NCBI GenBank assembly: GCA_016872055.1
Contig: VHBH01000001.1
Span: 62,001 to 126,000, forward strand
DNA: 64,000 bases
Source: Nitrososphaerota archaeon
Lineage (GTDB): Archaea; Thermoproteota; Nitrososphaeria; Nitrososphaerales; Nitrosopumilaceae
Direction of reading: 5' to 3'
Part shown: positions 1 to 64,000 of the stretch, in pieces
Position numbering within the stretch: the first letter of the stretch is position 1
How the letters are laid out: the number at the start of each line of letters is the position of its first letter
Translations under genes and position numbers: made by a program
Notes under the pieces: generated by a model
Told to the model about the DNA's origin: nothing
Seen by the model: the letters and a program-made list of their open reading frames with translations, nothing else
Databases searched by the model: none

Positions 1-1686
1 CACGCACAATGCAAACAGATCGTTTTGAATTGCCCATCTATCAATGTGAGATATTGATTTTTGTAAAATCATTTCCTTTAGCTCAGACATTATGTCCGGC
101 GAGTATTTTACTCGATAGAAACCATTTCTACCGGGATTTACCAGGGTTTGCTCGGATTTTACCGGAACGGTTTGTTGCTTTTTCTTCAGTATTTTGCTTG
201 TAACTTTACCATTATCGTTGACCACGACTGGGATTTCCCATAGTCCTTTTGCGGTGCCATTTTTCTCTAAAATGAATCGCTTTTGCGACAATATCAGATG
301 CGAGCCTTGTTTTTGAACATCCACTAGTGGAAATCCTGTCTGCTTTAGCCAAGAATTGATCATAGAGCGGACCGGCATTTTTGCCGCCCTTCCAATCTCA
401 TCCCACAGATCATTTCCTTCTGCATTTTTGTAGGAGAATTTTTTGAGATATTTCTGTAGTCCTGCCCTAAAGTTTTTCTCGGAGACAAAACTTTCTAGCA
501 TTTTTAGAACACAGCCGCCCTTGTCATAGGATATTGCGTCAAAGATCTCCCTGATTTCGGATGGCGAATTTACCTTGACGTCAATTGGATGTGATGAATG
601 CAATGCATCAAGGCTCATCGCAGTATTCATAGTATCTTCTAGAAATTGGTCCCAGAGTTTCCACTCTGGATAGAACTTGTCAACAAATTTTGTTGCCATA
701 AACGTGGCAAATGATTCGTTAAGCCACAGATCATTCCACCACTCCATTGTTACCAGATTGCCAAACCACATGTGTGCCAGCTCATGTGATACTACCTCCG
801 CGATGTATTGTTTTGTTTGCGTAGATGAGGTTTTTTCATCAAATAGCAGTATTGTCTCTCTGAATGTGATTGCACCCCAGTTTTCCATTGCGCCGGATGC
901 AAAGTCAGGAACCGCAATAAGGTCTAGTTTTGGTAGTGGGTACTTTATTCCAAAATAGTCCTCGTATGATTTTACAAGCTTTTTGCACAAGTCCAGTGCA
1001 AATTTTCCCTTTTTGCTGTTTCCCTTGGTTGCGACAATTCTCATTGAAACTTTACCAGATGTTGTACTCAGAAATTCAAACTCTCCAACACCAAGATATA
1101 CCAGATACGTTGACATTATCGGCGTTTTTGCAAATTTGTATAGTGTTTTTTTACCCAGTTTTTTTCGCAGGATTTGATTTGTATTTGATATTGCAGTATG
1201 ACTTGATTCAGTGATTATCGAAATACCAAATGTGGCCTTTGCTGCAGGCTCATCCCAGCAGGGAAATGCACGCCTTGCATCAGCTGCCTCAAATTGAGTG
1301 GTTGCCATGTATTTTGTCTTGCCAGATTTGTCCTTGTATTGGCTGCGGTAAAATCCAACCAGCCTATCATTTAGAATTCCACTATACTCGATGTGAATTA
1401 ATGCGGTTTTGTTGATTTTGCCAGGTATTTTTATTATCAGTGTTTCATTTTTCTCATCAAGGGTTGTTTGTCCAACATATGATTTTCCTGCTGATTCAAC
1501 GGTGCATTTTTTTATTGTTAGCTCGGATGAATTCAGAATAATTGTGCTAGTTGGCTTTGTTATTTTGACATTTATTGTCTCTTTTCCTTCAAAGGTGAAA
1601 TTTGAAAAAATTGGTTCAAATGTAAGCTCATAGTGTACAGGAATTACTTGCACAGTGATGTGTGTCCCAAATGGCTTTATGTACAT
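1..1686 (-). CDS. M1 family metallo-aminopeptidase (aminopeptidase N / tricorn-factor type), C-terminus cut by window edge
   Basis: Zinc exopeptidase expected to trim N-terminal residues from peptides released by the proteasome in the cytoplasm. The 562 residues in the window hold the whole N-terminal beta domain and catalytic domain: GAMEN exopeptidase motif at about residues 265-269 and the zinc motif HELAH at 301-305, followed by WLNESFA with the third zinc ligand Glu. It ends in the helical C-terminal domain (IDRWAIQNDLFAL). Family members are near 780-850 residues, so roughly 250 residues lie beyond base 1. The start MYIKPFGTH was chosen because it begins just before the conserved PVHYEL strand. 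No stop codon is seen at the left edge, so this is a window truncation and not a broken gene. Confidence 0.95.
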   Translation of the reverse strand, partial: MYIKPFGTHITVQVIPVHYELTFEPIFSNFTFEGKETINVKITKPTSTIILNSSELTIKKCTVESAGKSYVGQTTLDEKNETLIIKIPGKINKTALIHIEYSGILNDRLVGFYRSQYKDKSGKTKYMATTQFEAADARRAFPCWDEPAAKATFGISIITESSHTAISNTNQILRKKLGKKTLYKFAKTPIMSTYLVYLGVGEFEFLSTTSGKVSMRIVATKGNSKKGKFALDLCKKLVKSYEDYFGIKYPLPKLDLIAVPDFASGAMENWGAITFRETILLFDEKTSSTQTKQYIAEVVSHELAHMWFGNLVTMEWWNDLWLNESFATFMATKFVDKFYPEWKLWDQFLEDTMNTAMSLDALHSSHPIDVKVNSPSEIREIFDAISYDKGGCVLKMLESFVSEKNFRAGLQKYLKKFSYKNAEGNDLWDEIGRAAKMPVRSMINSWLKQTGFPLVDVQKQGSHLILSQKRFILEKNGTAKGLWEIPVVVNDNGKVTSKILKKKQQTVPVKSEQTLVNPGRNGFYRVKYSPDIMSELKEMILQKSISHIDRWAIQNDLFALCV

Positions 1687-1951
1687 TAGCGTTCATAGCG
1701 ATCAAAATTAACTTGTGCATATCTCAAGATTTAGCACGTTCATTTTATCTATTATTACAATAGATCATGCATTTTGTATAACTTGATGGAAAAGACACAA
1801 AAAATAAGAATATACAAAATTCATCATGTCTGTAGAAATTATTACTAGATTTTCACTAGGGAAATAATATCGGATCTTGAAATAATTAGGGTTCAAGTCT
1901 TGTCAAGCTTGCCAGATTGCAGGATATCACGCAGGGCAAAAAACTGTAAAG

Positions 1952-1960
1952 TTTTAAAAT
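1952..1960 (+). promoter_or_regulatory. TATA box for the B12-binding protein gene
   Basis: The A/T run TTTTAAAAT is centred 28 bases before the ATG at 1984. That is the spacing expected for an archaeal TATA box with a leaderless transcript, and it supports the internal ATG over the longer TTG-started reading frame. The rest of 1687-1951 is A/T rich and shows no gene. Confidence 0.5.
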
Positions 1961-1983
1961 ACAGTCCGATCAAATACTCTCAG

Positions 1984-2406
1984 ATGAAGCAAAAGCTTGC
2001 CACTCGTCGAATCAAGATCCTTGTCGCAAAGCTAGGCCTCGATGGACATGATAGAGGCGCCCTAGTTTTGTGTAGAGCGTTCAGAGATGCAGGCATGGAA
2101 GTAATTTATTCAGGTTTGTTTGCCACACCAGAGCGCGTAGCGCAAATAGCTGAGGATGAAGATGTGGATGCAGTTGCACTGAGCCTTCTAAACGGCGCTC
2201 ACAATACACTGTTTCCAAGAGTAGTAAGAGAATTGCACAAAAAAGGACTCAGGGATGTTCTAGTAGTAGGTGGAGGAGTAATACCAGAAGAAGACAAGAG
2301 TGGTTTGGAAAAATCAGGAGTCTCCAAGGTGTTTGGTCCAGGATCTCCACTATCAGCAATAATAGAGCACATCAATTCTGGTGTCGTGAAGCTAAGAAAA
2401 ATCTGA
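1984..2406 (+). CDS. mcmA2: Cobalamin (B12)-binding domain protein, methylmalonyl-CoA mutase small/C-terminal subunit type
   Basis: A 140-residue stand-alone B12-binding domain. It carries the base-off/His-on signature LDGHDRG (DxHxxG; the His would ligate cobalt) near residue 20, then SLLNGAH and VVGGGVIP. These match the C-terminal domain of methylmalonyl-CoA mutase, which in archaea is often a separate subunit. In Thaumarchaeota the mutase converts methylmalonyl-CoA to succinyl-CoA in the 3-hydroxypropionate/4-hydroxybutyrate CO2-fixation cycle. The catalytic large subunit is not in this window. The start MKQKLATR is supported by a TATA box 28 bases upstream; a TTG at 1900 would add 28 unlike residues. 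Its stop touches the stop of convergent ilvC. Confidence 0.9.
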   Translation: MKQKLATRRIKILVAKLGLDGHDRGALVLCRAFRDAGMEVIYSGLFATPERVAQIAEDEDVDAVALSLLNGAHNTLFPRVVRELHKKGLRDVLVVGGGVIPEEDKSGLEKSGVSKVFGPGSPLSAIIEHINSGVVKLRKI

Positions 2407-3405
2407 TTATTCTTTAGAATCTGGCCACATCATTTTACGCATTTGTCTGCCAACCTGTTCTATTTGGTGTGACTCAAGCTGTTTCATATAGCGGTCAAAT
2501 GCGTTTTTACCATTTTTGCGATATTCAGAAATCCATTCTTCATTGAACGTACCGTCTTGGATCATGTCTAGTACTTTTTTCATGTTTGCCTTGTTTTGCT
2601 TATCCATGACCATTGGGCCTCGCGTTAGACCACCATATCGTGCAGTCTCAGATACACGTCTCCACATTCCGTTTATTCCATATCGCTGGATCATGTCCAC
2701 AATTAGTTTGAGTTCGTGCAATACCTCAAAGTATGCAATTTCAGGTTGATAGCCTGCTTCAACCAGCGTCTCAAATGCGTTTGTTACCATTGACGCACAT
2801 CCGCCACAAAGATCAGCCTGCTCGCCAAACCAATCAGTCTCAACTTCTTCTTTGAACGTTGTCTGTATCAGACCTGCACGTGCAGAGCCAATACCCTTAC
2901 CAATTCCTAAAACTCTGTCCCATGCCTTACCGGTTTTATCCTGATATACCGCAACTATAGCAGGTGTTCCAAATCCTTCCAGGTAGGTCTCTCTAACCTT
3001 TGAGCCAGGTCCTTTTGGTGCAATCATGATGACATCAACATTGTCTGGCGCCTTGATCCAATTCCACTGGATAGCAGCTGCGTGTGAAAATGATAATGCC
3101 TTTCCAGCAGAAAGGTATGGTCCGATTTCATCTCTATAAACTTGGGATTGGATCATGTCAGGAAGCAAGATATGAACAATGTCGCCTTGCTTTGTGGCCT
3201 CTGCAACAGACATTACGGTATGGCCATCGGATTTTGCCATGTTCCATGTTGGGCTACCCTCCTTTAGTCCCACTATAACTTTGAGGCCGGAATCTTTGAG
3301 ATTTTTTGCTTGCGCGTCACCCTGAATACCATATCCAATTACTGCGATTGTTTGATTTTTAATAGGTTCTAAACTAATATCGGAATCTTTCCAAGTCTTT
3401 GCCAT
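2407..3405 (-). CDS. ilvC: Ketol-acid reductoisomerase (NADP+)
   Basis: Converts 2-acetolactate to 2,3-dihydroxy-isovalerate, the second step of valine/leucine synthesis. The 332-residue class I enzyme has the Rossmann motif GYGIQGDAQA near residue 24, and the metal/substrate residues in ETDWFGEQADLCGG around 190-203 plus the C-terminal knot domain (EIAYFEVLHELKLIVD). The start MAKTWKDSD at 3405 fits the family; an upstream in-frame start at 3429 would add eight residues. It stands alone here, about 55 kb from the ilvB-ilvN-leuA-leuB operon that supplies its substrate. Confidence 0.97.
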   Translation of the reverse strand: MAKTWKDSDISLEPIKNQTIAVIGYGIQGDAQAKNLKDSGLKVIVGLKEGSPTWNMAKSDGHTVMSVAEATKQGDIVHILLPDMIQSQVYRDEIGPYLSAGKALSFSHAAAIQWNWIKAPDNVDVIMIAPKGPGSKVRETYLEGFGTPAIVAVYQDKTGKAWDRVLGIGKGIGSARAGLIQTTFKEEVETDWFGEQADLCGGCASMVTNAFETLVEAGYQPEIAYFEVLHELKLIVDMIQRYGINGMWRRVSETARYGGLTRGPMVMDKQNKANMKKVLDMIQDGTFNEEWISEYRKNGKNAFDRYMKQLESHQIEQVGRQMRKMMWPDSKE

Positions 3406-3444
3406 AATACAATTCCAAAATATAGACAATAAAAACCATCAAAA

Positions 3445-3567
3445 TCATATGGTCAGTACCTTATTGCAAGTAACACATCTCACTTGAACTGTATCATCCA
3501 CATCAAGCCGCTCAAATTTTTTGGAGCCACATGAAGGACAGATTGGGCACGCCCGAAGGCCTTTCAT
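3445..3567 (-). CDS. Tiny Zn-ribbon protein (40 aa)
   Basis: This short ATG-started frame encodes 40 residues with two Cys pairs, CPICPSC near the N-terminus and CVTC near the C-terminus, spaced as in a rubredoxin-like zinc ribbon. It lies just upstream of ilvC on the same strand, with a 39-base gap to the ilvC start. The compact Cys pattern and tight fit argue that it is real. It may be a metal-binding adaptor or nucleic-acid-binding protein; no function can be assigned. Confidence 0.7.
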   Translation of the reverse strand: MKGLRACPICPSCGSKKFERLDVDDTVQVRCVTCNKVLTI

Positions 3568-3600
3568 GTTCTAATATTGTTCAGTATGGTAATTAATTTT

Positions 3601-4524
3601 CTATGTGATTTTGCCGCTGCCAAGTAATCTAATACTGGTAGATTCGGGCTTTAATATAACACAGATGTCTCCTTTGTTATGAACTACTGGTTTTTCAAGT
3701 GTTAATTTTAGTGGGGATATAGAGGCAAACTTTGCAGGCTTGATTTGAAGGCCGATATTAACAAGACACATCTGGTTTGATGCTATATCGCCTTTGTAAA
3801 ATTGGCTCTTTGTGAATTCTAATTCAAGTTCAGTTGATACTAATTCGGGTCCTGGAGCGCAGAGCATATCACCCCTTCCAACTTGATCAGGAGTTACTCC
3901 TTTTACCGCTAAGCCTACTCGCCCTGGAGAGACAGCTTCGTCTACAGGATCATCATGCATTTGTATTGATTTTATGAGGACGTCTATTCCGGCAGGTAAG
4001 AGTTTGAGTGTATCATATTGTTTTATTTTTCCACGTTCCACTTTTCCCAATATGACGGTTCCAACACCTTTAACATCAAAGCAATGATCAATTACGACAC
4101 GTGCACTACCATCTTGTGAGATCTGTGTTAGCCTGTCAGATTCTTCTTTAATTTTATCCTGTTTGATTTTTGGATAATTAATCAAAACGGTATTTTTTAT
4201 CATTGTGTTTAACATGTTTTCATCGACATCATATGTGTAAGAGAGCAATCCAGATTTTTTCTGCAACATATCCAATGCGACAATCTGCTCACCGGCAAAT
4301 TTGTCTAGCTTATTTATGTGAAATATCACATGTTCTGCAAGATTTATTGTTTGAAGTAGGGGTTGTATTTTGTCTGGAAATCCACTAGGTGTAGTATAGG
4401 TACGAATGACTCCTGATTCTTTTTTGTCATACATAGTCATATCCGTGGCTGTTCCTTTTTTCCCAAGACTGGCGGCTATGCTCTGATCACCCAACACTAC
4501 AAAATTGACGGAGTTTGTCATCAT
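3601..4524 (-). CDS. EF-Tu/SelB-like translation-factor homologue with degenerate G domain
   Basis: The middle part (about residues 135-215) reads as the beta-barrel domain 2 of translational GTPases: CFDVKGVGTVILGKVERGKIKQ, then SIQMHDDPVDEA and GRVGLAVKG, as in SelB/EF-1alpha. A domain-3-like barrel follows. The N-terminal 110 residues sit where the G domain should be but have no GxxxxGK[ST] P-loop and no DxxG; only an NKLD string resembling G4 is visible. It is thus probably not a GTPase. Similar P-loop-less SelB paralogs occur in other archaea (from memory). No selenocysteine gene is seen nearby. Two adjacent ATG codons at 4524 and 4521 are possible starts. Confidence 0.8.
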   Translation of the reverse strand: MMTNSVNFVVLGDQSIAASLGKKGTATDMTMYDKKESGVIRTYTTPSGFPDKIQPLLQTINLAEHVIFHINKLDKFAGEQIVALDMLQKKSGLLSYTYDVDENMLNTMIKNTVLINYPKIKQDKIKEESDRLTQISQDGSARVVIDHCFDVKGVGTVILGKVERGKIKQYDTLKLLPAGIDVLIKSIQMHDDPVDEAVSPGRVGLAVKGVTPDQVGRGDMLCAPGPELVSTELELEFTKSQFYKGDIASNQMCLVNIGLQIKPAKFASISPLKLTLEKPVVHNKGDICVILKPESTSIRLLGSGKIT

Positions 4525-4557
4525 ACCAACACAAAATCACTTCAATATATTCAGAGA

Positions 4558-5352
4558 TTATGGGTACGACTTTAGAATTTTGGCATAGCTAGCAAATCTA
4601 TGATTGTCCGGGCGCACATGTTTTTGGGCATATTTAGCCACAGTTTTTCCAATGGCCCCAGAATATCCAATTGGTTCTGGAATTAACCCTTGCTCAAATG
4701 AATACTTGAGGACATTATCAAACTGGCTATAATAATTGACAAATTTCTGGTGGATAGTTTTTTTGATAATGGCACCATATTTGTTCAAGTTTGCAGAATC
4801 AGATGGAATTGACGCACCAAAAATATACACTGCCTCTACTAACTGTTTATTTTTCAGATTTTGAAGTGTAGAAAGTATCACTTGAGAGCCAAGGGAGTGA
4901 CCGATCAGCCGTATCTTTATCATTGGATATTTTCTTTTTATGTCAACTAGAAAATTTGCTAGGTTTTTTCCATTTTTCTTTGCAATTATGATTCCAACAT
5001 CAGTAGCATGTTGTTCATGAGACTTGTATTGAACTCCAATAGTGTTAGAATCATAGCTAAACCCAATTACTGGGTGCATGTATCCAAGTTGTTGTAATCT
5101 ATATTGCGCAATCATGAATTTAACAAGTGCGCCGGATTTATTATTACGCAAGCCATGAATCATTATTGTTATTTCTCTAATATCATACAAATTATCAAAG
5201 AATTTTTTTGGATAAAGATCGTATGATCTTTTATTTTTTGTTTTTCCAGTAGAAAGATCATAAAATCCCCTAGTAGAAATTCTAGGAACTCTTTTATTTT
5301 GTTTCAAATTTTTCTTTGCGTTTTTTGATGTCTGCTTCTTCCACTCGGCCAA
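4558..5352 (-). CDS. Alpha/beta hydrolase of the DUF726/lipase-like type
   Basis: A 264-residue protein with a strand-turn-helix core typical of alpha/beta hydrolases: an oxyanion-hole-like IMIHGLRN near residue 63 and the nucleophile elbow GHSLGS near residue 150. The end (RPDNHRFASY) could supply the catalytic His, and an Asp in YYSQFDNVL the acid. The layout recalls the DUF726 family, whose substrates are unknown. There is no signal peptide. The first ATG overlaps the 3' end of metG by 59 bases in another frame; a later start cannot be excluded because the first 50 residues are basic and poorly conserved in character. Confidence 0.75.
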   Translation of the reverse strand: MAEWKKQTSKNAKKNLKQNKRVPRISTRGFYDLSTGKTKNKRSYDLYPKKFFDNLYDIREITIMIHGLRNNKSGALVKFMIAQYRLQQLGYMHPVIGFSYDSNTIGVQYKSHEQHATDVGIIIAKKNGKNLANFLVDIKRKYPMIKIRLIGHSLGSQVILSTLQNLKNKQLVEAVYIFGASIPSDSANLNKYGAIIKKTIHQKFVNYYSQFDNVLKYSFEQGLIPEPIGYSGAIGKTVAKYAQKHVRPDNHRFASYAKILKSYP

Positions 5353-6940
5353 ATATTGGCGAGATTTCCCCTAGTTTGTGACCAGATTTTAACTCCAACT
5401 CGGAAATTGACTTCCAAGGTTTTGTAGAAATATTGCCAGACATGCCTAGTTGTTCCCATATTTTTTGTGAGGATTTTGGCAAAAACGAATTTAGTGCTAT
5501 TGATATAGAATATACTGCATTTGCAGCCAAAAATACGCACGTTTCTGTTCCAGGTCCTTTTTTCCATGGTTCCTTGTGCTGGAAATACTGGTTAAAATAT
5601 GCAGAAAACTCCATGATTTTCTTCATAGCCCTGTCAAGATGATTCTGTTGCATTAATCCAGATAATTCAGATGCTAGTGTGCGGATTTTCGATTCTGCCT
5701 CCTTGTCTTTGTCATCATATGCACCAGGTGCTGGAATCACACCATCGAATGTTTTTTTAGTAAACCCAAGTGCACGATTAACCAGATTGCCAAGATTGCC
5801 GATCAGCTCAGAGTTAATTCGAGTCATAAAATCATCCCAATCAAAGTTAAGATCATCCTGAGAGTATGGGTTGATTGAAACTAGGTAATATCGTAAATAG
5901 TCAGCTGGATAAAATTCCAAGAACTCTTTTAATCCAATGTACCAATTTCTACTCTTTGAGATTTTCTTTGATTGTAATGTAAGATGCCCTCTGGTAGGAA
6001 TATAGTCAGGCAGTTTGTACTCTGAGTCAATCCCAAGCCGCATCGCTGGTAAAAACAAATAGTGATGATATACAATGTCTTTACCAATAAAGTGGTAGAT
6101 ATCAGCAGAGTTCCAAAATTCTTTTCCATCCAGTCCTTTGTCATTTAGGAATTTTATTGCAGAGGAAATGTATGCCAGATGATTGTCAAACCACCCATAA
6201 AACACCTTTGATTCATCACTTGGTATGGGGACGCCCCACGATATATCACGGGTGATATCCCAGTCTACTAGTCCAGATGTGATCCAGTTTTGGACATATT
6301 TTTTAACATCTTTTTGTAAGTTTTGATTTTCTTCTAACCACTTTAACAACGGTACACCGAAATTTTTCAGCCTAAAGAAGTAATGTGTCGTCTTTTCTTT
6401 GGTTGGAGTTGCGCCACAAATGGCACATTTTGGATTTCCTATTTCTTCTGGAACACGCCCACATTTTTCGCACAAATCCGAGTATTGATCAGGAGCCTGA
6501 CAATGTGGGCAAATTCCAATGACATATCGATCTGGGAGGAATTTTTTATCATTTTTGCAGTAAAACTGTATGATTTCTGACTCGTAAATGTGCCCATTCT
6601 TTTTTAGCTTATCAAATACATGCCTAACAAATTCAATGTTCTCTGGGGAACTAGTACGATAGAACAAATCAAATCCTATATCAAATGCAGAAAAATCCTC
6701 ATAGTCTCGCTTATTCCAATGTGCGACATATTCTTGAGTAGTTTTCTTTTCTTTTTCCGCCGCAATCAAAATTGGTGTTCCAAAATCATCTGATGCACAT
6801 ATGTAATACGCCTCTACACCATTTTGCTTTAAAAATCTAGTAGTTACATCTGCAGGTAGGTATGTTGACGCTACGTGTCCCAGATGGATTTCGCCATTAG
6901 CATATGGTAAGGCACTAGTAATGATTGCACGAGGGTTCAT
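5294..6940 (-). CDS. metG: Methionyl-tRNA synthetase
   Basis: Class I aminoacyl-tRNA synthetase charging tRNA-Met. The HIGH box appears as HLGH near residue 19 and the KMSKS loop as KISKS near residue 325. The Zn-binding knuckle insertion has two CxxC pairs (CPHC...CEKC and CAIC). The 548 residues cover the catalytic and anticodon-binding domains; the C-terminal EMAP/dimerisation domain found in some versions is absent, as is common in archaea. The 3' end overlaps the downstream hydrolase gene by 59 bases. Confidence 0.97.
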   Translation of the reverse strand: MNPRAIITSALPYANGEIHLGHVASTYLPADVTTRFLKQNGVEAYYICASDDFGTPILIAAEKEKKTTQEYVAHWNKRDYEDFSAFDIGFDLFYRTSSPENIEFVRHVFDKLKKNGHIYESEIIQFYCKNDKKFLPDRYVIGICPHCQAPDQYSDLCEKCGRVPEEIGNPKCAICGATPTKEKTTHYFFRLKNFGVPLLKWLEENQNLQKDVKKYVQNWITSGLVDWDITRDISWGVPIPSDESKVFYGWFDNHLAYISSAIKFLNDKGLDGKEFWNSADIYHFIGKDIVYHHYLFLPAMRLGIDSEYKLPDYIPTRGHLTLQSKKISKSRNWYIGLKEFLEFYPADYLRYYLVSINPYSQDDLNFDWDDFMTRINSELIGNLGNLVNRALGFTKKTFDGVIPAPGAYDDKDKEAESKIRTLASELSGLMQQNHLDRAMKKIMEFSAYFNQYFQHKEPWKKGPGTETCVFLAANAVYSISIALNSFLPKSSQKIWEQLGMSGNISTKPWKSISELELKSGHKLGEISPIFGRVEEADIKKRKEKFETK

Positions 6941-6977
6941 GTGGAAGAATTTTGTTCGTATTATTTAAGAAGGTTTG

Positions 6978-8219
6978 TTACCAGTTCTCTCGATACGCGA
7001 TTTGTTTCTTGGTAAGACGATCAATTTTGACATCAAACGCTGCCAGTGCATCTTCAGCAACTTGAGTATCGATTTCTAGCGGCACTGTGATCACTTTTTT
7101 GCCAATCTTTTTGTGATTTTTACTAATATATAGAATGGACATTATTTGATTTGAAAATGATTGTGCCATCACCTCTGGTGGATGGCCTTCTGCGGCAACC
7201 AGGTTTGCCAGTCTTCCTTTTCCTACAAGGTAAACCTTTTTGCCATTTTGTAAAACGCACTCATCTAGGTTTGGTCGGACTTCGCGCACAGATTTAGACT
7301 GATTTAGTAAATAGTCAGAATCAATTTCTACATCAAAATGCCCCACATTGCCCATAACTGCACCATCCTTCATTTTCAAAATGTGTTCTTTAGTTAAGAT
7401 ATCTCGCATGCCAGTGCACGTGATAAAAATATCGCCGATTTTTGCAGCCTCCACCATATTCATTACTTCAAATCCGTCCATGTGTGCTTCCAAAGCCTTT
7501 ACTGGATCTATCTCAGTCACTATCACCTTACAGCCCATTCCACGAGTTCTTTCCGCAACGCCACGACCCACCCAACCATAGCCAGCAATGACTACCCTCT
7601 TTGAAGCAAATAGTAGATTCATTGCGCGTAAGAATCCATCTATTGTTGACTGACCCGTACCGTACCTATTATCGAACATGTGTTTTGTGTATGCTTCGTT
7701 TACTACTATGACAGGATATCGAAGTTTGCCTTTTTTTTCCATTGCCTTGATTCTATTTACTCCAGCGGTCGTTTCTTCTGTTGCACCAAGAATTTGCATT
7801 TTTTTGTATTTTTTATCAAAATGTAATTTGACATTCATGTCTGCGCCATCATCGGTTATGATAGTCGGTTTGTGATTGAGTACTTGATCAATACACCAGT
7901 CATACTCTTCGTTAGTTTCATCATTCCAAGCATAAGTATGGATTCCTTCTGATGCCAAAAATGCAGCGACATCATCTTGTGTAGTAAGAGGATTACCAGC
8001 GCACACAGCCACGTCTGCCCCAAGTTCTTTGGCACCAATCAAAAGAACAGATGTTTCTTTTGTGATGTGGAGACAAAAACCCAGTGTTAGTCCTCTGAAT
8101 GGTTGAGACTTCTTTAATCTGTTGATGGTTTTATCCAAAATCGGCATATGGTTTCGTGCCCATTCATAAGACATCTTGCCCTGCTCGGCTAAGCTTTCAT
8201 CTTTTACTTTACTCAACAT
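6978..8219 (-). CDS. ahcY: Adenosylhomocysteinase (S-adenosylhomocysteine hydrolase)
   Basis: Reversibly splits S-adenosylhomocysteine to adenosine and homocysteine, removing the product inhibitor of methyltransferases. The 413-residue protein has the NAD-binding motif VVIAGYGWVGRG, the substrate site TTAGVNRI and the C-terminal GRLANL...HPPEVMAQSF signature. ATG at 8219 (MLSKVKDESL) is used; the frame extends further upstream to 8297 but that part overlaps the divergent Rieske gene promoter and does not resemble the family. The end RENW is near the family consensus for archaeal AhcY. Confidence 0.97.
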   Translation of the reverse strand: MLSKVKDESLAEQGKMSYEWARNHMPILDKTINRLKKSQPFRGLTLGFCLHITKETSVLLIGAKELGADVAVCAGNPLTTQDDVAAFLASEGIHTYAWNDETNEEYDWCIDQVLNHKPTIITDDGADMNVKLHFDKKYKKMQILGATEETTAGVNRIKAMEKKGKLRYPVIVVNEAYTKHMFDNRYGTGQSTIDGFLRAMNLLFASKRVVIAGYGWVGRGVAERTRGMGCKVIVTEIDPVKALEAHMDGFEVMNMVEAAKIGDIFITCTGMRDILTKEHILKMKDGAVMGNVGHFDVEIDSDYLLNQSKSVREVRPNLDECVLQNGKKVYLVGKGRLANLVAAEGHPPEVMAQSFSNQIMSILYISKNHKKIGKKVITVPLEIDTQVAEDALAAFDVKIDRLTKKQIAYRENW

Positions 8220-8296
8220 TCGTACCCTATTCCATATACTAAAAAATCTTTGTTGGATCAATAAAGTAAATAACCAACAGGACTTGTTGCAATTCA

Positions 8297-8599
8297 ATGG
8301 TCTGGCAAAAAGTAGCGGAAAAAGACTCGATCGAAAAAGGAAAAGGAATCGAAGTTAGAATAGGCGAGAAAAGAATTGCCATTTTCAACCAAGATGGCTA
8401 TCATGGAATTGATGCATTATGTGTACATCAGGATGGCTCCATTGTGCCAGGAAAACTCAATGGTTGTGTGGTAGAATGCCCACTTCATTTTTGGCATTAT
8501 GATATAAAGACGGGGGAGCTTTTGGACTACCTAAAAGGCGTAAAGCTCCAGACATACAAGGTAGAGTCCAGAAACGACGGCATTTACATGGAAGTCTAG
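8297..8599 (+). CDS. Rieske [2Fe-2S] ferredoxin-type protein
   Basis: A 100-residue soluble Rieske protein. The cluster ligands are visible as CVHQ (C-x-H, residues 42-44) and CPLHFWH (C-x-x-H, about residues 61-64), the NirD/dioxygenase-ferredoxin type. There is no membrane segment, so it is a cytoplasmic electron carrier or an oxygenase partner and not part of a bc1 complex. It is divergent from ahcY; a TATA-like AAGTAAATA at 8265-8273 lies 28 bases before the ATG. No oxygenase gene is adjacent, so its partner is unknown. Confidence 0.93.
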   Translation: MVWQKVAEKDSIEKGKGIEVRIGEKRIAIFNQDGYHGIDALCVHQDGSIVPGKLNGCVVECPLHFWHYDIKTGELLDYLKGVKLQTYKVESRNDGIYMEV

Positions 8600-8634
8600 A
8601 TACGATTTTTAATCAATAATTCAATGCCAGATTA

Positions 8635-9408
8635 TTGGACAAGATTCTAAAAGAAGTCATCGCTCAAAATTACACCCAAATCCAGAACAACATCGAATCA
8701 TTTCTCAGAAAGTATGTTGTGAATTCAGGAGGATTTGTTTTCGGATTATCAGGTGGGATAGACTCTGCAGTAATTGCGCATATTTGTGCAAAATCATTTA
8801 AGGAAAATTCACTTGCACTCATAATGCCAGACAGCAAGATTTCGCCAAAAGAAGAAACGGAGGATGCGTTATACACCGTAGATAAACTAGGTCTCGATTA
8901 CAAACTAATTGATATCAGCATGATTCACTCACAATGTGCAAATATTCTGGAACCTGATCAAAGGGCGCTTGGAAATCTTCGAGCAAGAATTCGTGCTAAT
9001 CTCTTATATTATTATGCAAACCTGAAAAACCATTTTGTTTTGGGTTCTAGCGACAAGTCAGAGTTTCTCATTGGTTATTTCACAAAGTTTGGTGACGGGG
9101 CAGCTGATCTATTGCCAATAGTGTCACTATACAAAACACAGGTACGTCAGCTTGCAAAACACTTGCAGGTGAAGGAATCAATAATAGCAAAAAAAAGTAG
9201 TCCGCATCTTTGGCCAGAACATTTAGCAGAAAATGAGATAGGTATACCATACGAAGAAATTGATTGCGTTTTGTATTGTATGATGGATAAGAAGATGTCA
9301 GCAGACAAAATTTACCAAGAAACTAACATCAATCCAGATAAAATCGAAAAAATACAACAATTGTACAAAAACAGTGAACATAAAAGGACAGCGCCAAGTA
9401 GATTATGA
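8635..9408 (+). CDS. nadE: NAD+ synthetase
   Basis: Makes NAD+ from deamido-NAD+ and ammonia with ATP. The 257-residue protein has the PP-loop SGGIDSAV near residue 40, LGSSDKSEFLIGYFTKFGDGAADLLPI, and the C-terminal KSSPHLWPE loop. It lacks a glutaminase domain, so it should use free ammonia, which suits an ammonia oxidiser. The only in-frame initiator before the conserved region is TTG at 8635; A/T-rich sequence about 27 bases before it could be a TATA box. An ATG at 8624 is in a different frame. Confidence 0.93.
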   Translation: MDKILKEVIAQNYTQIQNNIESFLRKYVVNSGGFVFGLSGGIDSAVIAHICAKSFKENSLALIMPDSKISPKEETEDALYTVDKLGLDYKLIDISMIHSQCANILEPDQRALGNLRARIRANLLYYYANLKNHFVLGSSDKSEFLIGYFTKFGDGAADLLPIVSLYKTQVRQLAKHLQVKESIIAKKSSPHLWPEHLAENEIGIPYEEIDCVLYCMMDKKMSADKIYQETNINPDKIEKIQQLYKNSEHKRTAPSRL

Positions 9409-9418
9409 TGAAAGCCAG

Positions 9419-10807
9419 TTGAAAATCTACGACACATTAAGCACAAAAGAACAAGAAATTACATCAGACGACATCAGAATTTATTTGTGCGGAGTTACAG
9501 TATACGATGAATCCCACATAGGCCATGCGAGAACCATAATAATCTTTGATGTGTTGCGAAGATTTCTGGAAGCAAAGGGAAGCAAAGTAAACTTCGTACA
9601 GAACTTCACTGATGTTGATGACAAAATAATCAACAGAGCAAATACTGAATGTGTTCATCCACTTGAGATCAGTAAGAGGTACATCAATCATTATTTTGAG
9701 GATTTTGATAGATTGAATATTAGGCGTGCCACTGCCCACCCAAAAGCGACAGAACACATCTCAGAAATAATAGAATTGATCAAGGATTTGATCAAATCAG
9801 GATACGCATATTTGTCATTAAATGGTGTTTACTATTCAGTATCAAAATTCTCAGAATACGGTAAGCTTTCAAAGAGAAAAACCGAGGACCTCATAGCTGG
9901 TGCTAGAATAGCAGTTGATGAAACGAAAAATGACGCACTAGACTTTGCATTATGGAAGTTTTCTGAAACTGAGCCAAATTGGCCTAGTCCTTGGGGCAAA
10001 GGTAGGCCCGGCTGGCATATTGAATGCTCCGCGATGAGTCTCAAATACCTAGGTGAAGAATTTGAGATTCATGGTGGCGGACGTGATCTGATCTTTCCAC
10101 ACCACGAAAACGAAATAGCGCAGACTGAAGCCGTGACTAAAAAACCACTCGCCAAGTTGTGGATGCATGTGGGCATGGTTACAATAAATGGTGAAAAAAT
10201 GTCGAAGTCGCTTGGAAACATTAAATCAGTTAGACATGTTTTAGACAACTGGGGTCCAAATGTCATTCGGCTCTTTTGTCTCTCAGGTCATTATTCTAAG
10301 GCAATTGATTACTCAGAAGATTTGTTAAAAGAGAATCTCATAAAATGGAGACAGGTAGAAACAGCATATTATGAGATGATCATGTCAGATGATATAGGTC
10401 CAATAGACGAGATGAAAAATATATTATCAGAGTGCAGAACAGAGTTTGACTCCGCACTTGATTCGGATTTTAACACCGCGCTTGCGACAAATGCATTTTT
10501 CAAATTAATCAAAGGAATCAACAGATTTGCGGCCTCCGAATCCATGACAAGATCTATTTCCAAAATTGCATTACCAGAATTTGAATACATGTCTAACGTT
10601 TTAGGATTGCAAGTACAAAAGGTCACAGAACAAGAAAAACAATCAATCACAGACCTCATCAAACAACGAGATATGTTTCGCGTACAAAAAAAATACCAAG
10701 ATGCAGATAAAATCCGTGACCAGATCTCAGCACTGAACATTGTTCTGCTAGATCACAAAAACAAGACAGTCTGGATGAAAAAAGAAAAAATCTTGGCAGA
10801 TACCTAA
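9419..10807 (+). CDS. cysS: Cysteinyl-tRNA synthetase
   Basis: Class I synthetase charging tRNA-Cys. Seen: the CGVTVYD and HIGHAR motifs near the N-terminus, WHIECSAMS and the HHENEIAQ zinc-site region, and KMSKSLGN near residue 255. The TTG at 9419 starts LKIYDTLS, which matches the usual beginning of CysS and comes ten bases after the nadE stop. The frame also opens at a GTG at 9374, inside nadE, which would add 15 residues. Co-transcription with nadE is likely. The 3' end overlaps convergent ychF-like gene by four bases. Confidence 0.95.
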   Translation: MKIYDTLSTKEQEITSDDIRIYLCGVTVYDESHIGHARTIIIFDVLRRFLEAKGSKVNFVQNFTDVDDKIINRANTECVHPLEISKRYINHYFEDFDRLNIRRATAHPKATEHISEIIELIKDLIKSGYAYLSLNGVYYSVSKFSEYGKLSKRKTEDLIAGARIAVDETKNDALDFALWKFSETEPNWPSPWGKGRPGWHIECSAMSLKYLGEEFEIHGGGRDLIFPHHENEIAQTEAVTKKPLAKLWMHVGMVTINGEKMSKSLGNIKSVRHVLDNWGPNVIRLFCLSGHYSKAIDYSEDLLKENLIKWRQVETAYYEMIMSDDIGPIDEMKNILSECRTEFDSALDSDFNTALATNAFFKLIKGINRFAASESMTRSISKIALPEFEYMSNVLGLQVQKVTEQEKQSITDLIKQRDMFRVQKKYQDADKIRDQISALNIVLLDHKNKTVWMKKEKILADT

Positions 10808-12027
10808 TGTGGTTTTTTGCTAGTAGATGCTGAAACCAGTGATATTACGTCCCTATCTCGAAGCTGATAATTTATGGGCAATCTTAGATTATAGCGGATA
10901 TCTTTTGCATACAACAACCCCTTTGTAAGACTGGTGTGTATTTCCTTTGCCAGATCAGCCACAGTTGCACCGTCTTTTAATAAAATCAAATCAGGTAAGA
11001 CATTTCCTTTCTTGTCGGCTAGTTTTTCTTCATCTGCTACTGGATATATCGCATTCATTTTGAGGAGCTTAAAGACGGTAACGTTAATTGCGAATTGGAC
11101 TCCAGTTCGCATGTATTCTCCCATGATTTCTTTGGTGATAAAGTCAAGTGCTCCTTTTTGCTTTTGAGATAGATCATTTGGCTTCATGATATCAAATTGT
11201 TCAGATCCAGGTGAATATTTTATGAGGCCTTTTTGTTCTGCACGTCGTAGTGATAGTTCACTGTCTGCACTTGCAGGCACCACTATGGTGTCAATATATC
11301 GCTCTCGAAGTCTTGCAAAATTCTTATCTGCACCGTCAACATCAATTTTGTTTGCCACAATTAGAGTGGGTTTAGAGATTTTACGTAACACCGTTGCAAA
11401 TTTTTTGGATTCTTGAAAGCCGATGTCATCAAATTCCTTATCAGCTATCCCAGCAGAATGTAATGCCTCTTTTACATGAGAATTGCTAACGCCTATCCCT
11501 CGGTATAAATCGGCAATTGCCACTATCTTGTCCATACCAGAATGTATTGTCTTTGAAACTTTGTCGCGGTTTCCCTCCAGAATCTTGAGATACCACATTA
11601 TCAGTTCTTCCTCTATGTCTGCAAAATCAGAGATTGGATCTCCGGCTCCCGCTTCCGCAATTTTCCCAGACGAGTCAATACCACCTGACACGTCTACAAC
11701 ATGCAGTAATGCATCAGATTGCGCTGCTACAGATAGAAATTGGTTGCCAAGTCCTTTTCCTTGCCATGCATCCTTGATTAATCCGGGAAGATCAATAAGC
11801 TCAATTGGAATATACCGCCAACCATCAATGCACCTAGAATTTTTCGGATTATCAAGCACATTAAACTCCGGATGAACACAAAGTGTGATTGCATTTGCGG
11901 TTGCAGTTTCAGGTTTCTTTGTAGTAAACGGATATGTAGAGATTTCTGCAGTTGAAAGTGTTGCGGAATTGAAAAATGTAGTTTTGCCAGTATTTGTTTT
12001 GCCGATGATTCCTATTTTTATTGGCAT
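10804..12027 (-). CDS. ychF: YchF/Obg-family GTP/ATP-binding protein with TGS domain
   Basis: A ribosome-associated P-loop NTPase. Residues 1-290 carry the G domain with GKTNTGKTT (G1), DLPG (G3) and NKID (G4), an inserted helical domain, then a C-terminal TGS domain (VLPDLILLKDGATVADLAKEIH). This is the archaeal version (407 residues) of the universally conserved YchF family, in which G4 NKxD suggests GTP preference. Role in translation or ribosome quality control is inferred from the family. The ATG at 12027 begins directly with the beta strand before the P-loop. Confidence 0.93.
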   Translation of the reverse strand: MPIKIGIIGKTNTGKTTFFNSATLSTAEISTYPFTTKKPETATANAITLCVHPEFNVLDNPKNSRCIDGWRYIPIELIDLPGLIKDAWQGKGLGNQFLSVAAQSDALLHVVDVSGGIDSSGKIAEAGAGDPISDFADIEEELIMWYLKILEGNRDKVSKTIHSGMDKIVAIADLYRGIGVSNSHVKEALHSAGIADKEFDDIGFQESKKFATVLRKISKPTLIVANKIDVDGADKNFARLRERYIDTIVVPASADSELSLRRAEQKGLIKYSPGSEQFDIMKPNDLSQKQKGALDFITKEIMGEYMRTGVQFAINVTVFKLLKMNAIYPVADEEKLADKKGNVLPDLILLKDGATVADLAKEIHTSLTKGLLYAKDIRYNLRLPINYQLRDRDVISLVSASTSKKPH

Positions 12028-12061
12028 AATAAAATGCGCTTTTCATGCTATTTATCTCTGA

Positions 12062-12433
12062 CTAGTGAGTATGATCATTGTGTGGGTTCGCCAGTATTTT
12101 TTGACAGGTGTTTTTGAGTTCGTCTAACGACCAAACTATTTCATCTATTTCCTCATGTGTTAAATCAGATTCCCATTTGTCCAGAGTAATTTTTGCTATC
12201 TGACATGCATTATACAGCAAACTCCAGTATGGATGGTGTTCTGCCGTGGTAAAGGCAAGTTCTGATACGTTTGCAAGGCCATTTTTTGCTCTGCCAAGAG
12301 AAGATACACCTTCTCCAAAAATTTGAATTATTTGTGATTCTAGATCTGACTCAACTTTGATCATCGTTTCATTATCAGTGTAAGATTTTACCAGTGCTAA
12401 AAGTTCATTATAGAAATCATCAAATTTGGCCAT
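12062..12433 (-). CDS. Conserved helical protein of unknown function
   Basis: A 123-residue acidic, predicted all-helical protein starting MAKFDDFYNE, rich in His at its end. No motif was recognised. Its ATG overlaps the stop codon of the upstream CoA-binding gene by one base, so the two are translationally coupled and probably act in one pathway. The frame could extend to 12466, but those residues overlap the partner gene and look like a shadow. Confidence 0.75.
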   Translation of the reverse strand: MAKFDDFYNELLALVKSYTDNETMIKVESDLESQIIQIFGEGVSSLGRAKNGLANVSELAFTTAEHHPYWSLLYNACQIAKITLDKWESDLTHEEIDEIVWSLDELKNTCQKILANPHNDHTH

Positions 12434-12843
12434 TAGAACAACCGCTGATGTTCTGCCAACATGCATCTATTAAAAACAACTTGGATTCCCGCTTTTCTAG
12501 CAAGATCTTCTGCTTCTTCATTATGAATTCCTTCTTGAAGCCAGATTACTTTTGGCTTTATTTTGATTGCTTCTTGTACTACAGGTAAGATCTGATCAGA
12601 TGGTCTAAACACATCTATAATGTCAATTGGTTCGGTTATTTCAGATAGATTAGCATGGCATTTTCGGTCAAGGATGCAATCTGTGGTCGGGTTAATTGGT
12701 ACAATGTCATATCCTTGTGAAATCAGGTACTTTGGAACATAGTTTGCCGCTTTTCCTTCATTTTTAGACATACCAACTACTGCGACTTTTTTTAATGATA
12801 GAATACTTCGTATTTGATCATCAGTGTGCGGATCTCGCTCCAT
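12433..12843 (-). CDS. CoA-binding domain protein (YccU-like)
   Basis: A 136-residue single Rossmann domain of the CoA-binding family: VAVVGMSKNEGKAANYVPKYL near residue 20 is the nucleotide loop, then PINP, DVFRPSD and the typical KVIWLQEGIHNEEA plus a conserved late Cys (FNRCMLAEH). Related proteins are small stand-alone domains akin to the first domain of acyl-CoA synthetase (ADP-forming) and may bind CoA or another nucleotide. It is coupled to the downstream helical gene by a one-base overlap. Confidence 0.9.
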   Translation of the reverse strand: MERDPHTDDQIRSILSLKKVAVVGMSKNEGKAANYVPKYLISQGYDIVPINPTTDCILDRKCHANLSEITEPIDIIDVFRPSDQILPVVQEAIKIKPKVIWLQEGIHNEEAEDLARKAGIQVVFNRCMLAEHQRLF

Positions 12844-12912
12844 GATACGCTTACTTAAAAGGGATTATAATCTATTTTGAAAAATTATATAGGCTATACA
12901 ATAATTTTCATT

Positions 12913-13458
12913 ATGGAAGAAGAGCCAAAAGATATTATCGTATTAGGCGCAATAAAAAATGGCGCTAAAAAATTTGACAAAATACGTGCCAAGACCGGTA
13001 TTTCACCTGAAGAATTAAATCAAATACTTGAAAAACTTGAAGAGCGAGGATTTATCAAAATAGATAAAAAGAAGGGATTTCTCGGTGGAGAAAAAATTGA
13101 GTTAAACATCACAGACAAGGGAAATAATGAACTCCAACAACGAATCTACGAAATGGAACAAAAATGGAACCAGATGGTCCAACTATACAAGCTTGGTGAC
13201 AAAAAGAAGATGGAGGAATTCATGGGCTCTAACAAGTCCGACTTTGCTATGATGATGTTCTTCGGAATAATGAATATGATGATGTTCTCGATGATGTTCT
13301 CTATGATTGGAGCATCGATGTCTAGCTATGTTCCAGCAGACCAAGTTCCGCCAGGTGCCGAAAACCAAATGTCAGATACAGGGGCAGATGCGGGAGGAGA
13401 TGCAGGCGGCGATATGGGCGGCGGAGACGGTGGCTTTGACATAGATATCGGTTTTTAG
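12913..13458 (+). CDS. Winged-helix protein with a methionine-rich hydrophobic segment and Gly/Asp-rich tail
   Basis: Residues 1-75 read as a winged helix-turn-helix (KNGAKKFDKIRAKTGISPEE, LEERGFIKI, a DKG turn). Then a helix, and at about residues 110-140 a strongly hydrophobic stretch with more than ten Met residues in some thirty (AMMMFFGIMNMMM, then FSMMFSMIGASM). The last 40 residues are Gly/Asp rich and end DIDIGF. The protein may be membrane attached through the Met-rich helix or may bind a soft metal such as Cu(I); both are inference. ATG at 12913 is chosen over an upstream TTG. Confidence 0.85.
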   Translation: MEEEPKDIIVLGAIKNGAKKFDKIRAKTGISPEELNQILEKLEERGFIKIDKKKGFLGGEKIELNITDKGNNELQQRIYEMEQKWNQMVQLYKLGDKKKMEEFMGSNKSDFAMMMFFGIMNMMMFSMMFSMIGASMSSYVPADQVPPGAENQMSDTGADAGGDAGGDMGGGDGGFDIDIGF

Positions 13459-13494
13459 AAATCTTAAATCAACCACGTTATAATTAAGTCATTA

Positions 13495-14496
13495 TTGCTA
13501 TACACTTCAGATGAAAATCAAGGATTGGTCAAGGTTTTACAATTCCTCAAGGCTCATCGCCTAGAATATCTCTCAGGAGAAGACCTAAGCGAAGTCCTTA
13601 AGATAAGCAGAGTGGCAATTTGGAAACACATCAAAAAAATACAATCACTTGGATACAAGATAGAGTCAAAACAAAACCTCGGATATCGCCTAATCGACAC
13701 AACCAGCCTTTTACTTCCATGGGAAATAACGGATGGAATAAAGACAAAACAACTTGGAAAAAGAGTCTACTATTATGATGTCATTGATTCTACCCAGCGT
13801 ATAGCTACAAATATTGCAAAAGACAAGTCAAGTTTTGGCTCAGTCATAATAGCAGAGTCGCAGACACTTGCAAAGGGCAGACAAGGTAGAAGGTGGATTT
13901 CTCCGAAAGGAGGAATTTGGATGTCAATCATTTTGGAGACAAAATTTGACATATACAAAATAACATTGATCCCATTTGCAGTAGCAATAGCACTTGCAAA
14001 TGCCATTGACAAAACACTTGGGATAAAAACCAAGTTGAAATGGCCAAACGATGTTACATTGGACGGGAAAAAAGTTGCTGGGATAATAATTGATGCGTCA
14101 ATTGAATCAACAAAAATAGAAAGTGTCACAGTCGGTGTTGGAATTAACTTTCACGTAAATGTAAAACAAATTGAGAATAAGATAAAAACAAATAGTAACT
14201 TTTATGGAGTAACTACTTTAGTTAAAAAGAAAAATGTGAAACCAGCAGGCCTAGTCAAAGAATTTCTCTTTGAGCTTGAAGCAGCACTAGAATTGTTGCA
14301 TGCAAATAAAACATATGAAATAATAGAGCAATGGACAGAAAAATCTTCGACTATTGGACAAAAAATCACGGTTACGGATCTAGGTATTAAAATATCGGGT
14401 AAAGCAATAGGATTGGACAAAGACGGCAGTCTAATTGTGCGTCATGGTTCAAAATCAACCAGAATCACGTCTGGCGACATATCACATCGAAAGTGA
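13495..14496 (+). CDS. birA: Bifunctional biotin operon repressor / biotin protein ligase
   Basis: Attaches biotin to the carrier domain of acetyl-/propionyl-CoA carboxylase, the entry enzyme of the thaumarchaeal CO2-fixation cycle. An N-terminal helix-turn-helix (LSEVLKISRVAIWKHIKKI, residues 30-50) precedes the ligase with GRQGRRW, LKWPNDV and KVAGIIID, and a C-terminal SH3-like domain. The HTH suggests it also represses biotin genes. The only in-frame starts are TTG at 13495 or TTG at 13525; no ATG precedes the HTH. It is a full-length group II BirA (333 residues). Confidence 0.95.
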   Translation: MLYTSDENQGLVKVLQFLKAHRLEYLSGEDLSEVLKISRVAIWKHIKKIQSLGYKIESKQNLGYRLIDTTSLLLPWEITDGIKTKQLGKRVYYYDVIDSTQRIATNIAKDKSSFGSVIIAESQTLAKGRQGRRWISPKGGIWMSIILETKFDIYKITLIPFAVAIALANAIDKTLGIKTKLKWPNDVTLDGKKVAGIIIDASIESTKIESVTVGVGINFHVNVKQIENKIKTNSNFYGVTTLVKKKNVKPAGLVKEFLFELEAALELLHANKTYEIIEQWTEKSSTIGQKITVTDLGIKISGKAIGLDKDGSLIVRHGSKSTRITSGDISHRK

Positions 14497-14497
14497 G

Positions 14498-14836
14498 TTA
14501 AACTTTTTTGCGTTTTTTTGTTATTTTCTTTGGTTTTTCAGATTGAATTAGGGATGCTTGTGTTTTTATCAAATCCTTGAGATCAGATTGAATTGAGAAC
14601 AAGGAGTTTACTATTTGATCTAGTTGTTTAGTATATTCCATGTAGGCTGCAATTAGATCAGTCCTTTTTTCATTCGATTTTATAAGATACTCATTTTGTC
14701 GCAGAATATTGGTTGCACTTATCATTTGTTCAAGAGGTAAATTTGGTTCGCCAAGCAAATTGAGTTCTTGATGTAACTTTTGGATTCGTATCTTTAGTTC
14801 GTTCAGATTATTACCAGGCCCCTCCATATTCATCAT
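14498..14836 (-). CDS. Small coiled-coil protein of unknown function
   Basis: About 112 residues, predicted almost wholly helical with heptad-like spacing (LKIRIQKLHQELNLLGE; LIKTQASLIQ) and a very basic end (PKKITKKRKKV). No family recognised. The ATG used (14836) is in the same CATATG-type sequence as the start of the divergent protease, so the two start codons lie back to back; ATGs at 14833 and 14827 are equally possible. The 3' end meets convergent birA with a one-base gap. Confidence 0.65.
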   Translation of the reverse strand: MMNMEGPGNNLNELKIRIQKLHQELNLLGEPNLPLEQMISATNILRQNEYLIKSNEKRTDLIAAYMEYTKQLDQIVNSLFSIQSDLKDLIKTQASLIQSEKPKKITKKRKKV

Positions 14837-15955
14837 ATGAAATATTTTGTTATTATGATTTTTGTAGTGTTTACGATAATAATCATTCAAATTGAACCGA
14901 TTTTCGCAGATGAAATAGTAAAACAGTCAAACATTGCATACAAAGAAGCCACAAAACACTTTCTGAAAGGCCAATACAAAGATGCAATCGAACTATATGA
15001 TAAAATTCTCAAAAATTATCCTGATCATACAGAAGTACTAAAAAGGAAAGGAGTTGCACAAAGCAATCTAGGATTACATCAAAAATCAATGTCAGATTTT
15101 TACAAAGTTTACAAAAAAAATAACAATGACGTCACAGCACTACTTGGACTCGGAGTAGGCTTTGGCAACTATGGTGAGTATAAAGAAGCGAAAATCTACT
15201 TTGATCAAGCATATCAGATATATCCAAACAACACGGTAGCAAAAAACTATAAAGAATTTGCAGACAAAGTAATTAAAAAATATCCATATCACCCAACGGT
15301 TAAGCCAAAGAATTGGAGCACAGCCCCAGATCAAAAAACATTTGAATCATACGTAAACAGTATCTCTTCCAAAGTGAAAAAAGACAAGCGATATATCGAA
15401 TATCCAAACCCAAGTTTTGATGTGATTAAAAAATTCTTACGAGATTATGAAAAGTGGAATTTTGAACAACAGATAAAGGCGGGATCTTCAGGATTTCCAA
15501 ATCCCGTTATAACAAGAGAGAATAACATGTACGTGCTAAACTATAAGATTTTTGTAAACAAACAACCTGCAGGTCTGCCATTAGATCATGTGAGTACATT
15601 AACGCAGTCAACCAAGTTCTGGGAAAGTCATATCTTCAATTCAACTCAGGGACAAGCAGTCGTAAAATTCTCCTACACAGAGACCAAATCAGATGCAAAC
15701 GTCTGGGTCACTTGGACAGTAAGAAAGCTCGGTGAGGGAGTACTAGGACATGCACATATAGGAAAAGGAGTTGTAGAAGTCGCTCTAGGTGATTACAATT
15801 GCGATGGCAGATTTCAGCTGTATGATGTAGCAACTGTTGAGAAGATAATGAGACATGAACTAGGACATTCCATTGGCCTAGGACACACCGACAATACAGA
15901 TAGCATCATGTATCCATCGATGAAACCCAAGTATGCGTATTGTCTTCTCACCTAA
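14837..15955 (+). CDS. Secreted TPR protein with matrixin-type zinc metalloprotease domain
   Basis: A 372-residue exported protein. Residues 1-24 form a signal peptide with a long hydrophobic core (VIMIFVVFTIIIIQIEPIFA). Residues 28-140 hold two to three TPR repeats (AIELYDKILKNYPDHTEVLKRKG; YKEAKIYFDQAYQIYPNN). The C-terminal domain carries the metzincin motif HELGHSIGLGH (HExxHxxGxxH, near residues 346-356) and a Met-turn IMYPSM, typical of the matrixin (M10) group. It is probably active outside the membrane. The TPRs may recruit substrate or attach it to a surface complex. Its start codon directly abuts that of the divergent coiled-coil gene. Confidence 0.9.
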   Translation: MKYFVIMIFVVFTIIIIQIEPIFADEIVKQSNIAYKEATKHFLKGQYKDAIELYDKILKNYPDHTEVLKRKGVAQSNLGLHQKSMSDFYKVYKKNNNDVTALLGLGVGFGNYGEYKEAKIYFDQAYQIYPNNTVAKNYKEFADKVIKKYPYHPTVKPKNWSTAPDQKTFESYVNSISSKVKKDKRYIEYPNPSFDVIKKFLRDYEKWNFEQQIKAGSSGFPNPVITRENNMYVLNYKIFVNKQPAGLPLDHVSTLTQSTKFWESHIFNSTQGQAVVKFSYTETKSDANVWVTWTVRKLGEGVLGHAHIGKGVVEVALGDYNCDGRFQLYDVATVEKIMRHELGHSIGLGHTDNTDSIMYPSMKPKYAYCLLT

Positions 15956-16457
15956 TCTCCTAGCGTAGTTCTTTGAGTAGCTGTATGACGGTTTTTTCAC
16001 GATAAGATCAGTGTCTTGACTTATTTTCTCAGGCAGATATTTCATGTGAACAGTTCTTCTTATTTTCTATCCAAGTTGACTCTAAGAGATTTTATCGGTT
16101 AGATAGCTCAGCATTGCGTCGATTTGAAAAGGTATGCGAACTATACACATGTTCCATATCTGTTTAATTCAGGATATATCTAACTATGTCAATATCCGGC
16201 TTTGCAGAAAGTGTTTCAACGGAACTGGTCGTGTTTGGAGTAATCCGAAGCATACTTGGATATAGATTTCGTCATGGCCAAAAAGCCTAAAATTTTTGTG
16301 ATTACCACTGGGTTCATTTATCACCGAGTATCGATTCTAGAATAAAATGGCCGATCTTGTCTGTTCAAAACTGACAGATAGTCACATTATCATTCAATAG
16401 GTTTGTCCGCGAGTCTTTTGAAAGTTATATAATTCCGACATTCAAAGCCACAGTATC
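15956..16457. other. Intergenic region, mostly empty
   Basis: About 500 bases between the matrixin protease and the next gene. The only coding-like stretch is a 34-residue ATG frame on the plus strand at 16186-16290 (starts MSISGFAESV, ends RHGQKA), with A/T-rich sequence before it. I cannot say whether it is translated. No tRNA, repeat or hairpin of note was seen in the rest. Confidence 0.5.
16186..16290 (+). CDS. Possible small protein (34 aa)
   Basis: Short ATG frame with a mixed hydrophobic start (ELVVFGVIRSILGYRF) and basic end. It sits alone in an otherwise non-coding interval. No homology is recognised; the call rests only on reasonable codon content and position. Confidence 0.25.
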   Translation: MSISGFAESVSTELVVFGVIRSILGYRFRHGQKA

Positions 16458-16826
16458 TTGGAGATTTCAATAGAACCATGGAAAAAGCTCGTAATACACG
16501 AAGTCATCGAGTATAATTTTGAAGACTGGATGACTCAGATCGCATTTAGTAGTAAAACCGCAGGTGGTGCAATACCAGCCATAAACTGGACAAACGGTGT
16601 GGTATTTCAGTCATTTAATTTTCCAGACGCAAATATCATAGTGGAAGAAAAGATCAAAGGAGTATTGCATTGGTCATCAGTAATGTTTGCGCTCAAAGAA
16701 AAATATGAAAGGCGGATCATAAAAGATAATGCAACTATTAACCTGATAGACGTTAGCGTAAATGAGATATTTAGAGAACTCGCAGATAAGCTAAAAGACC
16801 ACTCCAGACAAAAATCCCAAAAATAA
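16458..16826 (+). CDS. Conserved-looking hypothetical protein (122 aa)
   Basis: A 122-residue alpha/beta protein with no motif I can name; it has two Trp-rich segments (EPWKKLVIHEVIEYNFEDWMT and GVLHWSSVMFALKEKYERR) and a basic C-terminal helix. The only initiator before the conserved-looking part is TTG at 16458. It sits upstream of tfb on the same strand, with an 80-100 base gap that holds an A/T-rich promoter for tfb, so it is likely a separate unit. Confidence 0.65.
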   Translation: MEISIEPWKKLVIHEVIEYNFEDWMTQIAFSSKTAGGAIPAINWTNGVVFQSFNFPDANIIVEEKIKGVLHWSSVMFALKEKYERRIIKDNATINLIDVSVNEIFRELADKLKDHSRQKSQK

Positions 16827-16926
16827 GTTCTACCGCCATAGAATGAGACTTAGCTTTACCTACACACAAATAATCATCGAAATTGTGCAGAACCCATAAT
16901 AACTTAAAATGACTATTTATAGACTG

Positions 16927-17826
16927 ATGACAACCTCACAATCAAGATGCCCATCATGTGGAAAGAACACCATACAAGTTGATGCGGTAAATGGTGAAAT
17001 TTATTGCAGAAATTGCGGTTATGTAGCTGCGGAAAAAATTGAGGAGGCTGGGCCAGAATGGAGATCGTTTTCAAATGATGGTTCAGATAAAAGTCGAGTA
17101 GGTGCCGCCACGTCACTCACAATGCACGATATGGGATTATCCACCGTGATAGGAAGTGCTGACAAGGATGCCACTGGAAAACCGTTATCGGCGGCGATGA
17201 AAAATTCTATTGAGCGATTACGAACATGGGACAGTAGAACCCAGGCACATACATCTGCAGATAGGAATCTAAGACAGGCACTAAACGAACTTGAAAAAAT
17301 GAAAGACAAATTAGGTCTTGCAGACGCAGTAATTGAAAAAGCAGCATACATCTACAGAAAGGCAATGGAGAAAAAGCTCGTCAGAGGCAGATCCATTCAT
17401 GGTTTGATTGCCGCGTGCCTTTATGCAGCATGCAGAAATACAGAGACGGTGAGAACTCTGGATGACATTGCAGAGAGTATCAACATCAGGCGAAAAAATG
17501 TAGCAAGATGCTACAGACTCATATACAAAGAGTTAGATCTCAAAATGCCAGTAGCAGACCCAATAAAGGGGATAGCACGAATTGCAAGCATGGCAAATCT
17601 TTCTGAAAAGACCAAAAGAAAGGCAATGGAGATACTTAAGAAAGCCAAAGTAATCGGAATGGTTGCGGGAAAGGACCCAATGGGGCTTGCAGCAGCTGCA
17701 CTGTATTTGGCATGCGTATCCAATGGTGAGATTAGATCGCAAAAGGACATATCGGTGGCCGCAGGAGTAACCGAGGTAACAATTAGGAATCGTTGTGTCG
17801 GACTGAAGGGATTGCTAGACAAATAA
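16927..17826 (+). CDS. tfb: Transcription initiation factor IIB (TFB)
   Basis: Archaeal TFIIB homologue that bridges TBP-bound DNA and RNA polymerase. The N-terminal zinc ribbon has CPSC and CRNC pairs (residues 8-30), followed by the B-reader/linker (EWRSFSNDG) and two cyclin-like repeats (about 105-195 and 205-299), each ending in a recognition-helix segment (NIRRKNVARCYRL; GVTEVTIRNRC). Length 299 is standard. ATG at 16927 is chosen because an A/T box near 16897-16905 is about 26 bases upstream; ATG at 16909 would add six residues. Thaumarchaea usually have several tfb genes; this is one. Confidence 0.97.
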   Translation: MTTSQSRCPSCGKNTIQVDAVNGEIYCRNCGYVAAEKIEEAGPEWRSFSNDGSDKSRVGAATSLTMHDMGLSTVIGSADKDATGKPLSAAMKNSIERLRTWDSRTQAHTSADRNLRQALNELEKMKDKLGLADAVIEKAAYIYRKAMEKKLVRGRSIHGLIAACLYAACRNTETVRTLDDIAESINIRRKNVARCYRLIYKELDLKMPVADPIKGIARIASMANLSEKTKRKAMEILKKAKVIGMVAGKDPMGLAAAALYLACVSNGEIRSQKDISVAAGVTEVTIRNRCVGLKGLLDK

Positions 17827-17858
17827 CATTCAAAACAAGGCAGCAGAGTAATTCTAGT

Positions 17859-18146
17859 ATGACTGAAATTGCATGGTCAGAATGGCTGGATTACAACTTG
17901 GAGCAAATATCAAAGATTCCAGAAGAGGGTGGCGTCTACATGATGCATGCGGCAATGAAGATTTTGTACGTTGGGAATACGAAAAACCTCAGACAATCAA
18001 TTTCAGAATCACTGAATAATTCATGCACCAAAGAAGCAAAACGATTCAAATATTCTATCGTATCAAATCATGAACGGATTGGCTCTCAACTCCTAAAAGA
18101 GTATCAAGAAAAACATGACGGTAAACTGCCAAAATGCATGGAGTAA
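17859..18146 (+). CDS. GIY-YIG-like domain protein, probably lacking nuclease activity
   Basis: A 95-residue protein whose core (EEGGVYMM, then ILYVGNTKNLRQSI) matches the GIY...YVG start of GIY-YIG nucleases such as UvrC. The position of the catalytic Arg (third residue after KNLxx in UvrC) appears to be Ser here, while a Glu-containing helix (LLKEYQEKH) is kept. It may therefore be a non-catalytic DNA/RNA-binding version. It follows tfb by 32 bases and may share its transcript. ATG at 17859 removes 22 upstream residues that overlap tfb. Confidence 0.7.
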   Translation: MTEIAWSEWLDYNLEQISKIPEEGGVYMMHAAMKILYVGNTKNLRQSISESLNNSCTKEAKRFKYSIVSNHERIGSQLLKEYQEKHDGKLPKCME

Positions 18147-18802
18147 TTATTGTTGTCTGAGTGATTTAGACATACACATGAATACTAACCGATTTGTTTT
18201 TGGTTTGTTTAGGTTTGTTGAATTATCCCATAATTTTCCCTTGCCATACCAAATGATATCCCCTTGGTTCTTCAGAACCATTTTTGTAAATAGGCTCAAA
18301 GTATGCAAATAATTAAAACACTACTAAGAACTGGGTAAACTTAAGGATAGTAAAAGAGCAAGACGGACGATAAAACTAGACCAGCTATTGCATATCGGAG
18401 AGCAAACATCGTAAATCACTCATGACATACGCACTCAATTAACAATCATAGTCAATTATACCATCGGTTACAAAGAATTCTAAAAATAAACTTGAAAAGA
18501 GATTACTAGACCGGCTTGGATTAATTGAAGAAAAGCATGAAAATATGTCAGTAAATTGAAACTGTTCTAAATAACATAAAATTACCTCCATTGAAGTTAC
18601 AATTCATTAGTTACTCACTATTCTAAAGAAAGTTATGAATAGAGTACAAACTTCGGATTATCTCATAAAATATTTCCCAAAAATTAATTCTGTTATTGTG
18701 TGTAATATAGATAAGCTTGAAATTATTTTTTTGGTAAATTATTCAACAACATAATTGAAACGATGGGCAAATCAGGTAGATAGTAATAATACTGCCAAAA
18801 AG
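18147..18802. other. A/T-rich intergenic region with possible gene remnants
   Basis: About 650 bases without a convincing gene. One plus-strand stretch near 18471-18559 is open for some 30 codons and looks coding-like (KLEKRLLDRLGLIEEKHENM) but has no initiator and stops on both sides. It may be a worn remnant of a helical protein. A hairpin at 18265-18280 is listed separately. No tRNA or direct repeat was seen. Confidence 0.4.
18265..18280 (+). terminator. Perfect 7-bp inverted repeat followed by T-run
   Basis: TGGTTCT-TC-AGAACCA forms a 7-bp stem with a 2-base loop, followed directly by TTTTTG on the plus strand. It lies 119 bases after the GIY-YIG-like gene stop. It could be a transcript-end hairpin for the tfb unit or a protein-binding palindrome; archaeal terminators usually need only the T-run. 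Confidence 0.35.
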
Positions 18803-19939
18803 CTAGACTTTAGATTTTGCTTTTCTAATTGAAAAAACAGTAATTCCGATCACGCCTGCAATAATGATAGGAGCGATATAATACCAGACAGAGTAATCAG
18901 CTCCATCCAGAGATTCGGCTTGCATGTCTTGTACCTCATCTACAGGTTCGCTGGATTCTACAGTTACCGGATTTGTTGACGTGTGGGTTGAACCTGGTTT
19001 CTCAAAGCCTGAAATCACAATCTTGTTCTGTGTAGAGCCAGATACATCAAACACGACATGCCAACTACCTTCTTCATCTATACTCTGAAGGAACTGAACG
19101 ACTTTGCCGTTAACGACAACCTTAAATTTTTCATTGTCCGAAGTTTTTGGAAATTCAAAATTCACATATGTCGGGAACTTAAAAGAGTTCACGCCTGTAA
19201 GTGAGAGTACAGTACCTGTTTCATCAAATCCCCCATCCACTGAAAACGAGGCAGTGGAGTCATAACGAAAATTAAATTTTTCACCATTTCTGACTGCATA
19301 TAATGGAATAATTGTTTCATCGCCTATTGCAAAACAGCTATAATAATGAATGTCTTGCGCAACAATAGAATCAGGATACATTGTAAAGTCAATAATTTGT
19401 CCAGGGTCTATTTTGTCGATTCTTTCAAGGTTTTTTGCAGTATCAATGAATGAATTATTCTCTCCATGAATTGTGGCGTAAATTTTGACATCATATTGAG
19501 TTTGATTTCCTTTATTGATTATTTTTCCAGTTAGGTGACCATCTGCGTGTTTTTTCAGGGTTCTATCGTAGACTACTTCTACTTTTGATTCAAGTTTATC
19601 GAAAACTTGACTGAACGTTACATCAAAATTCGTAATTGATGCATCGATTGCAGTTATTTCAGAAGATTTGATTTTAAATGGAATGTCCTTATTTGGAAAA
19701 ACCGTTGGGAGGCTTTGACTAATTGAGATCTCTTTGCCATTATCAAGTATAGTCAAATGAATCACTGGTAATATGGCATATTTTTCAGTGTTTTTTACTA
19801 CGCCCACAATGGTGTAAATTCCCTCAGAATCATAGTATCCCAGAATTTGATCCTCTGGGATCATAACATCCGCGTAAATTTTTCCAAACAATCCGGTAAG
19901 CATAATCATTGACATGAGGATGATCAGTTTATTTTCCAC
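18803..19939 (-). CDS. Secreted, membrane-anchored beta-sandwich protein
   Basis: 378 residues with an N-terminal signal peptide (LIILMSMIMLTGLFGKIYA) and a C-terminal membrane helix (YIAPIIIAGVIGITVFSI) followed by a short basic tail, the layout of an archaeal surface protein held by its C-terminus. The body is beta-rich; residues 35-170 look like two FxLYD/CARDB-type Ig-like domains (GVVKNTEKYAILPVIHLTI; GKIINKGNQTQYDVKIYATI). A Ser/Thr/Pro stretch precedes the helix. No enzyme motif is seen. Possible role in surface structure or binding of a partner. Confidence 0.8.
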   Translation of the reverse strand: MENKLIILMSMIMLTGLFGKIYADVMIPEDQILGYYDSEGIYTIVGVVKNTEKYAILPVIHLTILDNGKEISISQSLPTVFPNKDIPFKIKSSEITAIDASITNFDVTFSQVFDKLESKVEVVYDRTLKKHADGHLTGKIINKGNQTQYDVKIYATIHGENNSFIDTAKNLERIDKIDPGQIIDFTMYPDSIVAQDIHYYSCFAIGDETIIPLYAVRNGEKFNFRYDSTASFSVDGGFDETGTVLSLTGVNSFKFPTYVNFEFPKTSDNEKFKVVVNGKVVQFLQSIDEEGSWHVVFDVSGSTQNKIVISGFEKPGSTHTSTNPVTVESSEPVDEVQDMQAESLDGADYSVWYYIAPIIIAGVIGITVFSIRKAKSKV

Positions 19940-19984
19940 GGTATGATTGTGCAGTGATTCGTATCTTAAACTAATCTGATGTTT

Positions 19985-20344
19985 TCACTTTCGGTATTGC
20001 TCTATTATTTTAAGAGCATTAAATGGAAATTTAGCAAAATTTAGATCTTTTTCTGCAGAAATAAGTAGAATTTCTTTATTAATTGGAAAACTCATTACGA
20101 TCACCTTATCCCTATACGACATGGCAAATCTCACAGGACCTAGTTCTTGGTCAAACTCTTGGCGCATTCTGACTCGTAATGCAAGCTCCATGTAGAGCAT
20201 CTCGTCTTTTTTGGTGTCTTCAAGAGTGTTTTTTCCCTGAGTCATTCCGCCCGCTTCCAAGTGACCCTTGTCATTAATCAGTCCCACAAAACGTATGGAG
20301 GAGTCTAATTTTTTAACTGACTCACATAATACGTCTTTTTCCAT
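19985..20344 (-). CDS. DUF6659-like protein, paralog 1 of 3 in the window
   Basis: A 119-residue protein of a family seen three times here (also 24492-24872 and 52906-53280). Shared features: a start helix with Cys, the strand SIRFVGLINDKGHLEAGG, a GxxxLEDTKKDE turn, a helix with MRQEFDQELGPVRF, and paired strands VIVMSFPINKEILLISAE. The alpha/beta order resembles a roadblock/profilin-like sensory or regulatory fold, but this is inference. The family name DUF6659 is from memory. It is divergent from the PHA genes. Confidence 0.8.
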   Translation of the reverse strand: MEKDVLCESVKKLDSSIRFVGLINDKGHLEAGGMTQGKNTLEDTKKDEMLYMELALRVRMRQEFDQELGPVRFAMSYRDKVIVMSFPINKEILLISAEKDLNFAKFPFNALKIIEQYRK

Positions 20345-20388
20345 TACGATTCCTCCATGATTTTAGATGACATTTAGAAGACGATCTA

Positions 20389-20396
20389 TTTATTGC
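20389..20396 (+). promoter_or_regulatory. TATA box of the phaE-phaC operon
   Basis: TATTTATT is centred about 26 bases before the phaE ATG at 20418, fitting a leaderless archaeal promoter. It lies in the 73-base space between phaE and the divergent DUF6659-like gene. Confidence 0.5.
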
Positions 20397-20417
20397 GAGC
20401 TTTTGTATTTAATCAAC

Positions 20418-20981
20418 ATGTCACAGGACGTCAAGCTTCCGCTCGATTATTTCAAACATACATCCCTATTCTGGACTGACTTATTGCATCTCATGTCAGG
20501 TAAACCCATTGCACTAACATCAGTCGGACCATCAAGAAATTGGGCAAATGATGCGAAAAAGGTCATAACAGAATTAATTGATGCAAATGATGATCTAATA
20601 GATTTCAACCAGAGATTGATTGAATATTACAAGCAGCTCTCTGAGACATGGATAGAATCACAGAAGAAAGTTAATGTAAAAATTACCACAATTCCACAAG
20701 ATGTAGAAAGTCTGGAAGCATACAAGCGAGTTTGGATTGACATTTTTGAAAATGATTTTACCCAACTTTTTGATTCCGAGAAATTTGGCGAAAACTACGG
20801 AAAATTAGTATCAGCGGAATTGGAATTAAGTCGACATTGGGAGAGCATTACCAATGTAATTTTACAATCGATGAAACTCCCAACACGAAAAGAGATTGAC
20901 GAAGTCTACAAAGAATTACACGAGCTAAGAAAAAGAATCACAAAATTAGAAAAGAACGATGAGAAGATAAATGGAAAATGA
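20418..20981 (+). CDS. phaE: PHA synthase subunit PhaE
   Basis: Non-catalytic partner of class III polyhydroxyalkanoate synthase. The 187-residue protein is helical, contains the W-rich segments expected (FWTDLLHL; WIESQKK; YKRVWIDIFENDF; LSRHWESI) and ends in a coiled coil (YKELHELRKRITKLEKN). The assignment rests on this pattern and on direct coupling to phaC, whose ATG lies 11 bases inside the phaE end. ATG at 20418 (MSQDVKLPLD) was preferred to an upstream frame start at 20367 because of the TATA spacing. Confidence 0.9.
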   Translation: MSQDVKLPLDYFKHTSLFWTDLLHLMSGKPIALTSVGPSRNWANDAKKVITELIDANDDLIDFNQRLIEYYKQLSETWIESQKKVNVKITTIPQDVESLEAYKRVWIDIFENDFTQLFDSEKFGENYGKLVSAELELSRHWESITNVILQSMKLPTRKEIDEVYKELHELRKRITKLEKNDEKINGK

Positions 20982-22032
20982 GATAATTGATCCAAAATTA
21001 ATGGAGGAATTCCTCAGTTTTACAAAAAATGTTACAGAGGCACCAAATCTAGTTCCAGTCCCAGATGAAATAACATTAGAGTCAACTCCGTTTGATGTTG
21101 TATATGAGCAAGACAAAATGCGGCTACTCCATTATAGGCCACTCGTTGAAAAGCAAACCAAGACTCCCTTTCTGATAAGTTATGCAATCATCAATCGATT
21201 TCACATTCTAGACATTCAACAAAAGAAAAGCTGGGTAAGAAAGTTGATCGAGAGTGGTATTGATGTATACATGATTGATTGGGGTACACCTTCAAACATT
21301 GACAAATATCTCGACTTTGATGACTATGTTAATTTGTACATGGACAATTGCGTAGATTTCGTAAGAAAAGAAGCCCAAGTCGACAACATATCGGTGCAGG
21401 GATATTGTACTGGTGGAACAATAGCCACAATTTACTCGACACTACACCCAAAAAAGGTGCGTAATTTGGTAGTAACCGCGCCAGTGATTGATGGATGGAA
21501 GGATACCACCGTAGTAAGCAACATGGCAAAACACATGAAAATTGACATGTTAGTAGATACAATCGGAAATATGCCTCCAGAATTCATGTATTATTGCTTT
21601 TCAATCCTCAAACCATTTGAGCAGGGATTAGAAAAATATTACAAATTTTTCAAAAATATACACGATAAAGAATTTGTGGATAATTTCCTGCGCATCGAAA
21701 AATGGCTTAGTGATACTCCACCCATACCGGGAGAGTTATTCAGGCAATGGATGAGGGATATTTATCAGGAGAATCTACTAATCCAAAACAAGATGTATGT
21801 AGGTGGAAAACAAATTAATCTCAAAAATATCACTATGCCAATTTTTGTTCAGGTTGCGGTAGGGGATCATCTTGTCTCACCAGAATGTAGCATGCCCATA
21901 TACTATGCCGTTTCTAGTGAGGATAAAACGATGCGTGTGTATCCAATAGGACATGTTGGAATGATTGCAAGTTCTTTTTCACAAAAGCAAATTTTGCCTG
22001 AGCTTTGTCAGTGGATTAAAGAAAGATCTTAG
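20971..22032 (+). CDS. phaC: Class III poly(R)-hydroxyalkanoate synthase, catalytic subunit
   Basis: Polymerises (R)-3-hydroxyacyl-CoA into PHA storage polymer on granules. The 353-residue alpha/beta-hydrolase fold has the synthase lipase-like box GYCTGGT (nucleophile Cys near residue 145), the catalytic Asp in VAVGDHLVSP and the catalytic His in IGHVGM. The length fits class III. The gene overlaps phaE by 11 bases and is convergent, with a 4-base overlap, to the phasin-AbrB gene. In this cell the 3-hydroxybutyryl-CoA pool of the CO2-fixation cycle is a possible carbon source, though that intermediate has S configuration and an R-specific route is not visible here. Confidence 0.96.
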   Translation: MENEIIDPKLMEEFLSFTKNVTEAPNLVPVPDEITLESTPFDVVYEQDKMRLLHYRPLVEKQTKTPFLISYAIINRFHILDIQQKKSWVRKLIESGIDVYMIDWGTPSNIDKYLDFDDYVNLYMDNCVDFVRKEAQVDNISVQGYCTGGTIATIYSTLHPKKVRNLVVTAPVIDGWKDTTVVSNMAKHMKIDMLVDTIGNMPPEFMYYCFSILKPFEQGLEKYYKFFKNIHDKEFVDNFLRIEKWLSDTPPIPGELFRQWMRDIYQENLLIQNKMYVGGKQINLKNITMPIFVQVAVGDHLVSPECSMPIYYAVSSEDKTMRVYPIGHVGMIASSFSQKQILPELCQWIKERS

Positions 22033-22439
22033 GACTGGCGCTTCTTTTTTTCTAGAGGAATCACAACTACTTGGACTAGGTCGCCTTCATTGATTCGCAG
22101 TGCATCACGTTCTGCTTCTGGAATTGAGATTCTTCCATTACTTCCAATTGTTGTCTTAAAAGCACCATACCCAATGAAGTTTTGCAAAAGATTACCCATA
22201 TTGAAAAATTGTTCCATGGTGTTTTTTTGAGCATTTGACATAGATGCCATAAGATTGGCTTGTGCCTCAGAAGATTTTGTAGTCAGTTCTTTGAGAGTAT
22301 TTACTGGATCAAATTTTTGATTAGTCTCCATGTAAGCTGAAAATGCTTTCATAAATTCTGCCTGTGCACGTCCGCCTTTTTGCACCCATTCTTGAAACAT
22401 AGATAGATAATCTTGGTTATTGTTACCAATCATTGGCAT
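22029..22439 (-). CDS. Phasin-like helical protein fused to an AbrB/SpoVT DNA-binding domain
   Basis: 136 residues in two parts. Residues 1-90 are amphipathic helix with few charges (MFQEWVQKGGRAQAEFMKAF; NLMASMSNAQKNTMEQFF), the pattern of a phasin that coats PHA granules. Residues 95-136 form a swapped-hairpin AbrB domain (TTIGSNGRISIPEAERDALRI, then EGDLVQVVVIPL). Position beside phaEC supports a role in granule coating and in sensing granule load to regulate pha genes; in haloarchaea an AbrB-type PhaR and phasin PhaP do this as separate proteins (from memory). ATG at 22439 is used; a TTTAAATA box lies some 18-20 bases upstream, and a GTG at 22451 is an alternative. Confidence 0.88.
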   Translation of the reverse strand: MPMIGNNNQDYLSMFQEWVQKGGRAQAEFMKAFSAYMETNQKFDPVNTLKELTTKSSEAQANLMASMSNAQKNTMEQFFNMGNLLQNFIGYGAFKTTIGSNGRISIPEAERDALRINEGDLVQVVVIPLEKKKRQS

Positions 22440-22474
22440 TGTTTGGTGCACTACTTATTTAAAGATACCATAGT

Positions 22475-23260
22475 TCAGTGAATAAAACCGAGTGCGATTT
22501 TGACAAATTCTTTCGGATCCTCCACATAAGGCGTGTGGCCGCAGTTTTCCATTCGATAGAACCTACAATCACGAATCTTCTGCACAAAATATTCCGCATA
22601 TTTTATCGGTATTACCGGATCCAGTTCACCCCAGATAACTAGTGTGGGAATTTCTAGCACCTCCAGTTTTGTAGATATTTCTGGTGCATTTTTTAGTCCA
22701 AGAATTGTAGACATGAACGCATATTTTGCGTTGGGCATCAGCATCCTTTGCACGAAACCATCCACGGTGGTTTGGTTAACTTCTTTATTATTTCCAGTCA
22801 TCATGGAGAATGCATTTTTCGCGGTATCATTATCAGGATACAAAGCAGCCATTATGTATGCATCCAACGCAGGAGTCGATTGCTTCATTGCACCTGCAGG
22901 TGAAACTAGAATCAATTTTTCAACATTTTGTTGATTGTGTATTACATAATCAATAGCTATTTGACCACCAAGTGAAGAACCAACCACCGTGACTTTTTTG
23001 ACATTAATTTCTCTCAGAAATGAGGAAATAAAATCAGAGAAAAACTCTGTAGTATAATCCACGTTTGGTTTTTCACTGAGTCCAAATCCGATCAGATCCG
23101 GAACATAAACTGTAAAGTGTTTGCTAAAACTCGGAATTACAAATTCCCATCTTTCTGCGGATGCTCCAAGCCCATGAATGAGTAATAGATTTTTCTTTTC
23201 AGAACCTGCCTTTAGGTATCGAATCCTATTGCCGTCAACAGTTACAAATGCTTCTTGCAT
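22475..23260 (-). CDS. Alpha/beta hydrolase, possible PHA depolymerase or thioesterase
   Basis: 261 residues with all alpha/beta-hydrolase marks: HGLGASAERW oxyanion loop, nucleophile elbow GSSLGG (Ser near residue 96), acid Asp in WGELDPVIP and His in ENCGHTPYVEDP. No signal peptide, so it acts in the cytoplasm. Next to the phasin-AbrB gene on the same strand with a 35-base gap, it could release 3-hydroxyacids from stored PHA, but the fold alone does not fix the substrate. Confidence 0.9.
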   Translation of the reverse strand: MQEAFVTVDGNRIRYLKAGSEKKNLLLIHGLGASAERWEFVIPSFSKHFTVYVPDLIGFGLSEKPNVDYTTEFFSDFISSFLREINVKKVTVVGSSLGGQIAIDYVIHNQQNVEKLILVSPAGAMKQSTPALDAYIMAALYPDNDTAKNAFSMMTGNNKEVNQTTVDGFVQRMLMPNAKYAFMSTILGLKNAPEISTKLEVLEIPTLVIWGELDPVIPIKYAEYFVQKIRDCRFYRMENCGHTPYVEDPKEFVKIALGFIH

Positions 23261-23357
23261 TGGATCAACATTATCGTTTTTTTGGTCTAGATAAATTTTG
23301 GCCTTATTATGATCGTGAAAGATTTCACAGTTTACAAAAAATAGAAAAATTCTAGGT

Positions 23358-23939
23358 TCAGCCTAATGCCCTAGAATGTTTGTAAGTGTGTGGTCGTTCG
23401 CCTGGAAATTTTCTTCTCATATGCGCAGAGGGTCTGCCATACAAGAGTTCCAAGAACCACGCCTCGTGTTCTATTTCCTCACGTAAGATGTCTTTAGCGA
23501 CATCATATGTAGCCGGATCTTTTCCATGTGTCATCTGACATATTTTGTTCCAATTTACAATTGCACCTTGTTCTGCCTTGAGGCATTTTTCCATTATTGC
23601 CCTAAGATCAGTTTTGTTCGGTGGGAGTTGCAGAAACTCGCAGCCAGACATTTTGATAAACTCAGTGGCATCATTTGGTAGACTTCCACCAAGCTCATAG
23701 ATCCTAGACAGACAGGACTCGAAATGACTAAGATCTTCAAGACGTGCATCTTCGATTACGCCTTTTATTCCCTCACCATCTACTCCGGTGCAGTGCATTC
23801 TAAGATTCGTGAAATAATAGTATGCAGTGAATTCCACCGACGCGTTGTAGATTAGAAGTTTTATTAGCTCGTCAATATCTACGCCATTTTGTTTTAGAAC
23901 ACTTACGCCGACAACGTTTGGTTCTGAACTTGTAACCAT
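23358..23939 (-). CDS. DPS-like ferritin (DPSL / thioferritin type)
   Basis: A 193-residue four-helix ferritin-like protein. The metal ligands are visible as E in ASVEFTAYYYF, ExxH in LEDLSHFES, E in KAEQGAI and ExxH in EEIEHEAWF. Two Cys near the third and fourth positions (MSGCEFLQLPP; EKCLKAEQ) match the paired Cys that mark archaeal DPS-like proteins. It likely stores iron and uses hydrogen peroxide as oxidant, protecting DNA. The gene is free-standing, about 100 bases downstream of nothing coding and next to a decayed gene. Confidence 0.9.
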   Translation of the reverse strand: MVTSSEPNVVGVSVLKQNGVDIDELIKLLIYNASVEFTAYYYFTNLRMHCTGVDGEGIKGVIEDARLEDLSHFESCLSRIYELGGSLPNDATEFIKMSGCEFLQLPPNKTDLRAIMEKCLKAEQGAIVNWNKICQMTHGKDPATYDVAKDILREEIEHEAWFLELLYGRPSAHMRRKFPGERPHTYKHSRALG

Positions 23940-23955
23940 ACCAAGTTGAAACAGA

Positions 23956-24406
23956 TTATGGATAAAAATCTGCTTCCCGATGGGTTATTTTTGGGATTTT
24001 GCCTTGAGTTCTTCCAGTGGTTTGTGGCTTTTCATATGAGTTTCTTTTGATACCCCTAGCTTTTTGTTTTTCTTCTGCGCTCAATCCAAATTTTTGTAAC
24101 ACAGATGTATGTTTTCTCAGGTTTCTTAGATTGACGCATCTCCTATATTACCCGCTTCTCAGAGTTTCTGGCTATTTTGAATCGGTTTCCGATGGTCGCA
24201 CTTTGAAAGTTTTATTGATATTTTATTGTCCCGTGATGCAGCTTCTCTTTTCTCGGCAGCAAGCTTTTGTTTTGCCACGATTGCTTTTTGATCTGTTCCA
24301 TGTCATTTGATTCCAGAATAGTCAAAATATCCCAAATATCATATGCCCTTTTTACTATTTTTGCACAGAGATTTTTTTGATTTTCTCCAAAATGTCTTTT
24401 TATTTT
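23956..24406 (-). pseudogene. Decayed helical protein gene with at least two frame shifts
   Basis: The minus strand reads like protein in three successive frames. First, after a stop at 24407, KIKRHFGENQKNLCAKIV, then DIWDILTILESNDMEQIKK (about 24406-24300). Then a shift to AIVAKQKLAAEKREAASRD, which stops near 24160. Then a third frame with LRKHTSVLQKFGLSAEE and KARGIKRNSYEKPQTTGR, ending at 23956. Each piece is charged and helical as in real proteins, while no single frame spans the region. No family recognised. Sequencing errors could mimic this. Confidence 0.45.
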
Positions 24407-24491
24407 TTAAACAATATTCACAGAACACATGCTTCATTATTCGGCTGATATATTACCATTAATTTAAAAAGTAAAATTGGTTTTCCAGTTC

Positions 24492-24872
24492 CTATGATAC
24501 AACACTGAAGATTGTCACGACTCTTTTTGCTAGGTTTTCAATCTCAACAGTTGGTTCTGCAGAAATCAGCAAAACAATTCGACTAACTGGAAATGGAAAA
24601 CTTATCAAAACCAATCTGTCTCGCCTTGCCGCAAGGTAGTTGATTGGACCAAGAGTTTTATCAAACTCCTTTCGTAGTGACACCCTAGATGCAAATTCCA
24701 TGAAGTCGTCAAGCTTATTCTCATTGTTTTCAAGTGGCGTTATACCATTTTTGAATCCGCCAGCCACCAGTTTGCCGGACTCGTCAATGATTCCAGCAAA
24801 GCGGATATCTTTTTCCTGTATTAGTTGAGCACATTTTGATTCATAGAATTTATTTTGTGCTGAATCACTCAT
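24492..24872 (-). CDS. DUF6659-like protein, paralog 2 of 3
   Basis: 126 residues sharing the family pattern: KCAQLIQEKDIRFAGIIDESGKLVAGG split as helix then strand-turn-strand, GITPLENNENKLDDFMEFA, a basic helix LRKEFDKTLGPINYL, and strands LVLISFPFP and IVLLISAEP. The Gly-Gly turn and the DKTLGP motif are common to all three copies. It lies between the rRNA operon terminator and the decayed gene. Function unknown; possibly a small regulatory or ligand-sensing domain. Confidence 0.8.
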   Translation of the reverse strand: MSDSAQNKFYESKCAQLIQEKDIRFAGIIDESGKLVAGGFKNGITPLENNENKLDDFMEFASRVSLRKEFDKTLGPINYLAARRDRLVLISFPFPVSRIVLLISAEPTVEIENLAKRVVTIFSVVS

Positions 24873-24927
24873 TGAAAAATCATCATTTCGTCCATAATAA
24901 AAGATTTGTAGTCGTGTAATTTTAAAA

Positions 24928-24955
24928 TCAAAAACCTAGTTTACACTAGGGTTTG
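24928..24955 (-). terminator. rRNA operon terminator hairpin
   Basis: An inverted repeat (plus strand TCAAAAACCTAGT then ACTAGGGTTTGA around TTAC) lies about 40 bases past the 3' end of 23S rRNA. On the minus strand the stem is followed by T-rich sequence, as expected for the end of the rRNA transcript. Confidence 0.6.
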
Positions 24956-24970
24956 ATTTTAAATGAAAAA

Positions 24971-24986
24971 ATCATCGCGCATAGTC
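24971..24986 (-). repeat. 23S rRNA processing stem, 3' arm
   Basis: ATCATCGCGCATAGTC pairs with the arm at 28019-28034 (15 of 16 positions, the other a G-T wobble). It brackets the 23S gene and should form the stem of a bulge-helix-bulge cut by the tRNA-splicing endonuclease. Confidence 0.75.
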
Positions 24987-24994
24987 TCTATGTA

Positions 24995-28010
<3,016 letters not shown>

Positions 28011-28018
28011 TATTACAC

Positions 28019-28034
28019 GACTATGCACGATGAT
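28019..28034 (-). repeat. 23S rRNA processing stem, 5' arm
   Basis: GACTATGCACGATGAT, the partner of 24971-24986. Together they enclose the 23S rRNA and point to excision as a circular or BHB-processed precursor. Confidence 0.75.
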
Positions 28035-28110
28035 CATTGCGTGGTACTGGGGTACCCCGCTACATCCTTCATACACCACTTTCGTGATGCATTGCATCGA
28101 TGGTTTGTAC

Positions 28111-28126
28111 GTGAAGATTAGTGCAT
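28111..28126 (-). repeat. 16S rRNA processing stem, 3' arm
   Basis: GTGAAGATTAGTGCAT is a perfect 16-base inverted match to 29652-29667 on the other side of the 16S gene. It is the expected archaeal pre-16S processing helix. Confidence 0.85.
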
Positions 28127-28141
28127 CCATCACATTTTTTC

Positions 28142-29615
<1,474 letters not shown>

Positions 29616-29651
29616 TTGGTTTAATATTATTACATTTTGGAATTGGACGGA

Positions 29652-29667
29652 ATGCACTAATCTTCAC
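29652..29667 (-). repeat. 16S rRNA processing stem, 5' arm
   Basis: ATGCACTAATCTTCAC, the partner of 28111-28126. The rRNA promoter should lie in the next 120 bases towards 29790, where a TTTGATCAAA palindrome and A/T-rich stretches are present but no box could be fixed. Confidence 0.85.
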
Positions 29668-29790
29668 ATACTCAGATTAGATCATTTGATCAAATCCTCA
29701 TTTTGTATGCGTAACTGGAGGCTCGTAAATCACAAAATGGCATAATGCCACACTTCATCACAAGCGCCGCCAAAGCGTTACGTATGCAAA

Positions 29791-31197
29791 GTGGAAACAA
29801 AGAGAATATCATATAAACCATGCAGAATTTTTTGCAAAAAATTAGGAATTTTCGATCAAAAATATATTGCTCAATATAAGGCAAGAAGCGAGTTGGATAA
29901 AATAGAAAGGATTTACAGAAAAAAAACAATAAAGTCAGCCAAACTATTTGCAGAATCAAAAAAACGTCACGTTAACGGCGTCAGCCATAATATTCGATTT
30001 TTTCCCCCATACCCATTTGTGACAAAGTCAGCATCTGGGAAATACCTAATTGATGTAGATTCCAACAAATATGTTGATTTTTGGATGGGGCATTGGAGTC
30101 TCATTTTGGGCCACAAAGCATCTCAGGTCTTTGCTAGTGTTCGTGAGCAACTACGTCATGGTTGGATGTATGGAACCGTCAACAAGAACACAATAGAACT
30201 ATCAGAAAGAATCGCTGTAGTAGTTCCAGTTGCAGAAAAAATTCGCTACGTTACAACAGGAACAGAGGCCACAATGTATGCAGTTAGACTTGCTCGTGCA
30301 ATTACCAAGAAAAAAATAATTGCTAAAATCGATGGTGGGTGGCATGGATACACAACAGACCTTTTAAAAACGGTGAACTATCCTTTCAATCAAACAGAGA
30401 GTAGCGGTCTAACAGATGAAAAAAATATCATATCATTACCCTATAATGATTTGGAGAAATCAATTAGCATTTTACAATCTGCAAAAAATGATCTTGCAGG
30501 CATATTAATAGAGCCAATACTAGGTGGGGCAGGCTGCATTCCTGCAACAAAAGATTATCTAAAAGGAATTCAAGAATTTGCAAAAAAGAAGAGCGCACTA
30601 TACATTTTAGATGAAATTGTGACGGGATTCAGGTTCAGAAACGGCTGCCTCTATAGTACTATGAATTTGGATCCGGACATTGTCACATTGGGAAAAATTG
30701 TTGGGGGAGGATTTCCAATCGGTGTAATTTGTGGGAAAAATGAGATCATGCAATATGCCGATACTCAATCATTTTCAAGAAAGGATAGAGCATATATCGG
30801 CGGAGGAACTTTTTCAGCAAATCCGATGACAATGACTGCAGGCGCCACCACATTAGATGTTTTAAAGAATAACAAATCAATCTATCCAAAAATCAAAAGA
30901 CTTGGAGACGAAGCACGTAGAAAAATAGCACGTGTGTTTGACGGCAAAGTGATCACGACTGGAAAAGATTCTTTGTTTATGGTACATTTTGTACAGAGTG
31001 GAGTTTCAGAAGTAAACAATGCAAAGGACGCATCAAAATGTGATATGAGAATGCTACATAAATTTCACTTTGAAATGATTGTAAAGGATGGGATATTTTT
31101 CCTACCTGGAAAACTTGGAGCATTTTCCAATGCGCACTCTACATCAGATTTAAAGATGCTTGTTGACGCATCTGAAAGATTCTCCGAGAACAACTGA
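29791..31197 (+). CDS. Class III aminotransferase, glutamate-1-semialdehyde aminomutase-like
   Basis: PLP enzyme of 468 residues. Seen: [17 protein letters not shown] (phosphate-binding start), [19 protein letters not shown] (PLP Asp) and the Schiff-base Lys in [13 protein letters not shown] (near residue 310). The pattern matches the HemL group, which moves the amino group of glutamate-1-semialdehyde to make 5-aminolevulinate. It is a divergent copy: about 60 extra N-terminal basic residues and an [12 protein letters not shown] start in place of the usual GGVNSPVR, so another substrate is possible. Start is GTG at 29791; later in-frame starts exist. It diverges from the rRNA operon. Confidence 0.88.
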
Positions 31198-31464
31198 ATA
31201 ATCAGTTTATTGAGGAATGATTTATTGTTATACCGCATCGGCACAATCATTTGAGAGTAAGTGAGATATACTATACAAATCACTGATTCAAAAGATTCAG
31301 ATCAGCATAAACAAAGACATGATAATTAATCAATTTTAGTCTAAAAGAATCCCGGGTTCTAGCCAGGTAATCAAACATGGTACTATTGATAAATAGGGTA
31401 GTATCAAAAATCTACAAATTAAAACACAATCAATAAAATTTTAAAACAGTAACGAATATGAGAT
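31198..31464. other. Intergenic region, A/T rich
   Basis: About 270 bases between the aminotransferase and the DnaJ-ferredoxin gene. I see no coding frame, tRNA or strong repeat; the last 60 bases are A/T rich and should hold the promoter of the following gene. Confidence 0.4.
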
Positions 31465-32136
31465 TTGTTGGATTCATCACAGGCATATCTAATATTGAAT
31501 CTAAGGCCTAATGCAACACATAATGAAGTCAAGCAGGCATACAGAAAGCTCGTTTTAGAATCACACCCAGATCGAAACGATTCTGAACAGGAAGGGAATA
31601 AATTCAAGATGATCACGGAGGCATACCATACTCTAAAAAACAATAGAGCCCAGTCCTCAAAACTAAATCAAAAAAGAAACATACATCCCAGAACAGAACA
31701 AGAAAAATCCACATACAGATGGGGGTCACGTCATACGGATAAAATACCAGAAGAAGATTGGAGTAAGTACACAAAACAAACAGAACAAGCAGACCCACAT
31801 TTTTGGCAGGAATACGTCGCAGAATTTTGGAAAAACTATGAATCTGTAAAATCAAAACAAGCCAAGAATCCATATGATTTTGAGGTAACACAGGAAAAGA
31901 AACCCAATTTGTTTTCAAGTGTAGAGCACAGTCTGTGCATTGGGTGCTGTAGTTGTGAAATTATAGCACCGCAGGTATTTCATATCGATAAACTATCAAA
32001 GATGAATCCTAAATCAAATGTAATAAATCAGACAGGTGCAAGTGTCGAAAAAATAATGGATGCCGCCCAAACATGTCCTACAAAAGCAATCAAAGTAGAA
32101 GATATAGAGGCTGGAAGACGCCTATACCCATACTAG
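31465..32136 (+). CDS. DnaJ-ferredoxin fusion protein
   Basis: 223 residues with two domains. An N-terminal J domain (AYLILNLRPNATHNEVKQAY; catalytic HPD in ESHPDRND near residue 34) would stimulate DnaK ATPase. The C-terminal domain (about 155-215) is a ferredoxin with CIGCCSC and CPTKAI, consistent with one cubane cluster. The linker is charged and Trp-rich. This fusion is known from Thaumarchaeota and from plant chloroplasts, and a transfer between these lineages has been proposed. It may tie chaperone action to redox state or Fe-S assembly. Start is TTG at 31465 or 31468; no in-frame ATG exists upstream. Confidence 0.92.
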   Translation: MLDSSQAYLILNLRPNATHNEVKQAYRKLVLESHPDRNDSEQEGNKFKMITEAYHTLKNNRAQSSKLNQKRNIHPRTEQEKSTYRWGSRHTDKIPEEDWSKYTKQTEQADPHFWQEYVAEFWKNYESVKSKQAKNPYDFEVTQEKKPNLFSSVEHSLCIGCCSCEIIAPQVFHIDKLSKMNPKSNVINQTGASVEKIMDAAQTCPTKAIKVEDIEAGRRLYPY

Positions 32137-32543
32137 CTAGTTTTTAGCTTGGATAAAATTTTATCAAATTCTGCATCTGATAGTTTTGGTCTATGCCTGA
32201 ACATTGAATGTACCGCACCAGCACCATCAGATTGACTTCGTGGAATCAAATGTATGTGGATGTGTGGAATTTCTTGGCCGGCATCTTTCCCGTTATGGAT
32301 TGAGATTAGAGAGGAGCCATTTATTGAATCAATTTTTGGAATTAGAGCATGCATTAGAGAAAACAGATCAGCGTTATCCTCAGAAGTAATATCCTGTAAT
32401 TTTGAATAGTGGTTTTTTGGAATAACTAGAGTATGTCCTTTGGTCAGTGGGAATGCATCCAAAAAAGCAATTGATTTTTTTGATTCGGATACTATTCTTG
32501 CCGGAATTATACCATTGGCAATTTTGCAAAAAATACAATCCAT
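32133..32543 (-). CDS. HIT-family nucleotide-binding protein
   Basis: 136-residue HINT/Fhit-type hydrolase or transferase acting on nucleoside phosphoramidates or dinucleotides. The histidine triad HIHIHLIP lies near residues 94-101, and the N-terminal CIFCKIANG pair may bind zinc. Ends in convergent overlap of four bases with the DnaJ-ferredoxin gene. Confidence 0.95.
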   Translation of the reverse strand: MDCIFCKIANGIIPARIVSESKKSIAFLDAFPLTKGHTLVIPKNHYSKLQDITSEDNADLFSLMHALIPKIDSINGSSLISIHNGKDAGQEIPHIHIHLIPRSQSDGAGAVHSMFRHRPKLSDAEFDKILSKLKTS

Positions 32544-32617
32544 ACAAATACAAAATACTCAATTATTGATATATTTTACAATTATTTTGTACGACATAAA
32601 ACTCGAAATACATTATA

Positions 32618-33781
32618 ATGGATAAGAATTCAGCACAAACATTGACAGTTAAAAATATCACAGTTCTTGGTTCCGGCATCATGGGACACGGTATTGCCCA
32701 AGTCAGTGCAATGTCCGGTTATAATGTAGTACTGAGAGATATCGAGCAGCAATTTTTGGACAAGGCAATGGAGAAAATCAGATGGAGCCTTGAAAAGCTA
32801 GTAGGTAAAGGAAAGATCTCAAAACAAGAATCAGATTCAATTCTGTCTAGAATCAAGACCGTGGTTGATCTTAAAGAGGCAGTAAAATCAGCAGACATGG
32901 TCATAGAGGCGGTTCCAGAAATAATGGAACTAAAAAAGAAAGTATATTCCGAATTAGAGCAAGTAGCAGACAAACGGATTATCTTTGCGTCAAACACCAG
33001 CACACTGCCGATTACTGAAATAGCAAATACAACAAGCAGGCCGGATAGATTTATTGGAATTCACTTTTTCAATCCACCACAATTAATGAAACTAGTAGAA
33101 GTAATTCCAGGACAAAAAACAGATCCTCAAATAGTCAATCTTACAGTGGATTATGTCAAATCAGTAAAAAAGGAACCCGTTATTTGTAAAAAAGATGTTC
33201 CCGGATTCATAGTGAATCGCCTTTTCATACCCATGGTTCATGAAGCGTGCTGGTTAAAACAAAGAGAAACCTACACCTTAGAAGAAATCGACTCTGCAGT
33301 GAAATTCGCCATGGGGTTTCCAATGGGAATTTTTGAGCTTGCCGACTTTACTGGCATGGATGTAATCCACAAAGCAACAATTGAATTACAAATACGTGAC
33401 AAAAAAGTTATCTTGCCACATCCGCTTATTGAAAAGCTCTACAATGACAAGAAACTAGGTCAAAAAACAGGCGAGGGATTTTACAAATATTCCGACGAGA
33501 AATATGAACGAATCCAGCTTGATGAAGAATTAGCAAAAAAATGCAACCCAATATCACTTGTCGCAAATATACTGAACAATGCTGCATGGCTTGTCACAAA
33601 CAAGGCAAGCGACATTACAGAAATTGAAAAGGCGGCTCAGCTTGGTCTTGGCCTCAAAAAACCGATTTTTGATACTGCAAAAGAATTCGGCATCAAAAAT
33701 ATAACATCCGAGTTAAATGGATTGGCACAAAGATACGGTACTTTTTACGAGCCAGATCCTCTGCTAATAACTATGCAGTAA
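32618..33781 (+). CDS. 3-hydroxyacyl-CoA (3-hydroxybutyryl-CoA) dehydrogenase
   Basis: NAD-dependent oxidation of (S)-3-hydroxybutyryl-CoA to acetoacetyl-CoA, a late step of the thaumarchaeal 3-hydroxypropionate/4-hydroxybutyrate cycle. The NAD fold starts VLGSGIMGHGIAQ at residue 17; the catalytic His is in IGIHFFNPP and the supporting Asn/Ser in FASNTSTLPI. The C-terminal helical domain is duplicated: the first copy carries GFIVNRLFIPM and KLGQKTGEGFYKY, and a second shorter copy follows to residue 387. No crotonase domain is fused, unlike bacterial FadB. Confidence 0.93.
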   Translation: MDKNSAQTLTVKNITVLGSGIMGHGIAQVSAMSGYNVVLRDIEQQFLDKAMEKIRWSLEKLVGKGKISKQESDSILSRIKTVVDLKEAVKSADMVIEAVPEIMELKKKVYSELEQVADKRIIFASNTSTLPITEIANTTSRPDRFIGIHFFNPPQLMKLVEVIPGQKTDPQIVNLTVDYVKSVKKEPVICKKDVPGFIVNRLFIPMVHEACWLKQRETYTLEEIDSAVKFAMGFPMGIFELADFTGMDVIHKATIELQIRDKKVILPHPLIEKLYNDKKLGQKTGEGFYKYSDEKYERIQLDEELAKKCNPISLVANILNNAAWLVTNKASDITEIEKAAQLGLGLKKPIFDTAKEFGIKNITSELNGLAQRYGTFYEPDPLLITMQ

Positions 33782-34280
33782 TTTGACTTAGGATATAATC
33801 GACAGCTTCTTGCGGTGTCTCTACACCAACAATTTTGACATTTTGTCTATGATCTAAATATTGATCTGCAAATTTTGTTGCGATTCCTCCAGAAGATCTT
33901 AACGCTGTGATTGGTTTTTTGTGCATGTATGCAGCACAAGTTTCAGACAAGGTTCCAGAGCCACCGCCCACAATAATTACGCCATCTGCCGATAACGCGT
34001 TAAGAAAATCCCTAGATAGACCCAGTCCACTTGAAATGACTATATCGCAGTATTCGTTTGCATATGAGGGATTGTCCTGTGGGATTATTCCAACAGTAAG
34101 CCCGCCAGCATCGTGCGCGCCATGCGATGCTGCCTTCATCACACCTCCAAGTCCACCAGTTATTAGAACAGAGTCAGATTTTGCTACTTCAAATCCAACC
34201 TCATATGCAAGTTTTTCTATCTCAGGAGTCGAACCGCTTTCATCATTTCCTATGACTAGAATTTGTCGTTTTTTTGCCAA
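33771..34280 (-). CDS. LOG-like / TIGR00725 family nucleotide-binding protein
   Basis: A 169-residue Rossmann protein with VITGGLGGVMKAASHGAHDAGG split over the TGG loop and VIIVGGGSGTLSETCAAY, i.e. the GGxGTxxE motif of the LOG/lysine-decarboxylase-like family. Members act as nucleoside-5'-monophosphate phosphoribohydrolases or bind nucleotides. Convergent with the dehydrogenase, overlapping 11 bases. Confidence 0.88.
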   Translation of the reverse strand: MAKKRQILVIGNDESGSTPEIEKLAYEVGFEVAKSDSVLITGGLGGVMKAASHGAHDAGGLTVGIIPQDNPSYANEYCDIVISSGLGLSRDFLNALSADGVIIVGGGSGTLSETCAAYMHKKPITALRSSGGIATKFADQYLDHRQNVKIVGVETPQEAVDYILSQITA

Positions 34281-34350
34281 TATAGAATCAGAATACTTCG
34301 GCCAAATATTGTTTAAGATCGTTTTCGATCATCTTTATGAGCGCAAAGGA

Positions 34351-34358
34351 TATAAAAT
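34351..34358 (+). promoter_or_regulatory. TATA box for a 41-residue protein gene
   Basis: TATAAAAT is centred some 24 bases before the ATG at 34378, which supports that tiny gene as a leaderless transcript. Confidence 0.5.
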
Positions 34359-34377
34359 TAGTAAGGCACTAATGATT

Positions 34378-34503
34378 ATGGCGAAAAGAACTATGCCAGT
34401 ATGCTTAACTGCAGACCAATACAAAAAACTTGAAGAGATTGCAAAACTTAATGGCATGCTGGATGCAGGACAAGCAGTGGAAAAGATCCTAAGAGAAATC
34501 TAA
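34378..34503 (+). CDS. Small ribbon-helix-helix-like protein (41 aa)
   Basis: MAKRTMPVCLTADQYKKLEE begins with a strand and is followed by two helices (EIAKLNGMLDAG, QAVEKILREI), the layout of a ribbon-helix-helix DNA-binding subunit. It has its own TATA box. ATG at 34372 would add two residues. No toxin partner gene is adjacent on this strand, so an antitoxin role is not supported. Confidence 0.6.
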   Translation: MAKRTMPVCLTADQYKKLEEIAKLNGMLDAGQAVEKILREI

Positions 34504-34562
34504 GGTTTTTACTATTCTTTTTATGATTACATTTTTTAAAAGATACCGTTTATTGGTACCTA

Positions 34563-34973
34563 TTGGGCATTTTTGATAAAAAGCCAGTGACATGCACTCT
34601 ATGTAACAAACAGACCACGCATAAGCACAAGGCAAAAAAGGAATGGAACATGCAAAATCCTCTCTGCACTGATTGCTATATGAAAACAATGGAGCAGTAC
34701 TACAATGGCACAATTAAGCAAAAATGCACTAGTTGTGGAATTGTTCAAAAAATAACTGATTTGTGGGAGCCGCGTTGGCAGTGGGACATGGAAGGATTGT
34801 TATGTAAAAAGTGCTTTGACTCTAAAGAAATTGATTTTAATCAGAAAAAAGAATTTTGCTCAGCCTGCGGTACGCGACTTAGTTTCTTTAGATATAATCC
34901 AAAAAATGAATGGAAGTTCGATGGACAGTTATGCCGAAAATGTTGGGATGAGCAAAAGGAATCTCGTAGATGA
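34563..34973 (+). CDS. Protein with repeated treble-clef/Zn-ribbon units
   Basis: 136 residues with about six CxxC pairs: CTLC, CTDC, CTSC, CKKC, CSAC and CRKC. They alternate with a repeating KKEWNMQNPLC / RWQWDMEGLLC / KNEWKFDGQLC segment, showing three copies of one Cys4 unit of about 45 residues. Probably a zinc-stabilised nucleic-acid or protein-binding module. The start is TTG at 34563. It is translationally coupled (ATGA) to the C2H2 gene downstream. Confidence 0.8.
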   Translation: MGIFDKKPVTCTLCNKQTTHKHKAKKEWNMQNPLCTDCYMKTMEQYYNGTIKQKCTSCGIVQKITDLWEPRWQWDMEGLLCKKCFDSKEIDFNQKKEFCSACGTRLSFFRYNPKNEWKFDGQLCRKCWDEQKESRR

Positions 34974-35164
34974 TATTTAGAAAAAGAAATCTCTGTGACA
35001 AATGCGACCAAAAATTTGCCTCACAGGAAGAATTAATGCAACACAAGCAAATTGTGCACGGTAAAGAGCTTCCTTACGACTGCAAAGCATGTAATGAATC
35101 ATTTACAAATATGCAAGATATGCGAACGCACCTGCAGAAACGTCACAGTTATAGAAATGATTAG
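34970..35164 (+). CDS. Two-finger C2H2 zinc-finger protein
   Basis: 64 residues with two C2H2 fingers: CDKCDQKFASQEELMQHKQIVH and CKACNESFTNMQDMRTHLQKRH, each in the classical C-x2-C-x12-H-x3/4-H form and joined by a GKELPYD linker akin to the TGEKPY linker of eukaryotic fingers. Likely binds DNA or RNA. ATG overlaps the stop of the preceding Zn-ribbon gene (ATGA), so both are made together. Convergent with rpoP by four bases. Confidence 0.88.
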   Translation: MIFRKRNLCDKCDQKFASQEELMQHKQIVHGKELPYDCKACNESFTNMQDMRTHLQKRHSYRND

Positions 35165-35367
35165 ACTGCTGGCAGTGTTTTGACGATTGGTGGTCGTGCT
35201 TTGGTAAATACTCTGAAACCACAAATACACTTTATTTCAGGTAGTCTTGTGAGTTCGGTATTTGTCACGTTTGTTCCGCAACGAAGGCATGTGTAAATAA
35301 CATCAAACTTTTCAGTTGCTGGTGCCATTTCGACTGGTGCGTCAATTGTATTAGGTTCTTCCGACAT
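35161..35367 (-). CDS. rpoP: DNA-directed RNA polymerase subunit P (Rpb12)
   Basis: A 68-residue protein whose last 45 residues match the single zinc ribbon of archaeal RpoP/eukaryotic Rpb12: YTCLRCGTNV, then IKCICGFRVFTKARPP. The N-terminal 22 residues are an extra acidic tail. Downstream of rpsJ and tuf on the same strand with an 11-base gap, so it belongs to that transcription/translation unit. Confidence 0.88.
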   Translation of the reverse strand: MSEEPNTIDAPVEMAPATEKFDVIYTCLRCGTNVTNTELTRLPEIKCICGFRVFTKARPPIVKTLPAV

Positions 35368-35377
35368 TTTTCTAATC

Positions 35378-35686
35378 CTACTTTAATGACAACTCGATAT
35401 AAACATCATCAGGAATTTTTAGTCTCATTAACTGTCGTATTGCTTTGTCATCAGCGCTAAGATCAATTATTCTACGGTGCATTCTCATTTCCCATTTTTC
35501 ATAGGTTTCAGTTCCGTTGCCGCATGGTGATTTTCTTGTAACCACATTTAGTCGCTTTACTGGCAATGGTGTAGGACCTTTGACTTTGACTCCTGTTTTC
35601 TCTCCAATACCCATAATCTCTGTGCAAACGCCATCAAGTTTAGGAAGATTGGTGCTTGTCAGTTTTATGCGGGCGGATTGAGTCAA
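35378..35686 (-). CDS. rpsJ: 30S ribosomal protein S10
   Basis: 102 residues with the full S10 pattern (ARIKLTSTNLPKLDGVC, GPTPLPVKRLNVVTRKSPCG and EMRMHRRIIDL). The order tuf-rpsJ is widely conserved in archaea. It starts 14 bases after the tuf stop. Confidence 0.97.
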   Translation of the reverse strand: MTQSARIKLTSTNLPKLDGVCTEIMGIGEKTGVKVKGPTPLPVKRLNVVTRKSPCGNGTETYEKWEMRMHRRIIDLSADDKAIRQLMRLKIPDDVYIELSLK

Positions 35687-35700
35687 GACAAAAACCAGAC

Positions 35701-36999
35701 TTATGGCTTGTGTTCTTCAGTGATATCTTTGATAATACCAGCTGCAATTGTTGCACCCATGTCTCGAAGTGCAAAGCGTCCCATTTCTGGAAAGTCTTTG
35801 AATGTCTCAACACATGTTGGGCGCACTGGTCGAATTTTTACAATTGCCGAATCGCCGACTTTAAGGAATTTTGGATTTTGTTCATCAACTGCACCTGTTG
35901 CTGGGTTGATTTTTGCTTCAAATTCTGTTATTGTTGCTGCAACTTGTGCGGTGTGTGCGTGCATTACTGGCGTGTAACCAGGTGCTACTGCTGTTGGGTG
36001 ATGAATTACGATAATTTGTGCTCTAAATTCTTTGGCTGCCTTTGGTGGATTGTCTGGGTGTCCCATGACATCACCTCTTTTGATGTCTTTCTTTTCAACA
36101 CCACGAAGGTTGAAGCCAATGTTGTCACCGGCTTCTGCCTTTTCTAGCTGAGTGTGGTGAGTTTCAATTGATTTTACTTCACCTGTTGCGCCAGACGGCA
36201 TTACAATTATCTTATCGTTTGGTTTGAAAACTCCAGTTTCTACTCTTCCCACCGGGACTGTACCTACTCCGGTAATTGTATAGACATCCTGAATTGGAAC
36301 GCGTAGTGGTTTACCAATTGGCTTTTCTGGGTTTGTGAAATCATCGAATGCAAGTAATAATGTCTTACCTGTCCACCAAGGCATATTTTCAGATTTCTTT
36401 ACTAAGTTGTCTCCTTTCCATCCAGAAACTGGGATGATTGGAACGTTTTCTAGTTTGTAACCAACGGATTTGATTAGTTTTTCAGCTTTTTCCTTTGCAA
36501 CTTTGAATGCTGCTTCAGAATATTTGCTGTCGTCCATTTTGTTGATTGCTACAATTAATTGGCTTACACCTAGTGTTTTAAGCAAAAATGCGTGTTCTCT
36601 TGCTTGTCCACCTGGAGCAATAGCAGTATCAGTTTCACCTTCTTTTGCTGAAAGGACTAGAACTGCAGCGTCTGCTTCAGATGCTCCAGTAATCATATTT
36701 TTGATAAAGTCTCTGTGACCTGGTGCGTCAATCAGAGTGAAAAAGTACTTCGGGGTTTCAAACTTCTGGAAAGCCAGATCGATTGTGATACCTCTTTCTC
36801 TTTCGTCTTTAATGTTATCCATAACCCACGCGTACTTGAAAGTGTCTCCTTTTCCAGTCTTTTCAGACTCTGCTGCGTGTGATGCGATGGTTCTTTCGTC
36901 TACAAGACCCATATCCATTAAGAAATGTCCCATTGTGGTCGATTTGCCGTTATCAATGTGACCTGTTACGATCAAGTTCAGGTGTGGTTTTGTTGCCAT
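35701..36999 (-). CDS. tuf: Translation elongation factor EF-1 alpha (aEF1A)
   Basis: GTPase that delivers aminoacyl-tRNA to the ribosome. 432 residues: G1 GHIDNGKST near residue 13, switch RGITIDLAF, G3 DAPGH, G4 NKMD, then beta-barrel domains 2 and 3 ending in VKIRPVRPTCVETFK. G1 has Ile-Asp-Asn where most relatives have Val-Asp-His/Asn. A TATA-like box lies 27 bases upstream. First gene of tuf-rpsJ-rpoP. Confidence 0.98.
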   Translation of the reverse strand: MATKPHLNLIVTGHIDNGKSTTMGHFLMDMGLVDERTIASHAAESEKTGKGDTFKYAWVMDNIKDERERGITIDLAFQKFETPKYFFTLIDAPGHRDFIKNMITGASEADAAVLVLSAKEGETDTAIAPGGQAREHAFLLKTLGVSQLIVAINKMDDSKYSEAAFKVAKEKAEKLIKSVGYKLENVPIIPVSGWKGDNLVKKSENMPWWTGKTLLLAFDDFTNPEKPIGKPLRVPIQDVYTITGVGTVPVGRVETGVFKPNDKIIVMPSGATGEVKSIETHHTQLEKAEAGDNIGFNLRGVEKKDIKRGDVMGHPDNPPKAAKEFRAQIIVIHHPTAVAPGYTPVMHAHTAQVAATITEFEAKINPATGAVDEQNPKFLKVGDSAIVKIRPVRPTCVETFKDFPEMGRFALRDMGATIAAGIIKDITEEHKP

Positions 37000-37022
37000 G
37001 TGATTGTTCCTCTTCTGAGGGG

Positions 37023-37030
37023 TTTATTAC
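37023..37030 (-). promoter_or_regulatory. TATA box of tuf-rpsJ-rpoP
   Basis: On the minus strand GTAATAAA is centred 27 bases before the tuf ATG at 36999, in the 154-base divergent space shared with the FBP aldolase/phosphatase gene. Confidence 0.45.
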
Positions 37031-37123
37031 CGTTACGATTTTTTCAAGACTTTCTGTTGTTTTTTGGATTTTTTTGAACAATGGGATTTTGTAAAAAAAA
37101 TTGACAAAACAATACTCAAATAC

Positions 37124-37130
37124 TATAAAT
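37124..37130 (+). promoter_or_regulatory. TATA box of the FBP aldolase/phosphatase gene
   Basis: TATAAAT is centred 27 bases before the GTG at 37154 and supports that start as leaderless. Confidence 0.5.
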
Positions 37131-37153
37131 CAAAGTAATCAAAGTCTGAAATT

Positions 37154-38287
37154 GTGAAAGTTACAGTTTCTGCAATCAAAGCTGATGTTGGCGGTATTGG
37201 CGGCCACACAAGACCAAGCGATGGGTTGTTAGATGCTGTAAGAATGACCATTAAAAATGCAGGTAATCTATTACTAGATTATTACATAGGATATTCAGGT
37301 GATGATGTACATATCATCATGTCTCATACCAAGGGCACGGATAATGCTGAGATTCATGGATTAGCGTGGAAGGCATTTGAAGAGGGTACAAGAGTTGCCA
37401 AGTCAGAAGGATTGTATGGTGCAGGACAAGACCTTCTAAAGGATTCATTTTCAGGAAACGTAAAGGGTATGGGTCCGGGAGTAGCAGAGTTAGAATTTGA
37501 GGAAAGACCGAACGAGGCATTTACTGTTTTAGCGGCAGACAAGACGGAGCCAGGTGCATTCAATTATCCATTTTATCGATTATTTGTGGATGCGTTATCA
37601 AACACAGGATTAATTGTAAACAAATCACTTGCTGCAGGAGTAAAATTCAACATAATGGATGTGGAAGAGGGAAAAATTGCAGAGTTAGAACTTTGGCAAG
37701 ACAAACCAGTCTTGGAGGCAGCGCTAATGTATCCCGGTAGATATGTGATTTCTTCAGTATACACAAAATCTGGCGAGCCAATCGCGTCATTATCAACTGA
37801 TAGATTACACAACATTGCAGGGACATATGTAGGAAAAGATGATCCAATCGCCATAGTGCGAACACAGAAGAACTTTCCTGCAACAGAAGAGCTAGGAAGT
37901 GTTTTCAATAACCCACACTATGTAGCTGGCAATACAAGGGGTAGTCACCACATGCCATTAATGCCAGTTAAGATAAACACTGCAGCGTCAATCGACTTTT
38001 GCATACCGATCATAGAGGCGCTAGTGTTCTCAATGCATAACGGCAAATTCACAGGTCCGTTTGATGGGTTTTCGACTCCAGATTGGGACTATGTGAGAAA
38101 CATTGCTACACAAAAAGCACTTGCAATGCGAAGCCAAGGATTCATCCACCCAGCAACACTCGTTCCAGCAGAATTAGAATATGCTGAAGGATACAAAGCT
38201 GCAATCGAAGGTTTGCATAAGAGGATGAAGCCCATGGAATCCACTGCCAAGTCAACAGGTAACAAAAACTACGAAGATCCAGACTAG
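37154..38287 (+). CDS. fbp: Fructose-1,6-bisphosphate aldolase/phosphatase (type V FBPase)
   Basis: Bifunctional gluconeogenic enzyme that condenses triose phosphates and then removes the C1 phosphate to give fructose-6-phosphate. 377 residues with the family start VSAIKADVGGIGGHTRPSD, the metal-binding DD in YSGDDVHII, and NTRGSHHMPLMP and PDWDY near the C-terminus. This enzyme is thought to be the ancestral gluconeogenic one and fits an autotroph making sugars from CO2. The start is GTG at 37154, beginning exactly at the family N-terminus. Confidence 0.97.
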   Translation: MKVTVSAIKADVGGIGGHTRPSDGLLDAVRMTIKNAGNLLLDYYIGYSGDDVHIIMSHTKGTDNAEIHGLAWKAFEEGTRVAKSEGLYGAGQDLLKDSFSGNVKGMGPGVAELEFEERPNEAFTVLAADKTEPGAFNYPFYRLFVDALSNTGLIVNKSLAAGVKFNIMDVEEGKIAELELWQDKPVLEAALMYPGRYVISSVYTKSGEPIASLSTDRLHNIAGTYVGKDDPIAIVRTQKNFPATEELGSVFNNPHYVAGNTRGSHHMPLMPVKINTAASIDFCIPIIEALVFSMHNGKFTGPFDGFSTPDWDYVRNIATQKALAMRSQGFIHPATLVPAELEYAEGYKAAIEGLHKRMKPMESTAKSTGNKNYEDPD

Positions 38288-38336
38288 GCCAAATAAACAT
38301 CAATAAGGTTAAGTGTTATTACGAGAATAACTGGTC

Positions 38337-38726
38337 ATGCTGAACTCAATTATGGTACTACTTTTCTTTGCAATAGGCATCGTAGCGAACATTTTCATTT
38401 CTGTCTTTGGTCAAATAGTACCAACCGCCGTTGGGGGATTTTTCCGAGAGGTCGCCAGCGCCTTCATAATAGCGGCAGTACTGATTTTTGCATTTACGTG
38501 GTTCATGAAGGCAAGGCCCCATAGCAAAGCAAAGAAATACAATGTGATCGTATTTGATATCAACAATCAACAATTCCAATTAGAAGGAATCAGGACGGAA
38601 TTTACAAATCATGATGTGGCATGGTCTTTTATGAAACAGTACAAGTTAAACTATCCAATGTTTAACTTTGCAATGGTGGCCGACTCCAAGGGTACTGACA
38701 AAAAAACAATTTTCAGATACATCTAA
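38337..38726 (+). CDS. Small membrane protein with two N-terminal helices
   Basis: 129 residues. Two hydrophobic helices at residues 3-30 and 38-58 (IVANIFISVFGQIVPTAVGG; VASAFIIAAVLIFAFTWFM) are followed by a soluble alpha/beta domain facing the cytoplasm or exterior (YNVIVFDINNQQFQLEG). No family recognised. It lies 49 bases after fbp on the same strand. Confidence 0.7.
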   Translation: MLNSIMVLLFFAIGIVANIFISVFGQIVPTAVGGFFREVASAFIIAAVLIFAFTWFMKARPHSKAKKYNVIVFDINNQQFQLEGIRTEFTNHDVAWSFMKQYKLNYPMFNFAMVADSKGTDKKTIFRYI

Positions 38727-38776
38727 AAATATTTGAGCACTAGTTCTAAATAGTAAAAACGAGTCAATTTATCAGG

Positions 38777-39064
38777 TTGCCACTAGATATAATCGAAGAA
38801 AAACATCTTAATGACATCATCATCTACGCTCTGGACTATCCAAGTATGGTACTAACCCATGTCAAATCCCCAGCCCATACAGGTTCATTGGTAGATTTAG
38901 CATATGGCCTGTACGTCGGATACATTAGTGGAGTGTTTTTTGAAGGATTTTTGGGGAGAAACAAGAGATTTCTAAATGAGGACGAGATGTCACACTTTAA
39001 CAAAATCATTGGTGAGAATAACAAGACAATTGTATTGAAAATAAAAGCAAACCTTCACTTGTAA
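38777..39064 (+). CDS. Hypothetical protein (95 aa)
   Basis: A 95-residue frame starting at TTG 38777 with an alpha/beta look (IIEEKHLNDIIIYALDYPSM; LVDLAYGLYVGYISGVFFEG). No motif recognised. Position in a row of plus-strand genes, with promoter-like A/T sequence before it, supports it as real. Confidence 0.6.
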   Translation: MPLDIIEEKHLNDIIIYALDYPSMVLTHVKSPAHTGSLVDLAYGLYVGYISGVFFEGFLGRNKRFLNEDEMSHFNKIIGENNKTIVLKIKANLHL

Positions 39065-39111
39065 CACAATCAAACGGCTGGCTTTTATCTGAGAGTGCAA
39101 AACTCTATCCA

Positions 39112-40878
39112 ATGCGGTTTTCAGAGATTGCAGATACTTTTGAAAAAATGAGCTCCACCACAAAGAGATTGGAGCTTACTCAGTATTTGGTGGAATTATT
39201 CCAAAAAACACCGCAGGAGACAATCTCAAAAATGGTATACCTAATCCAAGGTAAGTTGCGCCCAGACTTTGAAGGGGTTGAACTTGGCTTGGCAGAAAAA
39301 CTCGCAATACATGCGCTTGCAAAATCATCTGGGATCCCGATAAAAAAGATAAACTCCGTCTATGCGGAAGATGGAGACCTAGGTAGTGCCGCAGCAAAAA
39401 TTCTAGAACAAAAAACCCAAACTACGTTCTTAGCACAAGACATTACGGCAGAGCGGGTATACGAAACACTATACAAAATAGCCAAACTGGAAGGACAGCG
39501 CTCGCAAGACATGAAAATGAAATATGTTTCTAGTCTGCTAAATGATGCAACTCCTCAAGAGGCAAAATTCATACTAAAAATTGCTATGGGTACACTTCGC
39601 CTAGGAATTGCAGACAATACCGTAATGGATGCCCTCGCAATATCATTTACCGGCTCTAAGGAAAATAGAGAGAAATTAGAAGCAGCATATAACGTATCAT
39701 CTGATTTGGGAAGCGTTGCTGAGACCATTGCACGTAAAGGATTGGACGGGTTGAGGGATTTTCATGTTAAAGTTTTCAGTCCCATACGACCAATGCTTGC
39801 GGAACGAGTCAAATCAGAATCGGATGCAGTTGAAAAACTCGGAACGGGATTTGCTGCAGAATACAAACTTGACGGCGAACGTGTTCAGATTCACTATAAA
39901 GACAACAGCGTAATATTGTACTCCAGGAGATTAGAAAACATCACCAGTTATTATCCAGACATTTTGGAAAATGTCCCAAAGGCACTAAAAACAACTGACG
40001 TCATACTAGAGGCAGAGGCAGTAGCGGTAAATCTTGATTCTGGGGAATTTCTCCCGTTTCAGGAATTAATGCATCGACGAAGGAAGTACGACATTGACAG
40101 AATCGTGGAGAAATACCCAATCACAGTAAACCTATTTGATGTACTGTATCTTAATGGGCAAGACCTTTTAAATGAGCCATACATGGCAAGACGAAAAAAA
40201 CTTGAAGGGATAACAGTCGAAGACGACTATACTAAGATAGTCACACAGACCATAGTCCATACTGAAAATGAAATTGAGGATTTTTTGGAAAATGGGATTA
40301 ATGCAGGATGTGAGGGGTTGATGCTCAAAATGCTTGATGCCCCGTACAGGGCAGGAGCACGAGGAAATAATTGGCTCAAATTAAAGCGTGAGTATAGAAA
40401 CGAGCTTGGGGATAGTTTGGATCTAGTCGTAATTGGGGCATTTTTTGGAAAAGGTCGTAGGACTGGAAAATACGGAACACTTCTTTTGGCCTCATACAAC
40501 GCAGATAGAGATGTTTTTGAGAGCATTTGTAAGGTAGGAACAGGATTCACAGATGAAAACTTGGATCAATTTTTTCAAATACTACAAGACAAAGTCACAC
40601 TCAAGAAAAACCCAAGGATAGAAAGCGGAATGGAGCCAGACGTATGGTTTGAGCCAGAACTGGTAATTGAGATAGTGGCTTCAGAGATAACACTCAGCCC
40701 AGTACACATGACGGCAAAGGATTCAATCAGGTCCGGAAGCGGACTTGCCTTGAGATTTCCAAAGTTCACAGGTAAAATCCGCATGGAAAAAGCTGCAGAA
40801 GACGCATCCACAGATCAGGAAGTAATCGCACTATACAAAAATCAGAAAAAGGTGACCCAAAATGTATCCGAAGTCTAA
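39112..40878 (+). CDS. lig: ATP-dependent DNA ligase
   Basis: Seals nicks in replication and repair. 588 residues: N-terminal DNA-binding domain (1-215), adenylation domain with the nucleotide Lys in EYKLDGERVQ (motif I, near residue 251), motif III RRLENIT-like with later EAEAVAV and LFDVLYLNG, motif IV EGLMLK, motif V NWLKLKREY, then the OB domain ending in LRFPKF. Archaeal replicative ligase of standard length. A CTTTTATC box sits about 27 bases before the ATG. Confidence 0.98.
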   Translation: MRFSEIADTFEKMSSTTKRLELTQYLVELFQKTPQETISKMVYLIQGKLRPDFEGVELGLAEKLAIHALAKSSGIPIKKINSVYAEDGDLGSAAAKILEQKTQTTFLAQDITAERVYETLYKIAKLEGQRSQDMKMKYVSSLLNDATPQEAKFILKIAMGTLRLGIADNTVMDALAISFTGSKENREKLEAAYNVSSDLGSVAETIARKGLDGLRDFHVKVFSPIRPMLAERVKSESDAVEKLGTGFAAEYKLDGERVQIHYKDNSVILYSRRLENITSYYPDILENVPKALKTTDVILEAEAVAVNLDSGEFLPFQELMHRRRKYDIDRIVEKYPITVNLFDVLYLNGQDLLNEPYMARRKKLEGITVEDDYTKIVTQTIVHTENEIEDFLENGINAGCEGLMLKMLDAPYRAGARGNNWLKLKREYRNELGDSLDLVVIGAFFGKGRRTGKYGTLLLASYNADRDVFESICKVGTGFTDENLDQFFQILQDKVTLKKNPRIESGMEPDVWFEPELVIEIVASEITLSPVHMTAKDSIRSGSGLALRFPKFTGKIRMEKAAEDASTDQEVIALYKNQKKVTQNVSEV

Positions 40879-40922
40879 AATTTGCAAGCTTAATTAATAC
40901 CACCTAAAATTAACCAAGAAGG

Positions 40923-41576
40923 ATGTATAGTGGAGAACTAGAGGTCCAAGCAAAACGAAAAGCAATTGCAGTTTTGCAAGACGAAATCAACAGAATACTA
41001 AATGCTGCAAGAGAACTAGCGACGCTTCCGGCATTGATCATGAAAAAAGATAAGGCCGGAATAAAGGCAATAAACGCGCAAATTTCCAGTATTGAGGAAG
41101 AGGTGGAGAACCTTCGACGCAAAATTACACGTGAAGTAGCAGACGTTGGCGGTTTGATAATGAATAGAGAGAATCTACTTAACACCGCATATACCATGGA
41201 TGAGATTGCAGGCTACATCACTGGAATCGCATTCAAATTATCAAACATAAAGCCAGCCACATTAAAAACTGCAAAAATAGATGAAGACATATCCACTCTG
41301 ATCGATTTACTTGTTGACGAAGTCTACAAACTTAATGAGATTGTGAGGGGTCTTAATACAAACACTGCGAATGCGATCGAGCTTGCCCAAGAAACCCAAA
41401 AAATAGAACGTGAAATAGATAAAAAGTACAGACAGACAGTAATCAAAGCACTTGATGAGATTTCAAACACAAAAGAGCTTTTACTGGTTAAAGACGTGAT
41501 TCAGGGAATTGAGGAAATGTCGGACAAATGCCAGCAGGTGTCAGACTCTTTCATTATGCTCGCATTGAGTCTATAA
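40923..41576 (+). CDS. PhoU-like DUF47 family protein
   Basis: 217 residues, all helical, with the DUF47 pattern: repeated acidic helices that bind metal clusters (LVDEVYKLNEIVRGLN; EREIDKKYRQTVIKAL; VKDVIQGIEEMSDKCQQVSD). DUF47 proteins are often encoded beside Pit phosphate permeases and are thought to regulate them; no such transporter is adjacent here. It follows the ligase gene with a 44-base gap. Confidence 0.85.
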   Translation: MYSGELEVQAKRKAIAVLQDEINRILNAARELATLPALIMKKDKAGIKAINAQISSIEEEVENLRRKITREVADVGGLIMNRENLLNTAYTMDEIAGYITGIAFKLSNIKPATLKTAKIDEDISTLIDLLVDEVYKLNEIVRGLNTNTANAIELAQETQKIEREIDKKYRQTVIKALDEISNTKELLLVKDVIQGIEEMSDKCQQVSDSFIMLALSL

Positions 41577-41616
41577 TCCAACTTTTTATACCCAAATACA
41601 ATCATTTTTTGTAACA

Positions 41617-42150
41617 ATGCATGGCGAGCTTGTAGAAAATAGAATTGTCGTATGGGATGTGAAGAAATCAAGAGAGCTTTTTTCAGAGTCATATTATGGC
41701 AAACCAATAGGTATGGCAAAGCCAAAGCCAGAAGAAATTGATGTCCCATTAATCCTGGATTTGATAGAAGGATTCTATCTTCAAGGAAAAGACCAGTTAG
41801 TAATTCACAAATCAAAGAAAAAAATAACCAAGCCACAATTATTGGAGATCTGCAGAAAAGAATACCATAATTTTGACAAGAAATATCAAGTTTACAAAGA
41901 TTTTAGAGACAAAAACTATATCGTAAATCCGGGGATAAAATTTGGTTGTGATTTTGCAGTGTACCAGAGAGGGCCAGGAATTGATCATGCGCCATACTTG
42001 GTTCAGGTACACAACAAGACAGACGCAGTAACATCAACGGGAGTTGTGTTGGCAGGAAGACTTGCAACCAGTGTAAAAAAGCACTTTATCTTGGCAATAC
42101 CGGGCTCTGATAATGTGAATTATTTGGCACTTGATTGGTGGCGTGCCTAG
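41617..42150 (+). CDS. endA: tRNA-intron (splicing) endonuclease
   Basis: Cuts bulge-helix-bulge motifs in pre-tRNA and archaeal pre-rRNA. 177 residues: N-terminal domain then the catalytic domain with the triad visible as Tyr in DFAVYQRGPG, His in GIDHAPYLV and Lys in TSVKKHFI. The length is that of a single-unit enzyme, as in homotetrameric types. A TATA-like TTTTTATA lies about 30 bases upstream of ATG. It is the expected enzyme for the stems seen around 16S and 23S. Confidence 0.95.
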   Translation: MHGELVENRIVVWDVKKSRELFSESYYGKPIGMAKPKPEEIDVPLILDLIEGFYLQGKDQLVIHKSKKKITKPQLLEICRKEYHNFDKKYQVYKDFRDKNYIVNPGIKFGCDFAVYQRGPGIDHAPYLVQVHNKTDAVTSTGVVLAGRLATSVKKHFILAIPGSDNVNYLALDWWRA

Positions 42151-42518
42151 ATTTTCTTTACGTGCTCTGCGATTTTGTTGTAAATTGCATACATGTCTTT
42201 TGTGATTTTGAACTCGTGAGAGTTTTTCCACTTACTGTAAATTCTGACTCCGTTGTTTGACGGATCGATGTAGATGCTAGCATCCTTGATGGATTGTTGT
42301 GCGATCAGTTCATTTAGCGCAGAGTCTTTGTTTAGCTCATCTGCAAGCAGACCACCATTCCAGCTCACAGATTCGACTTTTTTGCCATTAAAATGACCAG
42401 ATGTCTTCAGGATTGTTCTTGCTACATACTTGGATGGGTTTGATGTCTCTATTTTGACGATAAAGTGAGCCTGAAATCTGTCCTGAGCGCCCCAATGAGA
42501 AACGAGTGGATCTTGCAT
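42147..42518 (-). CDS. Conserved-type hypothetical protein (123 aa)
   Basis: 123 residues, alpha/beta, beginning MQDPLVSHWGAQDRFQAHFI and ending in a basic helix. No motif recognised. It may form an operon with the acidic gene just upstream (5-base gap). Convergent with endA by four bases. Confidence 0.7.
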   Translation of the reverse strand: MQDPLVSHWGAQDRFQAHFIVKIETSNPSKYVARTILKTSGHFNGKKVESVSWNGGLLADELNKDSALNELIAQQSIKDASIYIDPSNNGVRIYSKWKNSHEFKITKDMYAIYNKIAEHVKKI

Positions 42519-42523
42519 TTTTC

Positions 42524-42760
42524 TTAACCTTTTTGGATTATTTGGATAACGTCGATATTAGAATTTTTTAGTTCAACAGTGCCACGATTTGTGACCATTC
42601 TTGTCGTCTGTGAAAATACCCTACTAGAATAATCGTCTTGCTCTACAGAATCTGTTCCTTGCTCTTTGGCGGAAGATTCAACACCAATAGTCTTTAGCAT
42701 GTGAGACACTTTTTCTGGCCATGTCTCATAGACGAATGTGTCAGATTCTGTATCATCCAT
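42524..42760 (-). CDS. Small acidic hypothetical protein (78 aa)
   Basis: 78 residues starting MDDTESDTFVYETWPEK, acidic at the N-terminus, with a short beta/helix end (RGTVELKNSNIDVIQIIQKG). ATG at 42760 is fixed by a CTTTATTTG box 27 bases upstream; the longer frame to 42844 would overlap the divergent SDR start. Function unknown; probably co-transcribed with the next gene. Confidence 0.65.
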   Translation of the reverse strand: MDDTESDTFVYETWPEKVSHMLKTIGVESSAKEQGTDSVEQDDYSSRVFSQTTRMVTNRGTVELKNSNIDVIQIIQKG

Positions 42761-42782
42761 GTTTTTGGTGTTTTGGTACCCA

Positions 42783-42820
42783 CAAATAAAGATTTGATAT
42801 CGAATTGATCCACATAAATA
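42783..42820. promoter_or_regulatory. Back-to-back promoters of the acidic gene and the SDR-MaoC operon
   Basis: CTTTATTTG on the minus strand (42783-42791) lies 27 bases from the ATG at 42760, and CATAAATA on the plus strand (42813-42820) lies 26 bases from the ATG at 42843. Both fit leaderless promoters in an 82-base divergent space. Confidence 0.5.
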
Positions 42821-42842
42821 ATACAAGCCAAATGTCAGATTC

Positions 42843-44618
42843 ATGTTAAAATTTCAAAATAAAGTCGTTCTAGTCACTGGGAGCGGTACTGGTATTGGTC
42901 AGACAGTTGCAAAATTATTTGCCGAAAATGGTGCAAGTATCATAATTTTAGGCAGAAGAAAAGAACCCCTAGAGGATACAAAAAAGATCCTAGACGAGAT
43001 AATTAATCGTGTAAAAAGTAATGCCAAAGTTTGGCTATTTCCAGGAGTAGACGTCAGTGACGAAGCAGGCGTCTCACAAATGTATGATAGTCTGCAGAAA
43101 TCAGGAACATTTGTAGATGTTGTAGTAAATAATGCAGGCGTTTCAGGACCAGTCACGTGTTTTGCAAATTCACCCCTTGATGAATTCAAAAGTGCTGTTG
43201 GAATACACCTGACGGGTACATTTTGGACGTCAGTTCAGGCACTTAAGGTGATGAAGTCAGGTGCAAAGATTGTAACAATTTCGACATTCTTTACAGAAGA
43301 AAAACCATACGAACAGAGACCATATCGTTTTCGTAGTCCCTACACTGCAGCACAGGGGGCAAAGAACCGACTTTCCGAGGCAATGTCATGGGAGCTAGTC
43401 GAAAAAGGAATAATATCTATTGCAACAAACCCGGGTCCGGTTCACTCCGATAGGATTTACAAAACCGTATATCCAAAGGCGGCAGCCGAATTTCTACGAG
43501 TAAGTGGGTTTGAGGATCTGACCCCATCTGAAGTAGAAATTGCAAATAAGGACATTGTCGGTTTACTTGGAGAAGACGAAAGGACAATTAGTGAGGGAAT
43601 CATAAAGGCCGCCGAAGCAGTTGTCAAAGTAAAAGGCGGCGATGTACAAAAAATTGCAGATACCATAAGAAAGATTCTTCCCAAAATTCAAGAGATTGCA
43701 GAAAAAGTTCAAAAGAACACATCATTTATGATTGCAGACAAGCAATTCCTATCACAGATGCAGGTAGCGCAGACAGTGCTCACACTTGCAGACGATGATA
43801 TTGGAAAAATTCTAAACGGTAAAGTGATCCCAGGAGATAGAGTCTTTTATCCAGTAAAACCACATATTGCAACTATTACACCGCATGCACAACCAAACTT
43901 TGCATCAGAAGTAGTAGTGTTTGCAATAGACGCGACAGACAAGCAAGACTCTGAGAGGGCGGAATTTTTGGCACAACATATAGAGAAAAACGGTGGAAAA
44001 GCAGTATGTTTTATCTCAATTTCTGCGCCAAAAGAGATACAAGACTCGATTAGTTCAAAATTCCACAGTCATGTGATTGATTTCACAAACCAAGCCGAGG
44101 TACAAAGATGGTTAAACACTGCAAAAACAGTAGGAAGACTTGCTACCTTAGTATACATAACTGGTAAAGTACCATCAACCGTCAAAATCACCCAATTATC
44201 AAGAAATAGTTGGGATGGTCTAGTTGATAAATTCATAAACACACCAGCAACAGTAATCCAAACGGCCCTTGAAACATTTGTTCCTGGGGGCAAAAAAGAC
44301 CCAAGGTTGTACAAGTCTGCAAAAGCAACAGTAATGGTGATTGGTCCAGACCTACCAGCAGGACCAAAGGTTTCTGGCGCGGATAGAGCACGAGTAGAAG
44401 TGTTCAGAGGAGCACTAAGACCATTTACAACCACGGTAAACCAAGAATTAAGTGATGTGCTTAAATCCAACATTAGATCATTTTTGGTCTTACCTGGAAG
44501 CATCGATGGAAAGGATGGGGATAATTCAAAAATTGCAAATGCATTGAACTATTTTGTCACCGATCCTGCGCGTAGTTCATCAGAAGTAATATTCTGTATT
44601 GACGAGACAAGAGATTAG
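42843..44618 (+). CDS. Tandem short-chain dehydrogenase/reductase (two Rossmann halves), active-site Lys missing
   Basis: 591 residues. The N-terminal half (1-250) is a classical SDR: TGSGTGIG cofactor loop at about 12-19, NNAGV, a Ser in IVTIST and the Tyr in SPYTAAQGAK. The residue four after this Tyr, normally the catalytic Lys of YxxxK, is Gln. A helical linker (250-330) leads to a second Rossmann-like half (about 355-590; VVVFAIDATDKQD, VYITGK) with no clear cofactor loop or YxxxK. The stop is followed at once by the ATG of a MaoC-like gene, so both likely act on one acyl or acyl-CoA substrate. The reaction cannot be named from sequence. Confidence 0.85.
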   Translation: MLKFQNKVVLVTGSGTGIGQTVAKLFAENGASIIILGRRKEPLEDTKKILDEIINRVKSNAKVWLFPGVDVSDEAGVSQMYDSLQKSGTFVDVVVNNAGVSGPVTCFANSPLDEFKSAVGIHLTGTFWTSVQALKVMKSGAKIVTISTFFTEEKPYEQRPYRFRSPYTAAQGAKNRLSEAMSWELVEKGIISIATNPGPVHSDRIYKTVYPKAAAEFLRVSGFEDLTPSEVEIANKDIVGLLGEDERTISEGIIKAAEAVVKVKGGDVQKIADTIRKILPKIQEIAEKVQKNTSFMIADKQFLSQMQVAQTVLTLADDDIGKILNGKVIPGDRVFYPVKPHIATITPHAQPNFASEVVVFAIDATDKQDSERAEFLAQHIEKNGGKAVCFISISAPKEIQDSISSKFHSHVIDFTNQAEVQRWLNTAKTVGRLATLVYITGKVPSTVKITQLSRNSWDGLVDKFINTPATVIQTALETFVPGGKKDPRLYKSAKATVMVIGPDLPAGPKVSGADRARVEVFRGALRPFTTTVNQELSDVLKSNIRSFLVLPGSIDGKDGDNSKIANALNYFVTDPARSSSEVIFCIDETRD

Positions 44619-45065
44619 ATGAAAAAATTTTCTGATCTCAAAGTAGGAGACGAGTATTTTTCCACATGTACGTTTTCCAAAAAAGAACTTGAGTCATACT
44701 TGGCGTTTGCCAGAATAAAAAATACAATATTTGATGATGATGAATATAGTAGTATTGTTTCGGGCCGTGCAATAACAGCAAGGATTGAGGGCGAATTCAC
44801 AAGGCTAAGCCAAATCTATGGAAACATGATTCTCTTATATGGAATGGACGGTGACCCAGGCTGGGAAAACAGAAACACTCGATTCCTTAAACCGCTGCAT
44901 GTAGACGAAATTCTCAAGATCAAATACACAATATCAGAAAAAAAAGACCAAGATGATGAATTCGGTATCATAGTAGTTGATTTTGAAGGTAAAAAGGATA
45001 ACGGGGACATAGTCGTAATAGCAAAGAAAAACTTGTACAGAATTAAAAAAGATCCACCAAGATAA
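44619..45065 (+). CDS. MaoC-like hotdog-fold protein (possible hydratase/dehydratase)
   Basis: 148 residues: FSDLKVGDEYFSTCTFSKKE opens a MaoC/FAS1A-type hotdog domain and the body carries ARIEGEFTRLSQIYGN and RFLKPLHVDEILKIKY. The usual D-x4-H hydratase motif is not obvious, so activity is uncertain. It abuts the tandem SDR with no gap, a pairing (ketoreductase plus hydratase) seen in acyl-chain or (R)-hydroxyacyl-CoA metabolism. Confidence 0.75.
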   Translation: MKKFSDLKVGDEYFSTCTFSKKELESYLAFARIKNTIFDDDEYSSIVSGRAITARIEGEFTRLSQIYGNMILLYGMDGDPGWENRNTRFLKPLHVDEILKIKYTISEKKDQDDEFGIIVVDFEGKKDNGDIVVIAKKNLYRIKKDPPR

Positions 45066-45066
45066 T

Positions 45067-45219
45067 TTATTCTGGAACGGAAACTGTCTCTAGTTTACCA
45101 TCCTTGATTTTGATGTGTAAAGATCGGTTTCCCTGAAATACCAAGGTGATGCCACCGTCTTTGTCTGGATCTTGAACTGAGATCAACTCTTGCATTCGGA
45201 TTCCATCAAATTTTACCAT
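45067..45219 (-). CDS. Small hypothetical protein (50 aa)
   Basis: MVKFDGIRMQELISVQDPDK opens a 50-residue ATG frame with a clear beta pattern (GITLVFQGNRSLHIKIKDGK). It fills the gap between the MaoC-like gene and the TauE permease and is upstream of neither, ending two bases from the convergent maoC stop. No function known. Confidence 0.6.
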   Translation of the reverse strand: MVKFDGIRMQELISVQDPDKDGGITLVFQGNRSLHIKIKDGKLETVSVPE

Positions 45220-45253
45220 ACTAAGTAACCAAGACACCTGATTATATCCTTAA

Positions 45254-46006
45254 TCAAATACCAAGTGCATCCAAGAAAAGCTTGATTGCTGCAACCAAAA
45301 TGACGGATATTATTAGAACCCTAATCTTGTTTTCTTTTATTTCAAGAGATAGCCTTGCACCGACTAGTCCCCCTGCAAAAGCACCTATTGACAGCAAAAT
45401 AGAATATTCAAAGTTAGCATGACCTAGCAAAACATGAATAATGATTCCAGAAGCTGATGAAAACAACAAAATTAACTGCGATGTGGCAGTAGAGTTTTTG
45501 ACTCCAATTCCAAGTCCAATTATCATTAGTGGGACAAAAACAATTCCACCCCCAATCCCAAAAAAGCTTGACAGAATTCCTGCAAAAAAGCTAGCCCCAG
45601 ATGACACCGCCAACATTTTAGCTGAAAAATTGCCTTGTTTGGACTCAAGATTTCTCTTCACAAATAGATAATAGCACGATGCAACAAGTACCACACCAAA
45701 CAATATTTTGAAGACGTCTGGCGTTACCTGGCCAGACAAAATTGCTCCAAGAATTGTTCCTGGAATAGAAAACAATCCCAAACGGAGTCCAATTTTGTAG
45801 TCAATACGTTTTTGCTTTGCGTATATACTCGTGGACGCCACAGAATTGCTGAATGCTGCAAAAAGACTACTACTTGATGCAATTGTATGAGGAATGCCAA
45901 GAATCGTCAACACCGGAACGACAACAATCCCACCTCCAAGACCAACAATAGAGCCAATCACTCCTGCCACAAAGCCAAGCGGGATTAGCCATAGATTTTC
46001 AAACAT
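45254..46006 (-). CDS. TauE/SafE family membrane transporter
   Basis: 250 residues with eight predicted membrane helices and the family's repeated glycine-rich loops: IVGLGGGIVVVPVL near residue 21 and FFGIGGGIVFVPLM near 143. Family members export sulfite, sulfoacetate or related organic anions; the substrate here is unknown. Confidence 0.93.
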   Translation of the reverse strand: MFENLWLIPLGFVAGVIGSIVGLGGGIVVVPVLTILGIPHTIASSSSLFAAFSNSVASTSIYAKQKRIDYKIGLRLGLFSIPGTILGAILSGQVTPDVFKILFGVVLVASCYYLFVKRNLESKQGNFSAKMLAVSSGASFFAGILSSFFGIGGGIVFVPLMIIGLGIGVKNSTATSQLILLFSSASGIIIHVLLGHANFEYSILLSIGAFAGGLVGARLSLEIKENKIRVLIISVILVAAIKLFLDALGI

Positions 46007-46156
46007 TTCTGCTATAGGATGGAATTAGTTTTTGAATCTTGTCCTATTTGGTTCTGCTAACTTGTTGAATGGTGAAAGTGGATCTTCTTCGGGTTAATTA
46101 TGAATCGATTTTTATGAAAAATCTGGGCTTATTTTGTTTTACAAAATGGCGTTCTA

Positions 46157-46325
46157 CTAGTTTTTGTTGTAATTATAATTAACTTCAATATATTCGGAAT
46201 CTGTTTTTTCAATATATGCTCTTTTACTGGAGTCTGTAAGAACACAATTAGACCAATACTACTTCAATTGCTCCAGCAGAGTTATTTGGAGTTATATTTT
46301 TCAACGTTCTAAGATAATTGAGCAA
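46157..46325 (-). pseudogene. Possible remnant of a small protein gene with one frame shift
   Basis: After the DUF192 stop, the minus strand reads LLNYLRTLKNITPNNSAGAI and then EVVLV before a stop at about 46245, and in another frame continues CVLTDSSKRAYIEKTDSEYI to EVNYNYNKN and a stop at 46157. The two parts join smoothly if one base is changed. The rest of 46007-46341 shows nothing. It could also be chance. Confidence 0.3.
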
Positions 46326-46341
46326 CTGCAGATTAGCCTTG

Positions 46342-46836
46342 CTAGACTGAGATTATTTTCAACTTGGAGTTTTCTGTTATACCAAACTTGTCTACAAATC
46401 CAGCAGCCACTTCAAGTACGTATTTAGCTTCTTCGCCATTTCCATTTGTAAATGTGCAAGTCATAGTTTCAAGTGCGGATTTGCAAGGTTGAGTATCTTT
46501 TTCTATATGGACTACATTCCCTTGTGCATCAATCCACATGATATCTAGGGAAAATTGCATGTTTAGCATCCACATTGAGCGAATTCCTTGGTCTTCAAAG
46601 ATGAAAAGCATTCCTTGATCATATGGTAATTTTTCTTGGAACATCAGGCCTCTCGTTTGGAGCGGTTTTGTGTCTGCAATTTGAACTTGGAGTGTTTCGT
46701 CGTCGATTTTGATTATGCCTCGCGGAAATTCAGTCTGTTCTAGCTTGACGTCTTTTGGTATAGATGACATTCCTACAACGCCAATTATTACTGCGGCTAT
46801 TCCGATTGGTATTAGGACCTGAGCGCGACTTGCCAC
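46342..46836 (-). CDS. Membrane-anchored DUF192 protein
   Basis: 164 residues: an N-terminal membrane helix (VLIPIGIAAVIIGVVGM) and an external DUF192 domain (LQVQIADTKPLQTRGLMFQE, then MWMLNMQFSLDIMWID and GFVDKFGI). Two Cys (QPCKSALETMTCTF) may form a disulfide outside the cell. DUF192 proteins are of unknown function, often extracellular. Confidence 0.9.
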   Translation of the reverse strand: MASRAQVLIPIGIAAVIIGVVGMSSIPKDVKLEQTEFPRGIIKIDDETLQVQIADTKPLQTRGLMFQEKLPYDQGMLFIFEDQGIRSMWMLNMQFSLDIMWIDAQGNVVHIEKDTQPCKSALETMTCTFTNGNGEEAKYVLEVAAGFVDKFGITENSKLKIISV

Positions 46837-46914
46837 AGAATTACAAAATCAAATGGTCGTTAAAAACCAATTATCCAATTTGATTATAAGAGCCGCGATA
46901 TACCACAAAACAAT

Positions 46915-47376
46915 TTGAAGAAAAAAGGCGAGATACGATTAGAGTCAATCAAGGCTGCCCACAGATCAACTAAATCAGATCTTTCCAGGATGGAGGACTA
47001 TTTGGAGGTAATATCAGAGCTTGTTGAGCTAAAGGGATACGCTACAACTCTTGATGTTTCTCGCTACATGAATGTCAGTGCGCCAAGCGTCACCAAGATG
47101 CTACAAAGACTAGATGAGGGAGGTTATCTCAAATACGAAAAATATCATGGAATAAACCTAACCACGAAGGGAAACAGTGTTGCAGACGCAATACGACAAA
47201 AACACGGAATCCTACTAGAGTTTTTTGAAATACTTGGAATAGAACACGAGACTGCAAATCAAGATGCCGAGGGAATAGAGCATCATCTAAATCCGAAAAC
47301 CATAAAACAGCTACGAAAGTTCATCGCATATTTGAAGTCTAATCAGAAAATTCTCGAAGGGTTCAAGAATCTTTAA
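46915..47376 (+). CDS. DtxR/MntR-type metal-dependent transcription regulator
   Basis: 153 residues with a winged HTH (GYATTLDVSRYMNVSAPSVT, wing KYEKYHGINLT) and the dimerisation/metal domain with DtxR-family ligands (EDYLEVISELVE; HGILLEFFEILGIEHE; AEGIEHHLNP). It lacks the SH3 domain, as in MntR. Probably represses metal uptake when iron or manganese is bound. Start TTG 46915; a basic N-terminal extension precedes the usual start near the MEDYLE segment, so ATG at about 46990 is an alternative. Confidence 0.93.
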   Translation: MKKKGEIRLESIKAAHRSTKSDLSRMEDYLEVISELVELKGYATTLDVSRYMNVSAPSVTKMLQRLDEGGYLKYEKYHGINLTTKGNSVADAIRQKHGILLEFFEILGIEHETANQDAEGIEHHLNPKTIKQLRKFIAYLKSNQKILEGFKNL

Positions 47377-49222
47377 TCATAATATCGATATCATTTTTTG
47401 AAAAAGCTGATCTGGATAGTATTTTTCCTGCATCGGAACGTTTGGACATCTTGATTTTTCCGTGTCTAGCAACTCTTGCTGTTGCAACATATTGGTCTTT
47501 GATGTATAATTCTGCAAGCTGTCCACTGAAACGCTTGTTTACTTCAAAGAGTAAAGTATTTTTTGATTCGGAGAAATCAAATGATACTCCATGTCCTGAA
47601 CTCTCTGAAAATGGTTCTTGTGAGTCTTTTTCCTGGACATCGATGTGGACATGTAGTATCTTTTCCATCTCATTAATGGTAGTGCCGCCTTTTCCTATCA
47701 GTGACGGAATTGCGTCCTTTTTTATTTTGATTCGAACATTGTTTTCTGACAGGACCTCGATTTGCGGATTTGGATCAAATCTTCGTATTGTTTCTTTGAT
47801 TTTTTCTGCAGCCAGTTTGTAAACCCCAGACTTGGTTTCTGCGCCTTCCGTTACCGGAACAATTACGTTTTCTTCGCCAAAGGTATAGATTTCATACTCT
47901 AGTGTACCAGTCTCAAAATCTGCAATCTCTATTACAGGTCTTGCCAAGTCTTGCTCAACCATTCCTGACGGTACCTTGACTTTTAATTCTAAATCATAAA
48001 CTTTGGCAATACCTCCATCTTTTACAAACACCACAGTATCAATTACGCTTGGAATCATCCCGAGCTCTATTTTTCCAATAAATCTTTGTATTCCATCAAG
48101 AGGCATGTTTGCGTGAACCACGCCAACCATCCCTACACCTGCAAGCCTCAAGTCAGCAAATACCCTAAAGTCATTCCTTTGTCGCACCTCATCAAATATT
48201 GTATAATCTGGCCTGACAAGTAACAAAATATCTGCTGAATTCTCAAAGCTACCATCCAGTTTGGTGTACTGAGTTACATTTTTGTCGACTTGGAGGTCTC
48301 GCGGTGACTCAAATGTCTTTACAACATTTCCCTTTGAGGCATAAAAATTCGCAATGCTTGATGCAAGTGTGCTTTTGCCAGAGCCCGGAGGCCCAGAAAT
48401 AATTACTCCTTCGGCTTGGTCTGAAAGCCTTTCCATTAGTTTTGTAGATACACAATATTGGTCCAGCGTCATTTTTATGGTTGGATGAACTATAGTTATT
48501 TCGTGTGATTCCGAAAATGGTGGTCTAGTTATCGCTATTCTGTAATCTGCATATTGTATGACTAGTGCACCTGATTTTGAGATTTCTATTGTTCCTGCGT
48601 TCGATATTTTGCTTGCTTCCAGAATTTGTGTAGTGATTAATTCCAGGTATTGCTCATCAAGCGTTTTTTCTTCTAGTTTGACTAGAACAAATGCACCTGG
48701 TCTTCCTTTTTTGGCAAAAGGAGGATTGTTTTCCTTTAGGTGAACACTCATTGTTGTATTGTCAAAGAATCGCAAAAATTCAAGATTTGATGCAATTTTT
48801 TCCGGCTTTTGATAGAATACTGAAATTCCCTCTGCTTCTGCAGTCAAGCCCTGAACATAATCTGCCGTGTACAGTCTTGCAGAGTATTGTTTTGCAATGT
48901 CCTTTATGATTGCGTCAATTCTACCATGTTTTGCAAGTCGTATATCGTCAAGGCTTGGTCGCTGGCCTACAAACTGGATTTGGGTGTTGTTTTGCTGGCA
49001 TAGTTTTTGGATTTTTTTTATTTCCTCCAAGCCTACAAAGCCCTGCTCTTTTCCCTGCGAAGCTTGCGCCTGCAGCTCATCTAGTGCAGCCATTGGGATT
49101 ATCAGATCATCCTGTATTGACTTTGACTCGAGTTGTTTTGCTATAAAGCCATTAATTATTACACTGGTGTCTGCAACTATTTTTGGCACAAGTCCCCAAG
49201 ACAGACTGGCACTATTAACCAT
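47363..49222 (-). CDS. PIN-domain ATPase with KH domain (PINA type)
   Basis: 619 residues in order: PIN domain (KIVADTSVIINGF at 14; acidic residues in LYTADY) , a linker, a VirB11/PilT-like ATPase with Walker A GPPGSGKST near 275 and DYTIFDEVRQRND Walker B region, a KH domain (IPSLIGKGGTTINEM) and a C-terminal basic region. This is the archaeal PINA architecture, reported in Sulfolobus to act on Holliday junctions. It overlaps convergent dtxR-like gene by 14 bases. Confidence 0.95.
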   Translation of the reverse strand: MVNSASLSWGLVPKIVADTSVIINGFIAKQLESKSIQDDLIIPMAALDELQAQASQGKEQGFVGLEEIKKIQKLCQQNNTQIQFVGQRPSLDDIRLAKHGRIDAIIKDIAKQYSARLYTADYVQGLTAEAEGISVFYQKPEKIASNLEFLRFFDNTTMSVHLKENNPPFAKKGRPGAFVLVKLEEKTLDEQYLELITTQILEASKISNAGTIEISKSGALVIQYADYRIAITRPPFSESHEITIVHPTIKMTLDQYCVSTKLMERLSDQAEGVIISGPPGSGKSTLASSIANFYASKGNVVKTFESPRDLQVDKNVTQYTKLDGSFENSADILLLVRPDYTIFDEVRQRNDFRVFADLRLAGVGMVGVVHANMPLDGIQRFIGKIELGMIPSVIDTVVFVKDGGIAKVYDLELKVKVPSGMVEQDLARPVIEIADFETGTLEYEIYTFGEENVIVPVTEGAETKSGVYKLAAEKIKETIRRFDPNPQIEVLSENNVRIKIKKDAIPSLIGKGGTTINEMEKILHVHIDVQEKDSQEPFSESSGHGVSFDFSESKNTLLFEVNKRFSGQLAELYIKDQYVATARVARHGKIKMSKRSDAGKILSRSAFSKNDIDIMIKDS

Positions 49223-49590
49223 AACTACAAACTAAACTTTTCATACCAAATAAAGATCAGAAAAAACAATTTCAACAATAGGAGACAAGAATGTGATTAT
49301 CATAGAAGACGGCCCAGGCGCCGGCATTTTGCCAAAATAATTTCTAACCAAATTTGGACTCAAAAATCTACTATTTTCAAAGTGGCAAAACCTGAATAGC
49401 GGCGTTTATGGAACCAGTATAATCAAAAAGATCCCGCTAGGTTTCTAGATTACAACTTACAGATGTGGCTGGTTCGTGAACCATGGTTAGATTTACTCTT
49501 ACAAAGGGAGGCCATAAAGTCGCAATGTAATCAAATAATCAAAACTTTTCAACATAGCCCAAAATAACCCAAGTTTTGCGATTCCCAAGC
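49223..49590. other. Intergenic region
   Basis: About 370 bases between the PINA gene and the next small gene. Weak features only: a short open stretch ending GPGAGILPK near 49340 without a good start, and a TGGTTC-GT-GAACCA palindrome near 49470. No tRNA was found despite a careful look. Confidence 0.35.
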
Positions 49591-49722
49591 ATGGATAAGA
49601 ACACTGAATTTTATGCCACGTGTAGTGAATATTTTGCGGCATTGCGCAAGGCAGGCAAAAACGACTATGCGTTTGAGGATGAATACTTTTACACTATGCC
49701 GGTGATTTCAGGCAACAAATAA
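49591..49722 (+). CDS. Small acidic hypothetical protein (43 aa)
   Basis: MDKNTEFYATCSEYFAALRK opens a 43-residue ATG frame, acidic and aromatic (YAFEDEYFYTMP). It is close to and on the same strand as tldD (24-base gap). Codon content looks real. Function unknown. Confidence 0.5.
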   Translation: MDKNTEFYATCSEYFAALRKAGKNDYAFEDEYFYTMPVISGNK

Positions 49723-49746
49723 CAATAAGCAACATCTCAAAAAATC

Positions 49747-51120
49747 GTGGAATGTCAAAATGCAATCAAAATTGCGCTAGAGCATGGCGCAACATACTGC
49801 GATGTCAGATCAGAGCGGAGTAAAAAGCAAGGAATCGTAGTGGAGACTGGACATCTGGAACAGTCCCAAATAAAATTTGACAGAGGGATAGGAATCAGAA
49901 TTCTCTATGATGGTGCTTGGGGATTTTTTGCCACAACCGATGATGGAAAAGTAAATGATGGTATAATTTCTGCAATAAAGGCAGCAAAGGCCACATCAAA
50001 AAAGAACAAAGTAAAACTTGCAAACATACCAACAAATAAAAAAACAATAGAATTTACGATTACTAAAAAACCGGAAATCGAAGACTTGACAAGATTAGCA
50101 TTTGAATGCGACAGCATAATGAAGGAAAATAAGAAAATTACAAAAAGACAGATCTTTGCACAGTCAATCTTTACTGAAAAGAATTTTGAAAGCAGCGAAG
50201 GAGTCATAATTACTCAAAACTATATGGATTGTACAATAGACCTAACGGTGACTGCTCGACAGAACATAACACAATCAATCAACATTACTGAAGGTGGGCG
50301 CGGCGGGCTTGAAAAGATCAGCGATGCAACAAAATCTGCAAAAGAGATATCGGACAAGGTAGTCCAGCTCCTAGACGCCAAGGCGCCGAAGGAGGAAAAG
50401 GCAACACTTGTGATGAATCCCGACTTTGTTGCACTGCTTACGCACGAGATTTTAGGGCATCCATCAGAAGCAGATAGAATCCTTGGAAAGGAGATGGCTT
50501 GGGCAGGAGGTGCGTGGTGGGCAGGAAAGCTGGGGCAAAAAATCGGCTCTGATACCCTAAATGTAATTGATGATCCCACAATGGCAAGCCTTGGCCAATT
50601 TGCATTTGATGACGAGGGGGTAAAGACAAAAAGAACAAGACTAGTTCATAATGGCACCCTAGTAAACCACATGCACAGCCGAGAAACTGCAGAGATCTTT
50701 GGGGTGGAGCCGACTGGCTCTATGCGGGCAACATCATATCAGTTCATGCCGTTGATTAGAATGTCATGTACATGTATAGAACCGGGAGAATGGAGCCCCC
50801 AGGAAATTATCAAGGAAGTCAAACATGGGTATCTTATATCAAACATGAAAGTGCCGTCAATAGACATGAAACGCCACAACTGGAGCATTTCTGCCCAATA
50901 TGCAAACAGAATTGAGAATGGAGAGGTAAAGGAATTGTTGCGTGATATCATTATAGTAGGAACTGCTCCAGAATTTTTCTCGTCAATTGACGCATGTGGT
51001 GATGACTTTACCATACGCCCAATCACCAACTGTGGCAAAGGAGATCCAATGCAGCAAATGAAAATGGGAAACGGAGGACCTACAATACGTGGCGTGGCAA
51101 CAATTAGGAGCGCGGGATGA
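49747..51120 (+). CDS. tldD: TldD/PmbA-family metalloprotease
   Basis: 457 residues with the TldD zinc motif HEILGH (HExxxH, near residue 232), the N-terminal fold (GATYCDVRSER; RGIGIRILYDGAWGFFAT) and the C-terminal IRSAG end. TldD normally pairs with TldE/PmbA to degrade peptides; no partner is adjacent here, so it may be elsewhere or the protein may act alone. GTG start at 49747. Its stop overlaps the ATG of the UDG gene. Confidence 0.94.
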   Translation: MECQNAIKIALEHGATYCDVRSERSKKQGIVVETGHLEQSQIKFDRGIGIRILYDGAWGFFATTDDGKVNDGIISAIKAAKATSKKNKVKLANIPTNKKTIEFTITKKPEIEDLTRLAFECDSIMKENKKITKRQIFAQSIFTEKNFESSEGVIITQNYMDCTIDLTVTARQNITQSINITEGGRGGLEKISDATKSAKEISDKVVQLLDAKAPKEEKATLVMNPDFVALLTHEILGHPSEADRILGKEMAWAGGAWWAGKLGQKIGSDTLNVIDDPTMASLGQFAFDDEGVKTKRTRLVHNGTLVNHMHSRETAEIFGVEPTGSMRATSYQFMPLIRMSCTCIEPGEWSPQEIIKEVKHGYLISNMKVPSIDMKRHNWSISAQYANRIENGEVKELLRDIIIVGTAPEFFSSIDACGDDFTIRPITNCGKGDPMQQMKMGNGGPTIRGVATIRSAG

Positions 51121-51656
51121 ATATTTCTGAAATTAGGGATCAGGTAATTTCTTGCACCAAATGTGAACTATGCAAGACTCGTACCAATGCAGTTCCAGGA
51201 AAGGGAAATCCAAGTGCCAAAATTGTATTCATTGGTGAAGCACCTGGAAGAATGGAAGACATAAGAGGCGAGCCGTTTGTGGGCTCGGCAGGAAAGAAAC
51301 TAGCCGATGCACTTGCAAAAAATGGGATTTTGCGAGATTCTGTATATATTACAAACGTGGTCAAGTGCCGCCCGCCAAGTAACCGGGTTCCAAATGAATC
51401 CGAGCGGGAATCATGCAGAGCATATCTTGATGCAGAGATAGAAGTAATGAATCCGGAGATAATCTGCGTATTGGGCAACACCGCAAGCAAGTCTGTCTTT
51501 GGGCAGGGAGAAATAACAAAGAACAGAGGCAAGATTATAGAAAAAGATGGCAAAAAATATTTTCTGACGTTTCACCCTGCGGCAATGATTTACAACCAAG
51601 AATTGGCCGCAATATTTGAGTCAGACATTGCAACACTTGCAAAACTAGTAAAATGA
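51117..51656 (+). CDS. udg: Family 4 uracil-DNA glycosylase (Fe-S type)
   Basis: Removes uracil from DNA after cytosine deamination. 179 residues: cluster Cys pair CTKCELC near 13-19 and later Cys in VVKCRPP and ERESCRAY, active-site GEAPGRMED near 40-48 and the FHPAA motif near the end (HPxA). Translationally coupled to tldD and to the following glycosylase (ATGA overlaps at both ends). Confidence 0.96.
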   Translation: MNISEIRDQVISCTKCELCKTRTNAVPGKGNPSAKIVFIGEAPGRMEDIRGEPFVGSAGKKLADALAKNGILRDSVYITNVVKCRPPSNRVPNESERESCRAYLDAEIEVMNPEIICVLGNTASKSVFGQGEITKNRGKIIEKDGKKYFLTFHPAAMIYNQELAAIFESDIATLAKLVK

Positions 51657-52219
51657 TACTAGCACGAAAATTCTACGAGCAAGACACAGTAGATGTCGCA
51701 AGGAACCTCCTAGGCAAAGTTCTGGTGCGCAAAATAGGAAAAACCACAGTATCAGGCATAATTACAGAGACTGAAGCCTACCGCCAAGCGGATGACCCTG
51801 CAAGCCATGCATATAGAGGAATCACTCCTAGAAACCAGGCAATGTTTGGAAACGTCGGATGTACCTACGTGTATTTTACATACGGAATGTATCATTGTCT
51901 CAATGTTGTGGCAAGAAGCCAAAAGCATCGAGCAGGTGCAGTCTTGATTCGCGGATTACAGCCAAAGACTGGAATTGACACCATGATAAAAAACAGAAAG
52001 ACCGACAAGATTACAAATCTGACAAGCGGTCCTGGTAAACTCACAATAGCGCTAGACATTACAAAAAAGCAGTACGGCGAAGACTTGGTAAGATCATCAA
52101 AATTATACATCACCGAAGGAGTTACGCCGGACAGAATAATTGCGTCGCCTAGAATCGGGATTCGACTAGGTGTGGATAAGAAATGGAACTTTAGGACTAG
52201 TCATCGTCTTTTTGTATAG
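51653..52219 (+). CDS. 3-methyladenine-DNA glycosylase (AAG/MPG family)
   Basis: Excises alkylated purines. 188 residues with the AAG pattern: LLGKVLVRKIG, ITETEAYRQADDPASHAYRG (catalytic Glu), VYFTYGMYHCLNVV and SGPGKLTIAL. ATG overlaps the udg stop, so the two repair enzymes are made together. Convergent with the VTT gene, overlapping 23 bases. Confidence 0.95.
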   Translation: MILARKFYEQDTVDVARNLLGKVLVRKIGKTTVSGIITETEAYRQADDPASHAYRGITPRNQAMFGNVGCTYVYFTYGMYHCLNVVARSQKHRAGAVLIRGLQPKTGIDTMIKNRKTDKITNLTSGPGKLTIALDITKKQYGEDLVRSSKLYITEGVTPDRIIASPRIGIRLGVDKKWNFRTSHRLFV

Positions 52220-52826
52220 TCCATGGTGCGAACCTGCCAAGGATTTTTTCCCAATTTAGGCGTAAGACCAATAGCACTGAGCCTGTTGTTACTGCTACAA
52301 ACACGCCAAATCCTACATAGATTATGGTCGGATCCTCTATGTCCTCCAGAAACGGGTCGACATGGTTCATTCCAAAATAATGTGATATCAGCACTATGAT
52401 ATAGCACAAAATTATTTTACCAATCAAAGTAGAGATGAAAAATCTTAGAGGGTTGTATTTTGCAAGACCTAGGGGAATATAGATGAGATCATCTGGAATT
52501 GGAGTAGCGGCAGCTACAAATGCGGCTGCTGCCCCGTAACGCTTGACTAGTCTCTCAAATGGCCTCATTCTTTTTCTTGTCTTTTCCGTTATTATTCTTC
52601 GTCCTTCATATGATATCAGAAATATGATCTGCTTTGCGACAGTAGATGTTATCGCCGCAATTAACACCAAATAATGTATGTTGAACTTATCACCAGCAGA
52701 CATTGTAGCTAATAATATGAAAGAAGGTAGCGGAACAAAAGGGATGAGTGAACCAAAAAAGCTTACCAGTGCCAGGCCCAAATAGCCAATCTCGTCGGCA
52801 AATGGAAAAATGGTTGATAAATCCAC
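52197..52826 (-). CDS. VTT/DedA-family membrane protein
   Basis: 209 residues with about five membrane segments and the VTT-domain pattern: FFGSLIPFVPLPSFILLATM, a basic loop (GRRIITEKTRKRMRPFERL) and AAATPIPDDLIYIPLGLAKY with the Pro-rich reentrant turn. DedA/VTT proteins are linked to lipid scrambling or membrane homeostasis; the precise role is unknown. Confidence 0.9.
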   Translation of the reverse strand: MDLSTIFPFADEIGYLGLALVSFFGSLIPFVPLPSFILLATMSAGDKFNIHYLVLIAAITSTVAKQIIFLISYEGRRIITEKTRKRMRPFERLVKRYGAAAAFVAAATPIPDDLIYIPLGLAKYNPLRFFISTLIGKIILCYIIVLISHYFGMNHVDPFLEDIEDPTIIYVGFGVFVAVTTGSVLLVLRLNWEKILGRFAPWTIQKDDD

Positions 52827-52905
52827 GAACTTGGAAACGACAGATGATTATTAAGCCATTATACCACCACGAGCTTAAAATAGAATAAACCAATACCAAC
52901 AGAAA

Positions 52906-53280
52906 ATGGCTGCAAAAAAGCTGGAAGAAATCTGCAATAAGATTTCCGCAATTAGCCCTTACGTCCGGTTTGTTGGAATAATAAACACGACTGGGGAATT
53001 GTTGGCATACAAGATGAGAGAGGGCATGACGCCATTATTGGATTCTACGGCTACAAAAAACCAGTTTGCGCATATTGCCATAAAAACAGACATGGAGGCA
53101 AAATTTGATAAGAGTTTGGGCGAGGTACAGTTCGTGTGGGAGGAGCGCAGAAGAATCCAGACAATATCGTTTGCGGTGGGAAAGCATCGAGTTTGGGTTT
53201 CAATCGACAAAAAAGTCATACGAACAGAGATGCTCCGAATTATTGACTCGTGCTTGCCTATTGTGAAAAATTACTCGTAG
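52906..53280 (+). CDS. DUF6659-like protein, paralog 3 of 3
   Basis: 124 residues, the family pattern again: NKISAISPYVRFVGIINTTG then LLAYKMREGMTPLLDS, helix MEAKFDKSLGEVQFVWEERR and strands QTISFAVGKHRVWVSIDK. The start is fixed by a CTTAAAATA box 27 bases upstream. It is the most divergent of the three and lacks the second Gly of the GG turn. Convergent with the ABC ATPase by ten bases. Confidence 0.8.
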   Translation: MAAKKLEEICNKISAISPYVRFVGIINTTGELLAYKMREGMTPLLDSTATKNQFAHIAIKTDMEAKFDKSLGEVQFVWEERRRIQTISFAVGKHRVWVSIDKKVIRTEMLRIIDSCLPIVKNYS

Positions 53281-54200
53281 AGCCAGCACTGCACGTATCC
53301 TGATTGGGTCTTGGTATATTTTGGGTCCAAGGTACACTTGTCCATTACACGATTGCACCTTGATGCGAACCGGCATCCAGATTTCGGGTTTACTAGTCCT
53401 GGGGGGGATCCCGTGATGTATTGTGGCTTTTGTAAATCGTTCATCCTTGGGATAGATTTGATTAGCGCCTGCGTGTATGGATGATTTGGATTTTGTATAA
53501 TTTGCTGCGCTGTTCCAAACTCTACCATCTGCCCCGCATACATGATTCCTATTTTTTCGCAGACCTCGGATATAACCGCCAGGTCATGTGATATTACAAC
53601 AAAGGAGACTCCTTGCTTTTTTAGCGACTTAAACAGATTTAGAATTTGGGACTGAACCAAAACATCCAGTGCAGTTGTTGGCTCATCAGCAATGACTATT
53701 TTTGGTTTTAGTAGTAACGCCATTGCTATCACTATTCTCTGCTTCATCCCACCTGAGAGTTCGTGTGGGTATTTTGTCAGTATGGATTCGTCGAGGCCGA
53801 CTTTAGACAATAATGAATCGATTATTTCTTTATCATCGGATTGGTGTTGTCTTTGAATGAATGAGAATTGCTGCGATATTGTATAAACTGGGTCCAGCGA
53901 GTTCATTGCCCCCTGGAATATCATAGCGATTTTCTTCCAACGATATTCTGAGTCAAACTCGGATTCGGACAGATCCAAAATGGATTTGCCTTCTAGAGTA
54001 ATATTACCTGACTCAATTTTGCCTCCAGGAATAGTCCTGATTATGGATAGTCCAAGCGTGCTTTTGCCGCATGCGCTCTCGCCTACTATTCCCACTGACT
54101 CACCCGGATTGATAGAAAAAGAGACATCCTGCACCGCCCTAACCGGCCCTTGTTCAGTAGGATATACTGCATTTAGATTTTGTATTGAAAGAAAACTCAT
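53271..54200 (-). CDS. Oligopeptide/dipeptide-type ABC transporter ATP-binding protein
   Basis: 309 residues: Walker A GESACGKST, Q-loop MIFQGAMNSLDP, signature LSGGMKQR, Walker B IVIADEPTTALD and the C-terminal oligopeptide-binding extension with Cys cluster (CRFASRC, C in DKCTLDP), known to hold an Fe-S or metal site in the DppD/OppD group. No permease or binding-protein gene is next to it, so it is an orphan in this window. ATG at 54200 (MSFLSIQN) is chosen over 54224. Confidence 0.94.
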   Translation of the reverse strand: MSFLSIQNLNAVYPTEQGPVRAVQDVSFSINPGESVGIVGESACGKSTLGLSIIRTIPGGKIESGNITLEGKSILDLSESEFDSEYRWKKIAMIFQGAMNSLDPVYTISQQFSFIQRQHQSDDKEIIDSLLSKVGLDESILTKYPHELSGGMKQRIVIAMALLLKPKIVIADEPTTALDVLVQSQILNLFKSLKKQGVSFVVISHDLAVISEVCEKIGIMYAGQMVEFGTAQQIIQNPNHPYTQALIKSIPRMNDLQKPQYITGSPPGLVNPKSGCRFASRCNRVMDKCTLDPKYTKTQSGYVQCWLYE

Positions 54201-54251
54201 GGATCGTTGAGCCAAGGGCAACATTTAACTTTGTTTTATTTTTGACTTGGA

Positions 54252-54767
54252 ATGTTGCAAGTACCCATCTGTGTCTTTGATGCAAAAAACTCGGTTCTCT
54301 GTCCACAATGCGAGTCGAAGCTGGAATCTGGTCTTCTCACGCAGGCAGACGTTGACGCGTCAATGAAGCTTGCCAAGCTTGCCAAGACAATTCCGGAAAT
54401 AGAGAAATTCTCAATGAATTCGTGTCGGCAAGTTATGTTGAATCATGTTTTGTATTTATCAAAGCATGATATTGACGCTACAAGAAAGAGCCGCACATTA
54501 TACCGGACAATATCTAGCGAGTTTTCAGGTAAGGTCTGGCTTGTGGAATCGGAGGCATCTGACAGGAAATTCATAGAGGACTTGTTCTTTCCTGCCAAGC
54601 TATTGTCAATTAACGCTGTTTGGGTACCTGGAGGCCTACAGAAAACAAAGGTAATTGTGTCTGGCAAACGAACCAGCCGATTCCCAATTGACACAGAGCA
54701 GGTGGCAAAGATTGTAAAAGAGCTGCGCCAGTTGGATATTGTAATAGAATTTGAGGAAAAGAAATGA
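54252..54767 (+). CDS. Zn-ribbon/KH-like nucleic-acid-binding protein (archaeal)
   Basis: 171 residues. The N-terminal part has a single CPQCESKL knuckle preceded by CVFDAKNS; a linker helix follows, then a basic alpha/beta region ending TKVIVSGKRTSRFPID that resembles a KH-type RNA-binding domain. Similar archaeal proteins are annotated as predicted nucleic-acid-binding proteins (from memory). Its stop overlaps the aspS start (ATGA), pointing to a role in translation. Confidence 0.72.
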   Translation: MLQVPICVFDAKNSVLCPQCESKLESGLLTQADVDASMKLAKLAKTIPEIEKFSMNSCRQVMLNHVLYLSKHDIDATRKSRTLYRTISSEFSGKVWLVESEASDRKFIEDLFFPAKLLSINAVWVPGGLQKTKVIVSGKRTSRFPIDTEQVAKIVKELRQLDIVIEFEEKK

Positions 54768-56044
54768 AGTTTAAAAAAACGCACGACATTGAATCCATAT
54801 CAATATCGCTAGAAGGAAAGCAGATAGTAATTGGCGGTTGGATAGAAGACCTACGTAAACTGGGCAAAATGTCGTTTCTCACCGTGCGAGATGTAACTGG
54901 TCTAGCACAAGTAATAGTCAAAGACATTACACTGCCTGAGGACATGACTCGCCAGACCGTAGTAATGGTACAGGGAATAGTGCAAGCAACAAAGGCGCGT
55001 GACTTTGCGTATGAGATTAAGGCCGAGGCAATCGACATTTTAACCAGGGCGATCCACCCATTACCAATAGACCCAATTGGAAGGTTGGAGTCAAACATTG
55101 ACAATCGACTAAATGCTCGTGCACTTGACTTGCGAAACCAGCGAGTCGCCGCAATATTCAAGATTCGCTCTGCTGTTTTGGCGTCACTGCGAAAGACATT
55201 CTTGGAGAAAAAATTCATCGAAATTACAACGCCGAAAATAATTGGTAGTGCAAGTGAAGGTGGTGCCAACCTGTTTTCATTGGAATATTTTGGAAAAAAA
55301 GCTTACCTTGCTCAATCACCACAACTATACAAAGAACAGATGACTATTGGATTAGAACGCGTATTTGAGATTGCGGCATTTTACAGAGCAGAAAAATCCC
55401 ATACAGGTCGACACCTATCAGAATTTACATCAATCGATTTGGAGGCCGCATTCATTGACTATACCGATGTCATACAGATCCTAGAGGATCTGGTGATGCA
55501 GGTATTTCGCGATGTCATTGCAAACTGCCAAAAAGAGCTTGTCATATTGGAGAGAAAGTTGGAAGTTCCTAAAACACCATTTGATAGAATAACATACTCG
55601 CAATTAATTGATGAGCTCAAAACCAAAGGAGTCGATTTGAAATGGGGAGATGATCTATTGGATTCTCATCTAAGATTGGTTGGCGAGTCCCATCCAGGAC
55701 TGTTCTTTTTGCTTGACTGGCCTATGGCGCTAAAGCCGTTCTATATCCATCCAAAAGATGACGACCCCAAGGTTTCACGCTCATTTGATTTGCAGTTTGG
55801 GCATTTGGAGCTGTCATCTGGAGGTAGAAGACTGCACGATCCTGCCATGCTCAAATCCAGAATAGCAGAGCAGGGACTGGACACTGCAACATTTGAGGAT
55901 CACTTGCGTGCGTTTGACTGGGGCATGCCGCCTCACTCTGGATGTGGAATGGGACTAGATAGACTGATGACTGTGATAGTTGGAACGGACAATGTCCGCG
56001 AAGTAGTGCTGTATCCTCGCGACCCAGATAGATTATCGCCATAA
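54764..56044 (+). CDS. aspS: Aspartyl-tRNA synthetase (archaeal, possibly non-discriminating Asp/Asn)
   Basis: 426 residues: N-terminal OB-fold anticodon-binding domain (VIGGWIEDLRKLGKMSFLTV) and class II catalytic domain with motif 2 FYRAEKSHTGRHLSEFTSID and motif 3 GCGMGLDRLMTVIVG. Archaeal AspRS of this length may charge both tRNA-Asp and tRNA-Asn, with amidation by GatCAB; discrimination depends on residues I cannot judge without alignment. Confidence 0.97.
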   Translation: MKFKKTHDIESISISLEGKQIVIGGWIEDLRKLGKMSFLTVRDVTGLAQVIVKDITLPEDMTRQTVVMVQGIVQATKARDFAYEIKAEAIDILTRAIHPLPIDPIGRLESNIDNRLNARALDLRNQRVAAIFKIRSAVLASLRKTFLEKKFIEITTPKIIGSASEGGANLFSLEYFGKKAYLAQSPQLYKEQMTIGLERVFEIAAFYRAEKSHTGRHLSEFTSIDLEAAFIDYTDVIQILEDLVMQVFRDVIANCQKELVILERKLEVPKTPFDRITYSQLIDELKTKGVDLKWGDDLLDSHLRLVGESHPGLFFLLDWPMALKPFYIHPKDDDPKVSRSFDLQFGHLELSSGGRRLHDPAMLKSRIAEQGLDTATFEDHLRAFDWGMPPHSGCGMGLDRLMTVIVGTDNVREVVLYPRDPDRLSP

Positions 56045-56512
56045 TTTAAATTCATAATTGAAATCTTTGATTATCAAAATTAGATCATTATTTAGTAATT
56101 TTACAATAACGAAAATTTGTGTGGACATAGTTCTAGAAGACATATCTGTCAAAACCAGAACCTCGTGAGTTTATGAGTCATTCAGATGGAATTATTTTTG
56201 TCTGTGTAAAAATCTTAATTATTGACGTACAAGTGATACATTTAGAGATACCCCTCGTATTTCTAAAATATCACAATCGCACTGATTGAATCTTCTGAGA
56301 TCTTTTCTAGATAATCTATATACATTTACAATCTTCAATCATTCCTTCATCCTTCATTACATTTCTTTGTGAACGGATGTCACCTATTGCATCTTCTACA
56401 TTGTTAAATCTGCTGGTGTATTATCAAGTCACTTTGCGAATTAATATTACAAGTTATTGAGCCATGAAAATTATAGAAAAAAGTAATAAGGTACAAAGTT
56501 CAATTGGTGTAA
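56045..56512. other. A/T-rich intergenic region
   Basis: About 470 bases after aspS without a convincing coding frame, tRNA or repeat on either strand. The last 60 bases are A/T rich and should hold the promoter for the next gene. Confidence 0.4.
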
Positions 56513-56857
56513 TTGGGTATCTGTGAATTTTGTAATTCTCCATTCGGCGACAGAAAGTGTTACTTTTGCGGAAAAACATCTTGTACCTCATGCATGACCG
56601 ATGACAGAACCCGCTGCAAAAAGTGCTACATCGGAAAGGCTAAGCTGTCATGGAAGCAAATAATCAGAAGAAATAAGCTCATAGTGGGCTTTGTCGCATT
56701 CATTTGGTTTTATGCAGTGTTTCCAGGGCCACTGATTCCAGGCCTGCACACGGGATACTATGTGGTGTTTGTCATTGCTGGTGTAGTATGCATGATACCA
56801 TTATGTCTGATGATGTTTTTTTGGTCGCGCAATCCCCCGTCATCTGATGTAAAATAA
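56513..56857 (+). CDS. Zn-ribbon membrane protein
   Basis: 114 residues: an N-terminal zinc module with CEFC, CYFC, CTSC and CKKC pairs in the first 40 residues, then two membrane helices (LIVGFVAFIWFYAVFPG; YVVFVIAGVVCMIPLCLMMF) and a short tail. The start is TTG at 56513. It is probably a membrane-bound B-box-like or rubredoxin-like module; no function assigned. Confidence 0.75.
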   Translation: MGICEFCNSPFGDRKCYFCGKTSCTSCMTDDRTRCKKCYIGKAKLSWKQIIRRNKLIVGFVAFIWFYAVFPGPLIPGLHTGYYVVFVIAGVVCMIPLCLMMFFWSRNPPSSDVK

Positions 56858-56981
56858 TCTTTGCGTTGATGCAGATTGGATAATTTCTAGTTTTGTATTT
56901 TTAGAAAAATTAGCACTAGAAGATTATTTCTCCACTTGGTTTTAATGTAAAAATAACGTATTATTGACCGAGGAGAAAAAC

Positions 56982-57302
56982 ATGCAAACACGAGTTCTAA
57001 AACTAGTGACTCCTCGAGTGCTTTTCACTGCACTCGGTGTCGCTGTGTTTTCCGTACTGGTATTGACTACCATAGCTCCAATAGCACACTGGCTCCCAGT
57101 CAGTGTCACAGAGACTGCAACCGTAATTGCAGTAACTGAAAAGGGTTGTGTGGTTGATGGAAGCAACGGATACCCAATATTGGTGGCTGACTGCAAATCA
57201 AGCCCTGGTGAGAGCATAAAGTTCTCTTACATGAGGCCCGCAATAACAGACAGCCAATACATGCAAAGAGTTCACGCAAGAGCTGACTATGTCACTCCCT
57301 AA
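56982..57302 (+). CDS. Small single-pass membrane protein
   Basis: 106 residues with one N-terminal membrane anchor (LFTALGVAVFSVLVLTTIAPIA) and an external beta-rich domain with two Cys (KGCVVDG; VADCKSS) that may form a disulfide. ATG at 56982 is chosen because a GAGGAG purine run 6-11 bases upstream matches the anti-Shine-Dalgarno; a TTG at 56964 is less likely. Function unknown. Confidence 0.7.
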   Translation: MQTRVLKLVTPRVLFTALGVAVFSVLVLTTIAPIAHWLPVSVTETATVIAVTEKGCVVDGSNGYPILVADCKSSPGESIKFSYMRPAITDSQYMQRVHARADYVTP

Positions 57303-57322
57303 ACTTTTTGTTTTTTTCTAAA

Positions 57323-57499
57323 CTATCTCCAACTATACTTGTTTGAGCGGTTTGTGCACCGTGAGCATTTGAGGCCGTCTGTCTTTGTGCCACATTTTTG
57401 GCAAAACATCTCAAATGAGTTTGATGGGAAAAGTATCTTTTTGAGGAGAAATATGGCAACTAGTATTGCAATTCCAATTCCAATATAGGCAAAAACCAT
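57323..57499 (-). CDS. Small membrane Zn-ribbon protein (58 aa)
   Basis: 58 residues: an N-terminal membrane helix (YIGIGIAILVAIFLLKKI) and a compact Cys4 ribbon (CQKCG, CSRC). ATG at 57499. The clean helix-plus-ribbon layout argues that it is real. Function unknown. Confidence 0.65.
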   Translation of the reverse strand: MVFAYIGIGIAILVAIFLLKKILFPSNSFEMFCQKCGTKTDGLKCSRCTNRSNKYSWR

Positions 57500-57543
57500 A
57501 GATTATGATACACAGTCATTGCATAAAAAAAGCTCGCGTTATT

Positions 57544-57696
57544 CTATTGTACTAGTTCCCAGTCGTTTTTTGCGCACTTGCACACAAAACCGGAATCTTT
57601 GATATAGGATTGAAATTCCAAATCCGTGCAAGGTCCCATATCAGGGATGGTAAATTCGGTTTTGCAGTTACGGCATTTTGCCAAAAATCCTGTCAT
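57544..57696 (-). CDS. Small Cys-rich protein (50 aa)
   Basis: 50 residues starting MTGFLAKCRNCKTEF with CRNC and later CTDL and CKCA. A TATA-like TATAGTATA lies about 14 bases upstream of the ATG, closer than usual. Likely a zinc ribbon; function unknown. Confidence 0.6.
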   Translation of the reverse strand: MTGFLAKCRNCKTEFTIPDMGPCTDLEFQSYIKDSGFVCKCAKNDWELVQ

Positions 57697-57857
57697 TACA
57701 TAGACTATACTATACCACTTAACAATGTAGTGCAATGTTATATCTAATGAATTAATGGTGATACAGTTGAGTTTTCGTAAGTGTGCCCACAAAATAGGGA
57801 ATTTGAGGACGTATTTGAAAAATATTTCTACTCTAGGGCATGCGAGTGCCAGATCTT

Positions 57858-58127
57858 CTAGACCTTTCTTAGCTTATACTTAATTTTTTTGCCACAGAAA
57901 GGACAGTGACTAATTGGAGTTTGCGTCGTGCCGTCATACGATATTGTGTTTACTATTGTGAATCGCCCCAATTCATAGCTCCAACTAGGGAACATTTTAC
58001 AAAACTCTTCAAATGCAGTACAGCAGTATATTGTGTTTTTCGACAGGGTATGATCATTGTAGGACTTGCTCTCCGAGTTTGGGTCAGGCCTGCTAATCCT
58101 AGTGTATAGTGCATCCACGCATAACAT
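57858..58127 (-). CDS. Hypothetical protein with C-terminal Zn knuckle (89 aa)
   Basis: 89 residues with a late CPFCGKKI knuckle and an earlier CC pair (IYCCTAFEEFC) that could complete a Zn site. No family recognised. It precedes the leuB end by about 95 bases of non-coding sequence on the same strand and is downstream of the ilv-leu operon, but need not belong to it. Confidence 0.55.
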   Translation of the reverse strand: MLCVDALYTRISRPDPNSESKSYNDHTLSKNTIYCCTAFEEFCKMFPSWSYELGRFTIVNTISYDGTTQTPISHCPFCGKKIKYKLRKV

Positions 58128-58222
58128 TGGTAATGGTTCTATTTAGAATAGAAATGTGCAAAATCTAACCTCATAACTATACTCCCCTCACTAATGTGCA
58201 CGGATCCAAATTTGAACCGAAT

Positions 58223-59239
58223 CTATCGTAGTAACGAGATAATTTCTTTTGTAAATTCTGATGTTGTCTTTGTTCCACCAATATCCTGTGTCTTGATTCC
58301 TTTATTTACAACCCCATATACTGCAGACTCTAACTTTTTTGCCACAACAAAGCACTTCGAATCATTGTATTTTTTTCCTAGCCATTCCAGCATCATTTTT
58401 GAGGATAGTATAAATGAAGACGGATTTGCAATTCCTTTTCCTGCAATATCAAATGCCGCACCATGAACTGGTTCAAATAGTGCAAAATTATCACCGATGT
58501 TTGCAGCTGGCGCCATTCCCAATCCACCTACTACCTCAGATGACTCATCAGATAAAATGTCGCCAAATAAATTAGTGGTTACAATGACATCAAATGTCTC
58601 TGGTTTTCGAATTAGATTCATTGCGCATGCATCGACATACATTTGATCAAATTGTATGTCAGGATAGGATTTTGCGACATCTGCGCAAACCCTAGAAAAT
58701 AATCCATCCGTCTTTCTCATAACATTTGATTTATGAACACATGTTACTCTTTTTTTGCCATTTCTAATCCTAGCTGTTTCAAATGCATATTTTGCAATCT
58801 TCTCAGACGCCTTCTCCGAAATAATCCTAAATGCCACTGCGGCACCTGACGTTTCAAATTCTTGTCCAGTATACAAGTCCTCTGTATTTTCGCGAACTAT
58901 TACCATATCGATGTTGTCTTTTAGTGCATTCATGCCAGGATACGACTTTGCAGGGCGAATATTTGCATACAGGTCCAGTATTCTGCGCAATACCACTATA
59001 ACATCTGCAGCTGATTCTCCAACTGGCGCCTTCATGCAAACATCTGACTTTTTGATTGATTCCAAAGTTTGATCCGGTAATGCTTTTCCGTATTGTTTTA
59101 GGGCAATGTCGCCTGCAAGTGATTTCTGAATGTCGAATTTTACATCCAGCTTGTCATGGATTATATTCAAAACAGAAATGACAGATTCGGATAATTCAGG
59201 GCCTATGCCGTCTCCGGTGATTAATGAAATCTTGTACAT
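58223..59239 (-). CDS. leuB: 3-isopropylmalate (isocitrate/isopropylmalate-type) dehydrogenase
   Basis: Oxidative decarboxylation in leucine synthesis. 338 residues with ITGDGIGPEL, substrate-binding LRRILDLYANIRPAK, metal/cofactor region TTNLFGDILSDE and EPVHGAAFDIAGKGIANP. Placement three bases after leuA supports isopropylmalate over isocitrate as substrate, but the family overlaps and this is inference. Last gene of the ilvB-ilvN-leuA-leuB operon. Confidence 0.9.
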   Translation of the reverse strand: MYKISLITGDGIGPELSESVISVLNIIHDKLDVKFDIQKSLAGDIALKQYGKALPDQTLESIKKSDVCMKAPVGESAADVIVVLRRILDLYANIRPAKSYPGMNALKDNIDMVIVRENTEDLYTGQEFETSGAAVAFRIISEKASEKIAKYAFETARIRNGKKRVTCVHKSNVMRKTDGLFSRVCADVAKSYPDIQFDQMYVDACAMNLIRKPETFDVIVTTNLFGDILSDESSEVVGGLGMAPAANIGDNFALFEPVHGAAFDIAGKGIANPSSFILSSKMMLEWLGKKYNDSKCFVVAKKLESAVYGVVNKGIKTQDIGGTKTTSEFTKEIISLLR

Positions 59240-59241
59240 GG

Positions 59242-60759
59242 CTAACCCAGCTTTTTCTGCTTTAGCGTGTTTTTGAACATGATTCGGTTTATTCCCTCTA
59301 TTACTGCCTGGACGCTTGTTGTGACGATATCCTCACCAATGGACTTTGCAGACGCTACATTTCCGTATGCATCCTCTACTTTTATTGTAACCTCACATAG
59401 TGCGTCTGCTCCACCAGAAATGGAATCAAGCTTGTATTCTTTTACTCGCACCTTTGCTATTTCTCCAGTGGTCTTCTGTATAGCATTGATTGCCGCATCA
59501 ACTGGGCCTACCCCAAAGTCGGTTCCGCTATAGTCAGAGCCATCAATGTTTAGTTTGACAAATGCATACGGCATTGTACCAATACCAGTAGATACTGAGA
59601 ATCCCGCCAATTGTACTATTCTTTTGATTGGGTGCTCAGATAAGATATCATTTGCAATTGACACTAGCTCCACTTCGGTTACCTGCTTTCCTTGGTCGCC
59701 TATTGCCTTGACCTTGTCTAGGATTTGCTTTAGCTGGTTCTCGTTTGGTTTCACACCATATTCTTCTAGCATTGCGGAGACTCCGTGGATTCCTGCGTGC
59801 TTTCCTACTTGGAGCCAGCGTGTTCTGCCAACTAGCTCAGGGCTAATTGGTTCATACGTCAAGGGATTATTCAAAATACCATGTGTATGAATTCCTGATT
59901 CGTGGCCAAATGCGTTCTCGCCCACTATAGCCTTGTTTGGTTGGACCTTGATTCCAACTAGGTTTGATACAAATTTCGAAGTCTCATATAGTAGCTTGGT
60001 GTTGATTCCAGTTTCCCATTTTTGTTCACCAAACTGTAGGCATTGCAATGCCATTACGAATTCCTCTAGCGATGCGTTTCCTGCCCGCTCTCCAATTCCG
60101 TTAATTGTTACATGTGCGCATGCCGCACCTGCCTGTATACCAGATATCGCATTTGCAACTGCTAATCCAAAGTCATTGTGACAGTGAACTGATATTGGTA
60201 GATTGGTTGCGATAATTGCATCTCTGGTTATTTCTGCAATATATTGTGGTGTGGAATATCCTACCGTATCTGGAATGTCTATTCTGTCTGCTCCAGCCTT
60301 TGCTACTTCGCCAAAGACATGCTTTAGAAATGCCCGGTCCGTTCTTGTCGCATCCTCTGCTGAAAACTCTACCTTCAATCCGTGGGATTTGCCGTATTCT
60401 ACTGCCTCAATTGCCTTTGCCAGTGCCTGCTCTCGACTCATCTTTAGCTTGTACTGCAAGTGAATATCGGATGTTGCAATAAACGTGTGAATGTATTTCA
60501 AACCACAGTCAATTGCTGCATCAATATCTTTTTTGTTAGTTCTAGCCAGCCCACAAATCTCGGCTTTCAGTCCTGCTTTTGCGATTAGTTTGATTCCTTG
60601 TTGCTCACCTTCAGAAATTACTGGAAAGCCTGCCTCGATTGCATCCACTCCCAATTCATCTAGTCTTTTTGCTATTGCTAGCTTTTTTTCTGGGGATAGT
60701 GCAACTCCCGGGGTTTGCTCTCCATCCCGTAATGTAGTATCAAATATTCTAACTCGCAT
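59242..60759 (-). CDS. leuA: 2-isopropylmalate synthase
   Basis: Condenses 2-ketoisovalerate with acetyl-CoA, the committed step to leucine. 505 residues: DTTLRDGEQTPGV opening the TIM barrel, metal HxH in VHCHNDFGLAVAN, the GERAGNA loop and a C-terminal regulatory LeuA dimer domain (GTDFGVGPVDAAINAI) that would bind leucine for feedback. Its ATG overlaps the ilvN stop by one base. Citramalate synthase is related, but the LeuA order of neighbours favours isopropylmalate synthase. Confidence 0.93.
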   Translation of the reverse strand: MRVRIFDTTLRDGEQTPGVALSPEKKLAIAKRLDELGVDAIEAGFPVISEGEQQGIKLIAKAGLKAEICGLARTNKKDIDAAIDCGLKYIHTFIATSDIHLQYKLKMSREQALAKAIEAVEYGKSHGLKVEFSAEDATRTDRAFLKHVFGEVAKAGADRIDIPDTVGYSTPQYIAEITRDAIIATNLPISVHCHNDFGLAVANAISGIQAGAACAHVTINGIGERAGNASLEEFVMALQCLQFGEQKWETGINTKLLYETSKFVSNLVGIKVQPNKAIVGENAFGHESGIHTHGILNNPLTYEPISPELVGRTRWLQVGKHAGIHGVSAMLEEYGVKPNENQLKQILDKVKAIGDQGKQVTEVELVSIANDILSEHPIKRIVQLAGFSVSTGIGTMPYAFVKLNIDGSDYSGTDFGVGPVDAAINAIQKTTGEIAKVRVKEYKLDSISGGADALCEVTIKVEDAYGNVASAKSIGEDIVTTSVQAVIEGINRIMFKNTLKQKKLG

Positions 60760-61244
60760 CAGTCTCCGCCCCTTTGTAGTGCTGCAACACCGGTCCTTGC
60801 AATGTCTAGTATTTCATAGGGAGCAAGTAATTCTTGAAGATTGTTGATCTGCTCAGGCGTGGCAGTGAGTGCTACCATTATAGAATCGCGTCTTGCATCA
60901 TGAACCTTGGCACCAAAAGAGTTTGCTATATTGTTGATTTCCATGGAATCCGATGGTTTTGACACTTTGACTCTAAACAACGACAATTCTCTGAATACTG
61001 TTTTTTTGTCGTCTAACCGCTTTACCTCTATTGTGTCAATCATTTTGTCCAGTTGCTTTACAATTTGCTCTATTTGCTTTTCATCGCCTATTGTGGTAAT
61101 TGTCATCTTTGAAAATTCCGGATTCTGAGTCACACCAACAGATATTGAATCAATGTTAAAGTTTCTGGAGCGAAACAAGTGAGTCACCTTGAATAGTATT
61201 CCAGGTTTGTTTTCTACTAAAATTGAAAGTATTGCCCACACCAT
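60759..61244 (-). CDS. ilvN: Acetolactate synthase small (regulatory) subunit
   Basis: 161 residues with an N-terminal ACT domain (ILSILVENKPGILFKVTHLF, then NIDSISVGVTQ) and the C-terminal IlvN domain. Binds valine to inhibit and stabilises the large subunit. ATG at 61244 (MVWAILS) matches the family; a GTG at 61253 directly after the ilvB stop is an alternative. Overlaps leuA by one base. Confidence 0.95.
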   Translation of the reverse strand: MVWAILSILVENKPGILFKVTHLFRSRNFNIDSISVGVTQNPEFSKMTITTIGDEKQIEQIVKQLDKMIDTIEVKRLDDKKTVFRELSLFRVKVSKPSDSMEINNIANSFGAKVHDARRDSIMVALTATPEQINNLQELLAPYEILDIARTGVAALQRGGD

Positions 61245-61253
61245 TGTACACAC

Positions 61254-62942
61254 CTAGGATGGTAGGATCATGTCCTTAAGTGATGTTCCAGGTGCCACAA
61301 ACGGTAACACGTCTTCTTCTGGGTCGATTGGAATGTCAATTACTGTTGCAACATTAGATTTTAGTCCTGCCTTGATTGCTTGGCCTAACTCATTTAGATC
61401 GCCCACTCTGATTCCCTGCGCCCCATATGATTCTGCTAACTTGCAATAGTCGGGGCATTGTTTTTGGTCAACTCCAATCATTCTTCTGTCATAGAAAGTT
61501 CTCTGCCACTGGGCAACCATACCAAGGGTGTAATTATTTACCAAAAATACGATTACCGGTAAATTGTCTAGGACAGATGTAGCTAGTGAGTTTTCCGTCA
61601 TGTTAAAGCTGCCATCACCTGCAATGTCCACTACTGGCAAGTCCGGTCTAGCTGCTTTTGCACCTATTGCTGCTGGGAAACCCCAACCCATGGTACCAAG
61701 ACCAGTTGAGCTAAAGAAAGTGCCAGGAGATATTACATCATAGAATAATGACGCCCACATTTGGTGCTGGCCTACCTCTGTTGTGACTATAGATTGTGCT
61801 GGCATTACCTCACGTAGTTTGCGTAGTATTTTCGCTGCAGTTAATTCCCCCGGATGTAATTTTAGATTGTCTCGCCAGTATTGCTTTACTTCGGTTACGT
61901 GTTTTAGCCATTCGTTTTCTTCTGTCTTTTTGAATGCCTTCTGCATCAATAATTTGACAAATATTCTCAAGGATGCCTTGACATCGCCCACTATGGCAAC
62001 ACTCGTTGTCTGGTTTTTGCCGATTTCTGCCGGGTCGACATCTAGGTGTATGATTTTGAGATTTTTCTCAAATTCATCAAATCTTCCTACTGATCTGTCA
62101 GAGAATCTGGTTCCTATTGCCAGCACACAGTCGGCTTCAGACATTATCTTGTTTGCTTCTGCGTGTCCGTGCATGCCTATAGGACCTAGAGATAGGGTAT
62201 GGTTTTCTGGAAATGCCCCCTTGCCCTTGAATGTAGACACCACTGGAATCATTAGCATTTCAGCCAATGACTGCAATTCCGCAAATGCGGATGATATTAT
62301 GACACCACCGCCAGCTAGAATTACTGGCTTTGTAGATGATAGTAACAACTTGATTGCTTTTTCGATTGCGACAATGTCTGGGTCAGTCCACGGATGGTAT
62401 CCGCGGATTTTGACTTCTTCTGGGAATGGAATCTCCGCTTCGTTTGTTTGAACGTCCTTAGGAATATCGATTAGTACTGCGCCTGGTCTTCCTGTCTCTG
62501 CAATGTAGAATCCTTTTTTGACTACCTCTGGAACGTCGGTTGCCTTGGTTGGCTGGAATGAATATTTTACAACGGGGTTTGCTATTCCAATAATGTCGCT
62601 TTCCTGGAAAGCATCGCGACCTATCATTGCAGTTGGCACCTGTCCGGTTATTGCCACCATTGGAGACGAGTCTGCGTTTGCAGTTGCAAGGCCTGTCACG
62701 ATATTAGTAGCGCCAGGGCCTGATGTTGCAAAGCACACACCGGCTCGTCTTGAGACTCTTCCAAATCCGTCTGCCATGTGTGCGGCTGATTGCTCATGTC
62801 TAACTAGAATATGCCGAATGTTGCTCTTGTAGAGCTCATCGTACATTGGAAGGTTTGCACCTCCCGGTAGCCCGAAGATTTCTTTTACTCCTTGTTTTTC
62901 TAATGCTTTGATTAACGATCTTGCGCCTGAAATTTTTTCCAT
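61254..62942 (-). CDS. ilvB: Acetolactate synthase large (catalytic) subunit
   Basis: TPP enzyme making 2-acetolactate for valine/leucine (and 2-aceto-2-hydroxybutyrate for isoleucine). 562 residues: FGLPGGANLPMYDEL start, catalytic Glu in RHEQSAAHMADG near residue 49, central FAD/nucleotide domain (PVILAGGGVI) and the TPP motif GDGSFNMTENSLAT...NNYTLGM. First gene of the operon; an unusual repeat set around its TATA box suggests control by a dimeric regulator. Confidence 0.97.
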   Translation of the reverse strand: MEKISGARSLIKALEKQGVKEIFGLPGGANLPMYDELYKSNIRHILVRHEQSAAHMADGFGRVSRRAGVCFATSGPGATNIVTGLATANADSSPMVAITGQVPTAMIGRDAFQESDIIGIANPVVKYSFQPTKATDVPEVVKKGFYIAETGRPGAVLIDIPKDVQTNEAEIPFPEEVKIRGYHPWTDPDIVAIEKAIKLLLSSTKPVILAGGGVIISSAFAELQSLAEMLMIPVVSTFKGKGAFPENHTLSLGPIGMHGHAEANKIMSEADCVLAIGTRFSDRSVGRFDEFEKNLKIIHLDVDPAEIGKNQTTSVAIVGDVKASLRIFVKLLMQKAFKKTEENEWLKHVTEVKQYWRDNLKLHPGELTAAKILRKLREVMPAQSIVTTEVGQHQMWASLFYDVISPGTFFSSTGLGTMGWGFPAAIGAKAARPDLPVVDIAGDGSFNMTENSLATSVLDNLPVIVFLVNNYTLGMVAQWQRTFYDRRMIGVDQKQCPDYCKLAESYGAQGIRVGDLNELGQAIKAGLKSNVATVIDIPIDPEEDVLPFVAPGTSLKDMILPS

Positions 62943-62964
62943 GATTTATTCACCACAAAAGCGC

Positions 62965-63020
62965 GCTGTAGTATAAATTTACAGCACCAGCTCGACTAGC
63001 AGTCCTACAAATGGTGCTGT
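62965..63020 (-). promoter_or_regulatory. ilvB promoter with perfect 9-bp inverted repeat (putative operator)
   Basis: ACAGCACCA (62981-62989) and TGGTGCTGT (63012-63020) form a perfect 9-bp inverted repeat with a 22-base spacer. A second pair, GCTGTA (62965-62970) and TACAGC (62980-62985), flanks the TATA-like GTATAAATT (62971-62979), which lies 28-37 bases before the ilvB ATG. The large repeat begins just upstream of the TATA/BRE. This is the layout of a binding site for a dimeric regulator (for example Lrp-type) acting on branched-chain amino-acid synthesis; the regulator is not known. Confidence 0.55.
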
Positions 63021-63134
63021 CAAGCTAAATGACATATTCAAGATTAACGAACAAAATTAATCTTATAAAGATTGCTTGGTAATGCACAGTCAAACCCCAA
63101 GGCTTAAACTCTGACTCAGGCTCAAAAAAATCAC

Positions 63135-63533
63135 TTGTCAGACAGAGAAGACATAATCAAAACTATAGAGACATTCTTTGAGGTAGGCAAGACCAAAGAC
63201 CTAACACCGTTGCAGGAAATACAGCTAAATGATCCGGCATTTTCATCATACTCAGATTTACCACCATATGACCTCAAAGACTACAAGACATCAGTTGAAT
63301 TACAAGAATTACGATTTGTCTCAATATCAGATTATGATTATTCCATTAGAAATCCAAAGATAAGTATCTTTGACTATGTTGCGGTGGTGGCATTTGAGCT
63401 GACACAAAAGGGAATGCTAGTTGACACAAAGGCATACACCGGCGAATTCATGGAAATACAGGGGCGAGCTACCTTTGTCCTAGTTAGAAAAGAGAATTGG
63501 AAGATAGTCCACATCCATCTGTCAAAGATCTAA
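63135..63533 (+). CDS. NTF2/SnoaL-like hypothetical protein
   Basis: 132 residues with the cone-shaped NTF2-like pattern: an N-terminal helix pair (REDIIKTIETFFEVG), then a curved sheet (EFMEIQGRATFVLVRKENWKIVHIHLS) ending in the W-x-I-x-H-x-H strand typical of DUF4440/SnoaL proteins. Could be a small enzyme or scaffold; no catalytic residue set can be assigned. The start is TTG at 63135. Confidence 0.75.
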   Translation: MSDREDIIKTIETFFEVGKTKDLTPLQEIQLNDPAFSSYSDLPPYDLKDYKTSVELQELRFVSISDYDYSIRNPKISIFDYVAVVAFELTQKGMLVDTKAYTGEFMEIQGRATFVLVRKENWKIVHIHLSKI

Positions 63534-63617
63534 AACATAGTTAGTCACATAAACAAAGGAAAGTGTTCAAAAGAACATACTGAATTCATGGGATATCTCT
63601 GAAAATAAAATGCAGTT

Positions 63618-64000
63618 TTATTGTGATTTTGGAGCTGCTGGTGCCGGAGTCGCCGGTTGTGCATCTGGTTTTGGTTGTTGTGTTGGTTTTGGTTGGTTTG
63701 GTTTTTGTTGTGATTTACTTTGCTGCTTGTTTTGGTTTTGTGGTTTTCCTTGGTTTGGTTTGCTTTGTGGTTTTTGTTGTGGTTTTTGTCCTTGTTTTTG
63801 CTGAGGTTTGTTCTGCGGTTGGTTTTGGTTTTGTGGTTTTCCTTGGTTTGGTTTTTGATTTGGTTTAGTTTGATTTAGTTGTCCTAGTTTTTGATTTGGT
63901 CGATTTTGATTGTTTGGTCTGTTTTGTTGTGGATGTTTTTGTAGTTGGTTTCTGTTTTGGTTTTGCCTGTTTCCTTGTGGATTTGGTCTGTTTACTTGGG
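63618..64000 (-). CDS. Gln/Asn/Pro-rich disordered protein, N-terminus beyond window edge
   Basis: The minus strand is open from the edge to a TAA at 63618 and encodes at least 127 residues made almost entirely of Gln, Asn, Pro, Lys and Gly, such as KPNQGKPQNQNQPQNKPQQK, ending in PATPAPAAPKSQ. A 32-base sequence (63730-63761) recurs exactly at 63823-63854, offset by 93 bases or 31 codons, so the protein repeats KPNQGKPQNQN. It is surely disordered and may mediate phase separation or RNA/surface binding; a folded domain may lie outside the window. The GT-rich plus strand gives false frames. Confidence 0.7.
   Translation of the reverse strand, partial: QVNRPNPQGNRQNQNRNQLQKHPQQNRPNNQNRPNQKLGQLNQTKPNQKPNQGKPQNQNQPQNKPQQKQGQKPQQKPQSKPNQGKPQNQNKQQSKSQQKPNQPKPTQQPKPDAQPATPAPAAPKSQ

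Follow-up and report, generated by a model that had tools for sequence, protein, structure and literature searches.

A protein of 134 residues encoded beside the class III PHA synthase genes of a Nitrosopumilaceae archaeon is, judged by sequence comparison, the AOA ortholog of haloarchaeal PhaR. An array of half-sites at the start of its own gene, taken together with the reported repression of phaRP by haloarchaeal PhaR, makes autoregulation its best-supported function, one that is well supported in silico. The gene lies in a stretch of 64,000 nucleotides (the window), which comes from a 1.24-Mb AOA assembly that is 98.8% complete.

N. maritimus is reported to contain PHA-like granules (PMC11082331); when the PHA genes of that organism were listed in an AOA survey whose KEGG search included PhaR, PhaR was not among them. 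In the open-licence literature, no PHA regulator or granule protein of AOA seems to have been described, and Nitrosopumilus, AbrB and PHA are not brought together in any paper; a description of an AOA PhaR may yet exist in subscription journals. Haloarchaeal PhaR is already known. The AOA orthologs, the duplication of their helices, the operator spacing shared with haloarchaea and the co-occurrence with phaC all appear undescribed in that same literature.

The PHA locus and its phaR-type gene

The genes and protein segments of the locus, in window positions, are:

20418 to 20981, plus strand: phaE, class III PHA synthase subunit (PF09712, 2.4e-17)
20971 to 22032, plus strand: phaC, class III PHA synthase catalytic subunit (TIGR01836, 422 bits against a cut-off of 365)
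22029 to 22433, minus strand: phaR-type gene, 134 aa, with a helical N-terminus and a C-terminal AbrB domain
22056 to 22163, minus strand: AbrB domain (aa 91-126), signature FKTxxxSxGRISIPxAERxAL, matching PDB 2glw at E 2e-8
22170 to 22307, minus strand: helix unit 2 (aa 43-88), with the one unit of Nitrososphaerales PhaR as its homolog (hhalign E 9e-12)
22323 to 22412, minus strand: amphipathic helix unit 1 (aa 8-37; predicted helix 9-37), a tandem copy of unit 2
22475 to 23260, minus strand: alpha/beta hydrolase, candidate PHA depolymerase (NF050089, 8.9e-34, below its cut-off)

The phaR-type gene is convergent with phaC, tail to tail, and the ends of the two genes overlap by 4 nt. The open reading frame is genuine and conserved, although the span of 22029-22439 given in the preliminary description has to be shortened. 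The gene, on the minus strand, starts at ATG 22433 (MIGNNN...), a start conserved among relatives, and not at 22439, because the extra upstream Met-Pro is unconserved in them. That a helical amphipathic part and an AbrB domain share one polypeptide is borne out by helix prediction and by two domain models of the AbrB/SpoVT type: TIGR01439 matches at 5.6e-7 (29.2 bits, cut-off 28.3) and PF04014 at 2e-5 (24.9 bits, cut-off 24.7), at about aa 93-126. Conservation across the protein is highest in the AbrB core.

The alpha/beta hydrolase gene lies just upstream of the phaR-type gene on the same strand, and in nearly all relatives it adjoins either phaR or phaC. It is a candidate for the intracellular PHA depolymerase of AOA. 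Even in a genome where phaR and phaC are separated by 45 kb (G057), the hydrolase gene is kept beside one of them. Farther along the window are the minus-strand rRNA genes, SSU at 28144-29614 and LSU at 25002-27998, and the open reading frames called in 25002-29614 are spurious.

Co-occurrence with phaC

The link to phaC claimed at the outset holds both for the adjacent locus and across genomes. A protein search placed PhaR-type proteins in 34 of 61 relatives, and the class III phaC model picked out those same 34 plus one more. PhaR is thus found in 34 of the 35 phaC-positive relatives and in none of the 26 phaC-negative ones, with a weak match to the phaC model in one genome (G041, E 2e-4) counted as a generic hydrolase. 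The odd genome, G007, belongs to the same genus and carries only a divergent phaC (locus L057, contig C13), with neither PhaR nor the phaE promoter element described below; its phaC is possibly a laterally acquired synthase. A survey of 300 genomes of the phylum gave the same picture: PhaR is present in 47 of 49 phaC-positive genomes, and there were no strong matches in the 251 others (Fisher p about 5e-53, a value that ignores relatedness, the counts not being independent because AOA sequences are related). Among the homologues, a survey of which the preliminary description had called for, 31/31 match TIGR01439, and every strong match lies in a phaC-positive genome. In three genomes (G037, G053 and G057) phaR lies 4-45 kb from phaC and both genes are retained, so the association is not merely one of physical linkage. 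No relatives were found on viral contigs.

Orthology to haloarchaeal PhaR

The reference haloarchaeal system is the phaJ-phaR-phaP-phaE-phaC cluster of Haloferax mediterranei (Cai et al. 2015, as reviewed in PMC9049629). The plasmids of Haloferax larsenii and Haladaptatus carry the genes in the order phaR-phaP-phaE-phaC, which is also the order published for H. mediterranei (PMC10948481). In haloarchaeal PhaR, termed bifunctional, a short N-terminal stretch precedes an AbrB-like domain at the C-terminus (PMC9049629, PMC10948481); through that domain the protein is reported to repress its own phaRP promoter, which contains four tandem repeats (PMC9049629).

The AbrB domain encoded in the window aligns with PhaR of H. 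larsenii, Haladaptatus and Haloarcula at Smith-Waterman scores of 122-133 and about 60-67% identity, as against 26-50 for the AbrB paralogs of its own genome and about 20 for shuffles; the comparison covers these three haloarchaeal sequences. The alignment brings out a common signature, FKTxVxSxGRISIPxAER, and in two related AOA families (L054 and L055) PhaR aligns with H. larsenii PhaR over nearly the full length. The helical N-terminus of AOA PhaR may be homologous to that of haloarchaeal PhaR: the register is the same, but the hhalign E is only 0.004 for Nitrososphaerales and only 0.19 for Nitrosopumilaceae. Like its haloarchaeal counterpart, the AOA protein is linked to class III phaEC and has half-sites in its own promoter.

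Orthology changes how the architecture is to be read. The preliminary description had taken the joining of the two parts as a departure from haloarchaea; since haloarchaeal PhaR already has an N-terminal part and an AbrB-like domain, the apparent fusion is the ordinary architecture of this regulator family. The idea that an unrelated phasin had been fused to a regulator was accordingly rejected. There are nonetheless real differences: the AOA gene is convergent with phaEC and is not first in a phaRPEC cluster, the AOA locus lacks a phaP gene, and the AOA helical part is longer.

Other known systems are more distant. Bacterial PhaR/AniA, the PHB accumulation regulator, has another DNA-binding domain; of the bacterial PhaR domains, PF07879 was not listed for any of the 31 members scanned, and PF05233 appeared in one, at E 0.02, which is chance level. 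The archaeal SpoVT/AbrB protein of PDB 2glw (92 aa) aligns with the AbrB core but with nothing else (profile positions 92-127), leaving the helical extension without a counterpart.

The helical N-terminus

The N-terminal ~88 residues, two thirds of the protein, are predicted to be helical. Structure prediction by AlphaFold returned two N-terminal helices (9-37 and 43-87), but at low confidence, and with a pLDDT of about 57 the models are too weak to inform mechanism. Helix 1 is amphipathic, with a mean moment of 0.48 compared with 0.21 in shuffles, and its amphipathicity is significant in 25/25 homologues tested.

Most Nitrosopumilaceae have two tandem copies of the helical unit, in constant register, for example YDPTEMFKDWIQKGGKAQLEFMKTFGSMM / FDPVETLKEIASKGAKAQSDFMENLGSMQ; this, too, sets the AOA protein apart from haloarchaeal PhaR. 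For two members the local score of the repeat is 76, where shuffles score 21, and most members reach p <= 0.05 (p 0.013 for the window protein). PhaR of Nitrososphaerales has a single unit and Nitrosopelagicus-type genomes have one shortened unit.

The preliminary description had called this region phasin-like and granule-coating, a label that finds no sequence support. Pfam and NCBIfam scans of 31 members gave no recurrent match to phasin families, and profile-profile comparison of the AOA helices with haloarchaeal PhaP and with AOA and haloarchaeal PhaE gave nothing better than reversed controls, so phasin identity was rejected. PhaP of haloarchaea is encoded beside phaR, near phaE-phaC, and is small and helix-rich in appearance, but it has neither profile similarity to the AOA helices nor a detectable homolog in AOA genomes, where the search yielded one marginal match (0.005) inside an unrelated long frame. 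Because no phasin profile matches the helices, granule binding is argued from amphipathicity, gene neighbourhood and analogy.

A candidate operator at the phaR start

Two features lie at the start of the gene:

22425 to 22447, minus strand: ACCA-N6-GCCA-N5-TGGT across the start codon of phaR, a candidate operator for autoregulation
22456 to 22463, minus strand: TATA-like box of phaR, TTTAAATA, at a conserved position about 25-30 nt upstream of the start

The start region is marked by ACCA/TGGT half-sites at a spacing of about 10 bp. The pattern RCCA-N5-TGGY occurs near the start of 31 of 46 distinct phaR genes with a long N-terminus, compared with 0.45 in shuffles, and it is also present in the phaR promoters of H. 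larsenii and Haladaptatus. It is specific to phaR: it is found at 28/39 phaR starts and at 1/180 starts of seven control genes, and the palindrome is missing from the starts of phaE, phaC and the hydrolase gene. In H. larsenii the promoter sequence ACCATCTGTTGCCATCAAATGGT is the sole three-half-site match on a 344-kb plasmid; the window operator, ACCAAACAATGCCAATGATTGGT, has identical spacing and shares 14 of 23 bases with it. The AOA candidate operator overlaps the start codon, whereas the haloarchaeal one lies ~60-70 nt upstream.

Part of the AOA site thus overlaps coding sequence, and the codon for Gly-3 is GGT in 48/51 cases, as against 103/457 glycine codons elsewhere in phaR, an excess that indicates constraint on the DNA and not on the protein. 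All of this makes phaR itself the likely target of PhaR. That said, the array, identified in silico in the promoters of most Nitrosopumilaceae, is absent in its strict form from phaR of Nitrososphaerales and Nitrosopelagicus, so operators differ or regulation has been lost there. Nor is the strict start-codon palindrome unique, since 4 of its 7 whole-genome matches are at phaR starts and the others are scattered. The three-half-site pattern was rejected as a regulon marker; the window's own genome has two matches, one of them at phaR.

The phaE promoter

Upstream of phaE are two further features:

19985 to 20344, minus strand: DUF6659 gene, divergent from phaE, whose presence coincides with the phaE element
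20381 to 20401, plus strand: phaE promoter element ACGATCT-ATTTATT-GCGAGCT, 7-bp direct repeats around the TATA

The TATA region at 20389-20396 had been put forward as the PhaR target, through which the protein would bind the phaE promoter and control synthesis directly. A conserved element is indeed there. Its 21-bp consensus, GCGATCT-ATTTATT-GCGATCT, recurs in the phaE promoter at about 25 loci of Nitrosopumilaceae, it matches at most once per genome and, among the Nitrosopumilaceae matches, at the phaE position, and its reversed control never matched; moreover, the genome that lacks PhaR (G007) also lacks the element. We consider control of phaE by this route decidedly unlikely all the same. 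Of 25 loci where a DUF6659 gene diverges from phaE, all have the element; of 19 loci lacking that gene, none does. PhaR-type genes occur in both groups, so the element is not attributed to PhaR, though this is not proof, since the division into two groups could stem from one loss or gain. Starts of phaE are without the half-sites seen in the phaR promoter, and haloarchaeal PhaR acts on phaRP (PMC9049629).

DUF6659 genes, found at 19985-20344 and 24492-24872 in the window, lie on either side of the PHA locus in many members of the Nitrosopumilaceae, and their sequence pattern is reminiscent of roadblock/profilin-like sensor proteins, although this is an impression only. In Nitrosopelagicus-type phaR promoters (L117, L133, L140 and L145) the TATA is immediately preceded by GCGATC or ACGATC, a sequence that resembles the phaE element in its left half and perhaps represents a factor-specific BRE.

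A model for PhaR in AOA

What we infer for PhaR, namely DNA binding, repression, granule binding and titration, can be combined in one scheme, which we regard as probable: self-repression through the AbrB domain, docking of the helices on the granule or its synthase, and titration by the granule surface. The C-terminal AbrB domain, presumably dimeric, would repress phaR by binding the ACCA/TGGT half-sites spaced out between that gene's TATA box and its first codons, while the N-terminal amphipathic helices would attach to the PHA granule or to its synthase. Free granule surface would draw PhaR off the DNA and more would be made; once the surface was covered, free PhaR would shut off its gene. 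One AOA protein could in this way do the job of the haloarchaeal phaR-phaP pair, which fits the role of sensor and regulator proposed earlier. A bolder form, held more tentatively, is that granule coat and autorepressor are a single protein, a direct sensor of surface area that replaces the PhaP/PhaR pair, with an operator spacing common to two archaeal phyla.

The helices might instead serve only to oligomerise an ordinary AbrB-type autoregulator or to bind PhaE or PhaC, never touching the polymer. They have no sequence link to phasins, the unit could contact PhaE, and in AOA, which lack PhaP, PhaE and PhaC alone may cover the granules. We nevertheless find this somewhat unlikely, given that the protein strictly accompanies phaC although the two genes need not be adjacent, that a strongly amphipathic helix has been duplicated and retained, and that haloarchaeal PhaR has been described as 'bifunctional' (PMC10948481). 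At the other extreme, the protein may be mainly a structural component of the granule, its AbrB domain left over as a module for dimerisation. The helical portion does make up most of its length, and AbrB-fold domains are able to act as oligomerisers, but a domain that is the best conserved part of the protein and has a matching half-site array at its own promoter makes this very improbable. The Pfam name of PF04014, MazE_antitoxin, would point to the antitoxin of a MazE/MazF-like toxin-antitoxin pair, a suggestion that is hardly credible: the window has no adjacent toxin gene, the neighbours being phaC and the alpha/beta hydrolase, and PHA genes and the hydrolase are neighbours in essentially all relatives.

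Significance

Few organisms on Earth are more abundant than AOA. The phaR-type gene is a named candidate for the regulation of PHA in these archaea, with a defined putative DNA site. It ties the PHA genes of AOA and haloarchaea into one shared archaeal module of PhaE, PhaC and PhaR, and it reduces the control of carbon storage in AOA to a simple question of EMSA and granule binding.
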